Shown here: positions 1 to 64,000 of the stretch, in pieces
Numbering within the stretch: the stretch's first letter is position 1
How the letters are laid out: each line of letters starts with the position of its first letter
Origin: Sphingopyxis sp. H050
Lineage (GTDB): Bacteria; Pseudomonadota; Alphaproteobacteria; Sphingomonadales; Sphingomonadaceae
NCBI RefSeq assembly: GCF_001468265.1
Contig: NZ_LNRZ01000001.1
Coordinates: forward strand, 248,001 to 312,000
Direction of reading: 5' to 3'
Length of the DNA: 64,000 bases
Notes under the pieces: generated by a model
Seen by the model: the letters and a program-made list of their open reading frames with translations, nothing else
Told to the model about the DNA's origin: nothing
The model's database searches: none
Translations under genes and position numbers: made by a program

Positions 1-190
1 CGGCGACGAGATGACGCCGCTCGCCAAAGCGCTTGAGGGGCAGGTCGATTTCGAGCATGTGGCCGCGCATTCGGCTGCAACAGCGCGGCTGAAGGACCTC
101 ATCCGCCCCGGCGACGTGGTGCTGGTGAAGGGCTCTAACAGTGTCGGCCTGTCGCATGTCGTGACCGCGCTGACCGACGGGGACTATTGA
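1..190 (+). CDS. murF: UDP-N-acetylmuramoyl-tripeptide--D-Ala-D-Ala ligase, C-terminal end (partial)
   Basis: Only the last 62 codons are inside the window; the reading frame opens at base 2 and ends with TGA at 188-190. MurF adds D-Ala-D-Ala to UDP-MurNAc-tripeptide in the cytoplasm. The visible end carries a [11 protein letters not shown] segment, typical of the MurF C-terminal domain, where it is usually written VLVKGSR. The stop overlaps the mraY start by one base (TGATG), as expected inside a dcw operon. Identity rests on this motif and on its position directly before mraY; the N-terminal ATP-binding part cannot be checked here. Confidence 0.9.
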
Positions 191-1260
191 TGTTATACTG
201 GCTGGCGGAATGGCTTGGCTTTCCGGGGGCGCTCAACCTTATCCGCTATCTGAGCTTTCGCTCGGGGGCGGCGGTGGCCACCGCGCTGATCATCGGCCTG
301 TGGATCGGGCCACGCTTCATCCTGATGCTGCGGATGCGGCAGGGGAAGGGGCAGCCGATCCGCGACGACGGCCCGCAAAGCCATCTCGCGAAGAAGGGCA
401 CGCCCACCATGGGCGGGCTCATGATTCTGATTTCGCTGATGGTCTCCGCGCTGCTGTGGATGGACCTGTCGAACCGCTTCGTCTGGGCGTGCATCTTCGT
501 GACCGGCGGCTTCGCCGCGGTCGGCTTCCTGGACGATCTCGACAAGGTAACCAAGGCCAGCCACCGCGGGATTCCGGGGCGTGTGCGCCTGTTGATCGAA
601 TTTTTCATCGCGGGAGTCGCGGTCCTGCTGATCGTGTCGCGGACCGGCACCGACCTGTACCTCCCGTTTTTCAGTGATGTCGTGATCCCGATGGGGCCGC
701 TCTATTATGTCTTCGCGATGGTGTTGATCGTCGGCTTCGGCAATGCCGTGAACCTGACCGACGGGCTAGATGGGCTCGCGACCTTTCCGGTGATCATCGC
801 GAGCCTCGCCTTCCTCGTCATCGTCTATTTGTCGGGCAACGTGAAGTTTGCGGGCTATCTCGGCATTCCGCATGTCCCCGGCGCGGGCGAGCTGGCAATC
901 TTCGCCGCCGCAATCATCGGCGCGTGCCTGGCCTTCCTGTGGTTCAACGCGCCGCCCGCGGCGGTGTTCATGGGCGACACCGGCAGCCTCGCATTGGGCG
1001 GCGCCCTCGCGACGATCGCGGTCACCGCGCAACACGAACTGGTGCTCGTCATCATCGGCGGGCTGTTCGTGGTCGAGGCGCTGTCGGTGATCATCCAGGT
1101 CTTCTGGTACAAGCGCACCGGCAGGCGCGTCTTTCGCATGGCGCCGATCCACCATCATTTCGAACAGCTCGGTTGGCCCGAATCCACCGTTGTCATCCGC
1201 TTCTGGATCGTCTCGATCGTCCTCGCGCTCGCGGGGCTCGCGACCTTGAAGCTCCGGTGA
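190..1260 (+). CDS. mraY: Phospho-N-acetylmuramoyl-pentapeptide-transferase
   Basis: Integral membrane enzyme that moves phospho-MurNAc-pentapeptide from UDP to undecaprenyl phosphate, forming lipid I. The 356-residue product is the usual family length and is built of about ten hydrophobic segments. Signature stretches are visible: a GTPTMGG loop near residue 70, an FLDD motif near residue 115 and [10 protein letters not shown] near residue 190, both of the Asp-rich active-site type, and an HHHFE motif near residue 325. I take ATG at 190, which overlaps the murF stop; a TTG one codon earlier is less likely. It sits between murF and murD in the conserved order. Confidence 0.97.
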
Positions 1261-2564
1261 TCACCTCGCGCGCCTTTGCCGGTCGCCGCTATGCGGTGCT
1301 GGGGCTGGCGCGCTCGGGCCTCGCCACGGTCGAGGCGCTGGTCGCCAGCGGCGCGGGCGTCACCGCATGGGACGACCGCGAAGAGGCGCGTGACGAGGCG
1401 ATGATCCTCAACGCCGACATCGGCGACCCGACCCACATCGACCTGATCGGCTTCGCGGGCGTCGTCGTCTCGCCGGGCGTACCGCTCAACCGCCACCCGA
1501 TCGCAGGCCACGCGCGCGAGGCGCATGTACCCGTCATCGGCGACGTCGAACTGTTCGCCGAGGCACGGGCCGAGCTGCCGTCGCACAGGGTCGTCGGCAT
1601 CACCGGCACCAATGGTAAGTCGACCGTGACCGCGCTCGTCACCCACATGCTCGAAACCGCCGGCATCCCGGCGCTGGCGGGCGGGAACATCGGCCTGCCG
1701 ATCCTCAGCCGCGATCCGCTCCCCGAAGGCGGCGTCTATGTGCTCGAGCTGTCGAGCTATCAGATCGATCTCTCGCACAGCCTGGCTTGCGATATCGCAG
1801 TGCTGACCAACCTAAGCCCCGACCATCTCGACCGCTACGACGGTTTTGCAGGCTACGCCGCATCGAAGGCGCGTCTTTTCTCGCTCCAGCACCGTGATCA
1901 GGTCGCGATCGTCGCGACCGACGACGATCCGTCGAAGATGATCGCCGGGCGCATCAACCATCGGCTGCACCGCGTCTCGGCGAAGGATATCGATCCCGCC
2001 GATCAGGCGCGCTGGCCGGCGCTGCAGGGCCCGCACAATGCGCAGAACGCCGTCTGCGCGATCGCGGTGTGCCGTGTGCTGGGGCTGAACGACGAACAGA
2101 TCGAGCGCGGGCTCGCGACCTACAAGTCGCTCCCGCACCGCATGGAATTGGTCGGCGAAGTCGGGGGCGTCCGCTGGTTCAATGACAGCAAGGCGACCAA
2201 CGCGGCTTCCGCTGCACCGGCGCTGGCGGCTTTCCCGCCGGCGCCGGACCAGCGTTTGCACTGGATTGCCGGGGGGCAGGCCAAGGGCGACGGGCTGTCC
2301 GCCTGCCGCCCTTGGTTTCCGAACGTCAAGCGCGCCTATCTGATCGGCGAGGCGATGGAGGCTTTCGCGGCCGAGATCGGCGATGCGGCGCCGGTCGAAC
2401 GCTCGGGCGACATCGCGACCGCGGTCCGGCAAGCGGCGGCCAACGCTGCGCCGGGCGACATCGTGCTGCTGTCGCCCGCCTGCGCCTCGTTCGACCAGTT
2501 CAAAGACTATGAGCAGCGGGGGGATGCGTTCCGGGAGCTGGTGCAGGCTCTGGAGCGTGGATGA
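1257..2564 (+). CDS. murD: UDP-N-acetylmuramoylalanine--D-glutamate ligase
   Basis: Cytoplasmic Mur ligase adding D-Glu to UDP-MurNAc-L-Ala. I use the GTG at 1257, which overlaps the mraY stop (GTGA) and gives 435 residues, the family size. An N-terminal Rossmann-like segment (VLGLARSG, near residue 14) binds the UDP substrate; the ATP P-loop GTNGKST lies near residues 117-123; [12 protein letters not shown] in the central domain and a C-terminal ligase domain with WFNDSKATN follow. The same frame stays open further upstream, but that stretch lies wholly inside mraY and shows no MurD homology, so it is not part of the gene. Confidence 0.95.
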
Positions 2565-2568
2565 CGAC

Positions 2569-3804
2569 ATGCGTGGGGGGACCGACAATATGGACGCAAC
2601 CGAAAGGCCGGTGATCGCCACAACGCGGACGGTCAAGCGCCGGGGGCCGCGCCTCAGCCGCGCCGACCGCACGCCGCTGGGCCTGTGGTTCTGGGAAATC
2701 GACCGCGTGCTTTTGCTGCTGGTGTCGATGCTGATCGCGATCGGCCTTGTTGCGGTCGCAGCGGCGTCGCCCGTTGCCGCCCAGAAACTGTCGACCAGCA
2801 CCGCCAGCCTCGACCCGCTCTATTATTTCTATCGCCAGCTGATGTGGGTGATGGTCGGTGTTCCCGTGATGCTGGCGGTGTCGATGTTGCCGAAGGCGCA
2901 GGCCCGGCGCTTCGCCATTTACGGCACAATGGCTTTCCTGGTGCTGCTGTTCCTCGTGCCGTTGATCGGCACAGCGGTGAACGGCGCGCAGCGCTGGATC
3001 GGCAGCGGCATGTTCCGCCTGCAACCGTCGGAGTTTTTGAAGCCGTTTTTCGCGGTGTCGCTGGCGTGGGTCCTGTCGCTGCGGCTGCATGACCAGAGCC
3101 TGCCCGTAGTCCCGCTCAGCGCCGTGCTGACCGGAATCATTGCCATCCTGCTGATGGGCCAGCCCGACCTTGGACAGACGATCATCTTCGTCGCGACCTG
3201 GCTGGTGCTCGTCATGGTCGCGGGCCTGTCGATGCGGATTATGGGGGCGCTGGCGGCGTCGGGGGTGGTAGGCCTGGTGCTCGCCTATTTCTTCTATCCC
3301 GTGGCGCAGCAGCGCATCAACATCTGGCTGTTCGCGGAGGGCGACAGCTTTCAGGTCGACAAGGCGCATGCCACGCTGACCGCTGGCGGGCTGATCGGCA
3401 CCGGTCCCGGCGCTGGTCTTGCCAAGTTCAAGCTTCCCGAGGCGCACACCGATTATATCTTCTCGGTCATCGGCGAGGAGTTCGGGATCATCGCATGCAT
3501 CGCGATCGCGGTCCTGTTTCTCGCGATCATCGTCCGCGTGCTCGTTCGACTGCTCGACGAGGAAGACAGTTTCCTGATTCTCGCCGTATCGGGGCTGATC
3601 GCGCAGTTCGGCGGACAGGCGACAATCAACATGGCGGTGAACACCCAGCTCTTCCCGTCGAAGGGCATGACCTTGCCCTTCATCAGCTATGGCGGGTCTT
3701 CGTTCATCGCCTTGTCGATCGGCATGGGTTTGCTCTTGTCGCTGACCCGGCGAAACCCCTATGCGGCCCGTGTGTCGATGACGAGCCACTGGAACAAGAA
3801 ATGA
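2569..3804 (+). CDS. ftsW: SEDS peptidoglycan glycosyltransferase FtsW
   Basis: Divisome membrane protein that polymerises septal glycan from lipid II together with its partner class B PBP. About ten hydrophobic segments follow a short basic cytoplasmic N-terminus. Family hallmarks are seen: QRWIG and LQPSEFLK near residues 140-150, GEEFG near residue 303, and NTQLFPSKGMTLPFISYGGSS near residues 352-372. The start is uncertain: GTG 2557, ATG 2569 and ATG 2590 are all in frame. ATG 2569 (411 residues) is given; ATG 2590 has a G-rich stretch upstream and is a fair alternative. Four bases separate it from murD and its stop overlaps murG. Confidence 0.94.
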   Translation: MRGGTDNMDATERPVIATTRTVKRRGPRLSRADRTPLGLWFWEIDRVLLLLVSMLIAIGLVAVAAASPVAAQKLSTSTASLDPLYYFYRQLMWVMVGVPVMLAVSMLPKAQARRFAIYGTMAFLVLLFLVPLIGTAVNGAQRWIGSGMFRLQPSEFLKPFFAVSLAWVLSLRLHDQSLPVVPLSAVLTGIIAILLMGQPDLGQTIIFVATWLVLVMVAGLSMRIMGALAASGVVGLVLAYFFYPVAQQRINIWLFAEGDSFQVDKAHATLTAGGLIGTGPGAGLAKFKLPEAHTDYIFSVIGEEFGIIACIAIAVLFLAIIVRVLVRLLDEEDSFLILAVSGLIAQFGGQATINMAVNTQLFPSKGMTLPFISYGGSSFIALSIGMGLLLSLTRRNPYAARVSMTSHWNKK

Positions 3805-4985
3805 CCGCAACCCGCCACTTCCTTCTCGCCGCCGGCGGGACGGGGGGACATATGCTGCCTGCCTATGCCCTTGCGGGCGAGCTGATCGCGCGCGGCCACC
3901 GTGTCGCACTGGTCAGCGACGACCGCGGGCTCAAGATTCCGGGCGCGCCCGACGCGCTCGAAACGCATGTCCTGCCCGCAGGCCGCGTATCGGGCGGTCC
4001 GGTCGGTTGGGTCAAGGCTGCGCTGGCGATCCGTAAAGGGCGGCGCATGGGCATCGACCTGATCGACGCATTCGATCCGGCGGTGGTGGTCGGTTTCGGC
4101 GGCTATCCCTCGCTGCCGAGTCTGCTGGCAGCGGGCGCGACCAAGCGCCCGCGCGTGATCCACGAACAAAATGCCGTGCTGGGCCGCGTCAACCGGCTGA
4201 TGGCGCCGCGCGTCGATGCGGTCGCGGTCGCCTACCATAATATCCAGCGCTTCCCGGCCGGGAAGGAGGCCAAGCTACACATCACCGGCAACCCGGTTCG
4301 CGACGAGATCATCGCGATCCGCGACGACGGTTTTCCTCCATTGCCCGAGGATGGCATCTTTCGCCTGCTCGTTGTCGGCGGCAGCCTCGGCGCGACGGTG
4401 CTGAGCGACGTCGTGCCCGCTGCGGTCGCGATGCTGCCGCGCGCGTTGCTCGACCGGCTGCAGGTCGTCCAGCAGTGCCGTGAGGACGATATCGAGACGG
4501 TGCGCGCCAAATATGCCGAACTCGGCGTTGCGGCCGAATGCGCATCCTACATCACCGACTTTCCCGAACGGTTGCGCTGGGCGCATCTCGTCATCGCGCG
4601 CGCGGGCGCCTCGACCGTCGCCGAGCTCGCTTGCGCCGGGCGTCCCGCAATCTTCGTTCCCTATCCGCACGCGATGGACAATCATCAAACCTACAACGTC
4701 GTCGACCTGGTCGAGGCGGGCGGGGCGATTTCGTTCCAGCAGCCCGATTTCACCGCCGCCGAGGTCGCCAAGCATATCCAGCGCATGGCGCTCGAACCCG
4801 GCGCGCTCGAAGCCGCGGCGGAGAACGCCGCGAGCTGCGGATTGCCCAACGCTACGCGCGATCTGGCCGATCTTGTCGAGTCGCTCGCCGCGCCGCCGAT
4901 GATGGACGTGATCCGCGTCGGCGCTCCCTCGCGCAGTGCTGCCGTGGCCGCCGGCATCGCCGCGACGCGCGTGGGAGATTGCTGA
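3801..4985 (+). CDS. murG: UDP-GlcNAc:lipid I N-acetylglucosaminyltransferase
   Basis: Peripheral inner-membrane GT28 enzyme converting lipid I to lipid II. The N-terminal GGTGGH motif at about residues 14-19 and a VVGFGGYPS segment are diagnostic; [13 protein letters not shown] and a C-terminal [10 protein letters not shown] donor-binding motif follow. At 394 residues it is somewhat longer than typical (about 355-370), with an extra Ala/Val-rich tail after the catalytic fold. ATG 3801 overlaps the ftsW stop (ATGA) and the TGA at 4983-4985 overlaps the murC start. Confidence 0.96.
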
Positions 4986-6415
4986 TGCGCGGCGTCGCGA
5001 CCGACATCGGCACGATCCACTTTATCGGTATCGGCGGTATCGGCATGTCCGGCATCGCCGAGGTGATGCATAACCTTGGCTATCAGGTGCAGGGCAGCGA
5101 TATCGCCGACGGCTATGTGATCGAGGGCCTGCGCAAGCGTGGGATCAAGGTCAGCATCGGTCACGAAGCCTCGAACGTCGACGGCGTCGCGGTCGTCGTC
5201 ACCTCGACCGCGGTCAAGCGCGGCAATCCGGAGGTCGAGGCCGCGCTTGCGCAGCGCATCCCGATCGTCCGCCGCGCCGAAATGCTCGCCGAACTGATGC
5301 GCCTCAAGTCGACCGTCGCCATCGCGGGTACACACGGCAAGACGACGACGACCAGCCTTGTCGCGGCGCTGCTCGATGCGGGCGGTATCGATCCCACGGT
5401 GATTAACGGCGGCATCATTAACAACTACGGTTCGAACGCCCGCCTTGGGGCGAGCGACTGGATGGTGGTCGAGGCCGATGAGAGCGACGGCAGCTTCCTG
5501 CGCCTCGACGGCACGATCGCGGTCGTCACCAACATCGACCCCGAACATCTCGATCATTACGGCAGCTTCGACGCGATCAAGGACGCCTTCGTCGAGTTTA
5601 TCGAGAATGTGCCCTTCTACGGCGCGGCGATGCTGTGTCTCGATCATCCCGAGGTGCAGGCGATCATTCCGCGCATCCGCGACCGCCGGATCGTGACTTA
5701 TGGTTTTTCGGCGCAGGCCGACGTGCGCGGGACCAATGTCGTGCCCGGCCCCGACGGCAACCGCTTCGACGTCGTCGTGCGCGACCGCGACGGCAACAGC
5801 CGGACGATCGAGGGCATTCACCTGCCGATGTCGGGCCGCCACAATGTCCAGAACTCGCTCGCGGCGATTGCGGTGGCACTGCATATGGGGGTCGGCGACG
5901 ACAAGATCGTCTCGGGCTTCAACGGCTTTGCCGGGGTCAAGCGTCGCTTCACCAAGGTTGGCGAGATTGCCGTGGAGGGCGGCGTCGTCACCGTGATCGA
6001 CGACTACGCCCACCATCCGGTCGAAATCCGCGCGGTGCTGTCGGCGGCGCGCGAAGGGGCAGGGGCCGGGCGCGTCGTCGGCGTTGTCCAGCCGCACCGC
6101 TTCACGCGTCTGCGCGATCATATGGATGATTTCCAGCAGGCGTTTAACGACGCTGACATGGTGATTGCGCTGCCCGTCTACGCCGCGGGCGAAAGCCCGA
6201 TCGAGGGCATCTCGTCGGACTCGTTGGTCGCGGGCCTGCGCGATCGCGGCCATCGCCATGCCCATGTCGTCACCGACGCCGGGGCGCTTGCGACGAGCAT
6301 CGCCGCCAGCATCGCTGCGGGCGATCTCGGCGCCGGCGACATGATCATCTGCCTCGGCGCGGGTGACATCACCAAGATGGCGGCGGGCCTCGCCGCCGCG
6401 GTCGAGGCGGCATGA
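4985..6415 (+). CDS. murC: UDP-N-acetylmuramate--L-alanine ligase
   Basis: First Mur ligase of the cytoplasmic pathway, adding L-Ala to UDP-MurNAc with ATP. It has 476 residues, near the family norm. [12 protein letters not shown] at residues 12-23 forms the N-terminal nucleotide-like fold, GTHGKTTTT at about 115-123 is the P-loop, EADESDGSF and [11 protein letters not shown] belong to the central domain and DDYAHHP to the C-terminal domain. ATG 4985 overlaps the murG stop in a TGATG arrangement; the stop overlaps murB. Confidence 0.97.
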
Positions 6416-7311
6416 GCACGGCCGATACCCTCCCGGCCGTACGCGGCAAGCTGACGGCGAAGGCGCCGCTGGCGCCGCTTGTCTGGTTCAAGTCGGGCGG
6501 CCCTGCCGACTGGCTGTTCGAGCCCAAGGACGCCGAAGACCTCGCCGACTTTCTGCGCGGGCTCGATCCCGCCGTCCCGGTGATGGCGCTCGGCCTCGGC
6601 TCGAACCTCATCGTCCGCGATGGAGGCTTTCCGGGCGTCGTCGTCCGGCTCGGCAAGCCCTTCGCAAAGGTCGAGGCCGTCGACGCCACGACCCTGCGCT
6701 GCGGCGGCGGCGCGTCGGGCATCCTCGTCTCCTCGACCGCGCGCGACGCGGGTATCGCGGGGATGGAATTCCTGCGCTCGATCCCCGGCACCGTCGGCGG
6801 CTTCGTGCGGATGAATGGCGGCGCCTATGGCGGCGAGGTCAAGGATATCCTGATCGATTGCGACGTCGTGCTCCGTTCGGGCGAGCGCCGCACGCTGAAG
6901 CTTGCCGACCTCGGCTACACCTATCGTCACAGCGAATTGCCCGAGAGCGCCGTCGTCATCGGCGCGACCTTCCGCGGCCGCTCCGGCGAGCCTGCCGCGA
7001 TCCAGGCCGAAATGGACCGCATTTCGGCGAGCCGCGAAGCCTCGCAGCCTTTGCGCTCGAAGACCGGCGGCTCGACCTTCAAGAACCCCGACGGCCACAA
7101 GGCGTGGCAGCTTGTCGACGAGGCCGGCTGCCGCGGTTTCGCGGTCGGCGGCGCACAGGTCAGCGAGAAACACACCAATTTCCTCATCAACACCGGCGAG
7201 GCGACGAGCGCCGATATCGAAGCGCTCGGCGAGGAAGTCCGCCGCCGCGTGAAGGCGAAGAGCGGCGTGGAACTGCAATGGGAGATTCAACGCGTGGGAG
7301 TGGCGAAGTGA
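6412..7311 (+). CDS. murB: UDP-N-acetylenolpyruvoylglucosamine reductase
   Basis: FAD- and NADPH-dependent reduction of UDP-GlcNAc-enolpyruvate to UDP-MurNAc. The 299 residues fit a short type II MurB. An FAD-binding domain with GLGSNLIV and GASGILVS, the [12 protein letters not shown] loop, YRHSELP, a serine in [11 protein letters not shown] that matches the proton-donor loop, and the C-terminal HTNFLINTG are visible. ATG 6412 overlaps the murC stop (ATGA), so it is translationally coupled. Its 3' end is followed by an inverted repeat rather than directly by ddl. Confidence 0.96.
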
Positions 7312-7330
7312 CGTTGCTTTCCCTCACATT

Positions 7331-7417
7331 TTTCGCCCTGAGCTTGTCGAAGGGCCGTCCTTTTCTTTCAGCGTCGATCAGAAAAAACGGTCCTTCGACG
7401 AGCTCAGGACAAACGGT
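7331..7417. repeat. REP-type imperfect inverted repeat between murB and ddl
   Basis: Two arms around CCTGAGCTTGTCGAAGG and its near-complement CCTTCGACGAGCTCAGG face each other across about 30 bases, so the RNA would fold into a long hairpin. The same core recurs at 62224-62312. Such GAGCTTGTCGAAG palindromes are common extragenic elements in sphingomonads and other proteobacteria. It may dampen read-through or stabilise the upstream message; there is no clear U-tract, so I do not call it a terminator. Confidence 0.75.
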
Positions 7418-7438
7418 TTTGAATATTGGAGTTTCTGC

Positions 7439-8365
7439 ATGACCCGCGGCCCCTGGCATGTCGCCGTCCTGATGGGCGGCTGGTCCGCCGAACGCGAAGT
7501 GTCGCTGATGAGCGGCAATGGCGTCGCCGACGCGCTGGAATCGCGCGGCCACAAGGTGACGCGGATCGACATGGACCGCGACGTCGCCCGCAAGCTCGCC
7601 GACGCGAAGCCCGAGGTCGTCTTCAACGCGCTCCACGGCGTTCCCGGTGAGGACGGCACCGTACAGGGCATGCTTGACCTGATGGGCTTCAAATACACGC
7701 ACAGCGGCCTCGTCACGTCGGTGATCGCGATCGACAAGGAATTGACGAAGCAGGCGCTCGTGCCGCATGGTATTCCGATGCCGACGGGGACGATGGTCGA
7801 CAGCGAAAGCCTCTTCACCGTCGACCCTTTGCCGCGTCCCTATGTGCTGAAACCCGTCAACGAAGGCTCGTCGGTCGGCGTCGCGATCGTCAAGGACGAC
7901 AGCAATTACGGCAACCCGATCGCGCGCGAAGCGGTTGGTCCCTGGCAGGAGTTCGACCGGTTGCTCGCCGAGCCTTTCATCAAGGGGCGCGAGCTGACCG
8001 TCGCGGTGCTTGGCGACGAGGCGCTGGGGGTGACCGAGCTGCGCGTGAAGTCGGGTTTCTACGATTATGACGCCAAATATACCGAGGGGCTGACCGAGCA
8101 TGTCTGTCCCGCAGAGGTCCCCGACGAGGTTGCGCAGCGGATGAAGGATCTGGCGGTCCAGGCGCATCGCCTGCTCGGCTGCAAGGGCGCGTCGCGCTCC
8201 GATTTTCGCTGGGACGATGAACATGGCCTGGCGGGCATCTTCCTGCTCGAGGTCAACACCCAGCCCGGCATGACGCCCTTGAGTCTGGTGCCCGAGCAAG
8301 CGCGCGCTATCGGCATGGATTATGCCGAACTCGTCGAACGCATCGTGGGGGAAGCGTTGTCATGA
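7439..8365 (+). CDS. ddl: D-alanine--D-alanine ligase
   Basis: ATP-grasp enzyme making the D-Ala-D-Ala dipeptide used by MurF. At 308 residues it matches DdlB. Seen: VLMGGWSAEREVSLMSG near the N-terminus (family VLxGGxSAEREVSL), FNALHGVPGEDG at about residues 62-73, the ATP-grasp lysines in VLKPVNEGSSVG, and LLEVNTQPGMTPLSL near the C-terminus, carrying the Mg-binding Glu/Asn pair. It is 127 bases after murB, with a palindromic repeat between them, and 10 bases before ftsQ. Confidence 0.96.
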   Translation: MTRGPWHVAVLMGGWSAEREVSLMSGNGVADALESRGHKVTRIDMDRDVARKLADAKPEVVFNALHGVPGEDGTVQGMLDLMGFKYTHSGLVTSVIAIDKELTKQALVPHGIPMPTGTMVDSESLFTVDPLPRPYVLKPVNEGSSVGVAIVKDDSNYGNPIAREAVGPWQEFDRLLAEPFIKGRELTVAVLGDEALGVTELRVKSGFYDYDAKYTEGLTEHVCPAEVPDEVAQRMKDLAVQAHRLLGCKGASRSDFRWDDEHGLAGIFLLEVNTQPGMTPLSLVPEQARAIGMDYAELVERIVGEALS

Positions 8366-8375
8366 GAATGACGTC

Positions 8376-9308
8376 ATGAGCAGTACCAAGATCAAGCGCG
8401 GCAAGGCTCCGCCGCGGCGTCCGGCGCGGGCGCCGAAGAAGCGGCGGAAGGTCCAGCAGTCGCGGCTCGACGCGATCATCAACGCGCTGCCGATCTCGCC
8501 GCAGCGGCTTCAGCGCGTCGCGAACTGGACGGTCGGGATCGGCCTCGCGGGGCTGGTGGCGCTGGTCGCGCAGGCGACCGGCGTGACCGCGAAAATCCAC
8601 GAGGAATATGCGCAGGCGGTCGGCCGGGCGGGGTTCCAGGTCCGGAAGGTCGAGGTCGTCGGCGCCGACCGCATCGATCGGCTGAAAGTCTACGACATCG
8701 CACTCGCGCAGAAGGACCGCTCGATGGCAGCGGTCGATCTGGAGGATGTGCGTCACGATCTGATGCAATATGGCTGGATCAAGGATGCGCGCGTGTCGCG
8801 GCGCCTGCCCGACACGCTCGTCGTCGACATCGTCGAACGCAGCCCGGCGGCGATCTGGCAGCATTCGGGCCGCCTGTCGCTGATCGACGAAAAGGGCGTC
8901 GTGCTCGAACCCGTGACCGTCGCGACGATGCCCGACCTGCCGCTCGTCATCGGGCCGAAGGCGAACCAGCGCGCGCAGGATCTCGACCGGCTGCTGTCCG
9001 AGGCGAGCAGCCTCAAGGAATTGCTCGCGGGCGCGACCTGGGTCGGCAATCGCCGTTGGGATTTGCGCTTCCGCAGCGGTGAGACGCTGTCGCTTCCGGA
9101 GGGCGAACCCGAAGCCAAGGCGGCGCTCGCGAAATTCGCGCATATGGACGGCGCCAACCGGTTGCTCGGCCGCGGTATCCTGCGTTTCGACATGCGCGAC
9201 CCGTCGCGTTTCGTGCTACGCTTGCCGCACGAAGGGCAGGTTGCGCCCGCAAAGCTCGACGACGCGCGCGATGCGGTGGCTGCGGTCCAGACGGCGGAGA
9301 AGGGATAA
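8376..9308 (+). CDS. ftsQ: Cell division protein FtsQ
   Basis: Bitopic divisome scaffold protein. The predicted 310 residues have a very basic cytoplasmic N-terminus (many Lys/Arg in the first 30 residues), one transmembrane segment at about residues 50-68, then a periplasmic POTRA domain (VRKVEVVGADRI onwards) and the FtsQ/DivIB domain with WIKDARVSRRLPDTLVVDIVER. ATG 8376 is chosen because an upstream in-frame start would run into ddl and add unrelated residues. It lies between ddl and ftsA as in other dcw clusters. Confidence 0.93.
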   Translation: MSSTKIKRGKAPPRRPARAPKKRRKVQQSRLDAIINALPISPQRLQRVANWTVGIGLAGLVALVAQATGVTAKIHEEYAQAVGRAGFQVRKVEVVGADRIDRLKVYDIALAQKDRSMAAVDLEDVRHDLMQYGWIKDARVSRRLPDTLVVDIVERSPAAIWQHSGRLSLIDEKGVVLEPVTVATMPDLPLVIGPKANQRAQDLDRLLSEASSLKELLAGATWVGNRRWDLRFRSGETLSLPEGEPEAKAALAKFAHMDGANRLLGRGILRFDMRDPSRFVLRLPHEGQVAPAKLDDARDAVAAVQTAEKG

Positions 9309-9311
9309 GGC

Positions 9312-10568
9312 ATGGCGCCGCCGCGCATCGAAAAGATCATTACCGCGCTCGATGTCGGCTCGTGGAAAGTGTGCGCGCTGATCGCGGGGCAGACCGCCGA
9401 CGGCCAGCTTCATGTTCTTGGCACCGGCCAGCGCGAGAGCCGCGGCGTCCAGCGCGGATATGTCGCCGACATGGAGCAGACCGAGCATGTCGTGCGCGAG
9501 GCGATCGAACAGGCCGAGCGCATCGCGGGCCTCAACATCGACGACGTCTGGGTCAGCTTCTCGGCGGGCGGATTGCTCAGCGACGTCGCGCCGATCGAGA
9601 GCGAACTCGGCGGGCACCGGATCGAGCAGGAGGACATCGACGACCTGCTCGCCGCCGGCCGCGCCGGCATCGATCCGGAGGGTCGCATGATCCTGCACGC
9701 GCAGCCCGCGCTCTACACGCTCGACGGGCTCAACGGGGTCAAGAACCCGATCGGACTTCACGCCGACCGGCTTGGCGTCGATATCCATATCATCATGGCC
9801 GACGGCGCGCCGGTACGGAACCTCGAGGCCGCGGTGCGGCAGGCGCATCTGGACGTCAACGCGGTCGTGGCGTCGCCGATCGCGGCGGGGCTCGCCTGCT
9901 TGTCCGACGAGGAACGCGACCTTGGCGTCGCGCTCGTCGAACTCGGCGCGGCGGTCACTACCGTTTCGCTCTACGCCGGCGGGATGCTGGTCGAGATGGC
10001 GTCGCTGCCCTTTGGCGCGAGCGACATCACCGACGACATCGCCTCGGCCTTTGGCATCCGTCGCAGCCAGGCGCAGCGGCTCCAGAGCTTCTATGGCTCT
10101 GCCTCGGCCAGCCCGCGCGACAACAACGACATCATCGAACTCGACCCGAGCGCGCCCGCGGGCAGCGACTCTCCGCGCATCACCCGCGCGCAGCTCGTCA
10201 CCGTGATCCGCCAGCGCCTCGATGCGATGATGGGAGAGATCGGCAGGACGCTGAAAGACCTGCATTTCGTCGGCCCGATCGGGCGTCAGGTCGTGCTCGT
10301 CGGCGGCGGCGCCGACCTCAAAGGCATCGCCGATTATACGCAGGTCGCGCTCGGCCGCGCGGCGCGTGTCGGCCGACCGCGCGGCTTGCACGGACTGCCC
10401 GATGCGCATTCGGGACCCGCTTTCGCGACGCTCGCCGGTCTGGTTCTCTACGCCGCTTCGGACCCGGTCGACCTCCGCGATTTGCCGATGATGGCGCAGG
10501 ATGTGTACCGTCCGAAGAGCACCGGCATCATCAACCGGTTGATGGCGGCACTTAAAAGCAGTTTTTGA
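9312..10568 (+). CDS. ftsA: Cell division protein FtsA
   Basis: Actin-like ATPase that tethers FtsZ filaments to the inner membrane. It has 418 residues. The phosphate-1 motif ALDVGSWKVCALI is near residues 14-26, the adenosine motif LVGGGADLKGI near residues 330-340, and the 1C subdomain region between them begins with VHVxG-like sequence. The C-terminal end (about 13 residues, GIINRLMAALKSSF) is amphipathic and is the expected membrane-targeting helix. It follows ftsQ by 3 bases and is separated from ftsZ by a 153-base leader. Confidence 0.95.
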   Translation: MAPPRIEKIITALDVGSWKVCALIAGQTADGQLHVLGTGQRESRGVQRGYVADMEQTEHVVREAIEQAERIAGLNIDDVWVSFSAGGLLSDVAPIESELGGHRIEQEDIDDLLAAGRAGIDPEGRMILHAQPALYTLDGLNGVKNPIGLHADRLGVDIHIIMADGAPVRNLEAAVRQAHLDVNAVVASPIAAGLACLSDEERDLGVALVELGAAVTTVSLYAGGMLVEMASLPFGASDITDDIASAFGIRRSQAQRLQSFYGSASASPRDNNDIIELDPSAPAGSDSPRITRAQLVTVIRQRLDAMMGEIGRTLKDLHFVGPIGRQVVLVGGGADLKGIADYTQVALGRAARVGRPRGLHGLPDAHSGPAFATLAGLVLYAASDPVDLRDLPMMAQDVYRPKSTGIINRLMAALKSSF

Positions 10569-10721
10569 TTGCCGGAGCGACGAAAAGGTTAATTTTTTGG
10601 GTGATTCCGAGGTCACAATAGTGCAATGCAGTACCAGAAAGCCGGACGGTGGGACTGACGTCCGGATGGGTTGCAAGGTGAGGGAAGCGGCGCTGGTCCG
10701 CCGTTGCAGGGAGATTAGTTG
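10569..10721 (+). promoter_or_regulatory. ftsA-ftsZ intergenic leader
   Basis: This 153-base gap is the longest inside the ftsW-ftsZ run apart from the repeat before ddl. It starts with an AT-rich block (GGTTAATTTTTTGGG at about 10588-10602) and contains a hairpin with arms CCGGAC (10642-10647) and GTCCGG (10660-10665). A GCAGGGAG ribosome-binding site precedes ATG 10722. A dedicated ftsZ promoter here is likely from what is known in alphaproteobacteria. I see a single TTAA but not a full two-half CtrA site, so I name no regulator. Confidence 0.45.
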
Positions 10722-12191
10722 ATGAGCATCAATATTGGCCCGCCGCAGGTCGATGAACTGAAGCCGCGGATCGCGGTGATCGGCGTCGGTGGCGCGGGGG
10801 GCAATGCCATCGCCAACATGATCGCTTCGCGCGTCGAGGGCGTCGATTTCGTCGTCGCCAACACCGACGCACAGGCGCTGAACGCATCGCCGGCCGAGCG
10901 CCGCATCCAGCTGGGGACGCAGATCACCCAGGGTCTGGGCGCAGGCTCGCGGCCCGAAGTCGGTCGCGCCGCGGCCGAAGAGAGCATCGCGCAGGTCGAA
11001 GAGGCGCTGAACGGCGCGCACATGTGCTTCATCGCCGCCGGCATGGGCGGCGGCACCGGCACCGGTGCTGCTCCGGTCATCGCGAAAGCGGCGCGCGACC
11101 GCGGCATCCTGACCGTCGGTGTCGTGACCAAGCCCTTCACCTTCGAGGGCAACCGTCGCATGCGGTCGGCAGAATCGGGCATTGCCGAGCTGCAGGACCA
11201 TGTCGACACGCTGATCGTCATTCCCAACCAGAATCTTTTCCTGGTCGCCAATCCGAACACGACCTTCAAGGAAGCGTTCACGATGGCCGACGAGGTGCTC
11301 CAGCAGGGCGTGCGCGGTATCACCGACCTGATGGTCATGCCCGGCCTCATCAACCTCGACTTCGCCGACGTGCGCAGCGTGATGCGCGAAATGGGCAAGG
11401 CGATGATGGGCACCGGTGAGGCCGAAGGCGATGGCCGCGCGCTCGAGGCGGCGCAGAAGGCGATCGCCAACCCGCTGCTCGACGGCGTGTCGATGGCGGG
11501 CGCGAAGGGCGTCATCATCTCGATCACCGGCGGCGAAGACATGCGCCTGATGGAAGTCGACGAAGCCGCGAACCACATCCGCGAGCTGGTCGATCCCGAC
11601 GCCAACATCATCTGGGGCAGCGCCTTCAATGAAGGTCTCGAAGGCAAAATCCGCGTGTCGGTCGTCGCGACCGGCATCGACGGCACGGGCGACGTGGCTG
11701 CCGCGACGCCCGCCGCCCGCAGCTTCTCGTTCCAGCCGGCGCGCACCGCGCCTGCCGCTCCGGTCGCCGAAGAGGCGATCGAGCCCGAGGTCGAGGAAAG
11801 CCCCGTCGAGGCCGCGGCCGAGGACGCCGACCCGACCCCCGGTTTCTCGCTCTCGGCGCCCGAGCCCGAAGCGCCGACAGCCGAAGCCGCCGACGAGGAG
11901 CCGATGGAATTGTCGAACGTCGCAGCCAGCTATGACGACACGGGCGACGAGCTGGTGCTGAGCGAACCCGAGGCTCCGGCAGAGGAAATCTATCGTCCCG
12001 CCGCGGCGCCCTTCGATGCCGCTCCGGCGACATCCGCTGAAGAGGCGCCGGCACGGTCAATCGGCGGCGGCACGCTGTTCGAACGCATGTCGCGTTTGTC
12101 GCGCGGCTCGGCTTCGCCCGACGCGGATGAAGGCGACAAGGACGACGGGGTCGATATTCCGCGTTTCCTGGGGCGGCAGAACAACCAGTAA
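10722..12191 (+). CDS. ftsZ: Cell division protein FtsZ
   Basis: Tubulin-like GTPase that forms the Z ring. The product has 489 residues: a conserved GTPase core of about 320 residues with [10 protein letters not shown] at 20-29 and the tubulin signature GGGTGTG at 109-115, then a long Ala/Glu/Pro-rich linker of about 150 residues, and a C-terminal peptide [12 protein letters not shown] that serves as docking site for FtsA-like partners. The long acidic linker is normal for alphaproteobacteria. ATG 10722 is preferred over the adjacent TTG at 10719 because of the GGGAG site upstream. Confidence 0.97.
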
Positions 12192-12266
12192 CGGGGCATC
12201 GACGGCCGTCCTCAGGGCGTGGCAGCCGGTAACGGGATATGTGACTTGCCCCTGCGGCGATCGAAA

Positions 12267-14159
12267 ATGACCAAAGAGCCCGGACGCGCGCGGCAACTCG
12301 CCGCGGCGTTCGGCGCATTCCTGCTCGGTACGGCGCTGTCGACGCCGGCGCTGGCGTGGCAGGGGGCGACCCCCGATGCTGCGACCAAGGCGGCGATGGA
12401 CCGGCGCACCGCCGCGCGGACCCTGCTGTCGTCGGCGCTCGGCCGTCTCGCCACGAACAACAACGACACGGCCGCGTTGCTCGACGCCGGACGCGCCTCG
12501 ATCGAGCTGGAGGATTATCGCGCCGCGGTGGGTTTTCTGACCCGCGCCGAACAGGCGAGCCCGCGCGACGGCGCGATCAAGGCGGCGCTCGGGTCGGCGA
12601 TGGTCCATATGGAAAGCCCGACGCGCGCGCTCGACTATTTCGGCGAAGCGCAATTGCTCGGTGCGCCCGAGCGGCTATTCCTCGCCGATCGCGGCCTTGC
12701 GCGCGACCTTTTGGGGCAGCAGGACGCGGCGCAGCGCGACTATCAACTCGCGCTCTCGATCGCGCCGAACGACGAACTGATCCGCCGCTACGCGCTGTCG
12801 CTGGGGATCAGCGGCGAGGCCGATCGGGGGGTGCAACTGCTGACGCCACAGCTCCGCACACAGGACCGCGCCGCGTGGCGCTCGCGCGCCATGATCCTCG
12901 CCATGAACGGGCGCGACAAGGAAGCGACCGAGATCGTCAACGCGACGATGCCGCCGGCGCTGGCGCAGAATATCCTGCCCTATCTGATGCAGATGGACCG
13001 CCTCAATCCGGCGCAGCAAGCGGCCGCCGCGCATTTCGGGCGCTTCCCTTCGGGCGAACTCGGGCCGAAGCGCAAGCCGGTGCAAATGGCGGCCGCGACG
13101 CCGCCGCCAACCCCGGCACCCGTTGCGACGGGTAAACGTCCCGCCGCGGCGACGCCGAAGCCGGCCCCGACTCCCGCGCCGACATCGACGCTGCGGATGT
13201 CGCGCCCGACCCCGTCGCCCAAGCCCGCGGACGCCAGCCCGCCGCCGCGGCAGACGCCTGCGCCGGTCGCAGCGACCCCCACACCCGCCCCGGTGACTTC
13301 TTCGCGGCCTACCCGTGAGAACCCGTTCCCGGCCGCCAGCGGCTCGGCGCCAGCGCCCGTCAGGGCCACGCCGACCCCGGACAATCCCTTTCCAACGGCC
13401 GGCGGCCCGGCGCCGACGGTCGTCAAGGCCGATCCGTCGCTTGTCGCGGCCGCGGCGCAAGCGCCGGCAACTTCGTCGGTCGGCACGAATCCAACCTCGT
13501 CGTCGAAACCGATCGGTCCCGGCTTCTCGATCAATGATATGGGCCGACCCGCGACGCCGGTGTCGACCCCAGCGAGCCCTCCCGTACAGGCAATCGCCGT
13601 CGCGGCCGAACCGCCGCCGCCCGCTCCCTTGCCGTCGAGCTCTGCTCCGGTATCGGCTGCTGCACCGCTGGCGTCGCTCGCCGAAATCGCCGGATCGATC
13701 GAGATTCCCGCCGAGGAAATGGCGGCGTCCGCCTCCGCGATCAGCGCCGATACGCTCGCGAAACTGCAGGCCGACAAGCGCAAGGCCGACGCCGCCGAGG
13801 CAGCGAAGCGCGAGAAGGACGATGCAGCCGCGAAGGCAAAAGCAGAGGCCGATGCGAAGGCCAAAGCCGAAGCCGCTGAAAAGAAAGCCAATCCTGCGCG
13901 CATTTGGGTACAGGTCGCGACCGGCGCGAACGCCAAGGCGCTGGCGACTGACTTCGGAAAATTCGCCAAGAAGAGCCCCGCGATCTTCAAGGGCAAATCG
14001 GGCGCGACGACCGAATGGGGTAAGACACGGCGGCTGCTCGTGGGCCCGTTCAAGGACCGCAAGGCCGCGCAGGACTGGCTGGGGGATTATAAGAAGGCGG
14101 GCGGGGACGGCTTCCTGTTCAACAGCGAAGCCGGCCAGGACGTCGACCCCATCAAGTGA
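12267..14159 (+). CDS. TPR-like protein with C-terminal SPOR domain
   Basis: Predicted exported protein of 630 residues. A basic start, a hydrophobic stretch and an Ala-x-Ala-like site near residue 31 (TPALAWQ) look like a signal peptide. Residues about 45-260 are helical repeats of TPR character; 265-480 is a low-complexity Pro/Ala/Thr-rich linker; 510-545 is a charged Lys/Ala/Glu coiled-coil stretch; the end (RIWVQVATGANAKAL to the C-terminus) is a SPOR domain, which binds denuded glycan at the septum. Its place right after ftsZ supports a division role in the periplasm. I do not recognise a named orthologue. The stop overlaps the next gene's GTG. Confidence 0.8.
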   Translation: MTKEPGRARQLAAAFGAFLLGTALSTPALAWQGATPDAATKAAMDRRTAARTLLSSALGRLATNNNDTAALLDAGRASIELEDYRAAVGFLTRAEQASPRDGAIKAALGSAMVHMESPTRALDYFGEAQLLGAPERLFLADRGLARDLLGQQDAAQRDYQLALSIAPNDELIRRYALSLGISGEADRGVQLLTPQLRTQDRAAWRSRAMILAMNGRDKEATEIVNATMPPALAQNILPYLMQMDRLNPAQQAAAAHFGRFPSGELGPKRKPVQMAAATPPPTPAPVATGKRPAAATPKPAPTPAPTSTLRMSRPTPSPKPADASPPPRQTPAPVAATPTPAPVTSSRPTRENPFPAASGSAPAPVRATPTPDNPFPTAGGPAPTVVKADPSLVAAAAQAPATSSVGTNPTSSSKPIGPGFSINDMGRPATPVSTPASPPVQAIAVAAEPPPPAPLPSSSAPVSAAAPLASLAEIAGSIEIPAEEMAASASAISADTLAKLQADKRKADAAEAAKREKDDAAAKAKAEADAKAKAEAAEKKANPARIWVQVATGANAKALATDFGKFAKKSPAIFKGKSGATTEWGKTRRLLVGPFKDRKAAQDWLGDYKKAGGDGFLFNSEAGQDVDPIK

Positions 14160-15328
14160 GCACCGCTGACTGCGCCAGCCGACCCGAGGACAGCCGCGGA
14201 CGGTTCCATGACGAGCTGGGCCGCGTCGTGCGCGGGCCGCGCGACGTGTTTCAGCGCGACCGCGACCGCATCATCCACTCGATCGCCTTTCGCCGTCTCC
14301 GCCACAAGACACAGGTCTTCGTCGCGCCCGACGGCGATCATTATCGCGTCCGCCTGACCCACAGCATCGAGGTCGCGCAGATCGGCCGCGGCATCGCTCG
14401 CGCGCTGGGGCTCAACGAGGATCTGACCGAGGCGCTCTGCCTCGCGCACGATATCGGACATTCGCCCTTCGGCCATGCCGGCGAGGATGCGCTGAAGGCG
14501 GCGATGGCGGCGCATGGCGGTTTCGATCACAACGGCCATACGCTGCGTACGCTCGCGCGGCTCGAATGCCCCTATCCGCTGTTCGACGGCATCAACCTGA
14601 CGTGGGAGACGCTCGAGGGGCTCGCCAAGCATAATGGCCCGGTCCGCCATCCGGGCTGGGCGCTGTCCGATATCGACGCGGAATTCCCGCTGGAGCTGTC
14701 GAGTCACGCCAGCCTCGAGGCGCAGATCGCAGCGGTCGCCGACGACATCGCCTATGACAATCACGACATCGATGACGGGCTGCGTGCCGGCTTGCTCGAT
14801 ATCGAGCAGCTGATGGAGCAGCCCTTCGTCGCGGCGAACTTCCACGCCGTCGAGCAGCGTTTCCCGGGCGCACCGCGCGAGCGGTTGCTGCGCGAGCTGG
14901 TGCGCGACCAGATCGGGGTCATGGTCAACGACGTCATAGCGTCGACGGCGGCGAATGTCGCCGATGCGGGCGTCGCCAGCGCCGACGACGTGCGCGCCGC
15001 GGGACGGATGCTCGGCGGCTTCTCGCCCGATCTCGCGCGCAAGGAGCGCGAGCTCAAGCGCTTCATGTACGCCAATCTTTATCATCACCCGTCGCAAGTC
15101 GCCGCCGCGGCGGGGGCGAAGCAGGTGATCGCCCGGCTGTTCGAGGCCTATGCCGCCGACCCGCGGCTGATGGGCGAGGATTGGTCGTCGCGTATCCCGG
15201 GCGAAGAATGCGCGACAACGCGCCATATCGGCGATTATATTGCCGGTATGACCGACCGCTTCGCCATTGACCGCTATGCCGAGATATTCGGCCGCGGCGA
15301 AGTGCCCGAGGCGCTGGCGCATGTCTGA
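14156..15328 (+). CDS. Deoxyguanosinetriphosphate triphosphohydrolase-like protein (HD domain)
   Basis: HD-superfamily metal-dependent phosphohydrolase that removes tripolyphosphate from dNTPs. The 390 residues fit the shorter Dgt-like subfamily (type 2). Motifs: FRRLRHKTQVF, then H in RLTHSIEVAQIGR, the HD pair in LAHDIGHSPFGHAGE, and further Asp in DDIAYDNHDIDDG. GTG 14156 overlaps the previous stop (GTGA). Substrate choice cannot be told from sequence, so I leave the symbol blank although many annotations call it dgt. Confidence 0.9.
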   Translation: MSTADCASRPEDSRGRFHDELGRVVRGPRDVFQRDRDRIIHSIAFRRLRHKTQVFVAPDGDHYRVRLTHSIEVAQIGRGIARALGLNEDLTEALCLAHDIGHSPFGHAGEDALKAAMAAHGGFDHNGHTLRTLARLECPYPLFDGINLTWETLEGLAKHNGPVRHPGWALSDIDAEFPLELSSHASLEAQIAAVADDIAYDNHDIDDGLRAGLLDIEQLMEQPFVAANFHAVEQRFPGAPRERLLRELVRDQIGVMVNDVIASTAANVADAGVASADDVRAAGRMLGGFSPDLARKERELKRFMYANLYHHPSQVAAAAGAKQVIARLFEAYAADPRLMGEDWSSRIPGEECATTRHIGDYIAGMTDRFAIDRYAEIFGRGEVPEALAHV

Positions 15329-15965
15329 TACGCTGATCGTAGGCGCGACCGGGATGGTCGGGCAGGCGATTGTTGCCAATGCAGCCGCGCCGCTGACTGT
15401 CTTGGCCCGCCGCGAAGTTGTGGGCCTGCCGCCGCAGCATCGGCTGATCGTTGCGCCGCCTGAAGATTGGCCCGACATCATTGCCGCCGAAAAACCCACA
15501 ACCCTGATTTCCTGTCTTGGCACCACGATCCGGCAGGCCGGATCGCAGGCGGCGTTCCGCGCCGTCGATCATGATCTGGTGCTCGCCGTCGCCGAGGGCG
15601 CGAAGCGCAGCGGCGCGAAGCATATGATCGCGGTCAGTTCGGTCGGTGCATCGGCGAAGGCGGGCAATTTCTATCTGCGCACCAAGGGTCAGGCCGAGGA
15701 AGGGCTGCGCGGGCTCGGCTTCGATCGGGTCGATTTCCTGCGCCCCGGCTTGTTGACGGGCGAGCGGCAGGGGCCGCCGCGGCTCGGCGAGGGGCTGGCG
15801 ATGATCGCGGCGCCGCTGACCAACGCGCTGCTCCATGGCGCGCTGCGCCGGTATCGCTCGATTCCCGGCGCGACGGTCGCCAAGGCCGCCGTCGCGCTCG
15901 CGGCGCAAGGGGGGTCGGGCGTACATATCCACGAAAACGACGCGATCCGCGCGCTCGCCGATTGA
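15321..15965 (+). CDS. NAD(P)-binding atypical SDR / TIP30-like protein
   Basis: Small Rossmann protein of 214 residues with GATGMVGQAI at about residues 7-16, an SCLGTT segment, VSSVGASAKAGNFYLRTKG (with Ser and the Tyr-x3-Lys pair of SDRs) and FLRPGLLTGER. This layout matches NAD-dependent epimerase-like proteins related to oxidoreductase HTATIP2/TIP30. The substrate is unknown. It overlaps the dGTPase-like gene by 8 bases and ends just before the glycine riboswitch leader, so it closes the preceding operon. Confidence 0.75.
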   Translation: MSDTLIVGATGMVGQAIVANAAAPLTVLARREVVGLPPQHRLIVAPPEDWPDIIAAEKPTTLISCLGTTIRQAGSQAAFRAVDHDLVLAVAEGAKRSGAKHMIAVSSVGASAKAGNFYLRTKGQAEEGLRGLGFDRVDFLRPGLLTGERQGPPRLGEGLAMIAAPLTNALLHGALRRYRSIPGATVAKAAVALAAQGGSGVHIHENDAIRALAD

Positions 15966-16032
15966 CTCCTTAAAGGGCCAGCGCCAAGGCTCGCTTGTCT
16001 GTCGGGCCTTCGGAAGGGGATTCGACCGGCTG

Positions 16033-16240
16033 CGCGGGAGAGCGCGGGGCAGGGCAACCTGATCCGCCACCGAAGGAGCAACCGCCCCGGAAACTCTCAG
16101 GTCAACGGACCGCGCTGGCTGGAACGGACACTCTGGAAAGCGTTCCGGCTGCCCCATTTGGGAGAGGATCGGAACCACCGAAGGGGTAACTCCATCATTT
16201 GATGGAGGAAAACTCTCAGGTTCCCGTGACAGAGGGGGCA
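16033..16240 (+). ncRNA. Tandem glycine riboswitch (gcvT leader)
   Basis: Two glycine aptamers lie in series before gcvT. The first (about 16033-16140) shows GGGAGAGC, ACCGAAGGAGCAA, GGAAACTCTCAGGTCAACGGAC and ACTCTGGAAAG. The second (about 16158-16240) shows GGGAGAGG, ACCGAAGGGGTAAC, GGAAAACTCTCAGG and a closing GACAGAGG. These are the core conserved blocks of the family, in order and with a short linker. Glycine binding would turn on the glycine cleavage operon, as in other bacteria. The remaining 57 bases to the start codon hold an SD-like GCGGGAGA and the expression platform. The rest of the gap, 15966-16032, shows no gene. Confidence 0.93.
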
Positions 16241-16297
16241 TGGCAGAAACCGCGGCAACCCGCCGCGCGTTCGCCGTGTCAACCGCGGGAGACTGAC

Positions 16298-17440
16298 ATG
16301 ACCGAAAGCGAATTTACGGGCGAAGAGGCGGTCGAAACCGCAACGCTGCCGCTCGATGCCTGGCACCGCGCGAAGGGCGGCCGCATGGTTGAGTTCGCCG
16401 GCTATTGGATGCCGATCCAGTATGAAGGCATCATGGCCGAACATCTCTGGACGCGCGAGAATGCGGGCCTGTTCGACGTCAGCCATATGGGCCAGCTTTA
16501 TCTCTCGGGCGAAGGGCTCGACGAGGCGCTCGAGGCGGTCCTGCCCGGCGATGTGAAGAGCCTGACGGTTGGCCGGATGCGCTACTCGCTGCTGCTGAAC
16601 GAAGAGGGTGGTATCCTCGACGATCTGATGCTCAGCCGCTGGCCCGAAGGCATTTATATGGTCGTCAACGGCGCGGTGAAGTGGGAGGATATCGGCCACC
16701 TCCGCGAAGCACTGCCCGACGCGATTACGATCAACCATCTGGAGGAGCGCGCGCTGCTCGCGCTGCAAGGACCGAAGGCGTTCGACGCGCTGAAGCGCCA
16801 CACGACCGGTCAGTGGCCGCTCGACGCGCTCGTCTTCATGATGGGCGGGCCGTATCAGATCGGCGGCGTCGACGCGTGGATCAGCCGTTCGGGCTATACC
16901 GGGGAAGACGGATTCGAGATTTCGGTCGATGCCGACAAGGTGCAACAGGTCGCCGACTTGCTCTGCGGCGAACCCGAAGTGAAGCCGATCGGCCTCGGCG
17001 CGCGCGACAGCCTGCGGCTCGAAGCCGGACTGCCCCTCTACGGCCATGACCTTGATGAAGAAATCGACCCGATCGAAGGCGACCTGGCGTTCGCGATCAG
17101 CAAGCGCCGCCGCGAGGAAGGCGGCTTTCCTGGCGCGGCGCGTATCCTCGGCCACCTCGCCGACGGTTCTCCGCGCAAGCGCGTCGGCTTGCTCATCGAC
17201 GGCAAGCTGCCCGTGCGCGAGGGCGCGAAGTTGTTCGACGGCGAGGAAGAAATCGGCGTCGTGACGTCGGGCGGCTTCGCCCCCAGCGTCGGCGCGCCCA
17301 TCGCCATGGGCTATGTCCCGCGCGACCATGCCGCACCCGGCACCGCGATCGCGGCCGAGGTGCGCGGCAAACGGGTGTCTTGCACCGTCGCCCCGATGCC
17401 CTTCGTTCCACACCGTTATATCCGCAAGCAAGGAGGCTGA
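16298..17440 (+). CDS. gcvT: Glycine cleavage system aminomethyltransferase (T protein)
   Basis: Transfers the one-carbon unit from aminomethyl-lipoyl-GcvH to tetrahydrofolate and releases ammonia. The 380 residues carry LDAWHRAKGGRMVEFAGYWMP near the N-terminus, FDVSHMGQL, the SGYTGEDGFE loop, and LGARDSLRLEAGLPLYGHDL, all family signatures. ATG 16298 is used; the longer in-frame reading would extend into the riboswitch. A short N-terminal extension of about 15 residues precedes the fold. It opens the gcvT-gcvH-gcvPA-gcvPB operon. Confidence 0.97.
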   Translation: MTESEFTGEEAVETATLPLDAWHRAKGGRMVEFAGYWMPIQYEGIMAEHLWTRENAGLFDVSHMGQLYLSGEGLDEALEAVLPGDVKSLTVGRMRYSLLLNEEGGILDDLMLSRWPEGIYMVVNGAVKWEDIGHLREALPDAITINHLEERALLALQGPKAFDALKRHTTGQWPLDALVFMMGGPYQIGGVDAWISRSGYTGEDGFEISVDADKVQQVADLLCGEPEVKPIGLGARDSLRLEAGLPLYGHDLDEEIDPIEGDLAFAISKRRREEGGFPGAARILGHLADGSPRKRVGLLIDGKLPVREGAKLFDGEEEIGVVTSGGFAPSVGAPIAMGYVPRDHAAPGTAIAAEVRGKRVSCTVAPMPFVPHRYIRKQGG

Positions 17441-17443
17441 CCG

Positions 17444-17815
17444 ATGCCGCGTTATTATACCGAAGAGCATGAATGGATCGACGTCGACGGCGACGTCGCG
17501 ACGGTCGGTATCACCGACTTCGCGCAGGGTCAGCTTGGCGACATCGTCTTCGTCGAGGTTCCCGACACGGGCGCCGAACTGAGCGCGGGCGGCGACGCCG
17601 CGGTCGTCGAATCGGTGAAGGCGGCGAGCGATGTCTATGCGCCGGTCGACGGCACCGTAACCGAGGGCAACGGCCAGCTCGAAGAAGACCCCGCGCTCGT
17701 CAACAGCGACCCCGAGGGCGAGGGCTGGTTTTTCCGCATGACCCTCAGCGACAAGAGCCAGCTCGACGGCCTGATGAACGCGCAAGCATACAAGGATTTC
17801 ATCGCCGATCTGTAA
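17444..17815 (+). CDS. gcvH: Glycine cleavage system H protein
   Basis: Lipoyl carrier that shuttles the aminomethyl group between the P, T and L proteins. It is 123 residues long, with a central lipoyl domain. The lipoylated lysine is K59 in [18 protein letters not shown] at residues 5-12 and the C-terminal NAQAYKDFI are typical. It starts 3 bases after gcvT. A small CTCC-TTCG-GGAG stem at about 17825-17838 follows it, overlapping the Shine-Dalgarno region of the next gene. Confidence 0.98.
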
Positions 17816-17845
17816 TCGCTGATCTCTCCTTCGGGAGGGTGGAGG

Positions 17846-18670
17846 ATGGTGCCGATGACCGACGCCCCGCTTGCCAATTGCCGCCTGATGGTGGCGACGC
17901 CGATCTATGAAGGGGCGCAGGGCACCTATGTCCGCGCGGCGCTGGACCTGGCGCTGCGTGCCCAAGCGATCGGGCTGCCGGTGCGCTTCGAATTCATCCT
18001 CTACCAGCCGTCGATCACCCGCGCCCGCAACACGCTGGCGGCGATGTTCCTCGGCAGCGACTGCACGCATATGCTGTTCGTCGATGCTGACATCGACTTC
18101 TCGCCCGACGACATCTTCTCGATGATCCGCGCGATGGACGCCAAGCCCGAATGCGGGGTGCTCGGCGCGGCCTATCCCAGGCGGATCGTTAACTGGCAGA
18201 ATGTCGCGCGCGCGGTCGAGGCGGGCCTCGCGAAGAACAACCCTGCCGATCTCGAACGCTATGCGGGCGACTTCGCGCTGCATTTCCAAAACCCCGGGCA
18301 AAGCTTCAAGATGACCGACCTCGTCGAGCTGTCGCGGCTGGGCACCGCGATGATGCTCATCCGGCGCGACGTGCTGGAGGGTATGCGGTCGACGTTTGCC
18401 GAACTCGTCTATCGACCCGACCCGGCCGAGCGGCAAGCGCACGGTGTCGGCGACCTCGAGCCCGCCTTCTTTTGCCCACTGATCGAGCCTGAAAGCCACG
18501 CGCTGCTCTCTGACGATTACGCCTTTTGCCGCCGCGTTCGCGACGCCGGCTTTCGCATCTGGCTCGCGCCTTGGGTGCGCACGACGCACGCCGGCCCAAC
18601 GGTCTTTAGCGGATCACTTGCCGACACCGCCCAGATTTTCGCTGCTAAACCAGCTTCTTCTCCGGAGTAG
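17846..18670 (+). CDS. Predicted glycosyltransferase (GT-A-like), inside the gcv operon
   Basis: The 274-residue protein starts with VATPIYEGAQGTYVRAAL, followed by a TRARNTLAAMFL segment and FVDADIDFSPDDI, which holds a DxD-type metal motif, then SRLGTAMMLIRRDV and LLSDDYAFCRRVRDAGFRIW. This is the pattern of GT-A-type glycosyltransferases of the short phage-like kind. No membrane segment or signal is seen, so it is likely cytoplasmic. Its role in glycine cleavage is not obvious; it lies 30 bases after gcvH and 3 before gcvPA on the same strand. Starts at 17846 or 17855 are both possible. Acceptor and donor sugars are unknown. Confidence 0.7.
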   Translation: MVPMTDAPLANCRLMVATPIYEGAQGTYVRAALDLALRAQAIGLPVRFEFILYQPSITRARNTLAAMFLGSDCTHMLFVDADIDFSPDDIFSMIRAMDAKPECGVLGAAYPRRIVNWQNVARAVEAGLAKNNPADLERYAGDFALHFQNPGQSFKMTDLVELSRLGTAMMLIRRDVLEGMRSTFAELVYRPDPAERQAHGVGDLEPAFFCPLIEPESHALLSDDYAFCRRVRDAGFRIWLAPWVRTTHAGPTVFSGSLADTAQIFAAKPASSPE

Positions 18671-18673
18671 TTC

Positions 18674-20032
18674 ATGCGCTATCTTCCTCTCACCAGCGAC
18701 GACCGGACGGCGATGCTCGCCGCGGTCGGCGCGTCGTCGATCGACGATCTGTTCGTCGATGTGCCTGCCGAGGCGCGGCTTGACGGCCCGATCCCCGGTC
18801 TGCCGAACCATGCAAGCGAGCTTGCGGTCGAGCGTCATATGGCGGCGTTGGCGCAGCAGAATCGCGCGGCGGGCGAGGGGCCGTTCTTCCTCGGCGCAGG
18901 GGCCTATCGCCACCATGTGCCGGCGAGCGTTGATCATCTGATCCAGCGCGGCGAGTTCCTGACCGCCTACACGCCGTACCAGCCCGAGATCGCGCAGGGC
19001 ACGCTGCAGATGCTGTTCGAATTCCAGAGCCAGGTCGCCCGCCTGCTCGGCACCGACGTCGCCAATGCGTCGATGTACGACGGCTCGACTGCCTGCTGGG
19101 AAGCGATCGTGATGGCGCGGCGCGTCACGAAGCGCGGCAAGGCTCTACTCTCGACGGGCCTGCATCCCCATTACCGCAGCGTCGCGCGGACGATGGCGAA
19201 ATATACCGGTGACGTTCTCGTCGATGGCGACCCAAGCCTTGAGGCCGGAACCGACTGGGCGGCGCTTGCGGCCAGCATCGACAAGGAGACGAGCTGCGTC
19301 GTCGTCCAATATCCCGATATCCTCGGCCGCATCGACGACATGACCGCATTGGCGAGCGCATGCCAGGCTGCCGGCGCGCTGCTGATCGCGGTCGTCACCG
19401 AACCCGTCGCGCTCGGGCTGATCAAGGCGCCGGGCGAGATGGGCGCCGACATCGTCGTTGGCGAAGGCCAGTCGATCGGCGTCGGCCTCCAGTTCGGCGG
19501 ACCCTATGTGGGCCTGTTCGCGTGCAAGGCGAAATATGTCCGCCAGATGCCGGGGCGCCTTTGCGGCGAGACCGTCGACGCTAACGGCAAGCGCGGCTTC
19601 GTGCTGACGCTCTCGACGCGCGAGCAGCATATCCGCCGCGAAAAGGCAACCAGCAATATCTGCACGAACTCAGGACTTTGCGCGCTGGCGTTCAGCATCC
19701 ACATGACCCTGCTCGGCGAAGCGGGCCTGCGTCGGCTGGCGGCCATCAATCACAGCCGCGCGAAGCTGGCCGCCACCGAGTTGGCCAAGGTTCCCGGCGT
19801 GTCGGTCCTGAACGGCGGCTTCTTCAATGAATTCACGCTGCAGCTGTCGACAGCGGCGCGGCCGGTCGTTCACTTGCTCGCCGAAAAGGGCGTGCTCGGC
19901 GGCGTGTCGCTCGGCCGCCTCTATCCGGGCAATGACAAACTCGCGAACGGCCTGGTCGTCGCGGTGACCGAGACGGTAACCGAGGAAGATATCGCCGCCT
20001 TTGCCGCGGCGCTGAAGGAGGTGCTGGCATGA
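18674..20032 (+). CDS. gcvPA: Glycine dehydrogenase (decarboxylating) subunit 1
   Basis: N-terminal half of a split P protein. With GcvPB it decarboxylates glycine and loads the aminomethyl group on GcvH. It has 452 residues in the PLP-transferase fold: [15 protein letters not shown] at the start, [12 protein letters not shown] near residue 74, [26 protein letters not shown], and a C-terminal VSLGRLYP. The catalytic PLP lysine lies in the partner subunit. The stop overlaps gcvPB by 4 bases (ATGA), which would keep the subunits equimolar. Confidence 0.96.
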
Positions 20033-21621
20033 CCGCGCTCAATCGCGCCGGCTGGCGCCCCGAAATGACCGCCGGCGGCGCCGACGATAGCGTGACTTTC
20101 ACCGGCAACCGCGCGCTGATGCTCGAAGAGCCCTTGATCTTCGAGATCGGCTCGACCGAAACAACCGGCGTCGATTTCGACGAAGTTGCAGCCGCCGCGG
20201 ACCTCGGCGCGCTCGCGCGCACGGCGCGGATCGGCCTGCCGGGGCTCAGCGAGTCCGAGACGGTGCGCCATTACACGCGCCTGTCGCGCCAGAATTATGC
20301 GATCGACCTCGGCCTGTTCCCGCTCGGCAGCTGTACGATGAAGCACAACCCGCGCCTCAACGAAAAGGTCGCGCGGATGGCGGGCTTCGCCGACGCGCAC
20401 CCGCTGCAGCCGCAGGAAACGGTGCAGGGCGCCTATGCGGTGATCCACGAACTCGCCGAATGGCTGGTGACGCTGACCGGCATGCACAGCGTCGCGATGT
20501 CTCCCAAGGCGGGCGCGCACGGCGAGCTGTGCGGCATCCTCTGCATCAAGGCCGCGCTCGAAGCTCGCGGCGACGACCGACGCGTGCTGCTTGTCCCCGA
20601 AAGCGCGCACGGCACCAACCCGGCGACCGCGGCCTTCGCGGGCTTTACGGTCGAGGATATTCCGGCGACGGCGGAAGGCCGGGTCGATCTCGCCGCGCTC
20701 AAGGCGCGCCTCGGTCCCGATGTTGCGGGCGTGATGATCACCAACCCCAACACCTGCGGCCTGTTCGAGCGCGACATGCGGGCGATTTCGGACGCGGTCC
20801 ACGCGGCGGGCGGCTATGTCTATTGCGACGGCGCGAATTTCAACGCGATCGTCGGCCGCGTTCGCCCGGGCGACCTTGGCGTCGATGCGATGCACATCAA
20901 CCTGCACAAGACCTTCTCGACCCCGCACGGCGGCGGCGGCCCGGGTTCGGGACCGGTCGTGCTGTCCGAAGCGCTCGCGCCCTTTGCGCCGTTGCCCTTC
21001 GTCACGAAGCAGGCCGACGGCGGCTTCCGCCTGATCGAGGAGGAAAGCGCCGGCGAGGATCATCCCGAAACCTTCGGCCGCATGACGGCCTTCCACGGCC
21101 AGATGGGCATGTTCACCCGTGCGCTGGCCTATATTCTCAGCCACGGCGCCGACGGATTGAAGCAGGTCGCCGAGGATGCGGTCCTCAACGCCAATTACAT
21201 TTTGCGCAATCTCGACGATGTGCTCGACGCGCCCTTCGGCTTCTCAGGACCGTGCATGCACGAGGCGCTGTTCAGCGACAAAGGGCTCGCCGAGGGCTTC
21301 TCGACGCTCGACGTCGCGAAGGGGCTGATCGACGAGGGCTATCACCCGATGACGGTCTATTTCCCGCTCGTCGTCCACGGCGCGATGTTGGTCGAACCGA
21401 CCGAGACCGAGTCCAAGGCGGTGCTGGACCAGTTCATCGGGGCGCTGCGCAGCATCGCGCTGCGCGCGAAGAACGGCGACCCGGCGCTGAAGACCGCCCC
21501 GCACTTCGCCCCGCGCGCGCGGCTCGACGAGACGCTGGCGGCGCGCAAGCCCGTTCTCACATGGAGTGAGCCCGCGGTTGCGCCAGGCGCCGCCTCGCTC
21601 AGCGAAATCGGCGGCAGTTGA
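20029..21621 (+). CDS. gcvPB: Glycine dehydrogenase (decarboxylating) subunit 2
   Basis: C-terminal half of the split P protein, 530 residues. The PLP-binding lysine is K294 in [29 protein letters not shown] at about 99-108 and [12 protein letters not shown] at 192-203 are further family motifs. It completes T-H-PA-PB; the lipoamide dehydrogenase (L protein) is not in the window and is probably shared with other complexes elsewhere. The stop overlaps a TTG start of the next small gene. Confidence 0.97.
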
Positions 21622-21956
21622 GCGAACCGGCCGACGGCGCGGCGAGACGCACCGCTGCGGGCTGCCTCGCCGCCGGCGCGCTGTTCGCGGTGGTGTTCGT
21701 CGCGGTGTGGCTTGCCGCGATCACGATGTACGGCCTCGTCGTCGAACAATGGGAGATGGTGAAGGTGCGGCGCGAGTTCAGCTATGACTGGGCGTTCCTC
21801 TATGCCCCGCTGATCGCGTTCGGCCTCGGCATCGCCGCCTCGTTCGTCGCGACGCGGCGGCTTCCTGCGGCGCGCCTGATCCTGCTGATCGTCGTCGTCG
21901 GCCTGATCGCGCTGTTCGTGGGCATCCTGCTCTTCGGACTTGGCGGCCTGTTCTAG
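21618..21956 (+). CDS. Small membrane protein, function unknown
   Basis: A 112-residue protein with three hydrophobic segments (about residues 12-42, 60-79 and 86-110) and a GLGGLF end. The only early start is TTG 21618, overlapping the gcvPB stop by 3 bases, which suggests coupling to the glycine operon. I recognise no motif. It could be a membrane accessory protein; an internal ATG would remove the first membrane segment and is less likely. Confidence 0.6.
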   Translation: MSEPADGAARRTAAGCLAAGALFAVVFVAVWLAAITMYGLVVEQWEMVKVRREFSYDWAFLYAPLIAFGLGIAASFVATRRLPAARLILLIVVVGLIALFVGILLFGLGGLF

Positions 21957-21973
21957 AGGAAAAGGGGGACATC

Positions 21974-22423
21974 ATGAGCTGGAACACCATCTACCTGCTG
22001 GCCAACTATTGGGCGTTCGCGGGTTGGGCGCTGCTCGCTTTCGCGCCGCGCAGTCCGCGTATCCTGTCGTTCGTCATGTATGCCGGGGTGTTCCTGCTCT
22101 GCCTTCTCTACCTCGTCCTGATCGCCGGCTTCCTGTCGGGCGGGATCGATCCGGGCGGGCAAGGGAGCGGCGGCGATTTCTCGTCGATCGAGGGGGTGAT
22201 GAAGCTGTTCGATACGCCCGGGGGGGCGACGTTGGGGTGGGTGCATTATTTGGCGTTCGATCTGTTCACCGGGATGTGGATCGCGCGCGATGCCGATGCG
22301 AAGGGCTTCAGCCGGATCGTGCAATTCCCGTTCCTGTTCCTGACCCTGATGGTCGGCCCCGTCGGCCTGTTCCTGTGGCTGATCGTGCGCGAGCGGCGCG
22401 CGCGAGCGCAGGCGAAGGCGTGA
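21974..22423 (+). CDS. ABA4-like (DUF4281) membrane protein
   Basis: A 149-residue protein with four hydrophobic segments and an NYWAFAGWALLAFAPRSPR opening. The LVHY-like WVHYLAFDLFTGMWIARDA stretch and the PFLFLTLMVGPVGL end match the ABA4/DUF4281 family, whose plant member is needed for neoxanthin synthesis. In bacteria the role is not settled; a link to carotenoid metabolism is plausible in pigmented sphingomonads but is inference. A strong GAGGAAAAGGGGG ribosome-binding region lies before ATG 21974. It overlaps the next gene by 4 bases. Confidence 0.72.
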   Translation: MSWNTIYLLANYWAFAGWALLAFAPRSPRILSFVMYAGVFLLCLLYLVLIAGFLSGGIDPGGQGSGGDFSSIEGVMKLFDTPGGATLGWVHYLAFDLFTGMWIARDADAKGFSRIVQFPFLFLTLMVGPVGLFLWLIVRERRARAQAKA

Positions 22424-23055
22424 CGTCGCAGCCTTGGACGCCGGGTGAGGGCGGGAACGGAGCCAAGCGGCACGCCCCCGCGACGCTGCGCAACCGCGAC
22501 GCCATCGTGGCGGTGCTGGCCGACTGGCTGCCCCCCGCGGGCACCGTGCTGGAGGTCGCGAGCGGATCGGGCGAGCATATCGTGCATTTCGCCGCCGCCT
22601 TTCCGCATCTGGACTGGCAGCCGAGCGATCCCGATCCCGACGCCCTGACGTCGATCGCCGCCTGGAGCGCCGAGGCCGGGCTGGCCAACCTCGCCCCGCC
22701 GTTGATGCTCGACGCGGCTTCGCCCGATTGGCCGCTTGCCCGCGCCGATGCGCTATTGTGCATCAACATGGTCCATATCAGCCCCTGGGCCGCGACGCCC
22801 GGCCTGTTCGCAGGCGCCGCGCGGCTGCTTCCCGCCGGGGCGCCGCTGATCCTGTACGGCCCCTATGCCGAGGCCGATGTGCCCACGGCCGAGAGCAACC
22901 TTGCGTTCGACGCCAGCCTTCGTGCGCGCAATCCCGAATGGGGTCTGCGCGACACCGCTGTGGTGAAGGCGGTGGCCGCCGAAGCCGGTTTCACCTTCGC
23001 CGAACGCCGCGCGATGCCGGCGAACAATCTGATGCTGCTGTTCCGCAAGGTCTGA
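22420..23055 (+). CDS. DUF938 family SAM-dependent methyltransferase-like protein
   Basis: Class I Rossmann methyltransferase of 211 residues from GTG 22420. VLEVASGSGEHIVHFA at about residues 46-61 is the SAM-binding motif I; WQPSDPD is motif II; CINMVHISPW and GAPLILYGPY follow. The N-terminal KRHAPATLRNRDAI and C-terminal MPANNLMLLFRK are characteristic of DUF938. The substrate is unknown. The frame stays open upstream but overlaps the DUF4281 gene, so the GTGA junction is taken as the real start. Confidence 0.8.
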   Translation: MTSQPWTPGEGGNGAKRHAPATLRNRDAIVAVLADWLPPAGTVLEVASGSGEHIVHFAAAFPHLDWQPSDPDPDALTSIAAWSAEAGLANLAPPLMLDAASPDWPLARADALLCINMVHISPWAATPGLFAGAARLLPAGAPLILYGPYAEADVPTAESNLAFDASLRARNPEWGLRDTAVVKAVAAEAGFTFAERRAMPANNLMLLFRKV

Positions 23056-23159
23056 CTGGCCGTCGTGGCAGGTCGGCCAATCGCGGCTTTACGTCCGCGC
23101 GCGAGCCGTTAGCCTCACCGCAACCGCGCAAAACGACGCGATTCGATGGAGAGCGACAG

Positions 23160-24719
<1,560 letters not shown>

Positions 24720-24757
24720 GCGGTGGCGGCTAGCGACCGAAACACGACATTTATAGC

Positions 24758-24864
24758 TTCGTCATCCTGAACTTGTTTCAGGATCCACGGCCTACCGTTC
24801 CCTTCGGCGCGGCATTTCATTCGAGCTCAGCCCATGGATGCTGAAACAAGTTCAGCATGACGAG
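24758..24864. repeat. Long imperfect inverted repeat between convergent genes
   Basis: Arm one (about 24758-24790) contains GTCATCCTGAACTTGTTTCA, and arm two (about 24831-24864) contains its near reverse complement TGAAACAAGTTCAGCATGAC, with 40 bases between. The element lies between the acyl-CoA synthetase and the oppositely oriented GST gene, so the transcript of either would fold there. This CCTGAACTTGTTTCAGGATCC type is a different family from the repeats at 7331 and 62224. It may act as a bidirectional terminator or an RNA 3' end protector. Confidence 0.75.
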
Positions 24865-24904
24865 AATTGAGGGGCAGCTAACCACCCCAAAGCCGCCGTT
24901 TCCG

Positions 24905-25522
24905 CTAGCCCTTCTGCCGAGCCCTTGCCCGCCTGAACCCGTCGCGTTCCATGCACCGCTCCAGCCATATCTTCGTAGCGTCGCCCAACACATCGTCAGC
25001 ACCCAGCGTCGTCGCCAGAAACGCCGCATAGCCGATCACGATATCGGCGATCGTGAAGCGCCCCGCGACCAGCCACTCGCGCCCGTCGGCCAGCGCCGCC
25101 TCGATGCTCTTGGCGCGGCCACCGAAGAAGGCCTTGTAATCCTCGACGGCTTGGCGCAGCCGTCGTTCCTCGGGCTCGACGCGCGTGTAGCGGATCATGA
25201 TCGCGAGCGGGAAGGTCAGCGTCGCGTCGCTGCGGTGCAGCCAGTTGCGCCAATCCCAATAGTCGGGTTCGTCGCGGCGCACTTCGAGCGGCGTACCTTC
25301 GGCGATGCGTTCGCAGATCGCCGCGGATTCGGTCATCAGCCGGCCGTCCTCGACCCAGCCGGGAATCGTCATCAGCGGGTTCACCGCGCGATAGTCGGGC
25401 TCGAACGCGCGCGGCGGAAATTTGAGGAGGCGCAGGTCGACGTCGATCCCGGCCTCCTCGACCGCCCACAAACAGCGCAGCGAGCGCGCATCGGCGCAGT
25501 GGTACAGGATGGGTAACGTCAC
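24905..25522 (-). CDS. Glutathione S-transferase family protein
   Basis: A 205-residue protein with an N-terminal thioredoxin-like half (ILYHCADARSLRCLWAVEEAG, then NPLMTIPGWVEDGRLMTESAAI, holding the cis-Pro and the Glu-Ser of the glutathione site) and a helical C-terminal half with WLVAGRFTIADIVIGYAAF. Glutathione conjugation or reduction of an unknown substrate is expected. The GTG at 25522 has an AAAGGAGG site seven bases upstream, inside the preceding gene, and overlaps its stop (GTGA). It is co-transcribed with the EamA transporter. Confidence 0.85.
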   Translation of the reverse strand: MTLPILYHCADARSLRCLWAVEEAGIDVDLRLLKFPPRAFEPDYRAVNPLMTIPGWVEDGRLMTESAAICERIAEGTPLEVRRDEPDYWDWRNWLHRSDATLTFPLAIMIRYTRVEPEERRLRQAVEDYKAFFGGRAKSIEAALADGREWLVAGRFTIADIVIGYAAFLATTLGADDVLGDATKIWLERCMERDGFRRARARQKG

Positions 25523-26454
25523 GCGGCAACCTCCTTTGGGCGGTCGATATGGCGGCGATGCTCGCGCCAGGCGATGAACAGGCCGCTCGCGACGATCAGC
25601 GGCGCGCCGATCCAGGTCGTCTCGGCAGGGAAGGTGCCGAAGAACCACCAGCCGCAGGCGATCGACCAGAGCAGCGCCGAATAGTCCATCGGAATGACGA
25701 CCGCGACCGGTGCCAGTCGCAGCGCTCCGGTCAGCGACATCTGCACCACCGCTCCGGAGAAGCCGAGGCCGATCAGCAGCAGCCATTCGTGTGCGCTGTG
25801 CGGCGTATAGACGAAGGGCAGGGCGATCCCGAGCGGGATCATCGACAGCAGGCTGAACCAGAAGACGATCGTCGCGGCAGGCTCGGTGCGGCCGAGGTCG
25901 CGCACCGCGATCGTGATCAGCGCGGTCATCACCGCGCCCGTGAGCGCGATCAGCGTCCCCATCCCGTGCGCGCCGCCGAACCCGGCAGCAAAGCTCGCGC
26001 CGGGGTTGAGCACGACCAGCACGCCGATAAAGCCGACGATCACCGCGCCCCAGCGCTGCCAGCCGGTCTGCTCGCCGAGCAGGATCGCGGCAAAGATGAC
26101 CGCGAAGATCGGCACCGACAGGTTGATCGTCGTCGCCTCGGCCATCGGCAGGAAGATCATGCCGCCGAAATTGCACGCCATGCCGGTCAGCCCCATCATC
26201 GCGCGGCGGGCGTGGGCGCCGATACGATCCGTCTTGAGCGAGGCGAAGCCCCCGGTCGTCGCCCGAATCCAGACGAGCAGGAAGGGCAGGACCAGCGCCT
26301 GCCGCCAGAACAGGCTTTCGGCGAGGTGGATGCCAGCCCGGTCGATATATTTGACGAGCACGAACATGAACGACAGGCTTGCCATCGCAAGCAGGCGGAG
26401 CGCGATGCCGCCCAGATAATGCTGCGGCGGGCCGGAGGATGGGGCGGCGGTCAT
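25519..26454 (-). CDS. EamA/DMT-superfamily transporter
   Basis: Inner-membrane protein of 311 residues with about ten hydrophobic helices in two repeats, the layout of the drug/metabolite exporters (RhaT/EamA). Segments such as LSVPIFAVIFAAILLGEQTGWQRW and VIPMDYSALLWSIACGWWFFGTFP are typical of the ends of each EamA half. The solute is unknown. It is transcribed leftward, away from tRNA-Trp, and its stop overlaps the GST start. Confidence 0.85.
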   Translation of the reverse strand: MTAAPSSGPPQHYLGGIALRLLAMASLSFMFVLVKYIDRAGIHLAESLFWRQALVLPFLLVWIRATTGGFASLKTDRIGAHARRAMMGLTGMACNFGGMIFLPMAEATTINLSVPIFAVIFAAILLGEQTGWQRWGAVIVGFIGVLVVLNPGASFAAGFGGAHGMGTLIALTGAVMTALITIAVRDLGRTEPAATIVFWFSLLSMIPLGIALPFVYTPHSAHEWLLLIGLGFSGAVVQMSLTGALRLAPVAVVIPMDYSALLWSIACGWWFFGTFPAETTWIGAPLIVASGLFIAWREHRRHIDRPKEVAA

Positions 26455-26546
26455 GCGACTTCGCGCATATCAGGCGCATTGGGACGCGCAACCCGTCATC
26501 CCCCTTGCTCCCGCCCGGCAATCGGGCTAGGGGCGCACTCCGGCCT

Positions 26547-26622
26547 AGGGGTATAGCTCAGTTGGTAGAGCATCGGTCTCCAAAACCGAGGGTCGCGGGT
26601 TCGAGTCCTGCTGCCCCTGCCA
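26547..26622 (+). tRNA. tRNA-Trp (anticodon CCA)
   Basis: A complete 76-nt cloverleaf. The acceptor stem AGGGGTA pairs with TGCCCCT (one G-T pair); the D arm holds AGCTCAGTTGGTAGAGC; the anticodon arm TCGGTCTCCAAAACCGA has CCA in the loop; the T arm is CGGGTTCGAGTCCTG. The discriminator G and the CCA end are encoded. In related genomes this gene is usually followed by secE and nusG; here no such gene follows. Confidence 0.96.
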
Positions 26623-26628
26623 GGCCGC

Positions 26629-26644
26629 GGTCCCGAAGGGGACC
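26629..26644 (+). other. Stem-loop just downstream of tRNA-Trp
   Basis: GGTCCC (26629-26634) and GGGACC (26639-26644) form a perfect 6-bp stem with a GAAG loop, six bases after the tRNA 3' end. No run of T follows, so it is not a classic terminator; it may be a processing or weak termination signal. The rest of the gap to 26743 shows no gene. Confidence 0.45.
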
Positions 26645-26743
26645 ATGGGGATCCAGGGCGTCTCATAAAAACAAGAAAATCATCGGGTTAAAGGTAGTTG
26701 GCGTCCCGTCGCGTCCCACTTGCCCCGGATGATGGCCTGACAG

Positions 26744-27490
26744 CTAGAAACTGCCGGGATAGAGGCCACCGTCCATCAGGATATTCTGCCCGGTCAGATA
26801 GCCGGCATGGCGACTGCAGAGGAAGGCGCACATCGCGCCCATTTCGTCGGGATCGCCCACGCGGCCCGCGACGGCGTTGCCGGTCAAATGCTTCGTGATG
26901 TCCTTCGAATTGCGCAACCGCCCGGTGTCGAACGGACCGGGGAGCAGATTGTTGATCGTCACCCCCTTGCCCGAATATTGCGGCACCAGCCCGAAGACGA
27001 AATTGGTGAGCGCCGCGCGCGTCGCGTTCGACAGGCCGATCACCGGGATCGGGACGCGGACCGCCGACGAGGTGATGTTGACGATCCGGCCAAAGCCGCG
27101 CGCCGCCATATCGTCGGCGGTCAGCTTGATCAGTTCGACCGCCGCGAGAAGATTCTGGTCGATCGCCGCGATCCAGACGTCGCGGTCCCAGTCGCGATAG
27201 TCGCCCGGCGGCGGTCCGCCGGCGTTGTTGACGAGGATATCGACCTCGCGCGCCGCCCGGACCAGCTTCTCACGCACGTCGGGCTCGGTCACGCTGCCGA
27301 CGACGGTGGTGACCGTCACATCGGGTGCATGCGCGCGAATTTCGGCCGCCGCCTCTTCGAGCGTTTCGGCCGTGCGCGCGTTGATCACGACATCAACGCC
27401 TTCGCCCGCCAGCGCCTTGGCGCAGGCGCGGCCGAGGCCGCTGCTCGCCGCACACACGATCGCGGTGCGCCCCTTGATACCCAGATCCAC
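26744..27490 (-). CDS. SDR-family oxidoreductase with altered active site
   Basis: A 248-residue short-chain dehydrogenase-like protein. The cofactor loop reads VCAASSGLGRACAKAL instead of TGxxxGIG, NNAGG is near residue 90, and the catalytic Ser is in NITSSA. The usual Tyr-x3-Lys is replaced by LSNATR (Leu and Arg), which fits the atypical BKR-like SDR subgroup rather than a standard dehydrogenase. GTG 27490 has a GGGGAGAGG site upstream. It is the last gene of the hydratase-dehydrogenase-aldolase operon, 17 bases after the aldolase. The reaction is unknown. Confidence 0.82.
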   Translation of the reverse strand: MDLGIKGRTAIVCAASSGLGRACAKALAGEGVDVVINARTAETLEEAAAEIRAHAPDVTVTTVVGSVTEPDVREKLVRAAREVDILVNNAGGPPPGDYRDWDRDVWIAAIDQNLLAAVELIKLTADDMAARGFGRIVNITSSAVRVPIPVIGLSNATRAALTNFVFGLVPQYSGKGVTINNLLPGPFDTGRLRNSKDITKHLTGNAVAGRVGDPDEMGAMCAFLCSRHAGYLTGQNILMDGGLYPGSF

Positions 27491-27507
27491 TCGTGCCTCT
27501 CCCCGGC

Positions 27508-28530
27508 TTATTGTTTCAGCATGTCGAGCGCGACGTCGACGATCATGTCTTCCTGCCCGCCGACCATCTTGCGCCGCCCAAGTTCGACGAGGATCGCGCG
27601 CGTGTCGAGTCCGTGGTCGGCGGCGGCTTTCTCCGCATGGCGAAGGAAGCTGGAGTAGACCCCGGCATAGCCGAGCGTCAGCGTCTCGCGGTCGACACGC
27701 ACCGGGCGATCCTGCAGCGGACGGACGAGGTCTTCGGCGGCGTCCATCAGCGCATAGAGATCGCAGCCGTGGTTCCAGCCCGCGACGTCGGCCGCGGCGA
27801 TGAAGACTTCGAGCGGCGCATTGCCCGCCCCCGCGCCCATGCCGGCGAGGCTCGCATCGACGCGCACCGCGCCGTTCTGCACCGCGACGATGCTGTTCGC
27901 GACGCCGAGGCTGAGATTGTGGTGCGCGTGGACGCCGCGCTGCGTCTCGGGCTTGAGCACCCGGTCATAGGCCTGCAGCCGCGCCGCATATTGATCCATC
28001 GTCATCGCGCCGCCGCTGTCGGTGACATAGACGCAGTGCGCGCCATAGCTTTCCATCAGCTTGGCCTGCTGCGCGAGCGGTTCGGGCTCCGACATATGGC
28101 TCATCATCAGGAAGCCCGAAACGTCCATGCCGATGCCGCGCGCAAACTCGATATGTTGCTTCGCGACATCGGCCTCGGTGCAGTGGGTCGCGATCCGCAC
28201 CGAGCGCACGCCCATCTCATACGCGTGCTTCAGGTCGTGGATGGTGCCGATGCCCGGCAGCAGCAGCGTGGTCAGCACGCTATGCTCGAGCACCTCGGCG
28301 ACCGCGCCGATCCAGTCCCAGTCGGTGTGGGCGCCGAAGCCGTAGTTGAAGCTCGACCCTTGGAGGCCGTCGCCGTGCGCGACCTCGATCGCATCGACCT
28401 TCGCCGCATCGAGTGCCTTGGCGATCGCCTTCACATGGTCGAGGCCGTACTGGTGCCGGATCGCGTGCATGCCGTCGCGGAGCGTGACGTCCTGGATGTA
28501 GAGCTTCTCGCTCGTCGGATCGAAGCTCAT
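27508..28530 (-). CDS. 4-hydroxy-2-oxovalerate aldolase
   Basis: Class II DmpG/MhpE/BphI-type aldolase that splits 4-hydroxy-2-oxovalerate into pyruvate and acetaldehyde. The 340 residues show the N-terminal [10 protein letters not shown] (catalytic Arg-Asp) at about 14-23, EVAHGDGL, and the metal site [10 protein letters not shown] (His-x-His) near residue 200, with [16 protein letters not shown] after it. The start overlaps the stop of the acetaldehyde dehydrogenase gene (ATGA), in line with the known channelling complex between the two proteins. It is part of the lower meta-cleavage pathway. Confidence 0.95.
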
Positions 28531-29483
28531 GCCGCCATCTCCTGCTTCATGCGGAGCGCGATCTTCTCGGCGGTCTTCAGCGCCGCCGAGGTCATGATGT
28601 CGAGGTTGCCGGCATAGGCCGGCAGGTAATGCGCGGCGCCTTCGACCTCGAGGAAGACGCTGACCTTCAAGCCTGTGAAGCTGCCGCCCATCTCCGGTAT
28701 GCGCAGCGGCGCGTTGCCGCCGATGCTTTCGAACTGCACCGCCTGTTTCAGGCGATAGCCCGGCACATAGGTCTGCACCTCGGCGACCATCTCGTCGACG
28801 CTCCTTGCGATCGCTGCTCGGTCGGCGTCGTCGCACAGGCAATAGACGGTGTCGCGCATGATCAGCGGCGGTTCGGCGGGATTGAGGATGATGATCGCCT
28901 TGCCGCGCGTCGCCCCGCCGACCTCGACGATCGCCTGGCTTGTCGTCTCGGTGAATTCGTCGATGTTGGCGCGCGTGCCGGGGCCGGCGCTCTTCGAGGC
29001 GATCGAAGCGACGATTTCGCCATAGTGGACCTTGGCGACGCGGTTCACCGCCGCGACGATCGGGATCGTCGCTTGCCCGCCGCAGGTCACCATGTTGACG
29101 TTGGCGGCATCGAGGTGCGCATCGCCATTGACCGGTGGGATCGTGTAGGGACCGATCGCCGCGGGGGTCAGATCGACGACGCGCTTGCCGTGCGCTATCA
29201 GCACTTCGCTGTGCCGCCGGTGCGCGCCCGCCGACGTCGCGTCGAACACGATGCCGATATCGGCAAAGCCGGGCATCGCGACGAGCCCGTCGAGCCCGTC
29301 CGCGGTGGTCGGCACGCCAAGCCGCTCGGCGCGCTTCAGCCCGTCGCTGCCGGGATCGATCCCGACGAAGGCGCCCATCTCGAGCACGTCGGACAGGCGC
29401 ATGATCTTGATCATCAGGTCGGTGCCGATGTTGCCCGATCCGATGATCGCGACTCTGGTCTTACCATCAGGCATGTTCGTCAT
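28527..29483 (-). CDS. Acetaldehyde dehydrogenase (acetylating)
   Basis: Converts the acetaldehyde from the aldolase to acetyl-CoA with NAD and CoA (DmpF/MhpF/BphJ family). It has 318 residues; [14 protein letters not shown] at about 11-24 is the NAD site and the catalytic cysteine lies in [15 protein letters not shown] 29483 is used, four bases after the hydratase stop; ATG 29474 is also possible. It overlaps the aldolase gene, its physical partner. Confidence 0.95.
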
Positions 29484-29487
29484 CGTC

Positions 29488-30267
29488 TCAGCCCTCATAG
29501 GTGAAGCTGCACGCGCCGATCCCGGCGACCTCTGCACGGACATGATCGCCGGGGGTCAGCGCGACCATCGGCCCCAGCGCGCCCGCCAGCAGGATGTCAC
29601 CAGCCTTCAATGGCTCGCCGCGCGCCGCTAGCGTCTGCGCAAGCCAGGCCGCGGCGTTGAGCGGATTGCCGAGCGCGGCGGCACCGATACCCGTCGAAGC
29701 GACCGCGCCGTTGATTTCCATCGCCATCGCCGCGCCTTCAAGGTCGAGCCCGTGCAGCGGCAGGCCTTCGTCGGCCAGCACGAAGAAGGCGGACGAGCCG
29801 TTGTCCGCGACGGTGTCGGCGAAGGTGATTTTCCAGTCCGCAATGCGGCTGTCGACGATCTCGATCGCGGCATGAACGGTCGCCACCGCCGCCGCGACCT
29901 GCTCGACATTCGTGTCGGCGTCGGGCAAGTCGGCTCCCAGCACGAAGGCGATTTCGGCCTCGGCCTTCGGCTGCAAGGTCTTTGCGGGGTCGAGCGTGCC
30001 GCCATCGGCAACGCGCATATCGTCGAACAAGACGCCGAAATCGGGCTGATCAACCCCGAGCTGTATCTGCACCGCCTTCGCGGTCAGGCCCGCCTTGCGA
30101 CCCACGATCCGGCGCCCGGCGGCTTCCCAGAAACGCGTGTTGATGGTCTGCACGGCATAGGCGCCCTCGACATCGGTCGGCTCCAGACCGTCGCGCAGCG
30201 GGGGCACGGCCCCGGCATTATAGGCAGTGCGCAAGCGGAGCGCGAGATCGTCATGGCTGACCGTCAT
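29488..30267 (-). CDS. 2-oxopent-4-enoate hydratase (2-hydroxypenta-2,4-dienoate hydratase)
   Basis: Adds water to 2-hydroxypenta-2,4-dienoate to give 4-hydroxy-2-oxovalerate (MhpD/XylJ/BphH family). The 259 residues include an [12 protein letters not shown] segment, [15 protein letters not shown] near residue 52, [10 protein letters not shown] holding acidic metal ligands, IEIVDSRI, and [19 protein letters not shown] at the end. It heads the leftward operon hydratase-dehydrogenase-aldolase-SDR and has a GGGAGGAT ribosome-binding site. The IclR gene is divergent to it, and a candidate GntR operator lies about 90 bases upstream. Confidence 0.93.
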
Positions 30268-30347
30268 TCAAACATCCTCCCGATCCTGTCATTCTATGCG
30301 ATCGGCTTTTGACCCGATAGTTGCGAGTGCGTATATATGCTCACATT

Positions 30348-31097
30348 ATGAGTAATTCTAACATGCAAGGTTCGCAGTCGGCCGCTCGGACGCTGGCGCT
30401 TCTCGAAGCCGTCACGCTGGACGGCGGGCGCACGCCGGCCACCGAACTCATCGCCCGCGCGGGACTCGCCCCGGCGACCGGCCGGCGGCTGCTGGCGCTC
30501 TTGGTCGAACGGGAATTGCTGATGCGAATTGCGCGCGGCCGATATGCCGGCGGGGAAAGACTGCGCCAGCTCGCCGCGCGGGTGAGCCCGCATGCGCGCT
30601 TGATTGAGATCGCACGACCAATGCTCCGACGCCTCGCCCAAGCCGAGCGGGCGACCGCCTACCTCGGCGTTTTCGAAGGCGAAATGGTCACATATCTCGT
30701 CAAGGAAGGCGCGCAGACCGGATTCACGCGCGAGCGAATGCAGCTCGAAGCCTATTGCACGGCTATCGGCAAGGTGTTGCTCGCGCAGCTCGTGGAGAGC
30801 CGGCTCGATACCTATCTCGCCGCGCCCTTGGTGCCGCTGACGGCGCATACGATCACCGATCCCGCCCGGCTGCGTAACGAACTCGCGGCGACGCGCGTGC
30901 GCGGCTACGCGATCGACGATCGCGAAATGGCCGACGATCTCGGCTGCGTCGCGGTGCCGCTCCATCGATTGCGGGGTAGCGATTATGCGATTTCGCTGTC
31001 GGGATCGCCGCTGCGCTTCAACCCGGACCATGCGATGGATATCGCGGCCCGGCTCCAGAACACGGCGCGGCAGATCAGCGAGCAGTTGCGCCACTGA
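30348..31097 (+). CDS. IclR-family transcriptional regulator
   Basis: About 249 residues. A winged helix-turn-helix fills residues 6-75 (QSAARTLALLEAV ... RLLALLVERELLMRIARGRY), followed by an IclR effector domain with YLVKEGAQTGFT, YCTAIGKVLLAQL and CVAVPLHRL. It probably controls the divergent hydratase-aldolase operon in response to a pathway metabolite. The start is uncertain (TTG 30321, ATG 30348, ATG 30363); none has a good SD site. Its 3' end overlaps the convergent DUF5519 gene by 23 bases. Confidence 0.85.
   Translation: MSNSNMQGSQSAARTLALLEAVTLDGGRTPATELIARAGLAPATGRRLLALLVERELLMRIARGRYAGGERLRQLAARVSPHARLIEIARPMLRRLAQAERATAYLGVFEGEMVTYLVKEGAQTGFTRERMQLEAYCTAIGKVLLAQLVESRLDTYLAAPLVPLTAHTITDPARLRNELAATRVRGYAIDDREMADDLGCVAVPLHRLRGSDYAISLSGSPLRFNPDHAMDIAARLQNTARQISEQLRH
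30358..30369. promoter_or_regulatory. Candidate GntR-type operator A
   Basis: CTAACATGCAAG, one of five related 12-bp sites (consensus about CTWGCATGCWAG) in this island. It lies between the divergent hydratase operon and the IclR gene, and overlaps the first IclR codons if the 30348 start is right. A second weaker palindrome (TGCTCA-N5-TGAGTA, about 30338-30354) sits beside it. Binding is inferred from recurrence only. Confidence 0.5.
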
Positions 31098-31563
31098 GCC
31101 CGCGCGCATTCGCCCAGCTTGCCCGCACCAGCGCTGCGAGCACCCCGACCTCCTCCGCATCGCGCGGCGCATACAGCATCACCGTGTCGGGCGACACGCT
31201 AGGCTGTCCGGCGAGCGGGTGCGGTTCGGCCCAGCCGGCAGCGATGGCGGCGCTGCGCAGCGGCTCGGGCAGGATGACGTGCAGACTGCAATCATCCTCC
31301 AGATGGACATGCGCAAACTCGTCGCCCAGCAGGAAGGCATTGCCATTGTCGCAGCAGGCCGCGGCGTCGAGATAAAAGCCTACCGAACCTGGCGGGGCGC
31401 GCAGACTGTGCCCCAGCTTCACATGCGCTAGCCCAGCAAGCTGCTCGATCAGTTCTGCCGCCAGACGACGCGCTTCGAGGACGATCTGGTCGACTTGGCT
31501 GTGCGGGGCGCAGGGGATGGTGCGCGGGCGCGGTCCCCGGCGCAGCGGCAAATCTGGGTCCAC
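31075..31563 (-). CDS. DUF5519 (luciferase-domain) family protein
   Basis: A 162-residue soluble protein. The run GDEFAHVHLEDDCSLHVILP, then AAGWAEPHPLAG and DTVMLYAPRDAEEV, resembles the small 'luciferase domain' DUF5519 family, usually of unknown function. GTG 31563 has a GGGGAGACC site and lies 10 bases after the TonB receptor stop, so it should be co-transcribed with that receptor. The assignment is by remembered family pattern and could be wrong. Confidence 0.5.
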   Translation of the reverse strand: MDPDLPLRRGPRPRTIPCAPHSQVDQIVLEARRLAAELIEQLAGLAHVKLGHSLRAPPGSVGFYLDAAACCDNGNAFLLGDEFAHVHLEDDCSLHVILPEPLRSAAIAAGWAEPHPLAGQPSVSPDTVMLYAPRDAEEVGVLAALVRASWANARGLSGATAR

Positions 31564-31573
31564 AAGGTCTCCC

Positions 31574-33795
31574 CTAGAAGGAATAGTCGATCCGCACGCC
31601 GATGGTGCGCGGCTTGGTATAGGCGGTCGTCGGGCTGACCCCGATGAAGCCCGGCGTCAGATATATGTTGTTGCGTTCGACGTTGTTTTCGATGTTCGTC
31701 ACATAGCCGGTGACCCTGAGGCCCGGATCGCTGAGGCGATAGGTGACGGTCAGGTCGGTCTTGGTGTTCGACGGCACGCGGTCGATCGCATAATTGTTGA
31801 ATTCGCGCAGATAGAAGGCGCTGTGGAAATTGCTGTTGGCCGCAAAGGTCAGCGTGCCCGACCCCAGTTCGACCTCGTAATTGATGCCGAGGTTGACCGT
31901 GTGGCGCGAGACGAAAGGCAGGCGGTTCCCCGAATAGTCGAGCAGCGGCCCCGGGCCCGCCAGCGGGTCGCGGTTGCGATATTCGTCGACCTCGGCATCG
32001 ATATAGGAATAGCCCGCGGTAAAGGTGAAGCGATCGGACAGGCGCCAGCGCGTATCGAGTTCGATACCCCAGATCGTGCTGGCCGCGGCATTGGTCGTGA
32101 ACTGCCCTGGCGTCACCCCGTCGGCGGCAACGCCGAGCGTGGTGAGCTGCAGATTGGTATAGTCGTAGTAGAAGGCGTCGAGATTGATCCGCGCGACGCG
32201 GTCGAACAGGTCCGACTTGATGCCGAATTCATAGGCGGTGATCGTTTCGGGGTCATAGGGCCGGCCGTCCGACGACAGGTTGAAGCCGCCCGCCTTGTAA
32301 CCGTTCGACACGCTCGCATAGGCCAGCACGTCGGGCGCGACGTCATATTCGACTCCGGCCTTCCACGTGACCTTGTCGAACTTTACGTCCGCCGGGAACA
32401 TCGCGTTGGGCAGGTCAGGCGGAAAGGGCTGGCCGAAATTGCCCCGCGTGATCTTGCGGCCGTCCTTCTTGTCCTCGGTATAACGGACGCCGCCGCTGAC
32501 GCGGAAGGCATCGCTCAGCGCATAGGTGATCGACGCGAAGCCCGCGATCGTCTTGCTGTTCCCATATTCGTCGAGGATGAAATCGGGCAGGCTGATGACG
32601 CCGCCCGGCGTCAGGCCTTTCAGGCGGACGCGGCGAAGGTGTACGTGCTCTCGTCGAAATAATAGCCGCCGAGGATCCAGCTGAACGGGCCGTCGCGGGT
32701 CGACGCCAGCCGCGCTTCGACGCTGGTCGACTTATTGTCCTGATCCTTGTTGAAGATCGAGACGTCGACCGGCGATCCGTCGAAATCCTGTTGGTTATAA
32801 CTGTCCTGCCACATGCGGCCGACCTGCAGATACGCCTCTACCCCGCCAAAATCCTTGCGCAGCCGCGCGAAGGCGAGCTTGGTTTCGACGGTCAGATAGG
32901 CCGGCGCGTCGATGTCGGTGACGCGCGGGTTCAGATTGAGGGGGGGCAGGGTGCGGAGCAGCGCCTGCACCGGCGGCGGCCCGCCGATATTGCGCTGCAG
33001 GAACTGGTTCGCGCTGCCCGTGCCCTTCAGCTTCGAATAGAGGCCATAGAGCAGCAGTTCGACGCTATCGACGTCGCCGACCTTGACCTGCCCGCGCACG
33101 GTGAGATCGCCGTTGGTGCCGTAAAGGTCGGGGCCGCGAAGATTCTTCAGATAGCCGTCTTCCTCGGTATAGACGGCGGAGATGCGCACCGCCGCAACGT
33201 CGCCGAGCGGGGCGTTCAACCAGCCGCGCACTTCCCACAGGTTGCGCGAGCCATAGCTCGCTCCGACCTCGCCCGCGAAATTGCCTTTCGACGGCTCGTT
33301 CGAAATCACGTTGATCACGCCGCCGGTCGCGTTGCGGCCATAGAGCGTGCCTTGCGGTCCCCGCAGCACTTCGACGCGGTTGACGTCATAGAAGACCGCG
33401 CTGCCGCCCGCCGGGCGCGAGACATAGAAATTGTCCTGATAGAAGGCGACGCCATTGTCGGTGATCGAACTCGTCCCCTGGATGCCGATCCCGCGCAGCG
33501 TGATCTTCACGCCGTCCTGCTCCTGTCCCACGCGAAGATTGGGGACATAGCTCTGCAGATTGTTGACGTCGTCGATCCCGCGTTCTTCCATCGCAGTGCC
33601 GCCGATCGCGGAGATGGCAAGCGGCGTGTCCTGCAGATTGGTCTCGCGCTTCTGGGCGGTGACGATGATCTCGTCATCGCCATAGCTGGCGGTATCCCCG
33701 GCGGGGGGCACGTCCTGCGCCTGCGCAGCTTGCGCGGCGGCGAGTGCGCCGATCGTGGCGCTGGCGGCAAGCAGCCTGCTGACCATCTTGTTCAT
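31574..33795 (-). pseudogene. TonB-dependent receptor, frameshifted
   Basis: Outer-membrane receptor reading as two frames. The first part (33795 to the TGA at 32620) has a signal peptide ending AQAQ near residue 27, a TonB box (DEIIVTAQKRE), a complete plug with RGPQGTLYGRNATGG, and early barrel strands up to GGYYFDESTYTF. The barrel then continues without gap in a second frame (GLTPGGVISLPDF onward, through SGGVRYTEDKKDG) to a canonical C-terminal Phe at 31574. A one-base change between about 32615 and 32645 restores a roughly 740-residue receptor. It could be real decay or a sequencing error. The family suits uptake of a hydrophobic or aromatic compound by the nearby pathway. Confidence 0.85.
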
Positions 33796-33817
33796 TCGAC
33801 CTCTCCCTCATAACATT

Positions 33818-33829
33818 CTAGCATGTAAG
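33818..33829. promoter_or_regulatory. Candidate GntR-type operator B
   Basis: CTAGCATGTAAG, 23 bases upstream of the TonB receptor start codon and next to its GGGAGAGG ribosome-binding site. It differs from the consensus palindrome at one position per arm at most. Its place near the expected transcription start suggests repression of the receptor-DUF5519 unit. Confidence 0.55.
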
Positions 33830-33876
33830 ATTGGAGCAGGGAAAGCCCGAAAGCCGGCCCCGCTCCGTCCCCCTGA

Positions 33877-35715
33877 TTATCCGGTTGCGCGGTAACGCTC
33901 GGCCGCGGCGGGCGGCGCCACGAGGTCGCTTGCCATGTCTTTCGATCGCCAGCGTGCGAGCAATTCCTCATATTCCAGCGGGCCGCCGCCATAGGTGCCG
34001 CCGACGAAGGTCGGCTTGTCGCGGAACTGTCCCTCGTTGTTCAGGAAGCCCGGCGTGCACTCTTCATAGAAATGTTCGTGATCGACATGCTTGGCCTCGA
34101 GCAACGCGTGCCAGCGCTCTTCGGCGTCGGTACTGGGTTCCAGCGCGGCAATGCCCCGGCTCCGGCAATGGGCGATGATCTCCGCCGCATGTTCGGCCTG
34201 CATGCGCAGCGTATGCGTGAAATTGAATGCAGTCGTCCCCTGCGCGGTGCCGCCGACGATATGGAAATTGGGAAAGCCGCTGAGCTGCGTGCCGTGGAGG
34301 GTGCGCAGGTCGCCTTCCCAGCGTTCGGCAAGCGTCACGCCGTCGCGGCCCGTCACCTTATAGCCGCCGACCTTGTGCGGGGGCGCGCCGACGTCGAAAC
34401 CCGTCGCAAGGATGATCAGGTCCAGCGGATACTCCCGACCATTGGCGATGATCCCGGTTTCGGTGATCCGCTCGATGCCGCGCCCGTCCGTGTCGACCAG
34501 CGTGACGTTAGGACGGTTGAAGGTGGGCAGATACTCGTCGCTGAACAGCGGTCGCTTGCACAGGAAATTATACCAGGGCTTCAGTTTTGCGGCCAGATCG
34601 GGATCGGTGATCTCGGCGGTGACGCGGGCGCGGATGGCCTCCATCTTTTCGAAATCCGACTGCTGCATCTTTTCGTGGGGGTCCGGCGTCTCGCCGGCGG
34701 CACGCGCTTCGCGCATCAACTCGCCCATGCGCAGAAACAGGTCGCCCCAATGGTCGTCGACCAGCACCTCGGGAACCGGCTTGCCGGAGACGATGCCCAG
34801 GAAATTGTCCATGCGCCGACGCTGCCATCCCGGTTCCTGGCTCAGGAGCCAGTCGGCATCGGTTGGACGATTGGAGCGGATGTCGATCGCCGACGGGGTG
34901 CGCTGGAAGACATAGAGCTCCTTGGCATGCTCGGCGACGCGCGGGACGATCTGCACTGCGGTCGCACCCGTGCCGATCACCCCGACGCGCTTGTCGGCAA
35001 GCCCGGTCAGTCCGCCGTTCTGATCGCCGCCGGTATAGCCATAGTCCCAGCGCGCCGAGTGAAACATGCGGCCCGTGAAGTCGCGGATCCCGGGAATGCC
35101 GGGCAGCTTCACCTTGGCGAGGGGTCCCTGGCTGACGGTCACGAACCGCGCGGCGATGCGGTCGCCGCGGTCGGTCAGCGCGATCCAGCGTTCGGCACCT
35201 GCATCCCAATCCATCCGCTCGATCCGCGTCTGGAACAGCGTCCGCTCGTAAAGGCCGAAATGACGGCCGATCGCCTGGCAATGCGCGAAGATCTCGGCGC
35301 CGGTCGAATAGCGTTCCGCCGGGACGGTCCCGACCTCCTCGAGCAGCGGCATATAGATATAGGATTCGATGTCGCAGCGGACGCCGGGATAGCGGTTCCA
35401 GTACCAGGTGCCGCCGAAGTCGCCCGCTTGTTCGACGATGCGGAAATCGGCGATACCGCGGCGGACGAACTCGGCGGCGGTCTGAAGTCCGCCGATTCCG
35501 CCGCCGACGATAAGAACCTCGACGTCCTCGGCCACGGCGCTGCGGGCAAAGCCGGGTTCGACATAAGGGTCGGCCACGAAATCGGCGAAGTCGCCGCTCG
35601 CCTCGATATATTGTGTTTCGCCGTCACGGCGCAGGCGTTTGTCGCGCTCGGCCAGGTAGCGGGCGCGCAGCGCCTCGCCATCAAAGATCGGGCCGGTCGT
35701 CGGGCCTGAGGCCAT
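33877..35715 (-). CDS. Baeyer-Villiger flavin monooxygenase
   Basis: Class B flavoprotein monooxygenase of 612 residues that inserts oxygen next to a ketone to give an ester or lactone, using FAD and NADPH. The FAD motif GGGIGG is at 71-76, the Baeyer-Villiger fingerprint FTGRMFHSARWD (FxGxxxHxxxW-P/D) at 213-224, and the NADPH motif GTGATA at 248-253. The N-terminal extension before the FAD domain, about 65 residues, resembles the 4-hydroxyacetophenone or cyclododecanone monooxygenase types. GGGAG precedes ATG 35715. It lies between the receptor and the GntR gene and could supply an oxidised intermediate to the ring-cleavage steps; the substrate is unknown. Confidence 0.9.
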   Translation of the reverse strand: MASGPTTGPIFDGEALRARYLAERDKRLRRDGETQYIEASGDFADFVADPYVEPGFARSAVAEDVEVLIVGGGIGGLQTAAEFVRRGIADFRIVEQAGDFGGTWYWNRYPGVRCDIESYIYMPLLEEVGTVPAERYSTGAEIFAHCQAIGRHFGLYERTLFQTRIERMDWDAGAERWIALTDRGDRIAARFVTVSQGPLAKVKLPGIPGIRDFTGRMFHSARWDYGYTGGDQNGGLTGLADKRVGVIGTGATAVQIVPRVAEHAKELYVFQRTPSAIDIRSNRPTDADWLLSQEPGWQRRRMDNFLGIVSGKPVPEVLVDDHWGDLFLRMGELMREARAAGETPDPHEKMQQSDFEKMEAIRARVTAEITDPDLAAKLKPWYNFLCKRPLFSDEYLPTFNRPNVTLVDTDGRGIERITETGIIANGREYPLDLIILATGFDVGAPPHKVGGYKVTGRDGVTLAERWEGDLRTLHGTQLSGFPNFHIVGGTAQGTTAFNFTHTLRMQAEHAAEIIAHCRSRGIAALEPSTDAEERWHALLEAKHVDHEHFYEECTPGFLNNEGQFRDKPTFVGGTYGGGPLEYEELLARWRSKDMASDLVAPPAAAERYRATG

Positions 35716-35841
35716 CGTTTCTCACTCCCTTGCGGCGCCTCTGTGGGTGCTCGGCGGTGGAGGGGGCCGGCTTTCGCGCTTCCGATTGAACGAGTCGCGC
35801 GGGCCGGCCGCCCTATGCTATGCGCTTTAGCGCAACTGCGA

Positions 35842-35853
35842 CTTGCATGCAAG
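35842..35853. promoter_or_regulatory. Candidate GntR-type operator C
   Basis: CTTGCATGCAAG is a perfect palindrome, extended to 14 bp by flanking A and T. It is in the 146-base gap between the GntR stop and the Baeyer-Villiger monooxygenase start, about 127 bases before that start. It is the most symmetric member of the five-site set. Confidence 0.6.
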
Positions 35854-35861
35854 TATGTTAG

Positions 35862-36515
35862 TTACGCGGCGGCGCGATGTTTGCGCATGCCGGCGAGGAC
35901 CGACGAGGCGACCGCGCCGATATGGGTCTCGGCGAGCGTCCGGGCGCGAGCGGGGGATTTGGAGGCGATCGCCTCGATGATCTCGTCATGCTCGCGCGCG
36001 GCGTCGGCCATGAACGGATCGAAGCCGCCGGCCTGGTTGATGAAGAAATCGGACATGTTGAAATTGCTGTTCTGCCGTTCATCGACGAAGGGCGATTGCG
36101 CCATGTCGTGGATCAGCTGGTGGAAGGCGCGATTGAGCTGGCCATATTCTGCGGCGCTGTGCGGATCGCCGAAGTCGATCGCCAAAATGCGGCCCTGAAG
36201 TGCCCGCAAATCCCGCATTTGCGCGTCGGTGCGCCGCGCCGCCGCCAGTTCCGCGAGCAATCCTTCGAGCCGTTCGAACATCAGGTAGAAGTCGGCGATC
36301 TCGTCATGACCGGGGTTCACCACTTCGCAGCCGACCTGCGGGATGATGCGGACAAAGCCCTCCGAGCTCAGCCGGTTGAGCGCTGCCATAATCGGCTGGC
36401 GGCTCGCGCCCGTATCGGCGGCAAGCTCCTTCACCGACAGGCGCTGGCCGAAGCTGTAGCGCGCTTCGACGAGCCGGCTGACCAGCAGGTCGTAGATTTC
36501 ATCCTTCTTGTTCAC
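35862..36515 (-). CDS. GntR-family (FCD domain) transcriptional regulator
   Basis: A 217-residue regulator from GTG 36515, which has a CGGAGG site eight bases upstream; a longer start at 36632 would add about 39 unconserved residues. The N-terminal winged helix is clear (KKDEIYDLLVSRLVE, GQRLSVKELAADTGASRQPIMAALNRLSSEGFV), and the C-terminal helical FCD ligand domain has LNRAFHQLIHDMA and AREHDEIIEAI. It likely represses its own gene and the flanking units through the CTWGCATGCWAG sites; the ligand is unknown. Confidence 0.9.
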   Translation of the reverse strand: MNKKDEIYDLLVSRLVEARYSFGQRLSVKELAADTGASRQPIMAALNRLSSEGFVRIIPQVGCEVVNPGHDEIADFYLMFERLEGLLAELAAARRTDAQMRDLRALQGRILAIDFGDPHSAAEYGQLNRAFHQLIHDMAQSPFVDERQNSNFNMSDFFINQAGGFDPFMADAAREHDEIIEAIASKSPARARTLAETHIGAVASSVLAGMRKHRAAA

Positions 36516-36570
36516 GCCGTCAGCCTCCGACCTCGCGCGCCGAGGTCTGCCGATTATCTCTCTCGACGAA

Positions 36571-36582
36571 CTAGAATGCAAG
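36571..36582. promoter_or_regulatory. Candidate GntR-type operator D
   Basis: CTAGAATGCAAG, 55 bases upstream of the GntR start codon, in the divergent gap with the hydrolase gene. It is the least perfect copy (A for C at the core), as would suit weak autoregulation. Confidence 0.45.
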
Positions 36583-36716
36583 AGTCGATCGTCAAGCGAC
36601 TCCTGTGCCCCGATCCTAACAAAAATCCCCAAATGTCATGGGATTTTGAGGATGGGGCCAGACTCGCGGTGCGGTGATTTGAACCCGCTTCAGCCGACCT
36701 GGCTTTACTTTGCCTT

Positions 36717-36728
36717 CTAGCATGCTAG
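36717..36728. promoter_or_regulatory. Candidate GntR-type operator E
   Basis: CTAGCATGCTAG is a perfect 12-bp palindrome 31 bases upstream of the hydrolase start codon. Together with site D it brackets the GntR-hydrolase divergent region (36516-36759). The rest of this region shows no gene. Confidence 0.6.
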
Positions 36729-36759
36729 GATGTATATCGAATCAGACGGGAGAGATCGC

Positions 36760-37632
36760 ATGTTTTTGTGGCCCGAAATCGCGGCGGGGACGATCCGTCT
36801 GGGATATGTGCAGGCGGGACCCGTGCGGACGCGCTATGTCGAGGCGGGTGACCCGCACGCACGCGAGGCGGTGGTTTTCATCCCCGGCACCGGTGGACAT
36901 CTGGAGGCCTTCACCCGCAACCTGCTGCCGCATGCTGAACATTGGCGGACGATCGCGCTCGACATGGTCGGCCACGGCTACAGCAGCAAGCCCGACCATG
37001 ATTACGAGATCCGGCATTATGTGCAGCATCTGCTCGACTTCGCCGACGCGCTGGGTCTCGACCGGCTCCACGTTCATGGCGAGTCGCTCGGCGGCTGGAT
37101 CGCGGCGCAGTTCGCGATCGACCATCCGGGGCGTGTTGCGTCACTGACGCTGAATACCGCGGGCGGGCTGAACACCGACCCGAAGGTCATGGAGCGCGTC
37201 TATAATGTCACGATGAAGGCGGTGGCGGAGGCCAGTCCGGAAACGGTGCGCGCGCGGCTCGAATGGCTGATGAACGATCCCGCCCGCGTGACCGACGATC
37301 TCGTCGAACTGCGTCTCGCCATCTACACTCAGCCCGGATTTTTGCAGGCGATGGAGCATATCCTGTGCCTGCAGAATATGGATATCCGCATGCGCAACGT
37401 CCTGACCGACGAAAGCCTGTCGAGGATCAGCGCCCCGACGCTCGTCATCTGGACCGATCACGACCCCACTGCGCCGGTCGCGACGGGCGAGCGTTTCGTC
37501 GCGGCGATCCCGAACGCCCGGCCGCTGGTCGTGATGGACGACTGCGCGCACTGGCCGCAGTGGGAAAAGGCTGACGAATTCAATGCGCTTCACATCGAGT
37601 TTCTGCGCGCCCACGCGCTGACGCCCGCGTGA
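36760..37632 (+). CDS. Alpha/beta hydrolase, meta-cleavage product hydrolase type
   Basis: A 290-residue alpha/beta-hydrolase. The oxyanion region is FIPGTGGH near residue 40; the nucleophile S109 is in HGESLGG; Asp 235 (TDHDPTAP) and H264 (DDCAHWPQW) complete the triad. The CAHWPQWE end resembles MhpC/BphD C-C hydrolases, and a dioxygenase gene follows 13 bases later, so hydrolysis of a ring-fission product is likely. ATG 36760 has a GGGAGAG site; ATG 36730 is possible but lacks one. Confidence 0.82.
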   Translation: MFLWPEIAAGTIRLGYVQAGPVRTRYVEAGDPHAREAVVFIPGTGGHLEAFTRNLLPHAEHWRTIALDMVGHGYSSKPDHDYEIRHYVQHLLDFADALGLDRLHVHGESLGGWIAAQFAIDHPGRVASLTLNTAGGLNTDPKVMERVYNVTMKAVAEASPETVRARLEWLMNDPARVTDDLVELRLAIYTQPGFLQAMEHILCLQNMDIRMRNVLTDESLSRISAPTLVIWTDHDPTAPVATGERFVAAIPNARPLVVMDDCAHWPQWEKADEFNALHIEFLRAHALTPA

Positions 37633-37645
37633 CGGAGCGGTTCGC

Positions 37646-38104
37646 ATGACCGTGCGCCTGATCTGCGCATCGCACACCCCGCTGATGGACCATGTCGATG
37701 CCGACCCGGCGATCGACGCCGAGGTGCGGGCGGCGTTCCGCGCGCTGGGCGAAGAGGTTCGGGCCTTTGATCCCGAGCTGGTGATCCAGTTCGCGCCCGA
37801 TCATTTCAAGGGCTTCTTCTACGACATGCTGCCGCCCTTCACGGTCGGCATCCGCGCCGAGGCGATTGGTGATTATGACATCGGCAGCGGCGCGTTCGAC
37901 GTGCCAGAGGATATGGCGCTCGACTGCATCCGCGCCTTGCATGCCGACGATGTCGACGTCGCCATGTCATACCGGATGCAGGCCGATCATGGCTTCGCGC
38001 AGTTGCTCGTGCTGCTCGGCAGACGAAACTGGCGCGGCTGTCCGTGCGCTGGAGTGAAAGCGCGTAAATTGCCTGCTCGAGATGCGACCTTTTATCGGCC
38101 ATAG
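37646..38104 (+). pseudogene. Extradiol dioxygenase (MhpB/LigB type), truncated
   Basis: The first 125 residues match 2,3-dihydroxyphenylpropionate-type class III extradiol dioxygenases: LICASHTPLMDHVD with H10, LVIQFAPDHFKGFFYDMLPPF with H53, MQADHGFAQLLVLLG with H115. Homology stops near base 38020, and 27 unrelated residues lead to TAG at 38102-38104. Family members are about 310 residues, so more than half, including the second catalytic histidine region (His179 in MhpB numbering), is missing. It should be inactive. The break marks one end of the aromatic island. Confidence 0.82.
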
Positions 38105-38147
38105 GCGGCGCAGGACAATCTTCTGCTGATCTGGTCGATGATCATGG

Positions 38148-38176
38148 GAGCACGAGCGTCACCGACGCTCGTGCTC
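38148..38176. repeat. Perfect 13-bp inverted repeat with 3-nt spacer
   Basis: GAGCACGAGCGTC and GACGCTCGTGCTC flank ACC, giving a perfect hairpin. It lies 44 bases after the truncated dioxygenase and 28 bases past the convergent lipoprotein stop, so it could terminate either transcript, though no T-run follows on either strand. It could also be a scar or end of a mobile element. Confidence 0.7.
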
Positions 38177-38204
38177 GTTGGCCCATTAACATGGTCAAGC
38201 CGCG

Positions 38205-38339
38205 TCAGCAGTTGCCCTTCACGCCATCGGCACAGTCTCCGACCGATTCAACGTCGCGTCCGGCGCCTTTCACCGTGTTGCAAGCAGACAGAGCCAAGAT
38301 CGAGCAGCCCATCGCAAAAATTGTCAGAAGCTTTGTCAT
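38205..38339 (-). CDS. Entericidin EcnA/B-like small lipoprotein
   Basis: A 44-residue gene easily missed by length filters. The minus-strand ATG at 38339 has a GGAGAG site upstream. The peptide starts MTKLLTIFAM, has a hydrophobic stretch and the lipobox LALSAC with Cys20, then the short mature part NTVKGAGRDVESVGDCADGV ending KGNC. The NTVKGAGRDVE pattern is typical of entericidin-family lipoproteins, which are small envelope lipoproteins linked to stress and toxin-antidote pairs in enterics. The role here is unknown; no partner gene is adjacent. Confidence 0.82.
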   Translation of the reverse strand: MTKLLTIFAMGCSILALSACNTVKGAGRDVESVGDCADGVKGNC

Positions 38340-38809
38340 CGTATCTCTCCTACGGCCAGGGTGGCCGCCTTCCGATTGCGATTACCGCTTCGCGAAAAGA
38401 TTGTTCCGTTGCATCGGTTTGCCATAGCCGAAGCGTTCAAAACGAACGCCAAGCCGGGGCAGCGGGTCATAGCACCGTCGCAGCTGCGTATGCCGCGTAG
38501 GCTCTTCAACTGCCGCGGCGATCCTGCCTGAACAATGAATGCCCGCGGCGCTTTTGATGGTGCAAAGGATCAGGCCAGGCCGTCCGCGCGGTTTTCTCGC
38601 TCCTGATGCCGACCAACCGAGGCGGCTGGATCGTTGCATTCGTAGTCTTCGCGCTTTGTAGCCTGCGGACGTGAACTGCGCCGCATCATCCAAGGCCAAA
38701 TGTTATTCGTTGAATCTCAAGCTGATATTCACTCTTGAAGAGGGAAAGCGGCGGATCCCAGCCATGGGTGGCGCACCCAATGCCAAAAGCAATTATCGCT
38801 GCGAACGCG
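38340..38809. other. Non-coding stretch before the TonB receptor promoter
   Basis: About 470 bases with no convincing gene. A 105-codon minus-strand reading frame at 38382-38699 has no ribosome-binding site and a composition typical of shadow frames. Base composition is lower in GC than in the flanking genes. I see no tRNA, repeat or clear hairpin. Confidence 0.5.
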
Positions 38810-38847
38810 TTGACAAAGAGAACGTTATCATTTAGGTGAACGTTCAC
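38810..38847 (+). promoter_or_regulatory. Receptor promoter region with two LacI-type operators
   Basis: A TTGACA -35-like box (38810-38815) is followed by two palindromic sites: GAGAACGTTATC (38818-38829) and the perfect GTGAACGTTCAC (38836-38847), with centres 18 bases apart. Both have the central CG of LacI-family operators. The -10 box is not clear. The sites would cover RNA polymerase, so a LacI regulator (gene at 46881) probably represses the receptor here. Confidence 0.6.
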
Positions 38848-38892
38848 ATTCAAATGCCATCAACAGAATGGCGATATTGGGAGGGTTACGGG

Positions 38893-41800
38893 ATGCAGGC
38901 TTCGCACAAGCATTGGCTCGCCAAATTCATGGTCGGTACGTCGGCGCTGGCGCTGATCGGCACGGCCCAGGCGGCCATGGCACAGGAAGCACCGGCTGAC
39001 GTCAGCGAAGGCGATGAAATCGTCGTTACCGGCATCCGCGCCAGCCTTTCCGCGGCGGCGGATATCAAGCGCGACGCGCAAGGCGTCGTCGATGCCATCT
39101 CGTCCGAAGATATCGGCAAATTCCCCGACACCAACCTCGCCGAATCGCTCCAGCGTATCACCGGCGTTTCAATCGACCGCTCGAATGGGGAGGGCTCGAC
39201 CGTCACGGTCCGCGGCTTCGGTCCCGATTTCAACCTCGTCACGCTCAATGGCCGGCAAATGCCGACGGCGCTCATCGGCGACGGCGGCAGCGCCCCTTCG
39301 TCGCGTTCGTTCGACTTCGCCAATCTCGCTTCCGAAGGCGTGTCGGCGGTCGAAGTCTACAAAAGCGGCCGGGCGACGATCGAATCGGGCGGCATCGGCT
39401 CGACGATCAACATCCGTACCCCCCGCCCGCTCGACAAGCCGGGCCTGTACGGCAGCCTGTCGGCGAAGGCCGTCTATGACTCGTCGCGCAACGACGGCAA
39501 TCCGATTACGCCTGAAATTTCGGGCATCTTCAGCACGACGCTCGGCGACGACACGATCGGCATCCTGATCACGGGGTCGTATCAGAAGCGCAAGGCGAGC
39601 GAGAACAAGGCGAATGTGGGCTGGCGCGACGGCTATTTAGGCAGCGAGAACAATTGGGGCTCGCTGGCGCAGCCGGGCGATCCGCGCTTTGCGAACATCA
39701 CCAACCGCCCCGATGCGACCGACGTCTATCAGGTGCCGCAAAACGCGTCCTATGACCTCAACGACATCGACCGCGAGCGCATCAACGGTCAGGCAGTGCT
39801 GCAATTCCGCCCGAGCGACGCGCTGACCGCAACGCTCGACTATACCTATTCCCGCAACACGGTGACGACGCGCAACAGCAACGTCGGCATCTGGTTCAAC
39901 CATGAAGATACGTCGAGCGCGTGGACCGACGGTCCGGTCGCCGGCCCGATCTTCTATACCGAACGCTTCGCCGCCCCGCCGGCCCCGCCCAGCACGACCG
40001 CGCTCAATGGGGGCAAGGATCTGTCGTACAGCGGCGCGCTGACCGATAACCGGGCCGAAAACCGCTCGGTCGGATTCAATCTGCAGTGGGACGGGCCGGA
40101 GGGTGTCTTCGTCGAACTCGATGCGCATCATTCGACCGCGACGGTCAAGCCGGTCAACCGCTTCGGGTCGAGCATGTCGGTCGGCAACGCGATCTTCGGC
40201 GTGCGAACCCAGACGATCAATTTCGAGAACGACCTGCCGATCATTTCCTATGCGATGCACCCGGGAATCGATCCGCTTAACGCCGCATTGATCCAGCCCA
40301 CGGGCAATGCCTTCCGCGCCGCCTATTTCCGCGACGAGATCAATCAGGTCCAGCTGCGCGGCCGCTATGATCATGAAGGCGGCTTCCTCGACAGCATCGA
40401 TTTCGGCGTGTCCTATGTCGAAAATAATGTCCGTTCGGCCTTTGGCACGATCCAGAACGATACCTGGGGTGGCGCTGGTCCGGCGTCGGACATTCCCGAC
40501 GACATCTTCACGCTCGAGACGCTGCCCGACAAATTCCCCGGTCTGGCGCAGCCGGGAATGATCCAGAGCTTCTATACCTTCGATTTCGAACGGATGGTCG
40601 ACCTGATCGAGTCCAAGTACGGCACGTGCAGCCGGCCGCAGACGGGTTCGCAGGCGATCCCCGGCACCTGTATCGCCACCTACAACACCGACCGGCGGAT
40701 TACCGAAAAGACGCTGGCGCCCTATCTGCAGGTTGCGAGCAAGTTCGACTTGTTCGACAATCCCGCGCATTTCGTCGCGGGCGTCCGCTACGAGACAACC
40801 GATATTTCCTCGGCGGCGCTGGTTCCCGTCCCGACGGGCACGCGCTGGGTCGGCGATAACGAGTTCAACATCATCTTCTCCGGCCAGAGCGATTTTACCC
40901 GTTTCAAGGGGTCGTATGAGAATTGGCTGCCCGCGTTCGACTTCGACGTCTCGCCGATCGAGAACGTAAAGCTGCGCGCGTCGTACAGCCACACGATCAC
41001 GCGGCCCGACTATGCCAATATGCAGGGGGGGCGCACGCTCGACACGTTGTTCCGCGTCGGCGGGGGCACGGGAGCGCAAGGCAATCCGGGCCTGATCCCC
41101 TACAAATCGAAGAATATCGATCTGTCGGCCGAATGGTACTACATGCCCGGCAGCTATCTGTCGGTCGGCTATTTCCACAAGGATGTCAGCAACTTCATCT
41201 CGACCACCCGCGTCGATACCGAGGCATTCGGGCTGCGGACGCCCGTGGGCGGTCCGCGCTGGAATGCCGCGCTCGCAGCGCGGGGGCAGAATGCGACGGT
41301 TTCGCAGATCCGCCAATATATCTTCGCCAACTATCCGGGATCGGTGACGATCACCGGTGGCACGCAAGAGGGCAATTTTGTCGGGACGATCAACACGCTG
41401 CCCGAGGATCCGGCGCTCAACTTCCAGATCACACAGCCGATCAACAGCGATCAGACGGCGTCGCTTAACGGCTTCGAATTTGCGCTCCAGCACAGCTTCT
41501 GGGACACCGGCTTCGGCGTCATCCTGAACTATACAATCGTCAACGGCGACGCGACCTACGACAATACGCAGCCGTCGTCGGTGCCGCAGTTCGCGCTCAC
41601 CGGCCTCAGCGACAGCGCCAACGCGGTCGCCTATTACGACAAGAACGGGTTGCAGGCGCGCGTTGCTTGGAACTGGCGCGACGAATTCCTCCAGAGCAGC
41701 GGGCCGAACCCGACCTATATCGAGGAATATTGGCAGATCGACGCCAGCGCGAGCTATGAGTTCATTCCGGGCTTCACAGTCTTTGCCGAGGCGATCAACC

Positions 41801-41904
41801 TGACCGGCGAAGGGCGCCGCGGGCACCTGCGGAGCAAGAACAACGTCACCTTCGCGTCGCCGGGCTATGCCCGCTACGCGGCCGGCGTCCGGTTCAACTT
41901 CTAG
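38893..41904 (+). CDS. TonB-dependent receptor, TonB-Xanth-Caul family
   Basis: Outer-membrane receptor of 1003 residues. The signal peptide ends at about residue 30 (AMAQ), the TonB box is DEIVVTGIRAS, and the plug has the DIGKFPDTNLAESLQRITGV stretch that marks the Caulobacter/Xanthomonas receptors for plant glycans. The 22-strand barrel ends in YARYAAGVRFNF with terminal Phe. ATG 38893 with GGGAGGGTTACGGG upstream is used rather than the longer frame start at 38836, which lies in the operator. It heads the SapC/halogenase locus and likely imports an oligosaccharide, possibly a beta-glucan given the GH3 gene. Confidence 0.92.
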   Translation: MQASHKHWLAKFMVGTSALALIGTAQAAMAQEAPADVSEGDEIVVTGIRASLSAAADIKRDAQGVVDAISSEDIGKFPDTNLAESLQRITGVSIDRSNGEGSTVTVRGFGPDFNLVTLNGRQMPTALIGDGGSAPSSRSFDFANLASEGVSAVEVYKSGRATIESGGIGSTINIRTPRPLDKPGLYGSLSAKAVYDSSRNDGNPITPEISGIFSTTLGDDTIGILITGSYQKRKASENKANVGWRDGYLGSENNWGSLAQPGDPRFANITNRPDATDVYQVPQNASYDLNDIDRERINGQAVLQFRPSDALTATLDYTYSRNTVTTRNSNVGIWFNHEDTSSAWTDGPVAGPIFYTERFAAPPAPPSTTALNGGKDLSYSGALTDNRAENRSVGFNLQWDGPEGVFVELDAHHSTATVKPVNRFGSSMSVGNAIFGVRTQTINFENDLPIISYAMHPGIDPLNAALIQPTGNAFRAAYFRDEINQVQLRGRYDHEGGFLDSIDFGVSYVENNVRSAFGTIQNDTWGGAGPASDIPDDIFTLETLPDKFPGLAQPGMIQSFYTFDFERMVDLIESKYGTCSRPQTGSQAIPGTCIATYNTDRRITEKTLAPYLQVASKFDLFDNPAHFVAGVRYETTDISSAALVPVPTGTRWVGDNEFNIIFSGQSDFTRFKGSYENWLPAFDFDVSPIENVKLRASYSHTITRPDYANMQGGRTLDTLFRVGGGTGAQGNPGLIPYKSKNIDLSAEWYYMPGSYLSVGYFHKDVSNFISTTRVDTEAFGLRTPVGGPRWNAALAARGQNATVSQIRQYIFANYPGSVTITGGTQEGNFVGTINTLPEDPALNFQITQPINSDQTASLNGFEFALQHSFWDTGFGVILNYTIVNGDATYDNTQPSSVPQFALTGLSDSANAVAYYDKNGLQARVAWNWRDEFLQSSGPNPTYIEEYWQIDASASYEFIPGFTVFAEAINLTGEGRRGHLRSKNNVTFASPGYARYAAGVRFNF

Positions 41905-41927
41905 GCCTGGCCACACCTTCCGTGGCA

Positions 41928-41963
41928 AGAGAGCCGTGCCTTCCCCGGGGTGCGGCTCTTTTG
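41928..41963 (+). terminator. Probable Rho-independent terminator after the receptor
   Basis: AGAGCCG (41930-41936) pairs with CGGCTCT (41953-41959) around a C/G-rich loop, followed by TTTT. It sits 24 bases after the receptor stop. It would reduce, not necessarily abolish, read-through into the halogenase operon. Confidence 0.6.
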
Positions 41964-41989
41964 CGTGACGGACGGCGACGAGTGGCTTA

Positions 41990-41999
41990 GGAACGTTCC
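41990..41999. promoter_or_regulatory. AACGTT palindrome before the first halogenase gene
   Basis: GGAACGTTCC is a perfect 10-bp palindrome ending two bases before ATG 42002. It shares the AACGTT core with the sites at 38818, 38836 and 49160, but the outer bases differ, so it may be chance or a weak operator. Confidence 0.3.
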
Positions 42000-42001
42000 C
42001 A

Positions 42002-43531
42002 ATGGCGCAAAAAGTGGAGAGGGTGGTCATTGTTGGCGGCGGCACGGCCGGCTGGCTAGCCGCGTCGCTGCTCGCCGTATCACGCCGTGCAAAAGCCGCG
42101 CCGCTGTCGGTGACGCTGGTCGAGGCGCCCGATGTGCCGATCGTCGGCGTGGGCGAGGGCACTTGGCCGACGATGCGCGCGACGCTGGCTGCCATAGGTC
42201 TCGATGAGGGCGATTTTCTGTCGGCGTGCGACGGCGCGTTCAAGCAGGCGTCGCGCTTCGATGGCTGGGTCGATGGCTCCGCGGATGACAGCTATCTCCA
42301 CCCCTTCACGACACCGCCGGCGGTGCCGACGGGCGAGTTGCTTGCGGCGTGGCAGGTGGCGGCGCCCGACCAGCCCTATGCAACAGCGATGAGCGCGCAG
42401 GCGGCGGTTTGCAGCGAGCATCTGGCCCCGCGGCAGCGGGCGATGCCGGGCTATCAGGGCGCCGCCAACTATGCCTATCATTTCGACGCCGGGAAATTCG
42501 CGGCGCTGCTGGCAACACACGCGACGCGCGAACTGGGCGTCACGCATGCCCTTGCGCATGTCACCGGCGTCGAGCGAGCCGCGAATGGCGACATCTCCGC
42601 GCTGACCGTGCGTGACGGCGCTGCGATTACGGGCGACCTGTTCATCGATTGCACCGGCTTTGCCGGGCTGCTGATCGGTCGCGCGCTAGACATCGAGTGG
42701 ATCGACCGCGGTGGCCAGCTGTTCAACGACCGCGCGATCGCATCGCAGGTGCCTGTCCCGCCGGGCAGCCCCATTGCATCGCAGACGATCGCGACCGCGC
42801 ACGAAGCGGGGTGGATCTGGGACATCGGCCTGCCATCGCGGCGAGGGATCGGCTGTGTCTATTCCAGCCGCTTTATGGAGCCCGATGCCGCAGAGGCCGT
42901 GCTGCGCGCCCATATCGCCCGCGAACTGCCCGACGCGCCTGAGGTGCCCTTCCGGCATATCGACTTTCGCACCGGCCACCGCGCCCGTTTCTGGGAGAAG
43001 AATTGTATTGCGGTGGGGCTGTCGGCGGGCTTCATCGAGCCGCTCGAGGCCTCGGCGATCGTGCTGATCGAACTGTCGCTGCGCGCGCTCACCGACAATT
43101 TTCCTGCCGATCGGACGGCGATGGATATTCACGCCGCGCGCTTCAACACGCTCTTCCGCTATCGCTGGGACCGCATCGTCGAGTTTCTGAAGCTCCATTA
43201 TGTGCTCAGCCGCCGCGACGAGCCCTATTGGCGCGCGCACCGCGAGCCAAGTCATATCCCGCCGCACCTTGCCGAGATGCTGGAGCTGTGGCGCAGCCAG
43301 CCGCCGTCGACGTGGGACTTTCCCTACGTCGACGAGATTTTCTCGGCCGAGAGCCACCAATATATCCTCTACGGCATGGGCTTCCCTGCTCCCGCCGGCT
43401 GGTCCACGAGCGACCGCGCGATGACGGCGCTGGCCGAGATACGGCAGCGCGCGCGGATGCTCACCGCGGGATTGCCGACGAACCGTAGCTACCTCGACGC
43501 GCTCGCTGCCGAACGCATCGCCGCCGAATAA
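42002..43531 (+). CDS. Tryptophan halogenase-like flavoprotein 1
   Basis: A 509-residue flavin-dependent halogenase-like protein. The FAD motif GGGTAGW is at 12-18, the lysine that forms the halogenating chloramine in true halogenases is K81 ([11 protein letters not shown]), and a variant WIWDIGLP replaces the WxWxIP motif. IEPLEAS near residue 347 is also conserved. Members next to SapC and TonB receptors are common in Caulobacter, Xanthomonas and sphingomonads and are thought not to halogenate tryptophan; their role is unknown. A halide oxidation of a carbohydrate-linked or aromatic ligand is one guess. Confidence 0.85.
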
Positions 43532-43543
43532 AGAAAGAGCCGA

Positions 43544-44260
43544 ATGACCAACCACGCCCTTCTCGACAGCAGCAGCCACCGCGAGCTTCGCGTGCGGGTC
43601 GAACCGGGCGCGGGTCTCGGCGACGGGGTGATGGCGACGCTGACCGTGCCGACCGAGTTCCGGCGCGTGCAGGGGCATTTTCCGATCCTTTTCCGCCGTG
43701 AGGCGGGTCAGGAGCAATTCTTCGCGGTTGCGCTCTTCGGCTTCGAGAGCGGCGAAAATCTGTTTCTCGACGGGCCGCGCTGGGACGCGGGCTATCGCCC
43801 GCTGTCGCTCGCGATCCAGCCCTTCCTGATCGGGCGGTCGGCCGACGACGATACGCCGGGGCAGGTGCATGTCGACCTTGGCCATCCGCGCATCGCGGCG
43901 GACGGCGAGGGGGTGCGGCTGTTCGACGCCAGCGGGCTGTCGACGCCCTTCCTGGAAGATATCGCCGACAAGCTGGGGGATCTCGACGAAGGCTATCGCG
44001 AAAGCGCGGCGTTCTTCGCGGCGCTCGCCGAGCATGACCTGCTCGAACCCTTCACGCTGGAGGTGACGCTCGACGACGGGTCGGTGCATTCGCTCGTCGG
44101 CTTTCACATCATCGACGAGGCGAAGCTGCGCAGCCTCGATGCTGCGGCGCTCGGCGCGCTGCACGAGGCGGGACATCTGATGCCGATCTTCATGGCGCTT
44201 GCCTCGCTGGCGCAGATCGGGCCGATGATCGCGCGCAAGAACGGGCGGCGCGGTGGCTGA
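43544..44260 (+). CDS. SapC family protein
   Basis: A 238-residue protein of the SapC family, first named from a Campylobacter S-layer locus. Family traits seen: FPILFRREAGQEQFFAVALFGFESGENLFL near residues 46-75, WDAGYRPLSLAIQPFLIG, and FHIIDEAKLRSLD near the C-terminus. No signal peptide, so it is probably cytoplasmic. It lies 12 bases after halogenase 1 and overlaps the JmjC gene. In sphingomonad glycan loci it keeps company with TonB receptors; its function is not known. Confidence 0.85.
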   Translation: MTNHALLDSSSHRELRVRVEPGAGLGDGVMATLTVPTEFRRVQGHFPILFRREAGQEQFFAVALFGFESGENLFLDGPRWDAGYRPLSLAIQPFLIGRSADDDTPGQVHVDLGHPRIAADGEGVRLFDASGLSTPFLEDIADKLGDLDEGYRESAAFFAALAEHDLLEPFTLEVTLDDGSVHSLVGFHIIDEAKLRSLDAAALGALHEAGHLMPIFMALASLAQIGPMIARKNGRRGG

Positions 44261-45284
44261 TCGCGACGCCCCGATCTACGACCGCCTGGCGCGGGTTCGG
44301 GAGCGGGCGGTGGCGGATGCCGCGGCGCTCGATGCCCTGCTGGACGAGGCGCGCGAGCCTTTCGTGATCCGCGGCCTCGTCGCCGACTGGCCGCTCGTCG
44401 CCGAGGCGAAAACATCGGCGCGCGCGGTGCGGCAATATCTGCTCGATCGCGCACGCGACCGGCCGTTCACCGTATCGATCGGCCCGCCGGGGCACGACGG
44501 GCGCTTCTTCTACGACGCCAACATGGAGATGAATTTCCGCACCGGCACCGGCAAGCTCACCGACATTTTCGCGGGGATCGACAAGAGCGAAGAGCTGAAC
44601 GATCCGCGCGCGGTCTATCTGGGCTCGGTCGACATGGCGGCCTATTTCGATGGGCTCCGCGAAGCGAACCGGGTCGATCTCGGCAACCGCGCGCCGCTCG
44701 AAAGCATCTGGATCGGGACGCGGACGCGGATTGCGGCGCACAACGATTTTCCCGACAATCTCGCCTGCTGCGCCGCGGGCCGCCGCCGCTTCACGCTGTT
44801 TCCGCCGGGCGAGTTTCGCAACCTGTATCTCGGCCCGATCGACAACACCCCGGCGGGGCGCGCGGTCTCGATGGTCGATTTCGACCATCCCGACCTCGCG
44901 GCGCATCCGAAGTTCGTCGAGGCGATGGCGCAGGCGCAGACGGTCGAGCTGGAGCCCGGCGACGCGATCTTCATTCCGTCGATGTGGTGGCACCATGTCG
45001 AGGGGCTCGAGGATTTCAATATCCTCGTCAACTATTGGTGGCGGCGGACCCCCGCCTGGCTGGGCCAGCCGCAGGAGGCGCTCAATCATGCGATCCTCGC
45101 TATCCGCGACCTGCCGGCCGAAGATCGCGCGATCTGGCGCGACCTGTTCGATCATTATGTCTTCGCCGCCGGCAGTGCCGTCACCGATCATATCCCCGAA
45201 GCGGGGCGCAGCATATTGGCGCCCCTGACCCCTGAAAGCGCCGGGCGCCTGCGCGCCTTTTTATTGAGGACGTTGAGCAGATGA
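44253..45284 (+). CDS. Cupin-like JmjC-domain protein
   Basis: A 343-residue predicted Fe(II)/2-oxoglutarate oxygenase of the cupin_8 type. The iron ligands H163 and D165 are in AHNDFPDN, and the distal histidine is H247 or H248 in MWWHHVEGL; PFVIRGLVADWP near residue 36 is the usual family opening. It probably hydroxylates a protein or small-molecule partner. GTG 44253 overlaps SapC by 8 bases and its stop overlaps halogenase 2 (ATGA). The set SapC-cupin-halogenase behaves as one conserved module. Confidence 0.83.
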   Translation: MADRDAPIYDRLARVRERAVADAAALDALLDEAREPFVIRGLVADWPLVAEAKTSARAVRQYLLDRARDRPFTVSIGPPGHDGRFFYDANMEMNFRTGTGKLTDIFAGIDKSEELNDPRAVYLGSVDMAAYFDGLREANRVDLGNRAPLESIWIGTRTRIAAHNDFPDNLACCAAGRRRFTLFPPGEFRNLYLGPIDNTPAGRAVSMVDFDHPDLAAHPKFVEAMAQAQTVELEPGDAIFIPSMWWHHVEGLEDFNILVNYWWRRTPAWLGQPQEALNHAILAIRDLPAEDRAIWRDLFDHYVFAAGSAVTDHIPEAGRSILAPLTPESAGRLRAFLLRTLSR

Positions 45285-46780
45285 GTGAAGCAAAGCCAGT
45301 GCGCCGGGTCGTGATCGCGGGTGGCGGAACCTCGGGCTGGATGATGGCCGCGGCGATCGCGCGGACGATGGGCAAGACCGTCGACCTGACGCTGGTCGAG
45401 TCCGAGCAGATCGGCACGATCGGCGTCGGTGAATCGACCATCCCGCCGCTGGTCAATTTCAATCGCATCCTCGGCATTCCCGAGCCCGAGTTCATGCGCG
45501 CGGCGCAGGCGACCTTCAAACTCGGCATCCTGTTCGACAACTGGAAATATGACGGGCACAGCTATTTCCACAGCTTCGGCCTCAGCGGCAAGGATCATTG
45601 GTCGGCGGGTTTTCAGCATTTCTGGCTGCACGCCCGCGCGAAGGGCTATCCGCACAGCTACGACGATTATTGCCTGGAGCTCGTTGCCGGGCTGCAGGGC
45701 AAGTTCGCGCACCTGCCCGAAGACCGGATGAACTATGCCTATCATGTCGACGCGACGCTCTATGGCCGCTTTTTGCGCAAACTGGCCGAGGCGGACGGCG
45801 CGAAGCGGGTCGAGGGCAAGATTCAGAAGGTCGAGCTCGATGGGGAGAGCGGCAACATTGCGGCGCTGTTGCTCGACGGCGACCGCCGCGTCGAGGGCGA
45901 TATGTTCGTCGACTGCACTGGCTTTCGCGGGCTTCTCATCGACGGTGCGCTGCACGCGGGGTTCGAGGACTGGTCGCACTGGCTGCCCAATGACAGCGCG
46001 ATAGCGGTGCAGTCGGACCATCTCGGGCCGCCGATGCCCTATACCCAGGCGATCGCGCACGACGCCGGCTGGCAGTGGCGCATCCCGCTCCAGCACCGGA
46101 TGGGGGCGGGGATCGTCTATGCGAGCGGCTATCTGTCGCGCGACGAGGCGCTGAACCGGCTGATGTCGAGCGTCGGCACGCCGCGGATCGAGCCCTTCGA
46201 CATCAAGTTCAAGGGCGGCGTCCGCCGCAAGCAATGGTATCGCAACTGCGTCGCGGTCGGGTTGGCGGGCGGGTTCGTCGAACCGCTCGAGGCGACGACG
46301 GTCCACCTCATTCAGCGCGCGGTGCTGCGCTTCATCCGCCTGATGCCGAACGGCCGCGTCAGCGAACGCGACGCGATCGAGTTCAACGAGCAACAGCGGC
46401 AGGACATCGAGCAGATCCGCGACTTCGTGATCCTGCACTATAAGGCGACCGAGCGCCGCGACAGCCCGTTCTGGCGGCATGTCGCCAACATGCCGGTGCC
46501 CGATAGCCTGCAACAGAAGATCGAGCTGTTCCGCGAGACCGGCCGCACCTTCCGCAAGAATGAGGAATTGTTCGCCGAGAACAGCTGGGTGCAGGTGATG
46601 ATGGGGCAGGGGGTCGATCCGCAAAGCTATCACCCGATCGCCGAGAAGCTGTCCGACGACGAACTCGAACGGCTGATGGCCTCGCTGCGCGAGAGCGTCA
46701 CGCGCACCGCCGCGACGCTGCCGTCGCATCAGGATTATGTTGCGCAATATTGCGGCGCGGCGGAGCCGAAAGCGGCGTGA
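45281..46780 (+). CDS. Tryptophan halogenase-like flavoprotein 2
   Basis: A 499-residue paralogue of the 42002 gene but clearly diverged. It has GGGTSGW at 14-20, catalytic lysine K80 in ATFKLGILFDNW, and the canonical WQWRIP at 264-269 that blocks monooxygenase activity in true halogenases. FVEPLEATT is kept. These features make it closer to a working halogenase than paralogue 1. The substrate is unknown; its linkage to a glycan-type receptor is shared with many relatives. Confidence 0.9.
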   Translation: MSEAKPVRRVVIAGGGTSGWMMAAAIARTMGKTVDLTLVESEQIGTIGVGESTIPPLVNFNRILGIPEPEFMRAAQATFKLGILFDNWKYDGHSYFHSFGLSGKDHWSAGFQHFWLHARAKGYPHSYDDYCLELVAGLQGKFAHLPEDRMNYAYHVDATLYGRFLRKLAEADGAKRVEGKIQKVELDGESGNIAALLLDGDRRVEGDMFVDCTGFRGLLIDGALHAGFEDWSHWLPNDSAIAVQSDHLGPPMPYTQAIAHDAGWQWRIPLQHRMGAGIVYASGYLSRDEALNRLMSSVGTPRIEPFDIKFKGGVRRKQWYRNCVAVGLAGGFVEPLEATTVHLIQRAVLRFIRLMPNGRVSERDAIEFNEQQRQDIEQIRDFVILHYKATERRDSPFWRHVANMPVPDSLQQKIELFRETGRTFRKNEELFAENSWVQVMMGQGVDPQSYHPIAEKLSDDELERLMASLRESVTRTAATLPSHQDYVAQYCGAAEPKAA

Positions 46781-46880
46781 CCTTGGAGAAGATGAAAGAC
46801 GGTCGGTTTAGCGTCTGGCAATGCGGCGATGAGGCGGCTAGCAGCGCAAATCGTGGCATGAAGGGGGGCGACGGGGACTG

Positions 46881-47930
46881 ATGGGGCGTCGGCGGCAGTC
46901 GGTGACGATCAAGCATGTTGCAGCCGACGCGGGGGTGTCGCTGCAGACGGTGAGCCGCGTCATCAACGACGAACCGAATGTGCGCCCCGAAATGAAGGAG
47001 CGGGTGCAGGCGTCGATCGACAAGCTCGGCTATGTCCCCTCGATCGCGGCGCAGCGGATGAGCGGGTCGCGTTCGTACCTCATCCTCGCGATCAACGACC
47101 GCGAACGCACGATCGCGGACTGGAAGGCGCGGCAGGGCACCGACTGGGTCGATCAGATGCTGTTCGGCGGGATGCTGAAATGCGCCGAGTTCGGATACCG
47201 GATGATCTTCGAGCTGGTGGATACGCACAGCGACCATATCGAGCGCGAGCTTCGCGCGGCGATCGCGGCGCTGCAACCCGACGGGGTGATCCTGACACCG
47301 CCCCATTCGGACAATCCGCAGATCGTCAACCTGCTGCATCAACAGAAGATTCCCTTCGCGCGCATCGGCTCGCACGGCGGCGAGGCGGGGATTGCGCTGA
47401 CGATGGATGACGAAGGATCGGCGGCGCGCGCGACGCGGCACCTGATCGACCTCGGCCATCGGCGCATCGGGTTCATTTCGGGCTCGGTCGAATATGACCT
47501 CAGCCACTGGCGCATCGACGGCTGGCGCGCAGAGATGACCGCCGCGGGGCTGCTGACTGACGGCCTGCTTGCCGAGGGCGATTTCAGCTATGCCTCGGGC
47601 GAAGCGGCCGCGCGGCAGTTGCTGGGGCAGGCGAACCCGCCGAGCGCAATCATCGCGAGCAACGACCAGATGTCGCTCGCGACGCTCGAGGTCGCCCGCG
47701 AGCTGGGCATCGATGTGCCGGGGCAGCTGTCGCTTGTCAGCTTCGACAACACGCCAATCGTGAATTTCAGCCAACCGCCGCTGACCGCCGTCGACCAGCC
47801 GATTTCGGAGACGGTGGCGCGCGCGGTCGAACTGATTATCGCCGCGCAGCGCGGCGCGCCGCGGCCGACGGAGCCCGCAGTCGTCAGCGGCGGGCTCGTC
47901 GAGCGCGGATCGACAGCGCCCTATGGATGA
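46881..47930 (+). CDS. LacI-family transcriptional regulator
   Basis: A 349-residue repressor. The helix-turn-helix and hinge are clear (VTIKHVAADAGVSLQTVSRVINDE, residues 8-31, then RVQASIDKLGYVPSIAAQRM), followed by a periplasmic-binding-protein-like sugar domain ending GLVERGSTAPYG. A likely sugar or oligosaccharide releases it from DNA. The AACGTT palindromes at 38818, 38836 and 49160 are its probable sites. It starts 100 bases after halogenase 2, with a GGGGGCGACGGGG site, and overlaps the MFS gene by 8 bases. Confidence 0.9.
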   Translation: MGRRRQSVTIKHVAADAGVSLQTVSRVINDEPNVRPEMKERVQASIDKLGYVPSIAAQRMSGSRSYLILAINDRERTIADWKARQGTDWVDQMLFGGMLKCAEFGYRMIFELVDTHSDHIERELRAAIAALQPDGVILTPPHSDNPQIVNLLHQQKIPFARIGSHGGEAGIALTMDDEGSAARATRHLIDLGHRRIGFISGSVEYDLSHWRIDGWRAEMTAAGLLTDGLLAEGDFSYASGEAAARQLLGQANPPSAIIASNDQMSLATLEVARELGIDVPGQLSLVSFDNTPIVNFSQPPLTAVDQPISETVARAVELIIAAQRGAPRPTEPAVVSGGLVERGSTAPYG

Positions 47931-49104
47931 GGCCGAACCGCCGCGGCGCCAGTCACTCGGCTTCCTGTTGCTCTATGCGCTCGCTTCCGCCGGCGGCGCG
48001 ATCGCCTATGTGCCCTTCCTGACGCTGCTGCTGCCCGCGCGCATGGCCGAGCTGGCGGGCGCGAACGATGTCCAGTGGCTCGGCTATCTGACCTTTTTCG
48101 GCGCGCTCGCGGCCAGCACCGCGGGGATCCTGTTCGGCTGGCTCAGCGACCGGACCGGCGGGCGGCGGCTGTGGGTGGGCGCGGGGTTGGTCCTTACGAT
48201 TTTCCTGCTCCTCGCGATGCCGCTCGCGCATGACATGGCGACGCTGATGAGCCTGATCATCGCCTGGCAGTTTGCGCTCAACATGATCCTGGGACCGCTC
48301 GCGGCCTGGGCCGGCGATGTCGTCCCCGACGAGCAGAAGGGCCTGCTTGGCGGCCTTCTCGCGCTCTCGCCCGCGCTCGGAGCCTGGTCGGGGGCGATCG
48401 TCACACTGCCCGGGATCACCGGTTTCGGGGAACGGCTGTCGGTGATCGCGGCGATGGTCGCGGCCGCGGTCCTGCCGGCTTTGGTCTTGGGCCGCCCGCG
48501 AGCCTTTCCCGAACTCATGCGGTCGGAGGCGTCGGAGGAGCGCAAGGTCACCAAGCCTGCCGCGCGAATGTGGCTGGCGCGCCTGCTCGTCCAGATCGCC
48601 GAGGCGGCGCTGTTCGCCTATCTCTATTTCTGGTTCCGCTCGATCGACCCCGCGATGGGCGACAATGAGAAGGCGGGAATTTTCAGCGTCGCACTGACCG
48701 TGGCGGTGCCGGTCGCGCTGCTCGCGGGACGCTGGGCCGACCGCAACGATCGCCCCTTCGCGCCGCTGGTTGTGACGGCGATCGTGTCGGCGGCGGGGCT
48801 GGTCGGTATGGCGCTGGCCGCTGACCCCACATCGGCGAAGTTCGCTTATCTGGTCTTCGGCATCACGACGACAGCCTTTCTGTCGCTCCACGCGGGTCAG
48901 ACGCTCCGTATTCTCCCGCGCGCGAAGTATCGCGGGCGCGACCTCGGCATCTTCAATCTGGCCAACACCATGCCGTCGCTGATCATGCCGTGGCTGACGC
49001 TCTCGCTTGTGCCGGGATTCGGATTCAGCGCGCTGTTCCTGCTGCTTGCAGGGCTGACGGCGGTCGCCGTCCTGCTGCTCGCGACCATGCCCCGCCGGGC
49101 CTGA
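47923..49104 (+). CDS. Major facilitator superfamily transporter
   Basis: Inner-membrane protein of 393 residues with twelve predicted helices. The helix 2-3 loop reads GWLSDRTGGRRLW, the MFS signature. It is separated from the FucP-like transporter by the GH3 gene. It probably imports the sugar released in the periplasm, but the substrate cannot be read. ATG 47923 overlaps the LacI stop, so the regulator and transporter are co-expressed. Confidence 0.85.
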   Translation: MDEAEPPRRQSLGFLLLYALASAGGAIAYVPFLTLLLPARMAELAGANDVQWLGYLTFFGALAASTAGILFGWLSDRTGGRRLWVGAGLVLTIFLLLAMPLAHDMATLMSLIIAWQFALNMILGPLAAWAGDVVPDEQKGLLGGLLALSPALGAWSGAIVTLPGITGFGERLSVIAAMVAAAVLPALVLGRPRAFPELMRSEASEERKVTKPAARMWLARLLVQIAEAALFAYLYFWFRSIDPAMGDNEKAGIFSVALTVAVPVALLAGRWADRNDRPFAPLVVTAIVSAAGLVGMALAADPTSAKFAYLVFGITTTAFLSLHAGQTLRILPRAKYRGRDLGIFNLANTMPSLIMPWLTLSLVPGFGFSALFLLLAGLTAVAVLLLATMPRRA

Positions 49105-49159
49105 CCGGCATCCCACGATCGCGCTTGATTTCGGCCAGACGCTGTGCGAGAGAGATTTT

Positions 49160-49171
49160 GATAACGTTCAC
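49160..49171. promoter_or_regulatory. Candidate LacI-type operator before the GH3 gene
   Basis: GATAACGTTCAC, combining one half-site of each receptor operator (GAGAACGTTATC and GTGAACGTTCAC). It is 32 bases upstream of ATG 49204. The shared sequence supports co-repression of the receptor and the glucosidase by the LacI protein. Confidence 0.6.
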
Positions 49172-49203
49172 ATAGAGCGCGACAATAAAGGGATGGGAGA
49201 GAG

Positions 49204-51684
49204 ATGCGTCGACAGGCGATAGCGATGGCGACCGCGATGCTGCTGGCAAGCGGGTCCAATGTGGCGACGGCGCAGCCGGTGAATTCGGGCAGCGCTGAGG
49301 TCCACACTGATCTCTGGCCGGCCGCCAGAAGCCCCGCCGCGCTCACCGACGCCGCAACCGAAGCGCGCATCGACGCGCTGCTCGCGAAGATGACGGTCGA
49401 GCAGAAGGTCGGCCAGCTAATCCAGGGCGACATCAGCACCATCACGCCCAAGGATCTCGAAACCTACCCGCTCGGGTCGATCCTCGCGGGGGGTAATAGC
49501 GGCCCCAACGGCAACGAACGCTCGACCGCCGAAGATTGGGCGAAGCTCGTCGGCGAATTTCGCGCGGTATCGTTGCGCTCGCAGCCGAACGGCGTCGCGA
49601 TCCCGATCATCTTTGGGGTCGACGCGGTCCACGGCCACAACAATATCCCCGGCGCCACGCTTTTCCCGCACAATATCGGTCTGGGCGCTACGCGCGATGT
49701 CGATCTGATCCGCCGCATCGGCCAAGTGACCGCCGCCGAAATCTCGGGCAGCGGGATCGAATGGACGTTCGCACCGACATTGGCCGTGCCGCAGGATCTG
49801 CGTTGGGGTCGCAGCTACGAAGGCTATTCTTCGGATCCGCAGCTGGTCGCCGATTATGCGAAGGCAATGGTGCTCGGGCTGCAGGGACCGCTCGTTCCCG
49901 GCCGATCGGTCGGCGCGACGCATGTCGCAGCCACTGCCAAGCATTTCCTCGCCGATGGCGGCACCTTCGAGGGCAAGGACCAGGGCGATGCCAAGATCGG
50001 CGAAGAGGAATTGGTCGCCAAACATGCGCAGGGCTATCCCGCCGCGATCGACGCAGGCGCGCTGACGGTCATGGCCAGCTTTTCGAGCTGGAACGGGGTC
50101 AAGCACCACGGCAATAAGGGCCTGCTGACCGACGCGCTCAAGAACAAGATGGGGTTTGCAGGCGTCGTGGTCGGCGACTGGAACGGCCACGGCCAGGTCG
50201 CCGGGTGCAGCGTCACCGACTGCCCGCAGTCGATCAACGCCGGGCTCGACATGTTCATGGCGCCCGACAGTTGGAAGGGGCTCTACGAAACCACGGTGAA
50301 GCAGGCGAAGGACGGCACGATCCCCGCCGCGCGCCTCGACGATGCGGTGCGCCGTATCCTGCGTGTGAAATACAAGCTCGGCCTGTTCGACGTCGAGCAT
50401 GTCGATCGCGGCAATTTCGCTGCTGTCGGGAGCCCCGACCATCTCGCGGTGGCGCGCGAAGCGGTCGCGAAATCGCTCGTGCTCCTCAAGAACAATGGCG
50501 GCGTGCTGCCGATCAAGCCCGGAGCCCGCGTCCTCGTCACCGGCCCCGGCGCGAACGACATGGCGATCCAGTCGGGCGGCTGGACGATCAGCTGGCAGGG
50601 CACCGACGTCACCCACGCCGACTTCCCAAACGGCCAGACGATCTGGGAGGCGATGGACAAGGCGGTGCGCGACGCGGGCGGCGTCGCGACGCTGTCCGAC
50701 GGCGGCGCTTACAAGGAAAAGCCCGACGTGGCGGTCGTCGTGTTCGGCGAGCATCCCTATGCCGAATTCCAGGGCGACGTCCCGACGCTCGACTATCAGC
50801 CCGCCGAGGCGACCGATCTTGCGACGCTCAAAAAGCTGAAGGCGGCAGGCATTCCGGTGGTGGCGGTGTTCCTGTCGGGCCGTCCGATGTTCACCAATGC
50901 CGAGATCAACGCCGCCGACGCCTTCGTCGCGGCCTGGCTGCCGGGATCGCAGGGCGACGGCGTTGCCGACGTGCTCGTCGCGGGCAAGGATGGCGAGACG
51001 CCGCGCGGCTTTACCGGGAAACTGCCCTTCGCCTGGCCCGCCGACGCGCGTTCGCCGATCGAGAAGCCGCAGTTCGACGTCGGTTACGGCCTGACCTACG
51101 CCGACAAGAAGAGCGTGCCGCAGCTTTCCGAGAAGCCGGGCATAGACATCGCCGGCATGCTGAATGTCGAGAATTTCTTCTCGGGCGGCCGTGCGCGCGC
51201 GCCATGGACGCTGTCGATCGCCGACGCCGGGGGATCGCGGCAGGTCGATTCGGGGCCGCTCGACAGCAGCTACGGCCTGCTCAAGACGCGCTCGGTCGAT
51301 GTCGCCGCGCAGGAAGACGGCAAGAGCTTCGTCTGGACCGGGGCCGCCTCGTTCCGCCTCTCCGGCCCGAACGCCGACATGATGCGCCAGCTCAACAACA
51401 GCTTCGCGCTACGCCTCGACTGGCGCATCGACGCCGCCGCCCCGGCGCGGCTGTCGCTCGGCGGCCGGGCCTTTGACATCGGCGAGCTGGTCAAGACCGC
51501 GCCCACCAGCAAGGTCTCGATGATCAAGATTCCGCTGCGCTGCTTCGCGGACGCGGGCGCCGACTTCAAGAAGATCGACGAAGCGGTGAACCTCAGCGGC
51601 GACAAGGGTCTCGCGCTGACGCTGATGTCGGCGCGGGTCGAGGCGGTCGGTGAGAATCTGGCTTGCCCGCCAAAGGCAGAATGA
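49204..51684 (+). CDS. Secreted glycoside hydrolase family 3 beta-glucosidase / exo-glucanase
   Basis: An 826-residue retaining GH3 enzyme. A signal peptide ends near residue 23 (ATAQP). The (alpha/beta)8 barrel domain has KHFL at 246-249 and the nucleophile D325 in VVVGDWNG. A second domain (from about 410) and a C-terminal beta-rich domain (about 650-826) follow, the ExoP-like arrangement of periplasmic beta-glucan exohydrolases. It probably trims imported beta-gluco-oligosaccharides to glucose. A strong GGGAGAGAG site precedes ATG 49204; the LacI site lies upstream. Confidence 0.9.
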   Translation: MRRQAIAMATAMLLASGSNVATAQPVNSGSAEVHTDLWPAARSPAALTDAATEARIDALLAKMTVEQKVGQLIQGDISTITPKDLETYPLGSILAGGNSGPNGNERSTAEDWAKLVGEFRAVSLRSQPNGVAIPIIFGVDAVHGHNNIPGATLFPHNIGLGATRDVDLIRRIGQVTAAEISGSGIEWTFAPTLAVPQDLRWGRSYEGYSSDPQLVADYAKAMVLGLQGPLVPGRSVGATHVAATAKHFLADGGTFEGKDQGDAKIGEEELVAKHAQGYPAAIDAGALTVMASFSSWNGVKHHGNKGLLTDALKNKMGFAGVVVGDWNGHGQVAGCSVTDCPQSINAGLDMFMAPDSWKGLYETTVKQAKDGTIPAARLDDAVRRILRVKYKLGLFDVEHVDRGNFAAVGSPDHLAVAREAVAKSLVLLKNNGGVLPIKPGARVLVTGPGANDMAIQSGGWTISWQGTDVTHADFPNGQTIWEAMDKAVRDAGGVATLSDGGAYKEKPDVAVVVFGEHPYAEFQGDVPTLDYQPAEATDLATLKKLKAAGIPVVAVFLSGRPMFTNAEINAADAFVAAWLPGSQGDGVADVLVAGKDGETPRGFTGKLPFAWPADARSPIEKPQFDVGYGLTYADKKSVPQLSEKPGIDIAGMLNVENFFSGGRARAPWTLSIADAGGSRQVDSGPLDSSYGLLKTRSVDVAAQEDGKSFVWTGAASFRLSGPNADMMRQLNNSFALRLDWRIDAAAPARLSLGGRAFDIGELVKTAPTSKVSMIKIPLRCFADAGADFKKIDEAVNLSGDKGLALTLMSARVEAVGENLACPPKAE

Positions 51685-51725
51685 CCACACATCGAAAAAT
51701 ATAGGCAGGCCGGGGAGAAAGAGAC

Positions 51726-53030
51726 ATGGCATTGGCGCCGAACGTTGCGACACATGCGGATCCGGGTGTCGTCGAAGAACCCGGGAGGGGCGGCGGCAGC
51801 ACGAAGATTGTACTCATCCTGGCTTTTGCGGTGTTCTTCCTGCTCGGCGGGGTGACGAACATCAACGACCTGCTGGTCGGCAAGTTCAAGCCGATGTTCC
51901 ACCTGACGCATGCCGAGGCGAACCTCGTCCAGATGGCGTTTTTCATCGCCTATGGCGCCTTTTCGATTCCCGCGGGCATCATCATGTCGAAGCTCGGCTA
52001 TATCCGCACCTTCGTGCTCGGCTTCGTCATCGTCGCGGCGGCATCCTTTCTGTTCATCCCCGCCTCGGCCGCGGCGTCCTACCCCGGTTTCCTCGCTGCG
52101 CTCTTCTGCATCGGCGCGGGGATCACCGTGCTGCAGGTGGCGATGAACCCGGTGATCCTCACGCTTGGACCGGTCGAAACCTCGCACAGCCGGCTGACCT
52201 TCGCGCAGGCGTTCAACTCGATCGGCGTATTCCTGATGGTCTATGGCGGCGCGACCTTTCTGCTCGGCGATTCGCAGCCGATCGATGCCGACACCTCAAC
52301 CGAGGCGCAGATTCAGGCCTATCGCGTCGCCGAAGGCGCGTCGATCGGCACGGCCTATATGTGGCTCGGCGTGCTGATGCTCGTGATCGCGGCGGTGTTC
52401 TGGACGTATCGATCGGCGCTCGACCACGCGAAGACCGATGACGTGAAGCTAGAGGGCACCTGGAGCCTGCTCACCCACAACCGGCGCGTCCAGTTCGGCG
52501 CGCTGTGCATTTTTGCCTATGTCGGCGCCGAGGTGGCGATCGGTTCGAACCTGATCGCCTATCTCGGCGAGGCCAGCGTCATGGGCCTCGGGCTTCAGGC
52601 GGCGGGCAAGCTGGTCGCCTTCTACTGGCTCGGCGCGCTGGTCGGGCGTCTGCTCGGCGGTTTCATCCTGCGGCTGGCCAAGCCCGGACGTGTGCTTGCG
52701 GCCTTTGCGACAGGCGCGATTTCGCTGATCATCCTGTCGGCGGTGACCACCGGATCCCTGTCGGGTTGGGCGCTCGTCCTTGTCGGCTTTTGCAACTCGC
52801 TGATGTTTCCGACGATTTTCAGCCTCGCGACCGAGGGGCTTGGCGACCGGACGCCGCAGGGTTCGGGCATCATGTGCACCGCGATCATCGGCGGCGCGAT
52901 TGTCCCCTATCTGTTCGGCGTCGTGGCCGACGTCAGCGGTGATATCCGGGTCGCGCTGGCCGTGCCGCTCCTCTGCTATGCGATTATCGGCAGTTTCGGG
53001 CTATGGGCGGCGCGGCGCGCGACTTCGTAA
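51726..53030 (+). CDS. MFS sugar transporter, FucP/GluP type
   Basis: A 434-residue, twelve-helix importer. LLGGVTNINDLLVGKFK near residues 39-55, AFFIAYGAFSIPAG near 71, and FCNSLMFPTIFSLATEGLG near 357 are typical of the L-fucose/glucose/galactose:H+ symporters. It follows the GH3 gene by 41 bases and would take in the monosaccharide that enzyme releases. A 140-base gap separates it from the next region. Confidence 0.88.
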   Translation: MALAPNVATHADPGVVEEPGRGGGSTKIVLILAFAVFFLLGGVTNINDLLVGKFKPMFHLTHAEANLVQMAFFIAYGAFSIPAGIIMSKLGYIRTFVLGFVIVAAASFLFIPASAAASYPGFLAALFCIGAGITVLQVAMNPVILTLGPVETSHSRLTFAQAFNSIGVFLMVYGGATFLLGDSQPIDADTSTEAQIQAYRVAEGASIGTAYMWLGVLMLVIAAVFWTYRSALDHAKTDDVKLEGTWSLLTHNRRVQFGALCIFAYVGAEVAIGSNLIAYLGEASVMGLGLQAAGKLVAFYWLGALVGRLLGGFILRLAKPGRVLAAFATGAISLIILSAVTTGSLSGWALVLVGFCNSLMFPTIFSLATEGLGDRTPQGSGIMCTAIIGGAIVPYLFGVVADVSGDIRVALAVPLLCYAIIGSFGLWAARRATS

Positions 53031-53170
53031 AGGAGCTGCGCGTCCTTTCGCCGGGCGAGCTTGGGCTGATGGACGTGCAAAGACGGCGGTTGGCCGCTCC
53101 CATTTTTGCTGATGTCTAGGACCCGGAGATCGCGTTACTCTTCCTCGCAAAATGACATGAGGAGGATGCG

Positions 53171-53935
53171 ATGGATCTGGGTCTTGCCGGCAAGAAGGTG
53201 ATCATCAACGGCGGCGCGCACGGGCTGGGGCTCGCCTCGCTCAAGATTTTCGCCGCCGAGGGCGCCGACGTCGCTTTCTTCTCGCGCGATGCCGACAAGG
53301 TCGCGGCCGCGGTGGCGGCGATCGACGCCGCGGGGCCTGGCAAGGTCTTTGGCGAACAGTTCGACATGACGAACAATCCCGACGGCTATCGCGCCTGGCT
53401 GGAAAAGGCGCGCGATACGCTCGGCGGCTGCGACATCTTCATCCACACCGCGAGCTCGTCGGGGCAGGGGGCGACCGGCGACTGGCAGCGCGGTCTCGAC
53501 ATGGACATCATGGGGGCGGTGCACGGTGTCGAGACGCTGACCGAAGCGCTGGCGGCGTCGGGATCGGGGTCGATCATCTTCATGTCGTCGACCGCCGCGG
53601 TCGAGACCTTCATCGTGCCGCAGGCGTTCAACGCGCTGAAGGCGGCGCTGATCACCTATGGCTCGCAGCTCAGCCAGGCGCTCGCGGCGCAGAATATCCG
53701 CGTCAACATCGTCTCGCCCGGCGCCATCTATTATCCCGGCGGCAATTGGGAGGTCATCAAGTCGGCGGTTCCCGCGCTGTATGATGCGACGCTCGCGCAG
53801 ATGCCGATGGGGCGGTTCGGCGAGCCCGAGGAAGTGGCGAAAGGCATCGTGTTCGTGGCCTCGCCCGCCTGCCCCTACATGACCGGTGCGCATCTCGTCA
53901 TCGACGGCGGCTTCACCAAGCGCGTCCAGTTCTAG
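53171..53935 (+). CDS. SDR-family protein lacking the catalytic tyrosine
   Basis: A 254-residue Rossmann protein with NGGAHGLGLASLKIF (cofactor loop, residues 14-28), the Ser in FMSSTAAVE, and IVSPGAIYYPGG. The catalytic Tyr-x3-Lys is F-x3-K here (AFNALKAAL), so it may be a weak or altered dehydrogenase, or a ligand-binding relative. A GAGGAGGATGCG site precedes ATG 53171. It leads the rightward group that continues with GST and E1 genes. Confidence 0.82.
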   Translation: MDLGLAGKKVIINGGAHGLGLASLKIFAAEGADVAFFSRDADKVAAAVAAIDAAGPGKVFGEQFDMTNNPDGYRAWLEKARDTLGGCDIFIHTASSSGQGATGDWQRGLDMDIMGAVHGVETLTEALAASGSGSIIFMSSTAAVETFIVPQAFNALKAALITYGSQLSQALAAQNIRVNIVSPGAIYYPGGNWEVIKSAVPALYDATLAQMPMGRFGEPEEVAKGIVFVASPACPYMTGAHLVIDGGFTKRVQF

Positions 53936-53945
53936 GGCCCTTGCG

Positions 53946-54593
53946 ATGAAACTCTATCAGTCGCTCGGCCCCAATCCGCGCGTGGTGCTGATGTACCTCG
54001 CCGAGACGGGAGTCGCGGTCGATCGCCAGTTCGTCGATATCATGGCGGCCGAGAACAGGCAGCCAGAGTTCTGCGCCAAGAGCCCGCTTGGGCATACGCC
54101 ATTGCTCGAGCTCGACGATGGCGGCTGCATAGCCGAGAGTGTCGCCATCTGCGAATATCTGGACGAGACTATGGGCGGCCGCGCCTTGCTCGGCGCGGGC
54201 GCCGAGGAGCGTGCGCAGACGCGGATGCTGGTGCGGATCGTCGACCAGCTCGTCGTCGTCCCGATGACCGCGGGCTTCCGCGGTGCCGAGGGCCTGCCGA
54301 TGTTCGAGAGCCGGCTGCTCTGCCTGCCCGATGCAGCCGCCGATTTGAAGCGGCTCGCTGCCGACGGGCTGGTCCAGCTCCACCGGATCGTCGGGGCGGG
54401 GCCGTGGCTTGCGGGCGACCGTTTCAGCCTCGCCGACATCCTGCTCTACAGCTTCGTCGAATTCGGCGCGATGGTCGGGCAGCCGCTCGATCCCGCACTG
54501 ACCAACCTTGCCGCCTGGCGTGACCGGGTCGCCGCGCGTCCCAGTGCCGCCGCCAGCGCCAACCCCAAACTGGGCATCGGAGAGCCTGCATGA
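53946..54593 (+). CDS. Glutathione S-transferase family protein
   Basis: A 215-residue protein with the N-terminal thioredoxin half (KLYQSLGPNPRVVLMYLAETG, KSPLGHTPLLELDDGGCIAESVAI with the cis-Pro and Glu-Ser glutathione contacts) and a helical C-terminal half with WLAGDRFSLADILLYSFVEF. Conjugation or isomerisation in a xenobiotic route is likely. The upstream frame extends into the SDR gene; ATG 53946 is taken. Its stop overlaps the E1 alpha start (ATGA). Confidence 0.87.
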   Translation: MKLYQSLGPNPRVVLMYLAETGVAVDRQFVDIMAAENRQPEFCAKSPLGHTPLLELDDGGCIAESVAICEYLDETMGGRALLGAGAEERAQTRMLVRIVDQLVVVPMTAGFRGAEGLPMFESRLLCLPDAAADLKRLAADGLVQLHRIVGAGPWLAGDRFSLADILLYSFVEFGAMVGQPLDPALTNLAAWRDRVAARPSAAASANPKLGIGEPA

Positions 54594-55570
54594 CCGACAC
54601 GACGATCGACCGCGACAAGCTGCGCGACATCTACACCCGCACGATGCGCGTCGCGCGCGCCGACGAGAAATTCCGTTCGCTGCTGATGACCGGGAAGCTC
54701 GCGGTCATCTATTACACGGTGCGCGGGCAGGAACTGGTGTCGGCGGCGGCGATGGCGGCGCTCGAACAGGACGATTATCTCGTCACCACCTATCGCGGCC
54801 AGCACGACCAGATCGCCAAGGGCGTACCGCTGAACCCCCTCTTCGCCGAGATTGCAGGCAAGGTCGGCGGCACCTGCCGCGGCAAGGGCGGATCGATGCA
54901 CATCACCCATCCCGAAACCGGGGTGATGGTGACGACGGGGGTCGTCGGATCGGGCCTGCCGATCGCCAACGGCCTCGCGCTCGCGTCGCAGAACCGTGGC
55001 GACGGCAAGGTGACGATGGTCTGCTTCGGCGACGGCGCGACCAACATCGGCGCGTTTCACGAGGCCATGAACATGGCGCAGCTCTGGAAGCTGCCGGTGA
55101 TCTTCCTCTGCCAGAACAACCGGTACGGCGAGCACACCGCCTTTGCCGACCATACCAAGGTCGACTCGATCGTCACCCGCGCCAAGGCCTATGGGATGAC
55201 CGGCGTGAAGGTGGACGGCAACGACGCGATCGCGATGTACACCACCACCAAGGCCGCGGTCGACCGCGCCCGTGCGGGCGAGGGGCCGACGCTGATCGAG
55301 GCGATGTGCTACCGCATGATGGGCCATTTCTTCGGCGCGGACTTTTCCTACATGCCGCCCGAGCATCTCGCCGAAATGGCCGCCGAGGATCCATTGCCGC
55401 GGCTGCGACAACTGATGCTCGACCATCAGTTTACCGAGGCGGAGCTCGACGCGATCGTCGCCGATCTCGATGCCCAGATGGACGCCGCTGCCGAATTCGC
55501 CGCCAACAGCCCGCTGCCGGGGCCCGAGGAAATCCGCAAGGATGTCTTCGAAGAGGAGATTGCGGCATGA
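54590..55570 (+). CDS. Thiamine-dependent 2-oxoacid dehydrogenase E1, alpha subunit
   Basis: A 326-residue E1 alpha of the acetoin/pyruvate dehydrogenase type. The thiamine diphosphate motif runs from GDGATN (147-152) to QNN (175-177); YRGQHDQIAKG and RGKGGSMHI precede it. With the beta subunit it would decarboxylate a 2-oxo acid or acetoin-like compound and pass the acyl group to a lipoyl group. It overlaps the beta gene by 4 bases (ATGA). Substrate unknown. Confidence 0.9.
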   Translation: MTDTTIDRDKLRDIYTRTMRVARADEKFRSLLMTGKLAVIYYTVRGQELVSAAAMAALEQDDYLVTTYRGQHDQIAKGVPLNPLFAEIAGKVGGTCRGKGGSMHITHPETGVMVTTGVVGSGLPIANGLALASQNRGDGKVTMVCFGDGATNIGAFHEAMNMAQLWKLPVIFLCQNNRYGEHTAFADHTKVDSIVTRAKAYGMTGVKVDGNDAIAMYTTTKAAVDRARAGEGPTLIEAMCYRMMGHFFGADFSYMPPEHLAEMAAEDPLPRLRQLMLDHQFTEAELDAIVADLDAQMDAAAEFAANSPLPGPEEIRKDVFEEEIAA

Positions 55571-56556
55571 GCCAGATCACGATGACGCAGGCGATCAACC
55601 GCGCGATCGACGAGGCGATGGCCGAGGACGAGGGCGTGATCCTGCTTGGCGAGGATGTCGCCGCCAAACAAGGCGGCGGGGTATTCAAGATCTCGGCGGG
55701 GTTGACCGAAAAATATGGCGAGCACCGCGTCCGCGCGACGCCGATCTCGGAGCAGGCGATCGTCGGCGCGTGCGTCGGGGCGGCGCTCGCGGGCTTCCGC
55801 CCGATCGCCGAGATCATGCTGATGAACTTCGTGACGGTCGCGATGGACCAGATCGTCAACCATGCCGCCAAGCTGCGCTTCATGTCGGGCGGGCAGACCC
55901 ATGTGCCGCTGGTGATCCGCACCACGACCGGGGTCGGCGTCGGCTTCGGTGGGCAGCACTCGGACATGCTCGAGGCCTGGTTCGCGCATGTCGCGGGGCT
56001 GAAGATCGTCACCCCGTCGAACGCCGCCGACGCGCAGGGGCTGATGCGCGCGGCGATCGCGTGCAACGACCCGGTGATCTTCATCGAGAATATCCTCTGC
56101 TACGGCCTGAAATCCGACGACCCGGGGCCGGGGCACATCGTGCCGCTCGGCAAGGCGGCGATCGCGCGCGAAGGCAGCGACTGCACGATCGTCACCTATG
56201 GCCGCACCGTGCTCGACGCGCTCGAAATCGCGGGCAAGCTTGCCGACGAGGGGATTTCGGTCGAGGTCATCGATCTCCGCACCATCGCCCCCTACGACGA
56301 GGCGACGGTCAACGCTTCGGTCGAAAAGACCGGCCGCGCGGTGGTGCTGCACGAGGCGGTGAAGCAATATGGCACCGGCGCCGAAATCGCCTCGCGGCTT
56401 AACGAACGGCTTTTCGGCAAGCTCAAGGCGCCGGTGACGCGCATCGGCGGTGCCTTTTCGGCGGTGCCGATGGCGAACGCGCTCGAACAGGCGTGGATCC
56501 CGAACAAGGATGCGATCGCCGATGCGGTGCGCACGGCGGTCAACTGGAAAGGCTGA
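55567..56556 (+). CDS. Thiamine-dependent 2-oxoacid dehydrogenase E1, beta subunit
   Basis: A 329-residue E1 beta: ILLGEDVAAKQGGGVFK, RATPISEQAIVGACVGAALAG and a C-terminal transketolase domain with VEVIDLRTIAPYDEATV and VVLHEAVKQYGTG. It completes the alpha2beta2 enzyme. The frame is open upstream but that is the alpha gene; ATG 55567 overlaps its stop. Three bases later a lipoyl protein gene starts. Confidence 0.92.
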   Translation: MSQITMTQAINRAIDEAMAEDEGVILLGEDVAAKQGGGVFKISAGLTEKYGEHRVRATPISEQAIVGACVGAALAGFRPIAEIMLMNFVTVAMDQIVNHAAKLRFMSGGQTHVPLVIRTTTGVGVGFGGQHSDMLEAWFAHVAGLKIVTPSNAADAQGLMRAAIACNDPVIFIENILCYGLKSDDPGPGHIVPLGKAAIAREGSDCTIVTYGRTVLDALEIAGKLADEGISVEVIDLRTIAPYDEATVNASVEKTGRAVVLHEAVKQYGTGAEIASRLNERLFGKLKAPVTRIGGAFSAVPMANALEQAWIPNKDAIADAVRTAVNWKG

Positions 56557-56559
56557 GCC

Positions 56560-56790
56560 ATGGCGGAAGAGCTGCGGATTCCCAAGGTCGGCATGTCGGC
56601 GACCGAAATGACGCTGAACGAATGGATGTTCGGCGACGGCGAGCGCGTCGAGGTCGGCGACATCATCTATACGGTCGAAACCGACAAGACGACGGTCGAG
56701 GTCGAGGCGCAGGTCGCCGGGATCATCCGTCCGATCGGGGTCGAGGGCGAAGTCTATCCGGTCGGCGCGCTGGTCGGCACGATCGAATGA
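56560..56790 (+). CDS. Free-standing lipoyl (biotinyl/lipoyl) domain protein
   Basis: Only 76 residues, one lipoyl domain with the modified lysine K43 in VETDKTTVEVE and a start EELRIPKVGMSATEM. There is no E2 acyltransferase core and no E3-binding domain, unlike normal E2 proteins of 400 residues or more. It probably takes the acyl group from the adjacent E1 and hands it to an E2 or other acceptor coded elsewhere, or acts as a carrier like GcvH. ATG 56560 lies 3 bases after E1 beta. Confidence 0.88.
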   Translation: MAEELRIPKVGMSATEMTLNEWMFGDGERVEVGDIIYTVETDKTTVEVEAQVAGIIRPIGVEGEVYPVGALVGTIE

Positions 56791-57200
56791 CCCCGCTCGA
56801 AGCCAGCAAGGCGATGTACGCCGCGGTCGCACGCGGCGAGTGGGACGCGGTCGCCGATTTCATGGCCGACGATCTCGTCATCTATGAACCCATGTCGCTT
56901 CCTTACGGCGGCGAATGGCGCGGGCGCGACGCGCTGCAGCGGCTTTACGCGCATGTCATGGGCTTTTGGGAGGATCCCGTCGTCCAGTGGCAGGAGCTGG
57001 TGGGCGGAGAGAAATATGCCGTCGCGCTGCTGCACTTCACCGTGACCGCGAAGTCGAGCGGCAAACGCTTCGAGACGCATATCGCCGAGGTCACCGAATT
57101 CGACGATGCGGGCAAGATGGCGTCGATGCGCATCCATTATTTCGACACCGCGCACATGGTCGGGCAACTGAACGCTGAGAGCGTTCAAGGCGCGGCGTGA
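56787..57200 (+). CDS. NTF2-like / SnoaL-like protein
   Basis: A 137-residue protein of the cone-shaped NTF2-like fold. A helical start (ASKAMYAAVARGEWDAVADFMADD), then GGEWRGRDALQRLYAHVMGFW and beta strands up to ITHIAEVTEFD-like AEVTEFDDAG and RIHYFDTAH. Such proteins are isomerases, dehydratases or small-molecule binders. The role is unknown. It overlaps the lipoyl gene and the next gene (4 bases each), so it is in the same operon. Confidence 0.65.
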   Translation: MTPLEASKAMYAAVARGEWDAVADFMADDLVIYEPMSLPYGGEWRGRDALQRLYAHVMGFWEDPVVQWQELVGGEKYAVALLHFTVTAKSSGKRFETHIAEVTEFDDAGKMASMRIHYFDTAHMVGQLNAESVQGAA

Positions 57201-58099
57201 AGAAGATTCTCGTCCTCGGCGCCCCCGCCGATCAGGGGATTCCGCTTCTGACCGCGTTGAAGGCGAGGGGCCTCGATCCGACCGCCGGCGTGCGGCGGCC
57301 GGGCGCCATGGCGGCGACGGTCCATGCCGATGTGCCTGAGGTGGCGGCCGATCTCTACGACGTCGCCAGCCTGACCGCAGCCTTCGACGGGCAAGACGCG
57401 CTTGCGATGCACCTGCCGTTCGAATTCGACCGCGAGCGCGCCGCGACGATGGGGCGCAATATTGCCGCGGCGGCAAGCGCGGCGGGGCTGCAGAAGATCG
57501 TCTTCAACACCAGCTGCTTCGTCGCCGACCGCGACCTGGGCCTGTCGGCGCACGACGGACGGCGCGATATCGAGCGCGCGATCCATGAGAGCGGCGTGCC
57601 TTATGTCATCATCGAGCCGATGGTGTTCATGGACAATATCACGCGCATCTGGTCGCGTCCGGCGATCGTGAACAGCGGGGTATTCGCCTATCCCGCCGCC
57701 GAGACATTGAAGATCAGCTGGATCTGCCTGACTGATGTCGCGGCCTATATGGCTTCGGCACTGCTGCACGAGGATCTGGTCGCCGACCGGATCGCTGTGG
57801 GCGGTCCCGAGCCGCTGGTTGGCGCCGAAGTTGCCGAGCGGCTAAGCGTCGCGACCGGACGGCCGGTGCGCTTTCAGAGCCTGAGCCCCGACGAGTTCGC
57901 GGCGCGGATGAGCGAGCTTGTAACCGGCTCGCGTGAGGTGCAGCCGGCGAGCATTTATGACGGGATGGCGAAATTCTATCGCTGGTACAACGACCAGCCG
58001 GTGTCGCCCGTCGCGCTTGATTCCGCGCCGGCGGCGCGGCTGCTGGGGGTAACACCGACCCCGTTTTCGGAATGGGCGAAGCGACAGGACTGGACTTAG
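57197..58099 (+). CDS. NmrA-like NAD(P)-binding protein
   Basis: A 300-residue atypical SDR with an N-terminal KKILVLGAPADQGIPLL (a degenerate GxxGxxG), FNTSCFVADRD, EPMVFMDNITRIW, and LTDVAAYMASALL, the pattern of NmrA/HSCARG-like quinone reductases or redox sensors. GTG 57197 overlaps the NTF2-like gene (GTGA). The stop overlaps that of the convergent TIM-barrel gene by 4 bases. It ends the rightward operon that began at 53171. Confidence 0.78.
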   Translation: MKKILVLGAPADQGIPLLTALKARGLDPTAGVRRPGAMAATVHADVPEVAADLYDVASLTAAFDGQDALAMHLPFEFDRERAATMGRNIAAAASAAGLQKIVFNTSCFVADRDLGLSAHDGRRDIERAIHESGVPYVIIEPMVFMDNITRIWSRPAIVNSGVFAYPAAETLKISWICLTDVAAYMASALLHEDLVADRIAVGGPEPLVGAEVAERLSVATGRPVRFQSLSPDEFAARMSELVTGSREVQPASIYDGMAKFYRWYNDQPVSPVALDSAPAARLLGVTPTPFSEWAKRQDWT

Positions 58100-58893
58100 G
58101 CGACGAACCAGCGCTGCGTCGCGGCGAAGAGCGCGCGCGCGCGATCGGCAGGATCGGGGTGCCTGTCGCGCAATGCGGCGCTGCGCAGCTCGACACTGAG
58201 CGGTGTGGCCGGAGGTAACTGCGCCAGAAGCGCGTCCAGGGGCAGCGCGCCGTCGCCGGGCATCAGGCGCAGGTCGAGCGCTTCGCGGATGATTTCGGGA
58301 ACGTCGCTCGGCGGCGGGCCCGACGCCGGCGCGTCGCAGAACTGCGCGTAGGGGAAACGCTGCGGATCGATCGCCGCCAGGTCGGCGGGCGAGCCGCCCG
58401 TCCGTGCCAGATGCAGCGGGTCGATCAGCAGGCCAAGATTGTCGCAGTCGGCGGCGTCGAGCAGGGCCGTTGCGCTCGCGATGCTGCCGACGGTGGTGAA
58501 GGCCGCAAATTCCAGACAGGCGCGCAGCCCCGCCGCTGCGGCATGATGGCCGAGCCGGTTCAGTTTGCCCGCCGCGCGGGCGTCATGGTCTTCCGAACTG
58601 ACGATCAGGACATTGCGCGCGCCGATTGCCGCGCCGGCGTCGATGGCCGCGAAATGCGCGGGATCGTCGGGACCGGGCTTCAGCCAGATCACCTCGATAT
58701 CGAGGATCGCGAGTCCTGCGTCGGCGGCGCGGTCGCGCACCTCGATCGTCGTTGCGGTGGTCCAGGTTTCGGGATCGTACCAGATGCCGGTCGCCGGCCA
58801 GCCGCCGTCGATGGCCGCCGCGACGGTTTGCTCGGGCGAAAATTCGGGCAGGACCCCGGCCGCAAGCGATAGCAGCGGGGCCGTGCGCGCCAT
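58096..58893 (-). CDS. Sugar phosphate isomerase/epimerase-like TIM-barrel protein
   Basis: A 265-residue AP-endonuclease-2-type TIM barrel. LDIEVIWLKPG, NVLIVSSEDHDA, ACLEFAAFTTVGS and NLGLLIDPLHLARTGGSPADLA, followed by YAQFCDAP, supply the usual metal ligands Glu, Asp, His. Isomerase, epimerase or dehydratase activity on a ring or sugar-like acid is typical. ATG 58893 overlaps the stop of the Rieske gene by one base (TGATG), so it belongs to that leftward operon. Confidence 0.75.
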   Translation of the reverse strand: MARTAPLLSLAAGVLPEFSPEQTVAAAIDGGWPATGIWYDPETWTTATTIEVRDRAADAGLAILDIEVIWLKPGPDDPAHFAAIDAGAAIGARNVLIVSSEDHDARAAGKLNRLGHHAAAAGLRACLEFAAFTTVGSIASATALLDAADCDNLGLLIDPLHLARTGGSPADLAAIDPQRFPYAQFCDAPASGPPPSDVPEIIREALDLRLMPGDGALPLDALLAQLPPATPLSVELRSAALRDRHPDPADRARALFAATQRWFVA

Positions 58894-60320
58894 CAGACGG
58901 GAAGTTCGCCGTCGATATATTTGCCGAGCGTGCGTTGGAAATGCCGGATGCGGCTTTCCTGATAATGGCCGAGCTCGATCACCCCGTTCGGCGACGACTT
59001 CATCCCTTCCTGCACATAGGGCAGGTTTTCCATATCCTGGTCGAACACCCCGGCGAGCGCGGCGCCGATCAGGTGGCTGGCGCTGGCGAAGGGCTGGTCG
59101 TCGGGGATCAGGTGCATCGGCGCCGATTTGGGCGGCTTTTCGCCCTTCGGCGTGCGCATCAGGATGCGGACTTCCATCAGGCAATGGTCGGCATCGCCCC
59201 ATGGCCGCCAGCGATAGACGATGTTCGGCACCAGCCCGCCCCACGGCGACCAGTTGGGAAAGACATTATAGGTGAAATTGTCGAGCATCTCGCTGTCGGT
59301 GGCGTTCGAATAATCGTGCCCGTTCATTGCCGCGAAGGCGTCGCGGTTCGCCTGCGCCAACACCTTGCGCGCCAGCATCGGGTCGTCGGCCTCGAAGCCC
59401 TTGAGGTCGGTCGGATCACCCGTCGCGCGGCGCGCCCGGCTGTCGCCGCCGCCGATGAACTCCTCGAGCGATTTCAGGACGTAGAATTGGTCCTTGCCCT
59501 TGATGTGCGGCGACATTGCGCCCGCCGGGGTGATCGCGCGATTGAGGAAGTCGCCATAGAGATCGTATCGCGTGTTGGCGTCGGCGGTGAAGCCCAGGAT
59601 CTGCGGATGGGTGACGATGCTGTGCCACGCCTCCATGAACGCTTCGGCAACCGCCTTCCAGTTCGCGGGGATGACGCGGCCGACCCACGCGCCGGTGTAA
59701 CATTCGTCGAGCCGCCAATTGTCGTAATGTTCCACCCCGGGGCCGATCCAGTCGCGAAACGCGGGCAGGTCGTGATTTTCGGTGACGAGGATGAAGCCTT
59801 GCCAGCTTTCGACCTTCAACTCGGGCAGGCTCATGTCCTTGGCTTCGAGATGCTTGAAGTCCCAGGCGCAGGGCGCCTCCTTGAAGCGGCCGTCGTGATG
59901 CCAGGAAAAGCCGTGGAAAGGGCAGCGCAGATGCACCGCGGGGCCGCTTTCGGTGCGCAGCTTGCGGCCGCGGTGGAGGCAGACGTTGTAGAAGGCCTTG
60001 ACCGAATAATCCTTCTGGCGGACGAGCAATATGCTCTTCTCGTTGATGTCATAGACGACGGTGTCGCCGGGTTCGGGCATATCCTCTTCGCGCGCGGCGA
60101 ATTGCCAAATGTTCGGCCACATCCTTTCGCGTTCGAGCTTCGCCCAATCCTCGCTGACATAGCGTGCGATCGGGATCGGCGCGTCGCCGAGGTCCTGATT
60201 GGATTCGGCGAAGAGATAGTCGGGGACGCGCCGGGTGTCGGCTTTGAGCATGTCGGTATAGCTGGTACCCGGGCAGCGGTCGTCGCGGGTCTGGTCCTGG
60301 GGCGGGGAGAGGTCGTTCAT
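58893..60320 (-). CDS. Rieske non-heme iron oxygenase, alpha subunit (1)
   Basis: A 475-residue ring-hydroxylating oxygenase alpha subunit. The [2Fe-2S] ligands are C114, H116 (NVCLHRG) and C133, H136 (CPFHGFSW); the mononuclear iron histidines are H233 and H238 in FMEAWHSIVTHPQ. Above-average length and the C-terminal half with TYNVFPNWSPWGG fit aromatic-ring or alicyclic oxygenases. ATG 60320 has CGGAG upstream. It follows the second Rieske gene by 17 bases. No ferredoxin, reductase or beta subunit is adjacent. Confidence 0.92.
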   Translation of the reverse strand: MNDLSPPQDQTRDDRCPGTSYTDMLKADTRRVPDYLFAESNQDLGDAPIPIARYVSEDWAKLERERMWPNIWQFAAREEDMPEPGDTVVYDINEKSILLVRQKDYSVKAFYNVCLHRGRKLRTESGPAVHLRCPFHGFSWHHDGRFKEAPCAWDFKHLEAKDMSLPELKVESWQGFILVTENHDLPAFRDWIGPGVEHYDNWRLDECYTGAWVGRVIPANWKAVAEAFMEAWHSIVTHPQILGFTADANTRYDLYGDFLNRAITPAGAMSPHIKGKDQFYVLKSLEEFIGGGDSRARRATGDPTDLKGFEADDPMLARKVLAQANRDAFAAMNGHDYSNATDSEMLDNFTYNVFPNWSPWGGLVPNIVYRWRPWGDADHCLMEVRILMRTPKGEKPPKSAPMHLIPDDQPFASASHLIGAALAGVFDQDMENLPYVQEGMKSSPNGVIELGHYQESRIRHFQRTLGKYIDGELPV

Positions 60321-60337
60321 CGATAGCTCCGGAAAGG

Positions 60338-61567
60338 TCAGGCGATCTGGTCGAGCGGCATCTTGCATGCCGCGGCGATCGAGCGGTGGACGCCGTGCAG
60401 CGCCGGCTCGTTCGCGCCGAGCACGACATGGAAATCGTCGGGCGCGGTGACGAGATTCGCATAGCCGTTGCTGGCGACGCGATAATCCTCGGTCTGGACG
60501 ACGGTCGCTGTCGCGTCATAGGCCATCTCGCACATCGCGCGATGCTCCTCGCTCTCGACGCCGAAGGGCGCATAGACGGCAAACTGGCAGAACATCCTGC
60601 CCGCTCCGTTGGGAAAGAGGCGAAACACCTGGGTGAAATAGACGCCGGGCGTCACCGCACCGAAAAAGATCACCGTGTTGGGGAACAGGAAGTGCACCCC
60701 GCCATAGTCGGTCTCGGGCCATTCGCTTTCGTCCTTGCCGACCAGCTCGCCGATCGACAGGTCGGGAAAGCTGACGCGGTGATGGCGGCCCATCGGTTCA
60801 TAGACGTTGCGGTCGCTGTAGTGCGTGACCCCGATCGTCGAAGCGTGGAGCATCTTGAAATGATAGCCCTCGCCATAGGTGTCGAGCGCGAACTTCCAGT
60901 TGGCGTCCGCGGTGAGGATGCCCTTCTTGACCGGCTCGGCGCGGTGCAATTCCAGCTGCGCGAGCACCGGCCCGAAATCGCCCAAGTGCGCGGCGGCATC
61001 GATCGGCGCGCCATCGGGATTGGCGCGCACGAAGATCAGGCCGAGATGCTCGGCGCAAGGCAGTTCGATCAGGTTGCGCGCGCCGATTTCGCAGTTCGCG
61101 AAACCTTCCTTGCCCGGCTGACCGACGAGCTGACCGGCCGGGTCGAAGGTCCAGGCGTGAAACGGACACACGAGGCGCGGGCGCGGCCCGCTCCAGGGCT
61201 CTTTCTCTTCGACCAGCTTCGCGCCGCGGTGGGTGCACATGTTGAGAAAAGCGCGCGCGACGCCGTCCTTGCCGCGGGTGACGAGGATCGACGGGCCGAC
61301 CGAGTCGAATACCAGCGTGTCGCCCGCCTTGGGAATGTCGCCCGAGAGCCCGGCGACGATCGGCTCGTTGCGGAAAACATGCTCCATCTCCGCCGCATTG
61401 CGAGCATCGCTCATATAGACCGACTTGTGCAGCGGCAGCGGCGCCTCGGCGCGGTCGGTGCGGTTCTCGGCGATGATCGCCACCAGCTTCCGCAGACCCG
61501 CGCGCGCGTTGCGCTTGCGGACGGTGAACCAGTCCTGCGCGGCGATCTTGGGGTCGGACTCGGCCAT
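60338..61567 (-). CDS. Rieske non-heme iron oxygenase, alpha subunit (2)
   Basis: A 409-residue oxygenase alpha subunit distinct from its neighbour. The Rieske ligands are C111, H113 (NMCTHRG) and C134, H137 (CPFHAW); the iron site histidines are H236 and H241 in YGEGYHFKMLHAST. Two alpha subunits in one operon may act in sequence or on different substrates. It heads the leftward operon Rieske 2-Rieske 1-TIM barrel. The 98 bases upstream are shared with the divergent VOC gene. Confidence 0.92.
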   Translation of the reverse strand: MAESDPKIAAQDWFTVRKRNARAGLRKLVAIIAENRTDRAEAPLPLHKSVYMSDARNAAEMEHVFRNEPIVAGLSGDIPKAGDTLVFDSVGPSILVTRGKDGVARAFLNMCTHRGAKLVEEKEPWSGPRPRLVCPFHAWTFDPAGQLVGQPGKEGFANCEIGARNLIELPCAEHLGLIFVRANPDGAPIDAAAHLGDFGPVLAQLELHRAEPVKKGILTADANWKFALDTYGEGYHFKMLHASTIGVTHYSDRNVYEPMGRHHRVSFPDLSIGELVGKDESEWPETDYGGVHFLFPNTVIFFGAVTPGVYFTQVFRLFPNGAGRMFCQFAVYAPFGVESEEHRAMCEMAYDATATVVQTEDYRVASNGYANLVTAPDDFHVVLGANEPALHGVHRSIAAACKMPLDQIA

Positions 61568-61665
61568 GGCTATCCCTCACATTTTGCCCAGTATGACTCC
61601 GGGTCTCGAACAGCTTATCGCACAAAGGCTGGCGCTTGTGCGCTATCGCTTTTGAGGGGAGAGAC

Positions 61666-62202
61666 ATGGCCGCACCCGCAACGCTGGCATCGCTGGGCGA
61701 CATCATGCAGCTTGCCTTCGTGCCGTCCGATTTCGACGCCGCGGTAAAGCACTGGACCGAGGTGATGGGTGCGGGCCCCTTCTTCCTGCTGCCCAACGTG
61801 TCGCTCCCCGGAGGGCGCTATCGCGGCGAGGCGAGCGATCCGGTGTTCACCATGGCACTCGGCTATTGGGGTGACATGCAGATCGAGCTGATCCAGCCGG
61901 AGAATGACGCGAAGTCGCTCTATCGCGGCGAATATGCGGTGGGCGAGGGGCTGCACCATGTGTGCGTGCTGGTCGATTCGATTGCGGAGGCGCGGACGCG
62001 CTGCGCCGAGGTCGGTGCGGTAGTCATCTTCGAGGCGCCCGTCGGCGACAGCGGCGGGGTGATCTACGCCGACCCCGGCACCGGGCCGGGGACGCTGATC
62101 GAACTGCTGGAACCGCAGGCAGGCACGCGCGAACTGTTCGCAATGATGCGCGATGCAGCGAAGGACTGGGACGGAAGCGCGCCGCTCCGGTCGTTGGGGT
62201 AA
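61666..62202 (+). CDS. VOC (glyoxalase/bleomycin-resistance) superfamily protein
   Basis: A 178-residue protein with LGDIMQLAFVPSDFDAAVKHWTEV, a metal-ligand-like Gln in IMQLAF, IELIQP, and GLHHVCVLVDSI, then GTLIELLEP. The order of beta-alpha-beta-beta-beta modules fits methylmalonyl-CoA epimerase-like VOC proteins. It may process a ring-fission or CoA intermediate. A GAGGGGAGAG site precedes ATG 61666. Confidence 0.8.
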   Translation: MAAPATLASLGDIMQLAFVPSDFDAAVKHWTEVMGAGPFFLLPNVSLPGGRYRGEASDPVFTMALGYWGDMQIELIQPENDAKSLYRGEYAVGEGLHHVCVLVDSIAEARTRCAEVGAVVIFEAPVGDSGGVIYADPGTGPGTLIELLEPQAGTRELFAMMRDAAKDWDGSAPLRSLG

Positions 62203-62223
62203 TTCGATCGCGCTCGCCCAACT

Positions 62224-62312
62224 CCGTTCGCCCTGAGCTTGTCGAAGCGCCGCTCTTCCTTTTGGCGGCGCAGAAGAGAAGGACGGTGCTTCGACAAGCT
62301 CAGCACGAACGG
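62224..62312. repeat. REP-type inverted repeat, same family as 7331-7417
   Basis: CGCCCTGAGCTTGTCGAAGC (from 62229) and its near reverse complement GCTTCGACAAGCTCAGCACG (62288-62307) lie about 40 bases apart between convergent genes (VOC and LuxR). The GAGCTTGTCGAAG core matches the element near ddl. It can serve as a shared transcript 3' end. Confidence 0.78.
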
Positions 62313-62326
62313 AATATAGGATAGCT

Positions 62327-63193
62327 CTAACTATTCGCCCCCAGATACCCCAGCTGCCCGGCCTTGAAAATCGTCTGCGCGCGGTTGACCGAGTTCAGCT
62401 TCTCGCCCGCGCGGTGCACATGATAACGGACCGTGGCGTGGCTCAGCGAGATGATCATGCCGATTTCGCGGTCGGTCTTGCCGATCGCCGCCCAGCGCAG
62501 GCATTCGACTTCGCGCTTCGACAGTTCGCAATCCGAGGGAATGCGTCGCTTGGTGCGCATCGCCGAGGCATAGCCGGCGATGAAGCGCCGCGTCGCGAGG
62601 CCCAGCGTGTCGCCGATTTCGGCGAACAAATCGGTCAGGTCGACGATGTCTGGATCGCCAGGATGAAAGCTGTTGGCCGAAATCTGGCCGAAGGGCAGAT
62701 GGACCGGAACCACGATCGCCGATTTGTAACGCGGGTTCGCGGCAAAATAGCGCCCCGGATCGATCTCTTCGAGATAGGGGTTGGGCTGCGCGGTGCGAAA
62801 TCCTTCGCTGTTGCACCAGAAGGGCTCGCTTTCGTAGCGGCATGAGCGCGGCAGCGGCGAATGGAGCGCCAGCCGATGGTCCTCCCACCAGCGCTCGCCG
62901 TCTCCCAGCCAGCCGAACAGGTCGGCGGCCAGAACCGCGCCGTCGGCATCGACCATCGTCTCTTTGGATGCGATATCGTCGCACAGCGCGACGCGCAGGC
63001 CATAGGCCGCGGCATAATCGCGCAGCACGACGGCCGCATCGTGAATATCCTCCACATTGCGGATCGTGACCGCTTCGACCAGCGTCCGGGCGTCCATTGG
63101 CGGTGCAAACCCGTCGACCGGCAGTTTTTCTGCCTGTTCTCCCATGGCGGGGACTATCTCATACGGACCGGCAAGTCGCAATGCATGTGTCAT
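62327..63193 (-). CDS. LuxR-family transcriptional regulator with autoinducer-type domain
   Basis: A 288-residue regulator. The N-terminal part, about residues 40-215, has the layout of a LuxR ligand domain, including VVPVHLPFGQISANSFH near residue 160, though the acyl-homoserine-lactone contact residues cannot be confirmed by eye. The C-terminal GerE-type helix-turn-helix is clear: LSKREVECLRWAAIGKTDREIGMIISLSHATVRYHVHRAGEKL. ATG 63193 overlaps the acyl-CoA dehydrogenase stop (ATGA); ATG 63145 is possible. No luxI is in the window. Confidence 0.83.
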   Translation of the reverse strand: MTHALRLAGPYEIVPAMGEQAEKLPVDGFAPPMDARTLVEAVTIRNVEDIHDAAVVLRDYAAAYGLRVALCDDIASKETMVDADGAVLAADLFGWLGDGERWWEDHRLALHSPLPRSCRYESEPFWCNSEGFRTAQPNPYLEEIDPGRYFAANPRYKSAIVVPVHLPFGQISANSFHPGDPDIVDLTDLFAEIGDTLGLATRRFIAGYASAMRTKRRIPSDCELSKREVECLRWAAIGKTDREIGMIISLSHATVRYHVHRAGEKLNSVNRAQTIFKAGQLGYLGANS

Positions 63194-64000
63194 AAGCGGA
63201 GCACCGTCTTTGCTATGATATTCTTCTGGACCTCGCTCGAACCCCCGAAGACGGTCCAGGCACGACTGTTGAGATAGCGGGCCGCCGCGACCTGTGCGTC
63301 CTCGTCGCCGATCGCCGGCGGCGCTTCATTGCCATAGAGCGGCCGGACGGTCGGCAATTGCAGGCCGTCATAGCCGTGCAGATCCATCGCCACGCCATCG
63401 ATCCGCTGGTGGATCTCGGACGAGATCAGTTTGACCAGCGACGTCTGCGGCCCGGCCGGGCGACCCTTCGCGATGTCGGCGAGGATGCGCAGTTCGGTTG
63501 TTTCGAGCGCTTCGGCCTCCAGTCGCAGCCGCGCGATTCGCATCGCGACCTGCGGATCGTCGCCGAGCGGGCCATTATGTCCGCTCGGCGCGGCGCCCGC
63601 GAGCTGTTCCAGATGGTCGATGGCGCGGATCAGGCGCGGCGCGTGGAACGACCCGCCGCGCTCGTTCTCGAGCAGGAATTTTGCGATCGTCCAGCCCTGG
63701 CCTTCCTCGCCGATCCGGTTGTCGACCGACGTGCGCGCGCCGTCGAGGAAGACCTGGTTGACCTCGTGATCGCCCGCCATGGTGATGATCGGGGTGACAG
63801 TGACGCCGGGCTGGGCCATCGGGATCAGCAGGAAGCTGATCCCAGCCTGTTTCTTGACCTCGCCGTCGGTGCGAACGAGGCAGAAGATCCAGTTCGCGTG
63901 ATGCGCGTGCGTCGTCCAGATTTTCGACCCATCGACGATATATTCGTCGCCCTCGCGCCGCGCGCGGGTGCGCAGCGAGGCCAGGTCGGAGCCGCTCTGC
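63190..64000 (-). CDS. Acyl-CoA dehydrogenase, C-terminal portion (partial)
   Basis: The visible 269 residues are the C-terminal part of an acyl-CoA dehydrogenase; the gene starts beyond the window edge. The frame holds QSGSDLASLRTRA, GSKIWTTHAHHANW, LLENERGG and the end WTVFGGSSEVQKNIIAKTVL, all family landmarks. The enzyme oxidises an acyl-CoA at the alpha-beta bond with FAD. It lies upstream of, and overlaps, the LuxR gene, so both share an operon. Confidence 0.9.
   Translation of the reverse strand, partial: QSGSDLASLRTRARREGDEYIVDGSKIWTTHAHHANWIFCLVRTDGEVKKQAGISFLLIPMAQPGVTVTPIITMAGDHEVNQVFLDGARTSVDNRIGEEGQGWTIAKFLLENERGGSFHAPRLIRAIDHLEQLAGAAPSGHNGPLGDDPQVAMRIARLRLEAEALETTELRILADIAKGRPAGPQTSLVKLISSEIHQRIDGVAMDLHGYDGLQLPTVRPLYGNEAPPAIGDEDAQVAAARYLNSRAWTVFGGSSEVQKNIIAKTVLRL

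Follow-up and report, generated by a model that had tools for sequence, protein, structure and literature searches.

The palindrome that occurs five times within a 6.4-kb stretch of Sphingopyxis sp. H050 DNA is very probably the binding site, as predicted here, of one neighbouring regulator, that is, of a GntR protein with an FCD domain encoded at 35862–36515 on the reverse strand. The fuller reading, which we hold with good confidence, is that these palindromes are operators of this VanR-group protein, with one dimer per core, a second dyad aiding, and repression lasting until release by a metabolite. In the window (i.e., the whole 64,000-nucleotide stretch analysed), the five are the sole sequences that match CTWGCATGCWAG with at most 1 mismatch, and all are found where the original prediction had them. 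Listed without strand, they are CTAACATGCAAG (30358–30369), 91 bp upstream of the hydratase ORF start; CTAGCATGTAAG (33818–33829), 23 bp upstream of the TonB receptor ORF; CTTGCATGCAAG (35842–35853), 127 bp upstream of the Baeyer-Villiger monooxygenase ORF; CTAGAATGCAAG (36571–36582), 56 bp upstream of the GntR start; and CTAGCATGCTAG (36717–36728), at the hydrolase promoter. The refined operator 12-mer is CTWRCATGYWAG. All five had been placed in gaps between genes, which holds for four of them though not for the one at 30358, which instead lies within the first codons of an IclR-family gene.

That IclR-family gene (30348–31097, forward strand) is divergent from a hydratase operon on the reverse strand (26744–30267), consisting of hydratase, acetaldehyde dehydrogenase, 4-hydroxy-2-oxovalerate aldolase, and SDR genes. 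Also on the reverse strand are the TonB-dependent receptor (31574–33795) and a type I Baeyer-Villiger monooxygenase (33877–35715). On the forward strand are an MhpC-like alpha/beta hydrolase (36760–37632), whose ORF opens at 36730 and whose start at 36760 is judged from a preceding purine-rich stretch, and an MhpB-like, LigB-type dioxygenase (37646–38104). The units had been supposed to form one pathway, but as an intact pathway they do not do so here: the dioxygenase is truncated (about 127 of 313 residues kept), the receptor is split by a frame change (31574–32401 and 32620–33795), and partner genes found in relatives were not found. Specifically, a search of this genome for the relatives’ FAD hydroxylase gave one match, 33% identical, and for their VOC-type dioxygenase none, an empty result which alone is no proof of absence. 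The partner genes of relatives also include WrbA-like and metallo-hydrolase genes. One relative whose cluster is fuller is Sphingopyxis sp. HIX (locus L011). What is seen seems to be a small aromatic-degradation cluster that is decaying in the present genome.

The regulator itself, of 217 residues, carries an N-terminal GntR winged helix-turn-helix (PF00392, 56.2 bits against a cut-off of 27) and a C-terminal FCD domain (PF07729, 63.9 bits against 24.3). In its AlphaFold2 model (mean pLDDT 90.6) the FCD domain consists of six helices from residue 70 on, and possession of six rather than seven such helices is a criterion for the VanR group (PMC7797058). As modelled, the protein is thus a VanR-group FCD protein, with Atu1419 and AlkR as fold matches. 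Arg39 of the recognition helix corresponds in alignment to Arg45 of Atu1419. It is conserved without exception in 16 relatives, as are His132, His176, and His198, putative metal ligands by alignment with Atu1419; the conservation alignment left out loci L027 and L056 and all solo loci except L012.

Repression is the likely mode of action at the hydrolase promoter, because there the operator sits after a conserved −35 and overlaps the −10. That is, a −35-like TTTACT (36704–36709, forward strand) occupies the same slot as in the aligned promoters of relatives, as does a −10-like TAGGAT (36726–36731, forward strand), with the operator filling the spacer in between. Of the 15 aligned hydrolase promoters, nine read TTTACA, a 16-bp spacer, and TAGNAT, these 15 being the promoters with a site and so not including the site-less hydrolase genes of L031 and L053. 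In the mechanism proposed, each 12-bp core would be bound by one GntR dimer, the G of CTWG being read by the conserved arginine of each recognition helix, and bound protein would cover spacer and −10, thereby keeping polymerase off. By analogy, polymerase would also be kept off the receptor, monooxygenase, and hydratase promoters as well as the regulator’s own. A metabolite of the aromatic pathway would then release the protein.

Most sites are accompanied by a weaker ‘second dyad’, offset by exactly 8 bp, which may add to binding at most promoters; this dyad and the −10 overlap were both absent from the original prediction. Within the locus it scores 9/12 for the 33818 site (33810–33821) and for the 35842 site (35850–35861), is weak for the 30358 site (6/12), and is lacking for the 36571 site (5/12), while the 36717 site has dyad-like flanks on both sides (9/12 and 8/12). 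Flanking dyads were scored for 40 of the 41 sites with no more than 1 mismatch, site L030:17 being left out as at a contig end. With the close relatives L011, L018, and L019 removed, the remaining 37 sites give an offset-8 signal of z 11.1. Weaker signals are seen at offsets 4 and 12 (z 5.5 and 3.5), so part of the offset-8 signal stems from the palindromic tetramers themselves.

Might the second dyad instead be merely the −10 element plus transcript start, rather than a binding site? The NATG of the second dyad does coincide with the −10-like TAGNAT of hydrolase promoters. Baeyer-Villiger promoters, however, carry the second dyad on the opposite side (CTAACATA before CTTGCATGCAAG), both dyads are strong in L029 and L031, and the offset-8 signal, even if in part tetramer-derived, also speaks against this alternative, which we consider rather unlikely though of real weight. 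A slightly more credible, still tentative idea extends the operator reading: overlapping dyads, repeated at 8-bp steps as (CATGCWWG)n, would form a lattice that is the true operator, to which either a tetramer or a pair of dimers would bind cooperatively. Dyad number would grade the promoters, and in distant relatives a 20-bp composite would be the main palindrome (GTAACATGCTTGCATGTTAC in L031). Were that true, then receptor, monooxygenase, hydrolase, and regulator could be switched on in an ordered manner.

Alternatively, the same GntR protein may bind the same sites as an activator, or may repress some promoters and activate others, which we regard as improbable. What invites this suggestion, besides sites 127 and 91 bp upstream of the monooxygenase and hydratase ORFs, where activation is possible, is Ms0535 of Mycobacterium smegmatis, the published protein with the most similar operator and an activator of its own operon (PMC4609117). 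The original prediction knew of no named regulator with this operator, but there is precedent: within the 26-bp Ms0535 operator, the DNase I-protected sequence CCTTGCATGCATTCTTGCATGCAAGG includes the exact 12-mer CTTGCATGCAAG, its right-hand element being identical to the site at 35842. Ms0535 is also a VanR-like FCD GntR protein, and the comparison here is one of operators. Its operon includes a permease, it has a single target site, and its two elements, each of which is bound when the other is mutated, are more than 8 bp apart rather than at 8 bp as here (PMC4609117).

Against activation stand the hydrolase operator, filling the spacer and overlapping the −10, and the known VanR-group palindromes in such places, which repress (PMC7797058, PMC12042122). 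Atu1419 of Agrobacterium fabrum is one such VanR-group FCD repressor, encoded beside an aromatic-acid degradation region, and its short palindrome overlaps the −10 or sits between −10 and −35. That palindrome differs, however (ATGTATACAT), and Atu1419 forms a tetramer, which may bring distant sites together by DNA looping (PMC7797058). Fold alignments give at most 23% identity to the present protein, which has Gln40 and Met43 in place of Thr46 and Arg49. AlkR, with the VanR-group fold (TM-score 0.85 by query length), likewise represses over the −10 of a monooxygenase gene, yet with operator ATTGTCAGACAAT, in an alkane pathway, and with acyl-CoA effectors (PMC12042122). Extra half-sites are known among GntR proteins as a weaker box 7–12 nt from the site centre (PMC4494728), comparable with the 8 nt here, whereas some relatives here have as their second element an almost complete dyad, 4 bp of which are shared with the first element. 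The FadR-subfamily boxes are TKGT/ACMA rather than TWGC/GCWA (PMC4494728). The sites depart from that subfamily’s consensus, TKGT-N2/3-ACMA, in reading TWGC-AT-GCWA, with the same 2-nt spacing and with GC replacing GT and AC (PMC4494728).

On whether the GntR protein, rather than its IclR-family neighbour, owns the palindromes, the related loci are informative. Seventeen such loci hold 57 sites when 1 mismatch is allowed; 36 of these are exact and 48 lie upstream of a pathway gene. Markov-1 control runs gave 5, 0, and 1, and exact matches to 120 permuted palindromes averaged 0.16, with a maximum of 9. Setting aside genes at locus ends, a site is found upstream of the GntR gene in 16/16 testable loci, of the Baeyer-Villiger gene in 12/12, and of the hydrolase gene in 14/17, with none found for the hydrolase genes of L031 and L053. 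For several other pathway genes, sites are missing from many of the loci: TonB receptor (5/10), SDR (5/10), hydratase (4/8), and FAD hydroxylase (1/3).

An IclR-family owner would be suggested by the site at the start of the IclR gene, along with a site upstream of that gene in four of the six loci possessing it. An IclR orthologue is seen, however, in only 6/17 loci (within flanks limited to 10 kb and with several contigs short, hence not an absence from whole genomes), versus a site upstream of the GntR gene in 16/16, and on these counts IclR as main owner, a very improbable reading, was rejected. As the loci were picked by presence of the GntR gene, they alone cannot exclude another regulator. 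Counting against a GntR operator are nine loci, L012–L017 and L020–L022, in which the GntR protein is 84–85% identical, with the same recognition-helix sequence, and no site is found at up to 1 mismatch; the six upstream regions listed read CTTGCGTTCTTG there. Across genera and despite rearrangement, the sites nevertheless remain with the GntR gene and the genes around it, in related loci and family genomes alike, which lends computational support to the single local regulon originally proposed.

It is the genome scale, rather than that of the window, which is decisive in establishing that the enrichment is real. Within the window, matches to CTWGCATGCWAG at up to 2 mismatches number nine versus 4.48 expected, a mild enrichment reached by 2 of 100 shuffles. 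In the 4.36-Mb genome, by contrast, five of the ten places at up to 1 mismatch to CTWGCATGCWAG are inside the 6.4-kb stretch, and the whole-genome scan suggested with the original prediction finds exact CTWRCATGYWAG confined to the locus (4/4). There is no genome-wide excess, with the backward-read pattern yielding 24 matches versus 10 (CTWGCATGCWAG at up to 1 mismatch) and 51 versus 15 (CTWRCATGYWAG). A genome-wide regulon was rejected, the ten other places at 1 mismatch to CTWRCATGYWAG lying in eight cases under ORFs of at least 100 aa and in two cases not.

Four of the 298 family genomes encode a relative of the GntR protein, and these contain ten exact sites, none of them more than 5.5 kb from the GntR gene, while the other 294 hold 57 scattered exact matches. 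Given that background, counted by hand and with mean genome size assumed to be 3.2 Mb, 0.0004 exact matches are expected in the stretch (P(≥4) = 9e-16). Chance or base composition, for which the mildness of window enrichment might be cited, was rejected, with practically no probability left to it given exclusive genome matches, family-genome counts, sites conserved in front of orthologous genes, and permuted controls.

Sphingomonad Baeyer-Villiger pathways have been described for anthraquinone (PMC9836352) and bisphenol F (PMC12724174), with no occurrence of ‘GntR’ in the main text of either paper, and no paper on the present regulon is among the literature matches listed, a scope mostly outside of subscription journals. 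What is supplied is a very specific candidate operator for an uncharacterised regulator, along with a defined regulon that is maintained as a unit in sphingomonads as well as in a few further Alphaproteobacteria. The operators could serve as a ready-made reporter in a search for the substrate of a Baeyer-Villiger and meta-cleavage cluster. The palindrome system belongs to a well-known type of gene switch, of which it is a solid and testable example, and the cluster seems to be a case of regulator and operators persisting while enzyme genes disappear.

The five palindromes, 12-bp predicted operators found at 30358, 33818, 35842, 36571, and 36717, are confirmed, and are the sole sequences in the window with either no mismatch or one. 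At up to two mismatches there is only mild enrichment, i.e., 9 matches in the window versus 4.48 expected, with 2 of 100 shuffles reaching 9. Across the strain's own genome (4.36 Mb on 23 contigs), CTWGCATGCWAG is seen in 10 places at up to one mismatch, 5 of them in the locus. In a genome-wide scan of the kind that the original prediction proposed, exact matches to the refined 12-mer CTWRCATGYWAG, which has R and Y at inner positions, are indeed confined to the locus (4 of 4 places), with 15 places found when one mismatch is allowed. A reversed control pattern is the commoner of the two genome-wide (24 vs 10 for CTWGCATGCWAG; 51 vs 15 for CTWRCATGYWAG), so the genome holds few copies of the motif beyond the locus. 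Ten one-mismatch places lie elsewhere in the genome, 8 covered by an ORF 100 aa or longer and 2 not.

A search of genome contigs supplied 21 loci with relatives of the GntR protein (49-91% identity), mostly from sphingomonads, with a few labelled Marinicaulis, Rhodospirillales, or Rhizobiaceae. Footprinting was based on 17 loci with pathway genes (266 kb), consisting of 12 of those 21, four further loci, and 22 kb of the window. Allowing one mismatch, these hold 57 sites, of which 36 are exact and 48 precede a pathway gene; control sequences from a first-order Markov model gave 5, 0, and 1. With 120 permuted palindromes, exact matches averaged 0.16 and peaked at 9, versus 36 for the real palindrome. 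Counting a site if within 350 bp upstream, sites precede the genes for GntR (16/16), the type I Baeyer-Villiger monooxygenase (BVMO; 12/12), and the hydrolase (14/17). Counts are lower for SDR (5/10), TonB receptor (5/10), IclR (4/6), hydratase (4/8), and FAD hydroxylase (1/3) genes, and lower still for the dioxygenase (1/17), VOC dioxygenase (0/12), aldolase (0/5), and metallo-hydrolase (0/3). Low counts mostly fit with the position of these genes inside operons, but from the receptor and SDR counts it is clear that regulon make-up varies between loci. In several loci the BVMO gene has the opposite orientation yet retains its site. One locus has an extra site with a strong second dyad (L019:11914), between an FAD hydroxylase and a luciferase-domain gene, in a stretch lacking any counterpart in the window.

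Among 298 family genomes, four carry a GntR relative at E 1e-30 or better, and these possess the exact 12-mer in 4, 2, 2, and 2 places, none more than 5.5 kb from the GntR gene. By hand count, 49 of the remaining 294 genomes have exact matches, 57 in total and at most 3 per genome, a rate at which 0.0004 would be expected in a 6.4-kb stretch, assuming a mean genome size of 3.2 Mb. Sampling 385 genomes at class level yielded one more GntR relative, that of G419, with two exact sites adjoining its gene. G119, a sampled genome lacking any such GntR relative, carries two exact CTAACATGTTAG sites separated by 6.6 kb (C3:157890 and 164518), a pair perhaps belonging to a different regulator. The strain itself carries a 37%-identical GntR paralogue (L036, C1:522826-523452), which has one internal TGA and adjoins a TonB-receptor-like gene; a search allowing one mismatch found no such operator nearby.

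The simplest reading has nine loci counting against it (L012-L017 and L020-L022), in which an 84-85% identical GntR is present without the pathway and for which sites at up to one mismatch number 0 of 9. In the six upstream regions inspected from these loci, CTTGCGTTCTTG stands at the position of the window's GntR operator. As the HTH region there is the same as in the window's protein, the consensus has instead drifted where the cluster is absent. In L012 (8497-16572), the operator is degenerate and the GntR gene is near genes that by eye are integrase-like, CoA-transferase-like, and FAD-linked oxidase-like.

Most of the sites are flanked by a second, weaker match to the 12-mer, centred 8 bp from the centre of the main palindrome. 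This offset has a z of 9.8 over 40 sites, and of 11.1 over 37 sites with the closest relatives left out (32 of 37 at 8/12 or better), where the two dyads by construction share four bases which were kept in shuffles. Weaker signals are seen at offsets 4 (z 5.5) and 12 (z 3.5). Within the window the second dyad is clear (9/12) at 33818, 35842, and 36717; at 30358 it is weak (6/12), and 36571 has none (5/12). A 9/12 second dyad is found also at L006, one of the one-mismatch places elsewhere in the genome. Two strong dyads are seen in distant relatives, as CTTACATGCAAGCATGCTAA in L029 and GTAACATGCTTGCATGTTAC in L031, and in the latter (10660-10695) an almost perfect palindrome of about 30 bp surrounds the composite operator ahead of the hydratase operon. 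PMC4494728 describes weaker boxes lying 7-12 nt away from the palindrome centre in the GntR family, so the second dyad would be a pronounced example of something already known.

Fifteen site-bearing promoters were aligned on the site, 13 ahead of hydrolase orthologues plus that of the Rieske-headed operon of L026 and one from L030. A -35-like hexamer occupies a single slot (TTTACA in 9 of 15; TTTACT in the window), with a mean match of 5.07 of 6 versus 1.69 (sd 0.41) in other slots, and is followed after 16 bp by TAGNAT in 15 of 15. TAG is part of the operator, and therefore NAT alone is independent evidence for a -10. In this arrangement the operator occupies the spacer and overlaps the -10. 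The repressors Atu1419 of Agrobacterium fabrum and AlkR have palindromes at comparable promoter positions, according to PMC7797058 and PMC12042122, respectively.

The GntR protein (35862-36515, minus strand; 217 aa) scores above Pfam cut-offs for both GntR and FCD domains. No NCBIfam equivalog model matches above its cut-off, the best being phnR_burk at 56.4 bits versus 271.5 required. Its structure model, from a 16-sequence alignment, has a pLDDT of 90.6 and six FCD helices, a mark of the VanR group per PMC7797058; as modelled, it is a VanR-group FCD protein. Among the structures that match its fold are a Brucella melitensis GntR protein, PmiR, Atu1419 with DNA, and AlkR. R39, unchanged across 16 relatives, lines up with Arg45 of Atu1419, a residue that contacts an operator G (PMC7797058). 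Thr46 and Arg49 of Atu1419 correspond instead to Q40 and M43, both invariant in relatives, and these may go with GC replacing GT in the operator. That the operator appears to match no named regulator, as the original prediction has it, is not borne out: the protected sequence of the mycobacterial VanR-like regulator Ms0535 contains CTTGCATGCAAG (PMC4609117), and is the closest published operator found. Among the publications listed in searches of open-access literature, none deals with this regulon.

Relatives vary in their content of hydrolase, full-length dioxygenase, WrbA-like flavoprotein, VOC-type dioxygenase, BVMO, and receptor genes, and of FAD hydroxylase, metallo-hydrolase, SDR, and hydratase-dehydrogenase-aldolase genes. 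In the window, the MhpB-like dioxygenase (37646-38104) is truncated, retaining about 127 of 313 residues at the N-terminal end; neither a second copy nor a VOC dioxygenase was found in the strain's own genome. For the FAD hydroxylase, a single relative at 33% identity lies elsewhere in that genome. The TonB receptor (31574-33795) has a frame change between its halves, possibly a sequencing error, and its L011 counterpart is a single 744-aa ORF. Downstream of the truncated dioxygenase (38836-43531) are a large TonB-receptor-like ORF and one that by eye resembles a tryptophan-halogenase-type flavoprotein, both lacking a site of this type.

Of the original claim that one regulon forms one pathway, the predicted shared wiring thus stands as real, but it is doubtful that the pathway still works in this strain, given these losses and the frame change. 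As a guess from the BVMO (33877-35715, minus strand), the substrate would be an aryl or cyclic ketone. With certainty slightly reduced by the recounted loci without sites, it is nonetheless quite probable, judging from sequence, that the palindromes mark out a local regulon, both specific and conserved, under the control of a VanR-group FCD protein that most likely acts as a repressor.
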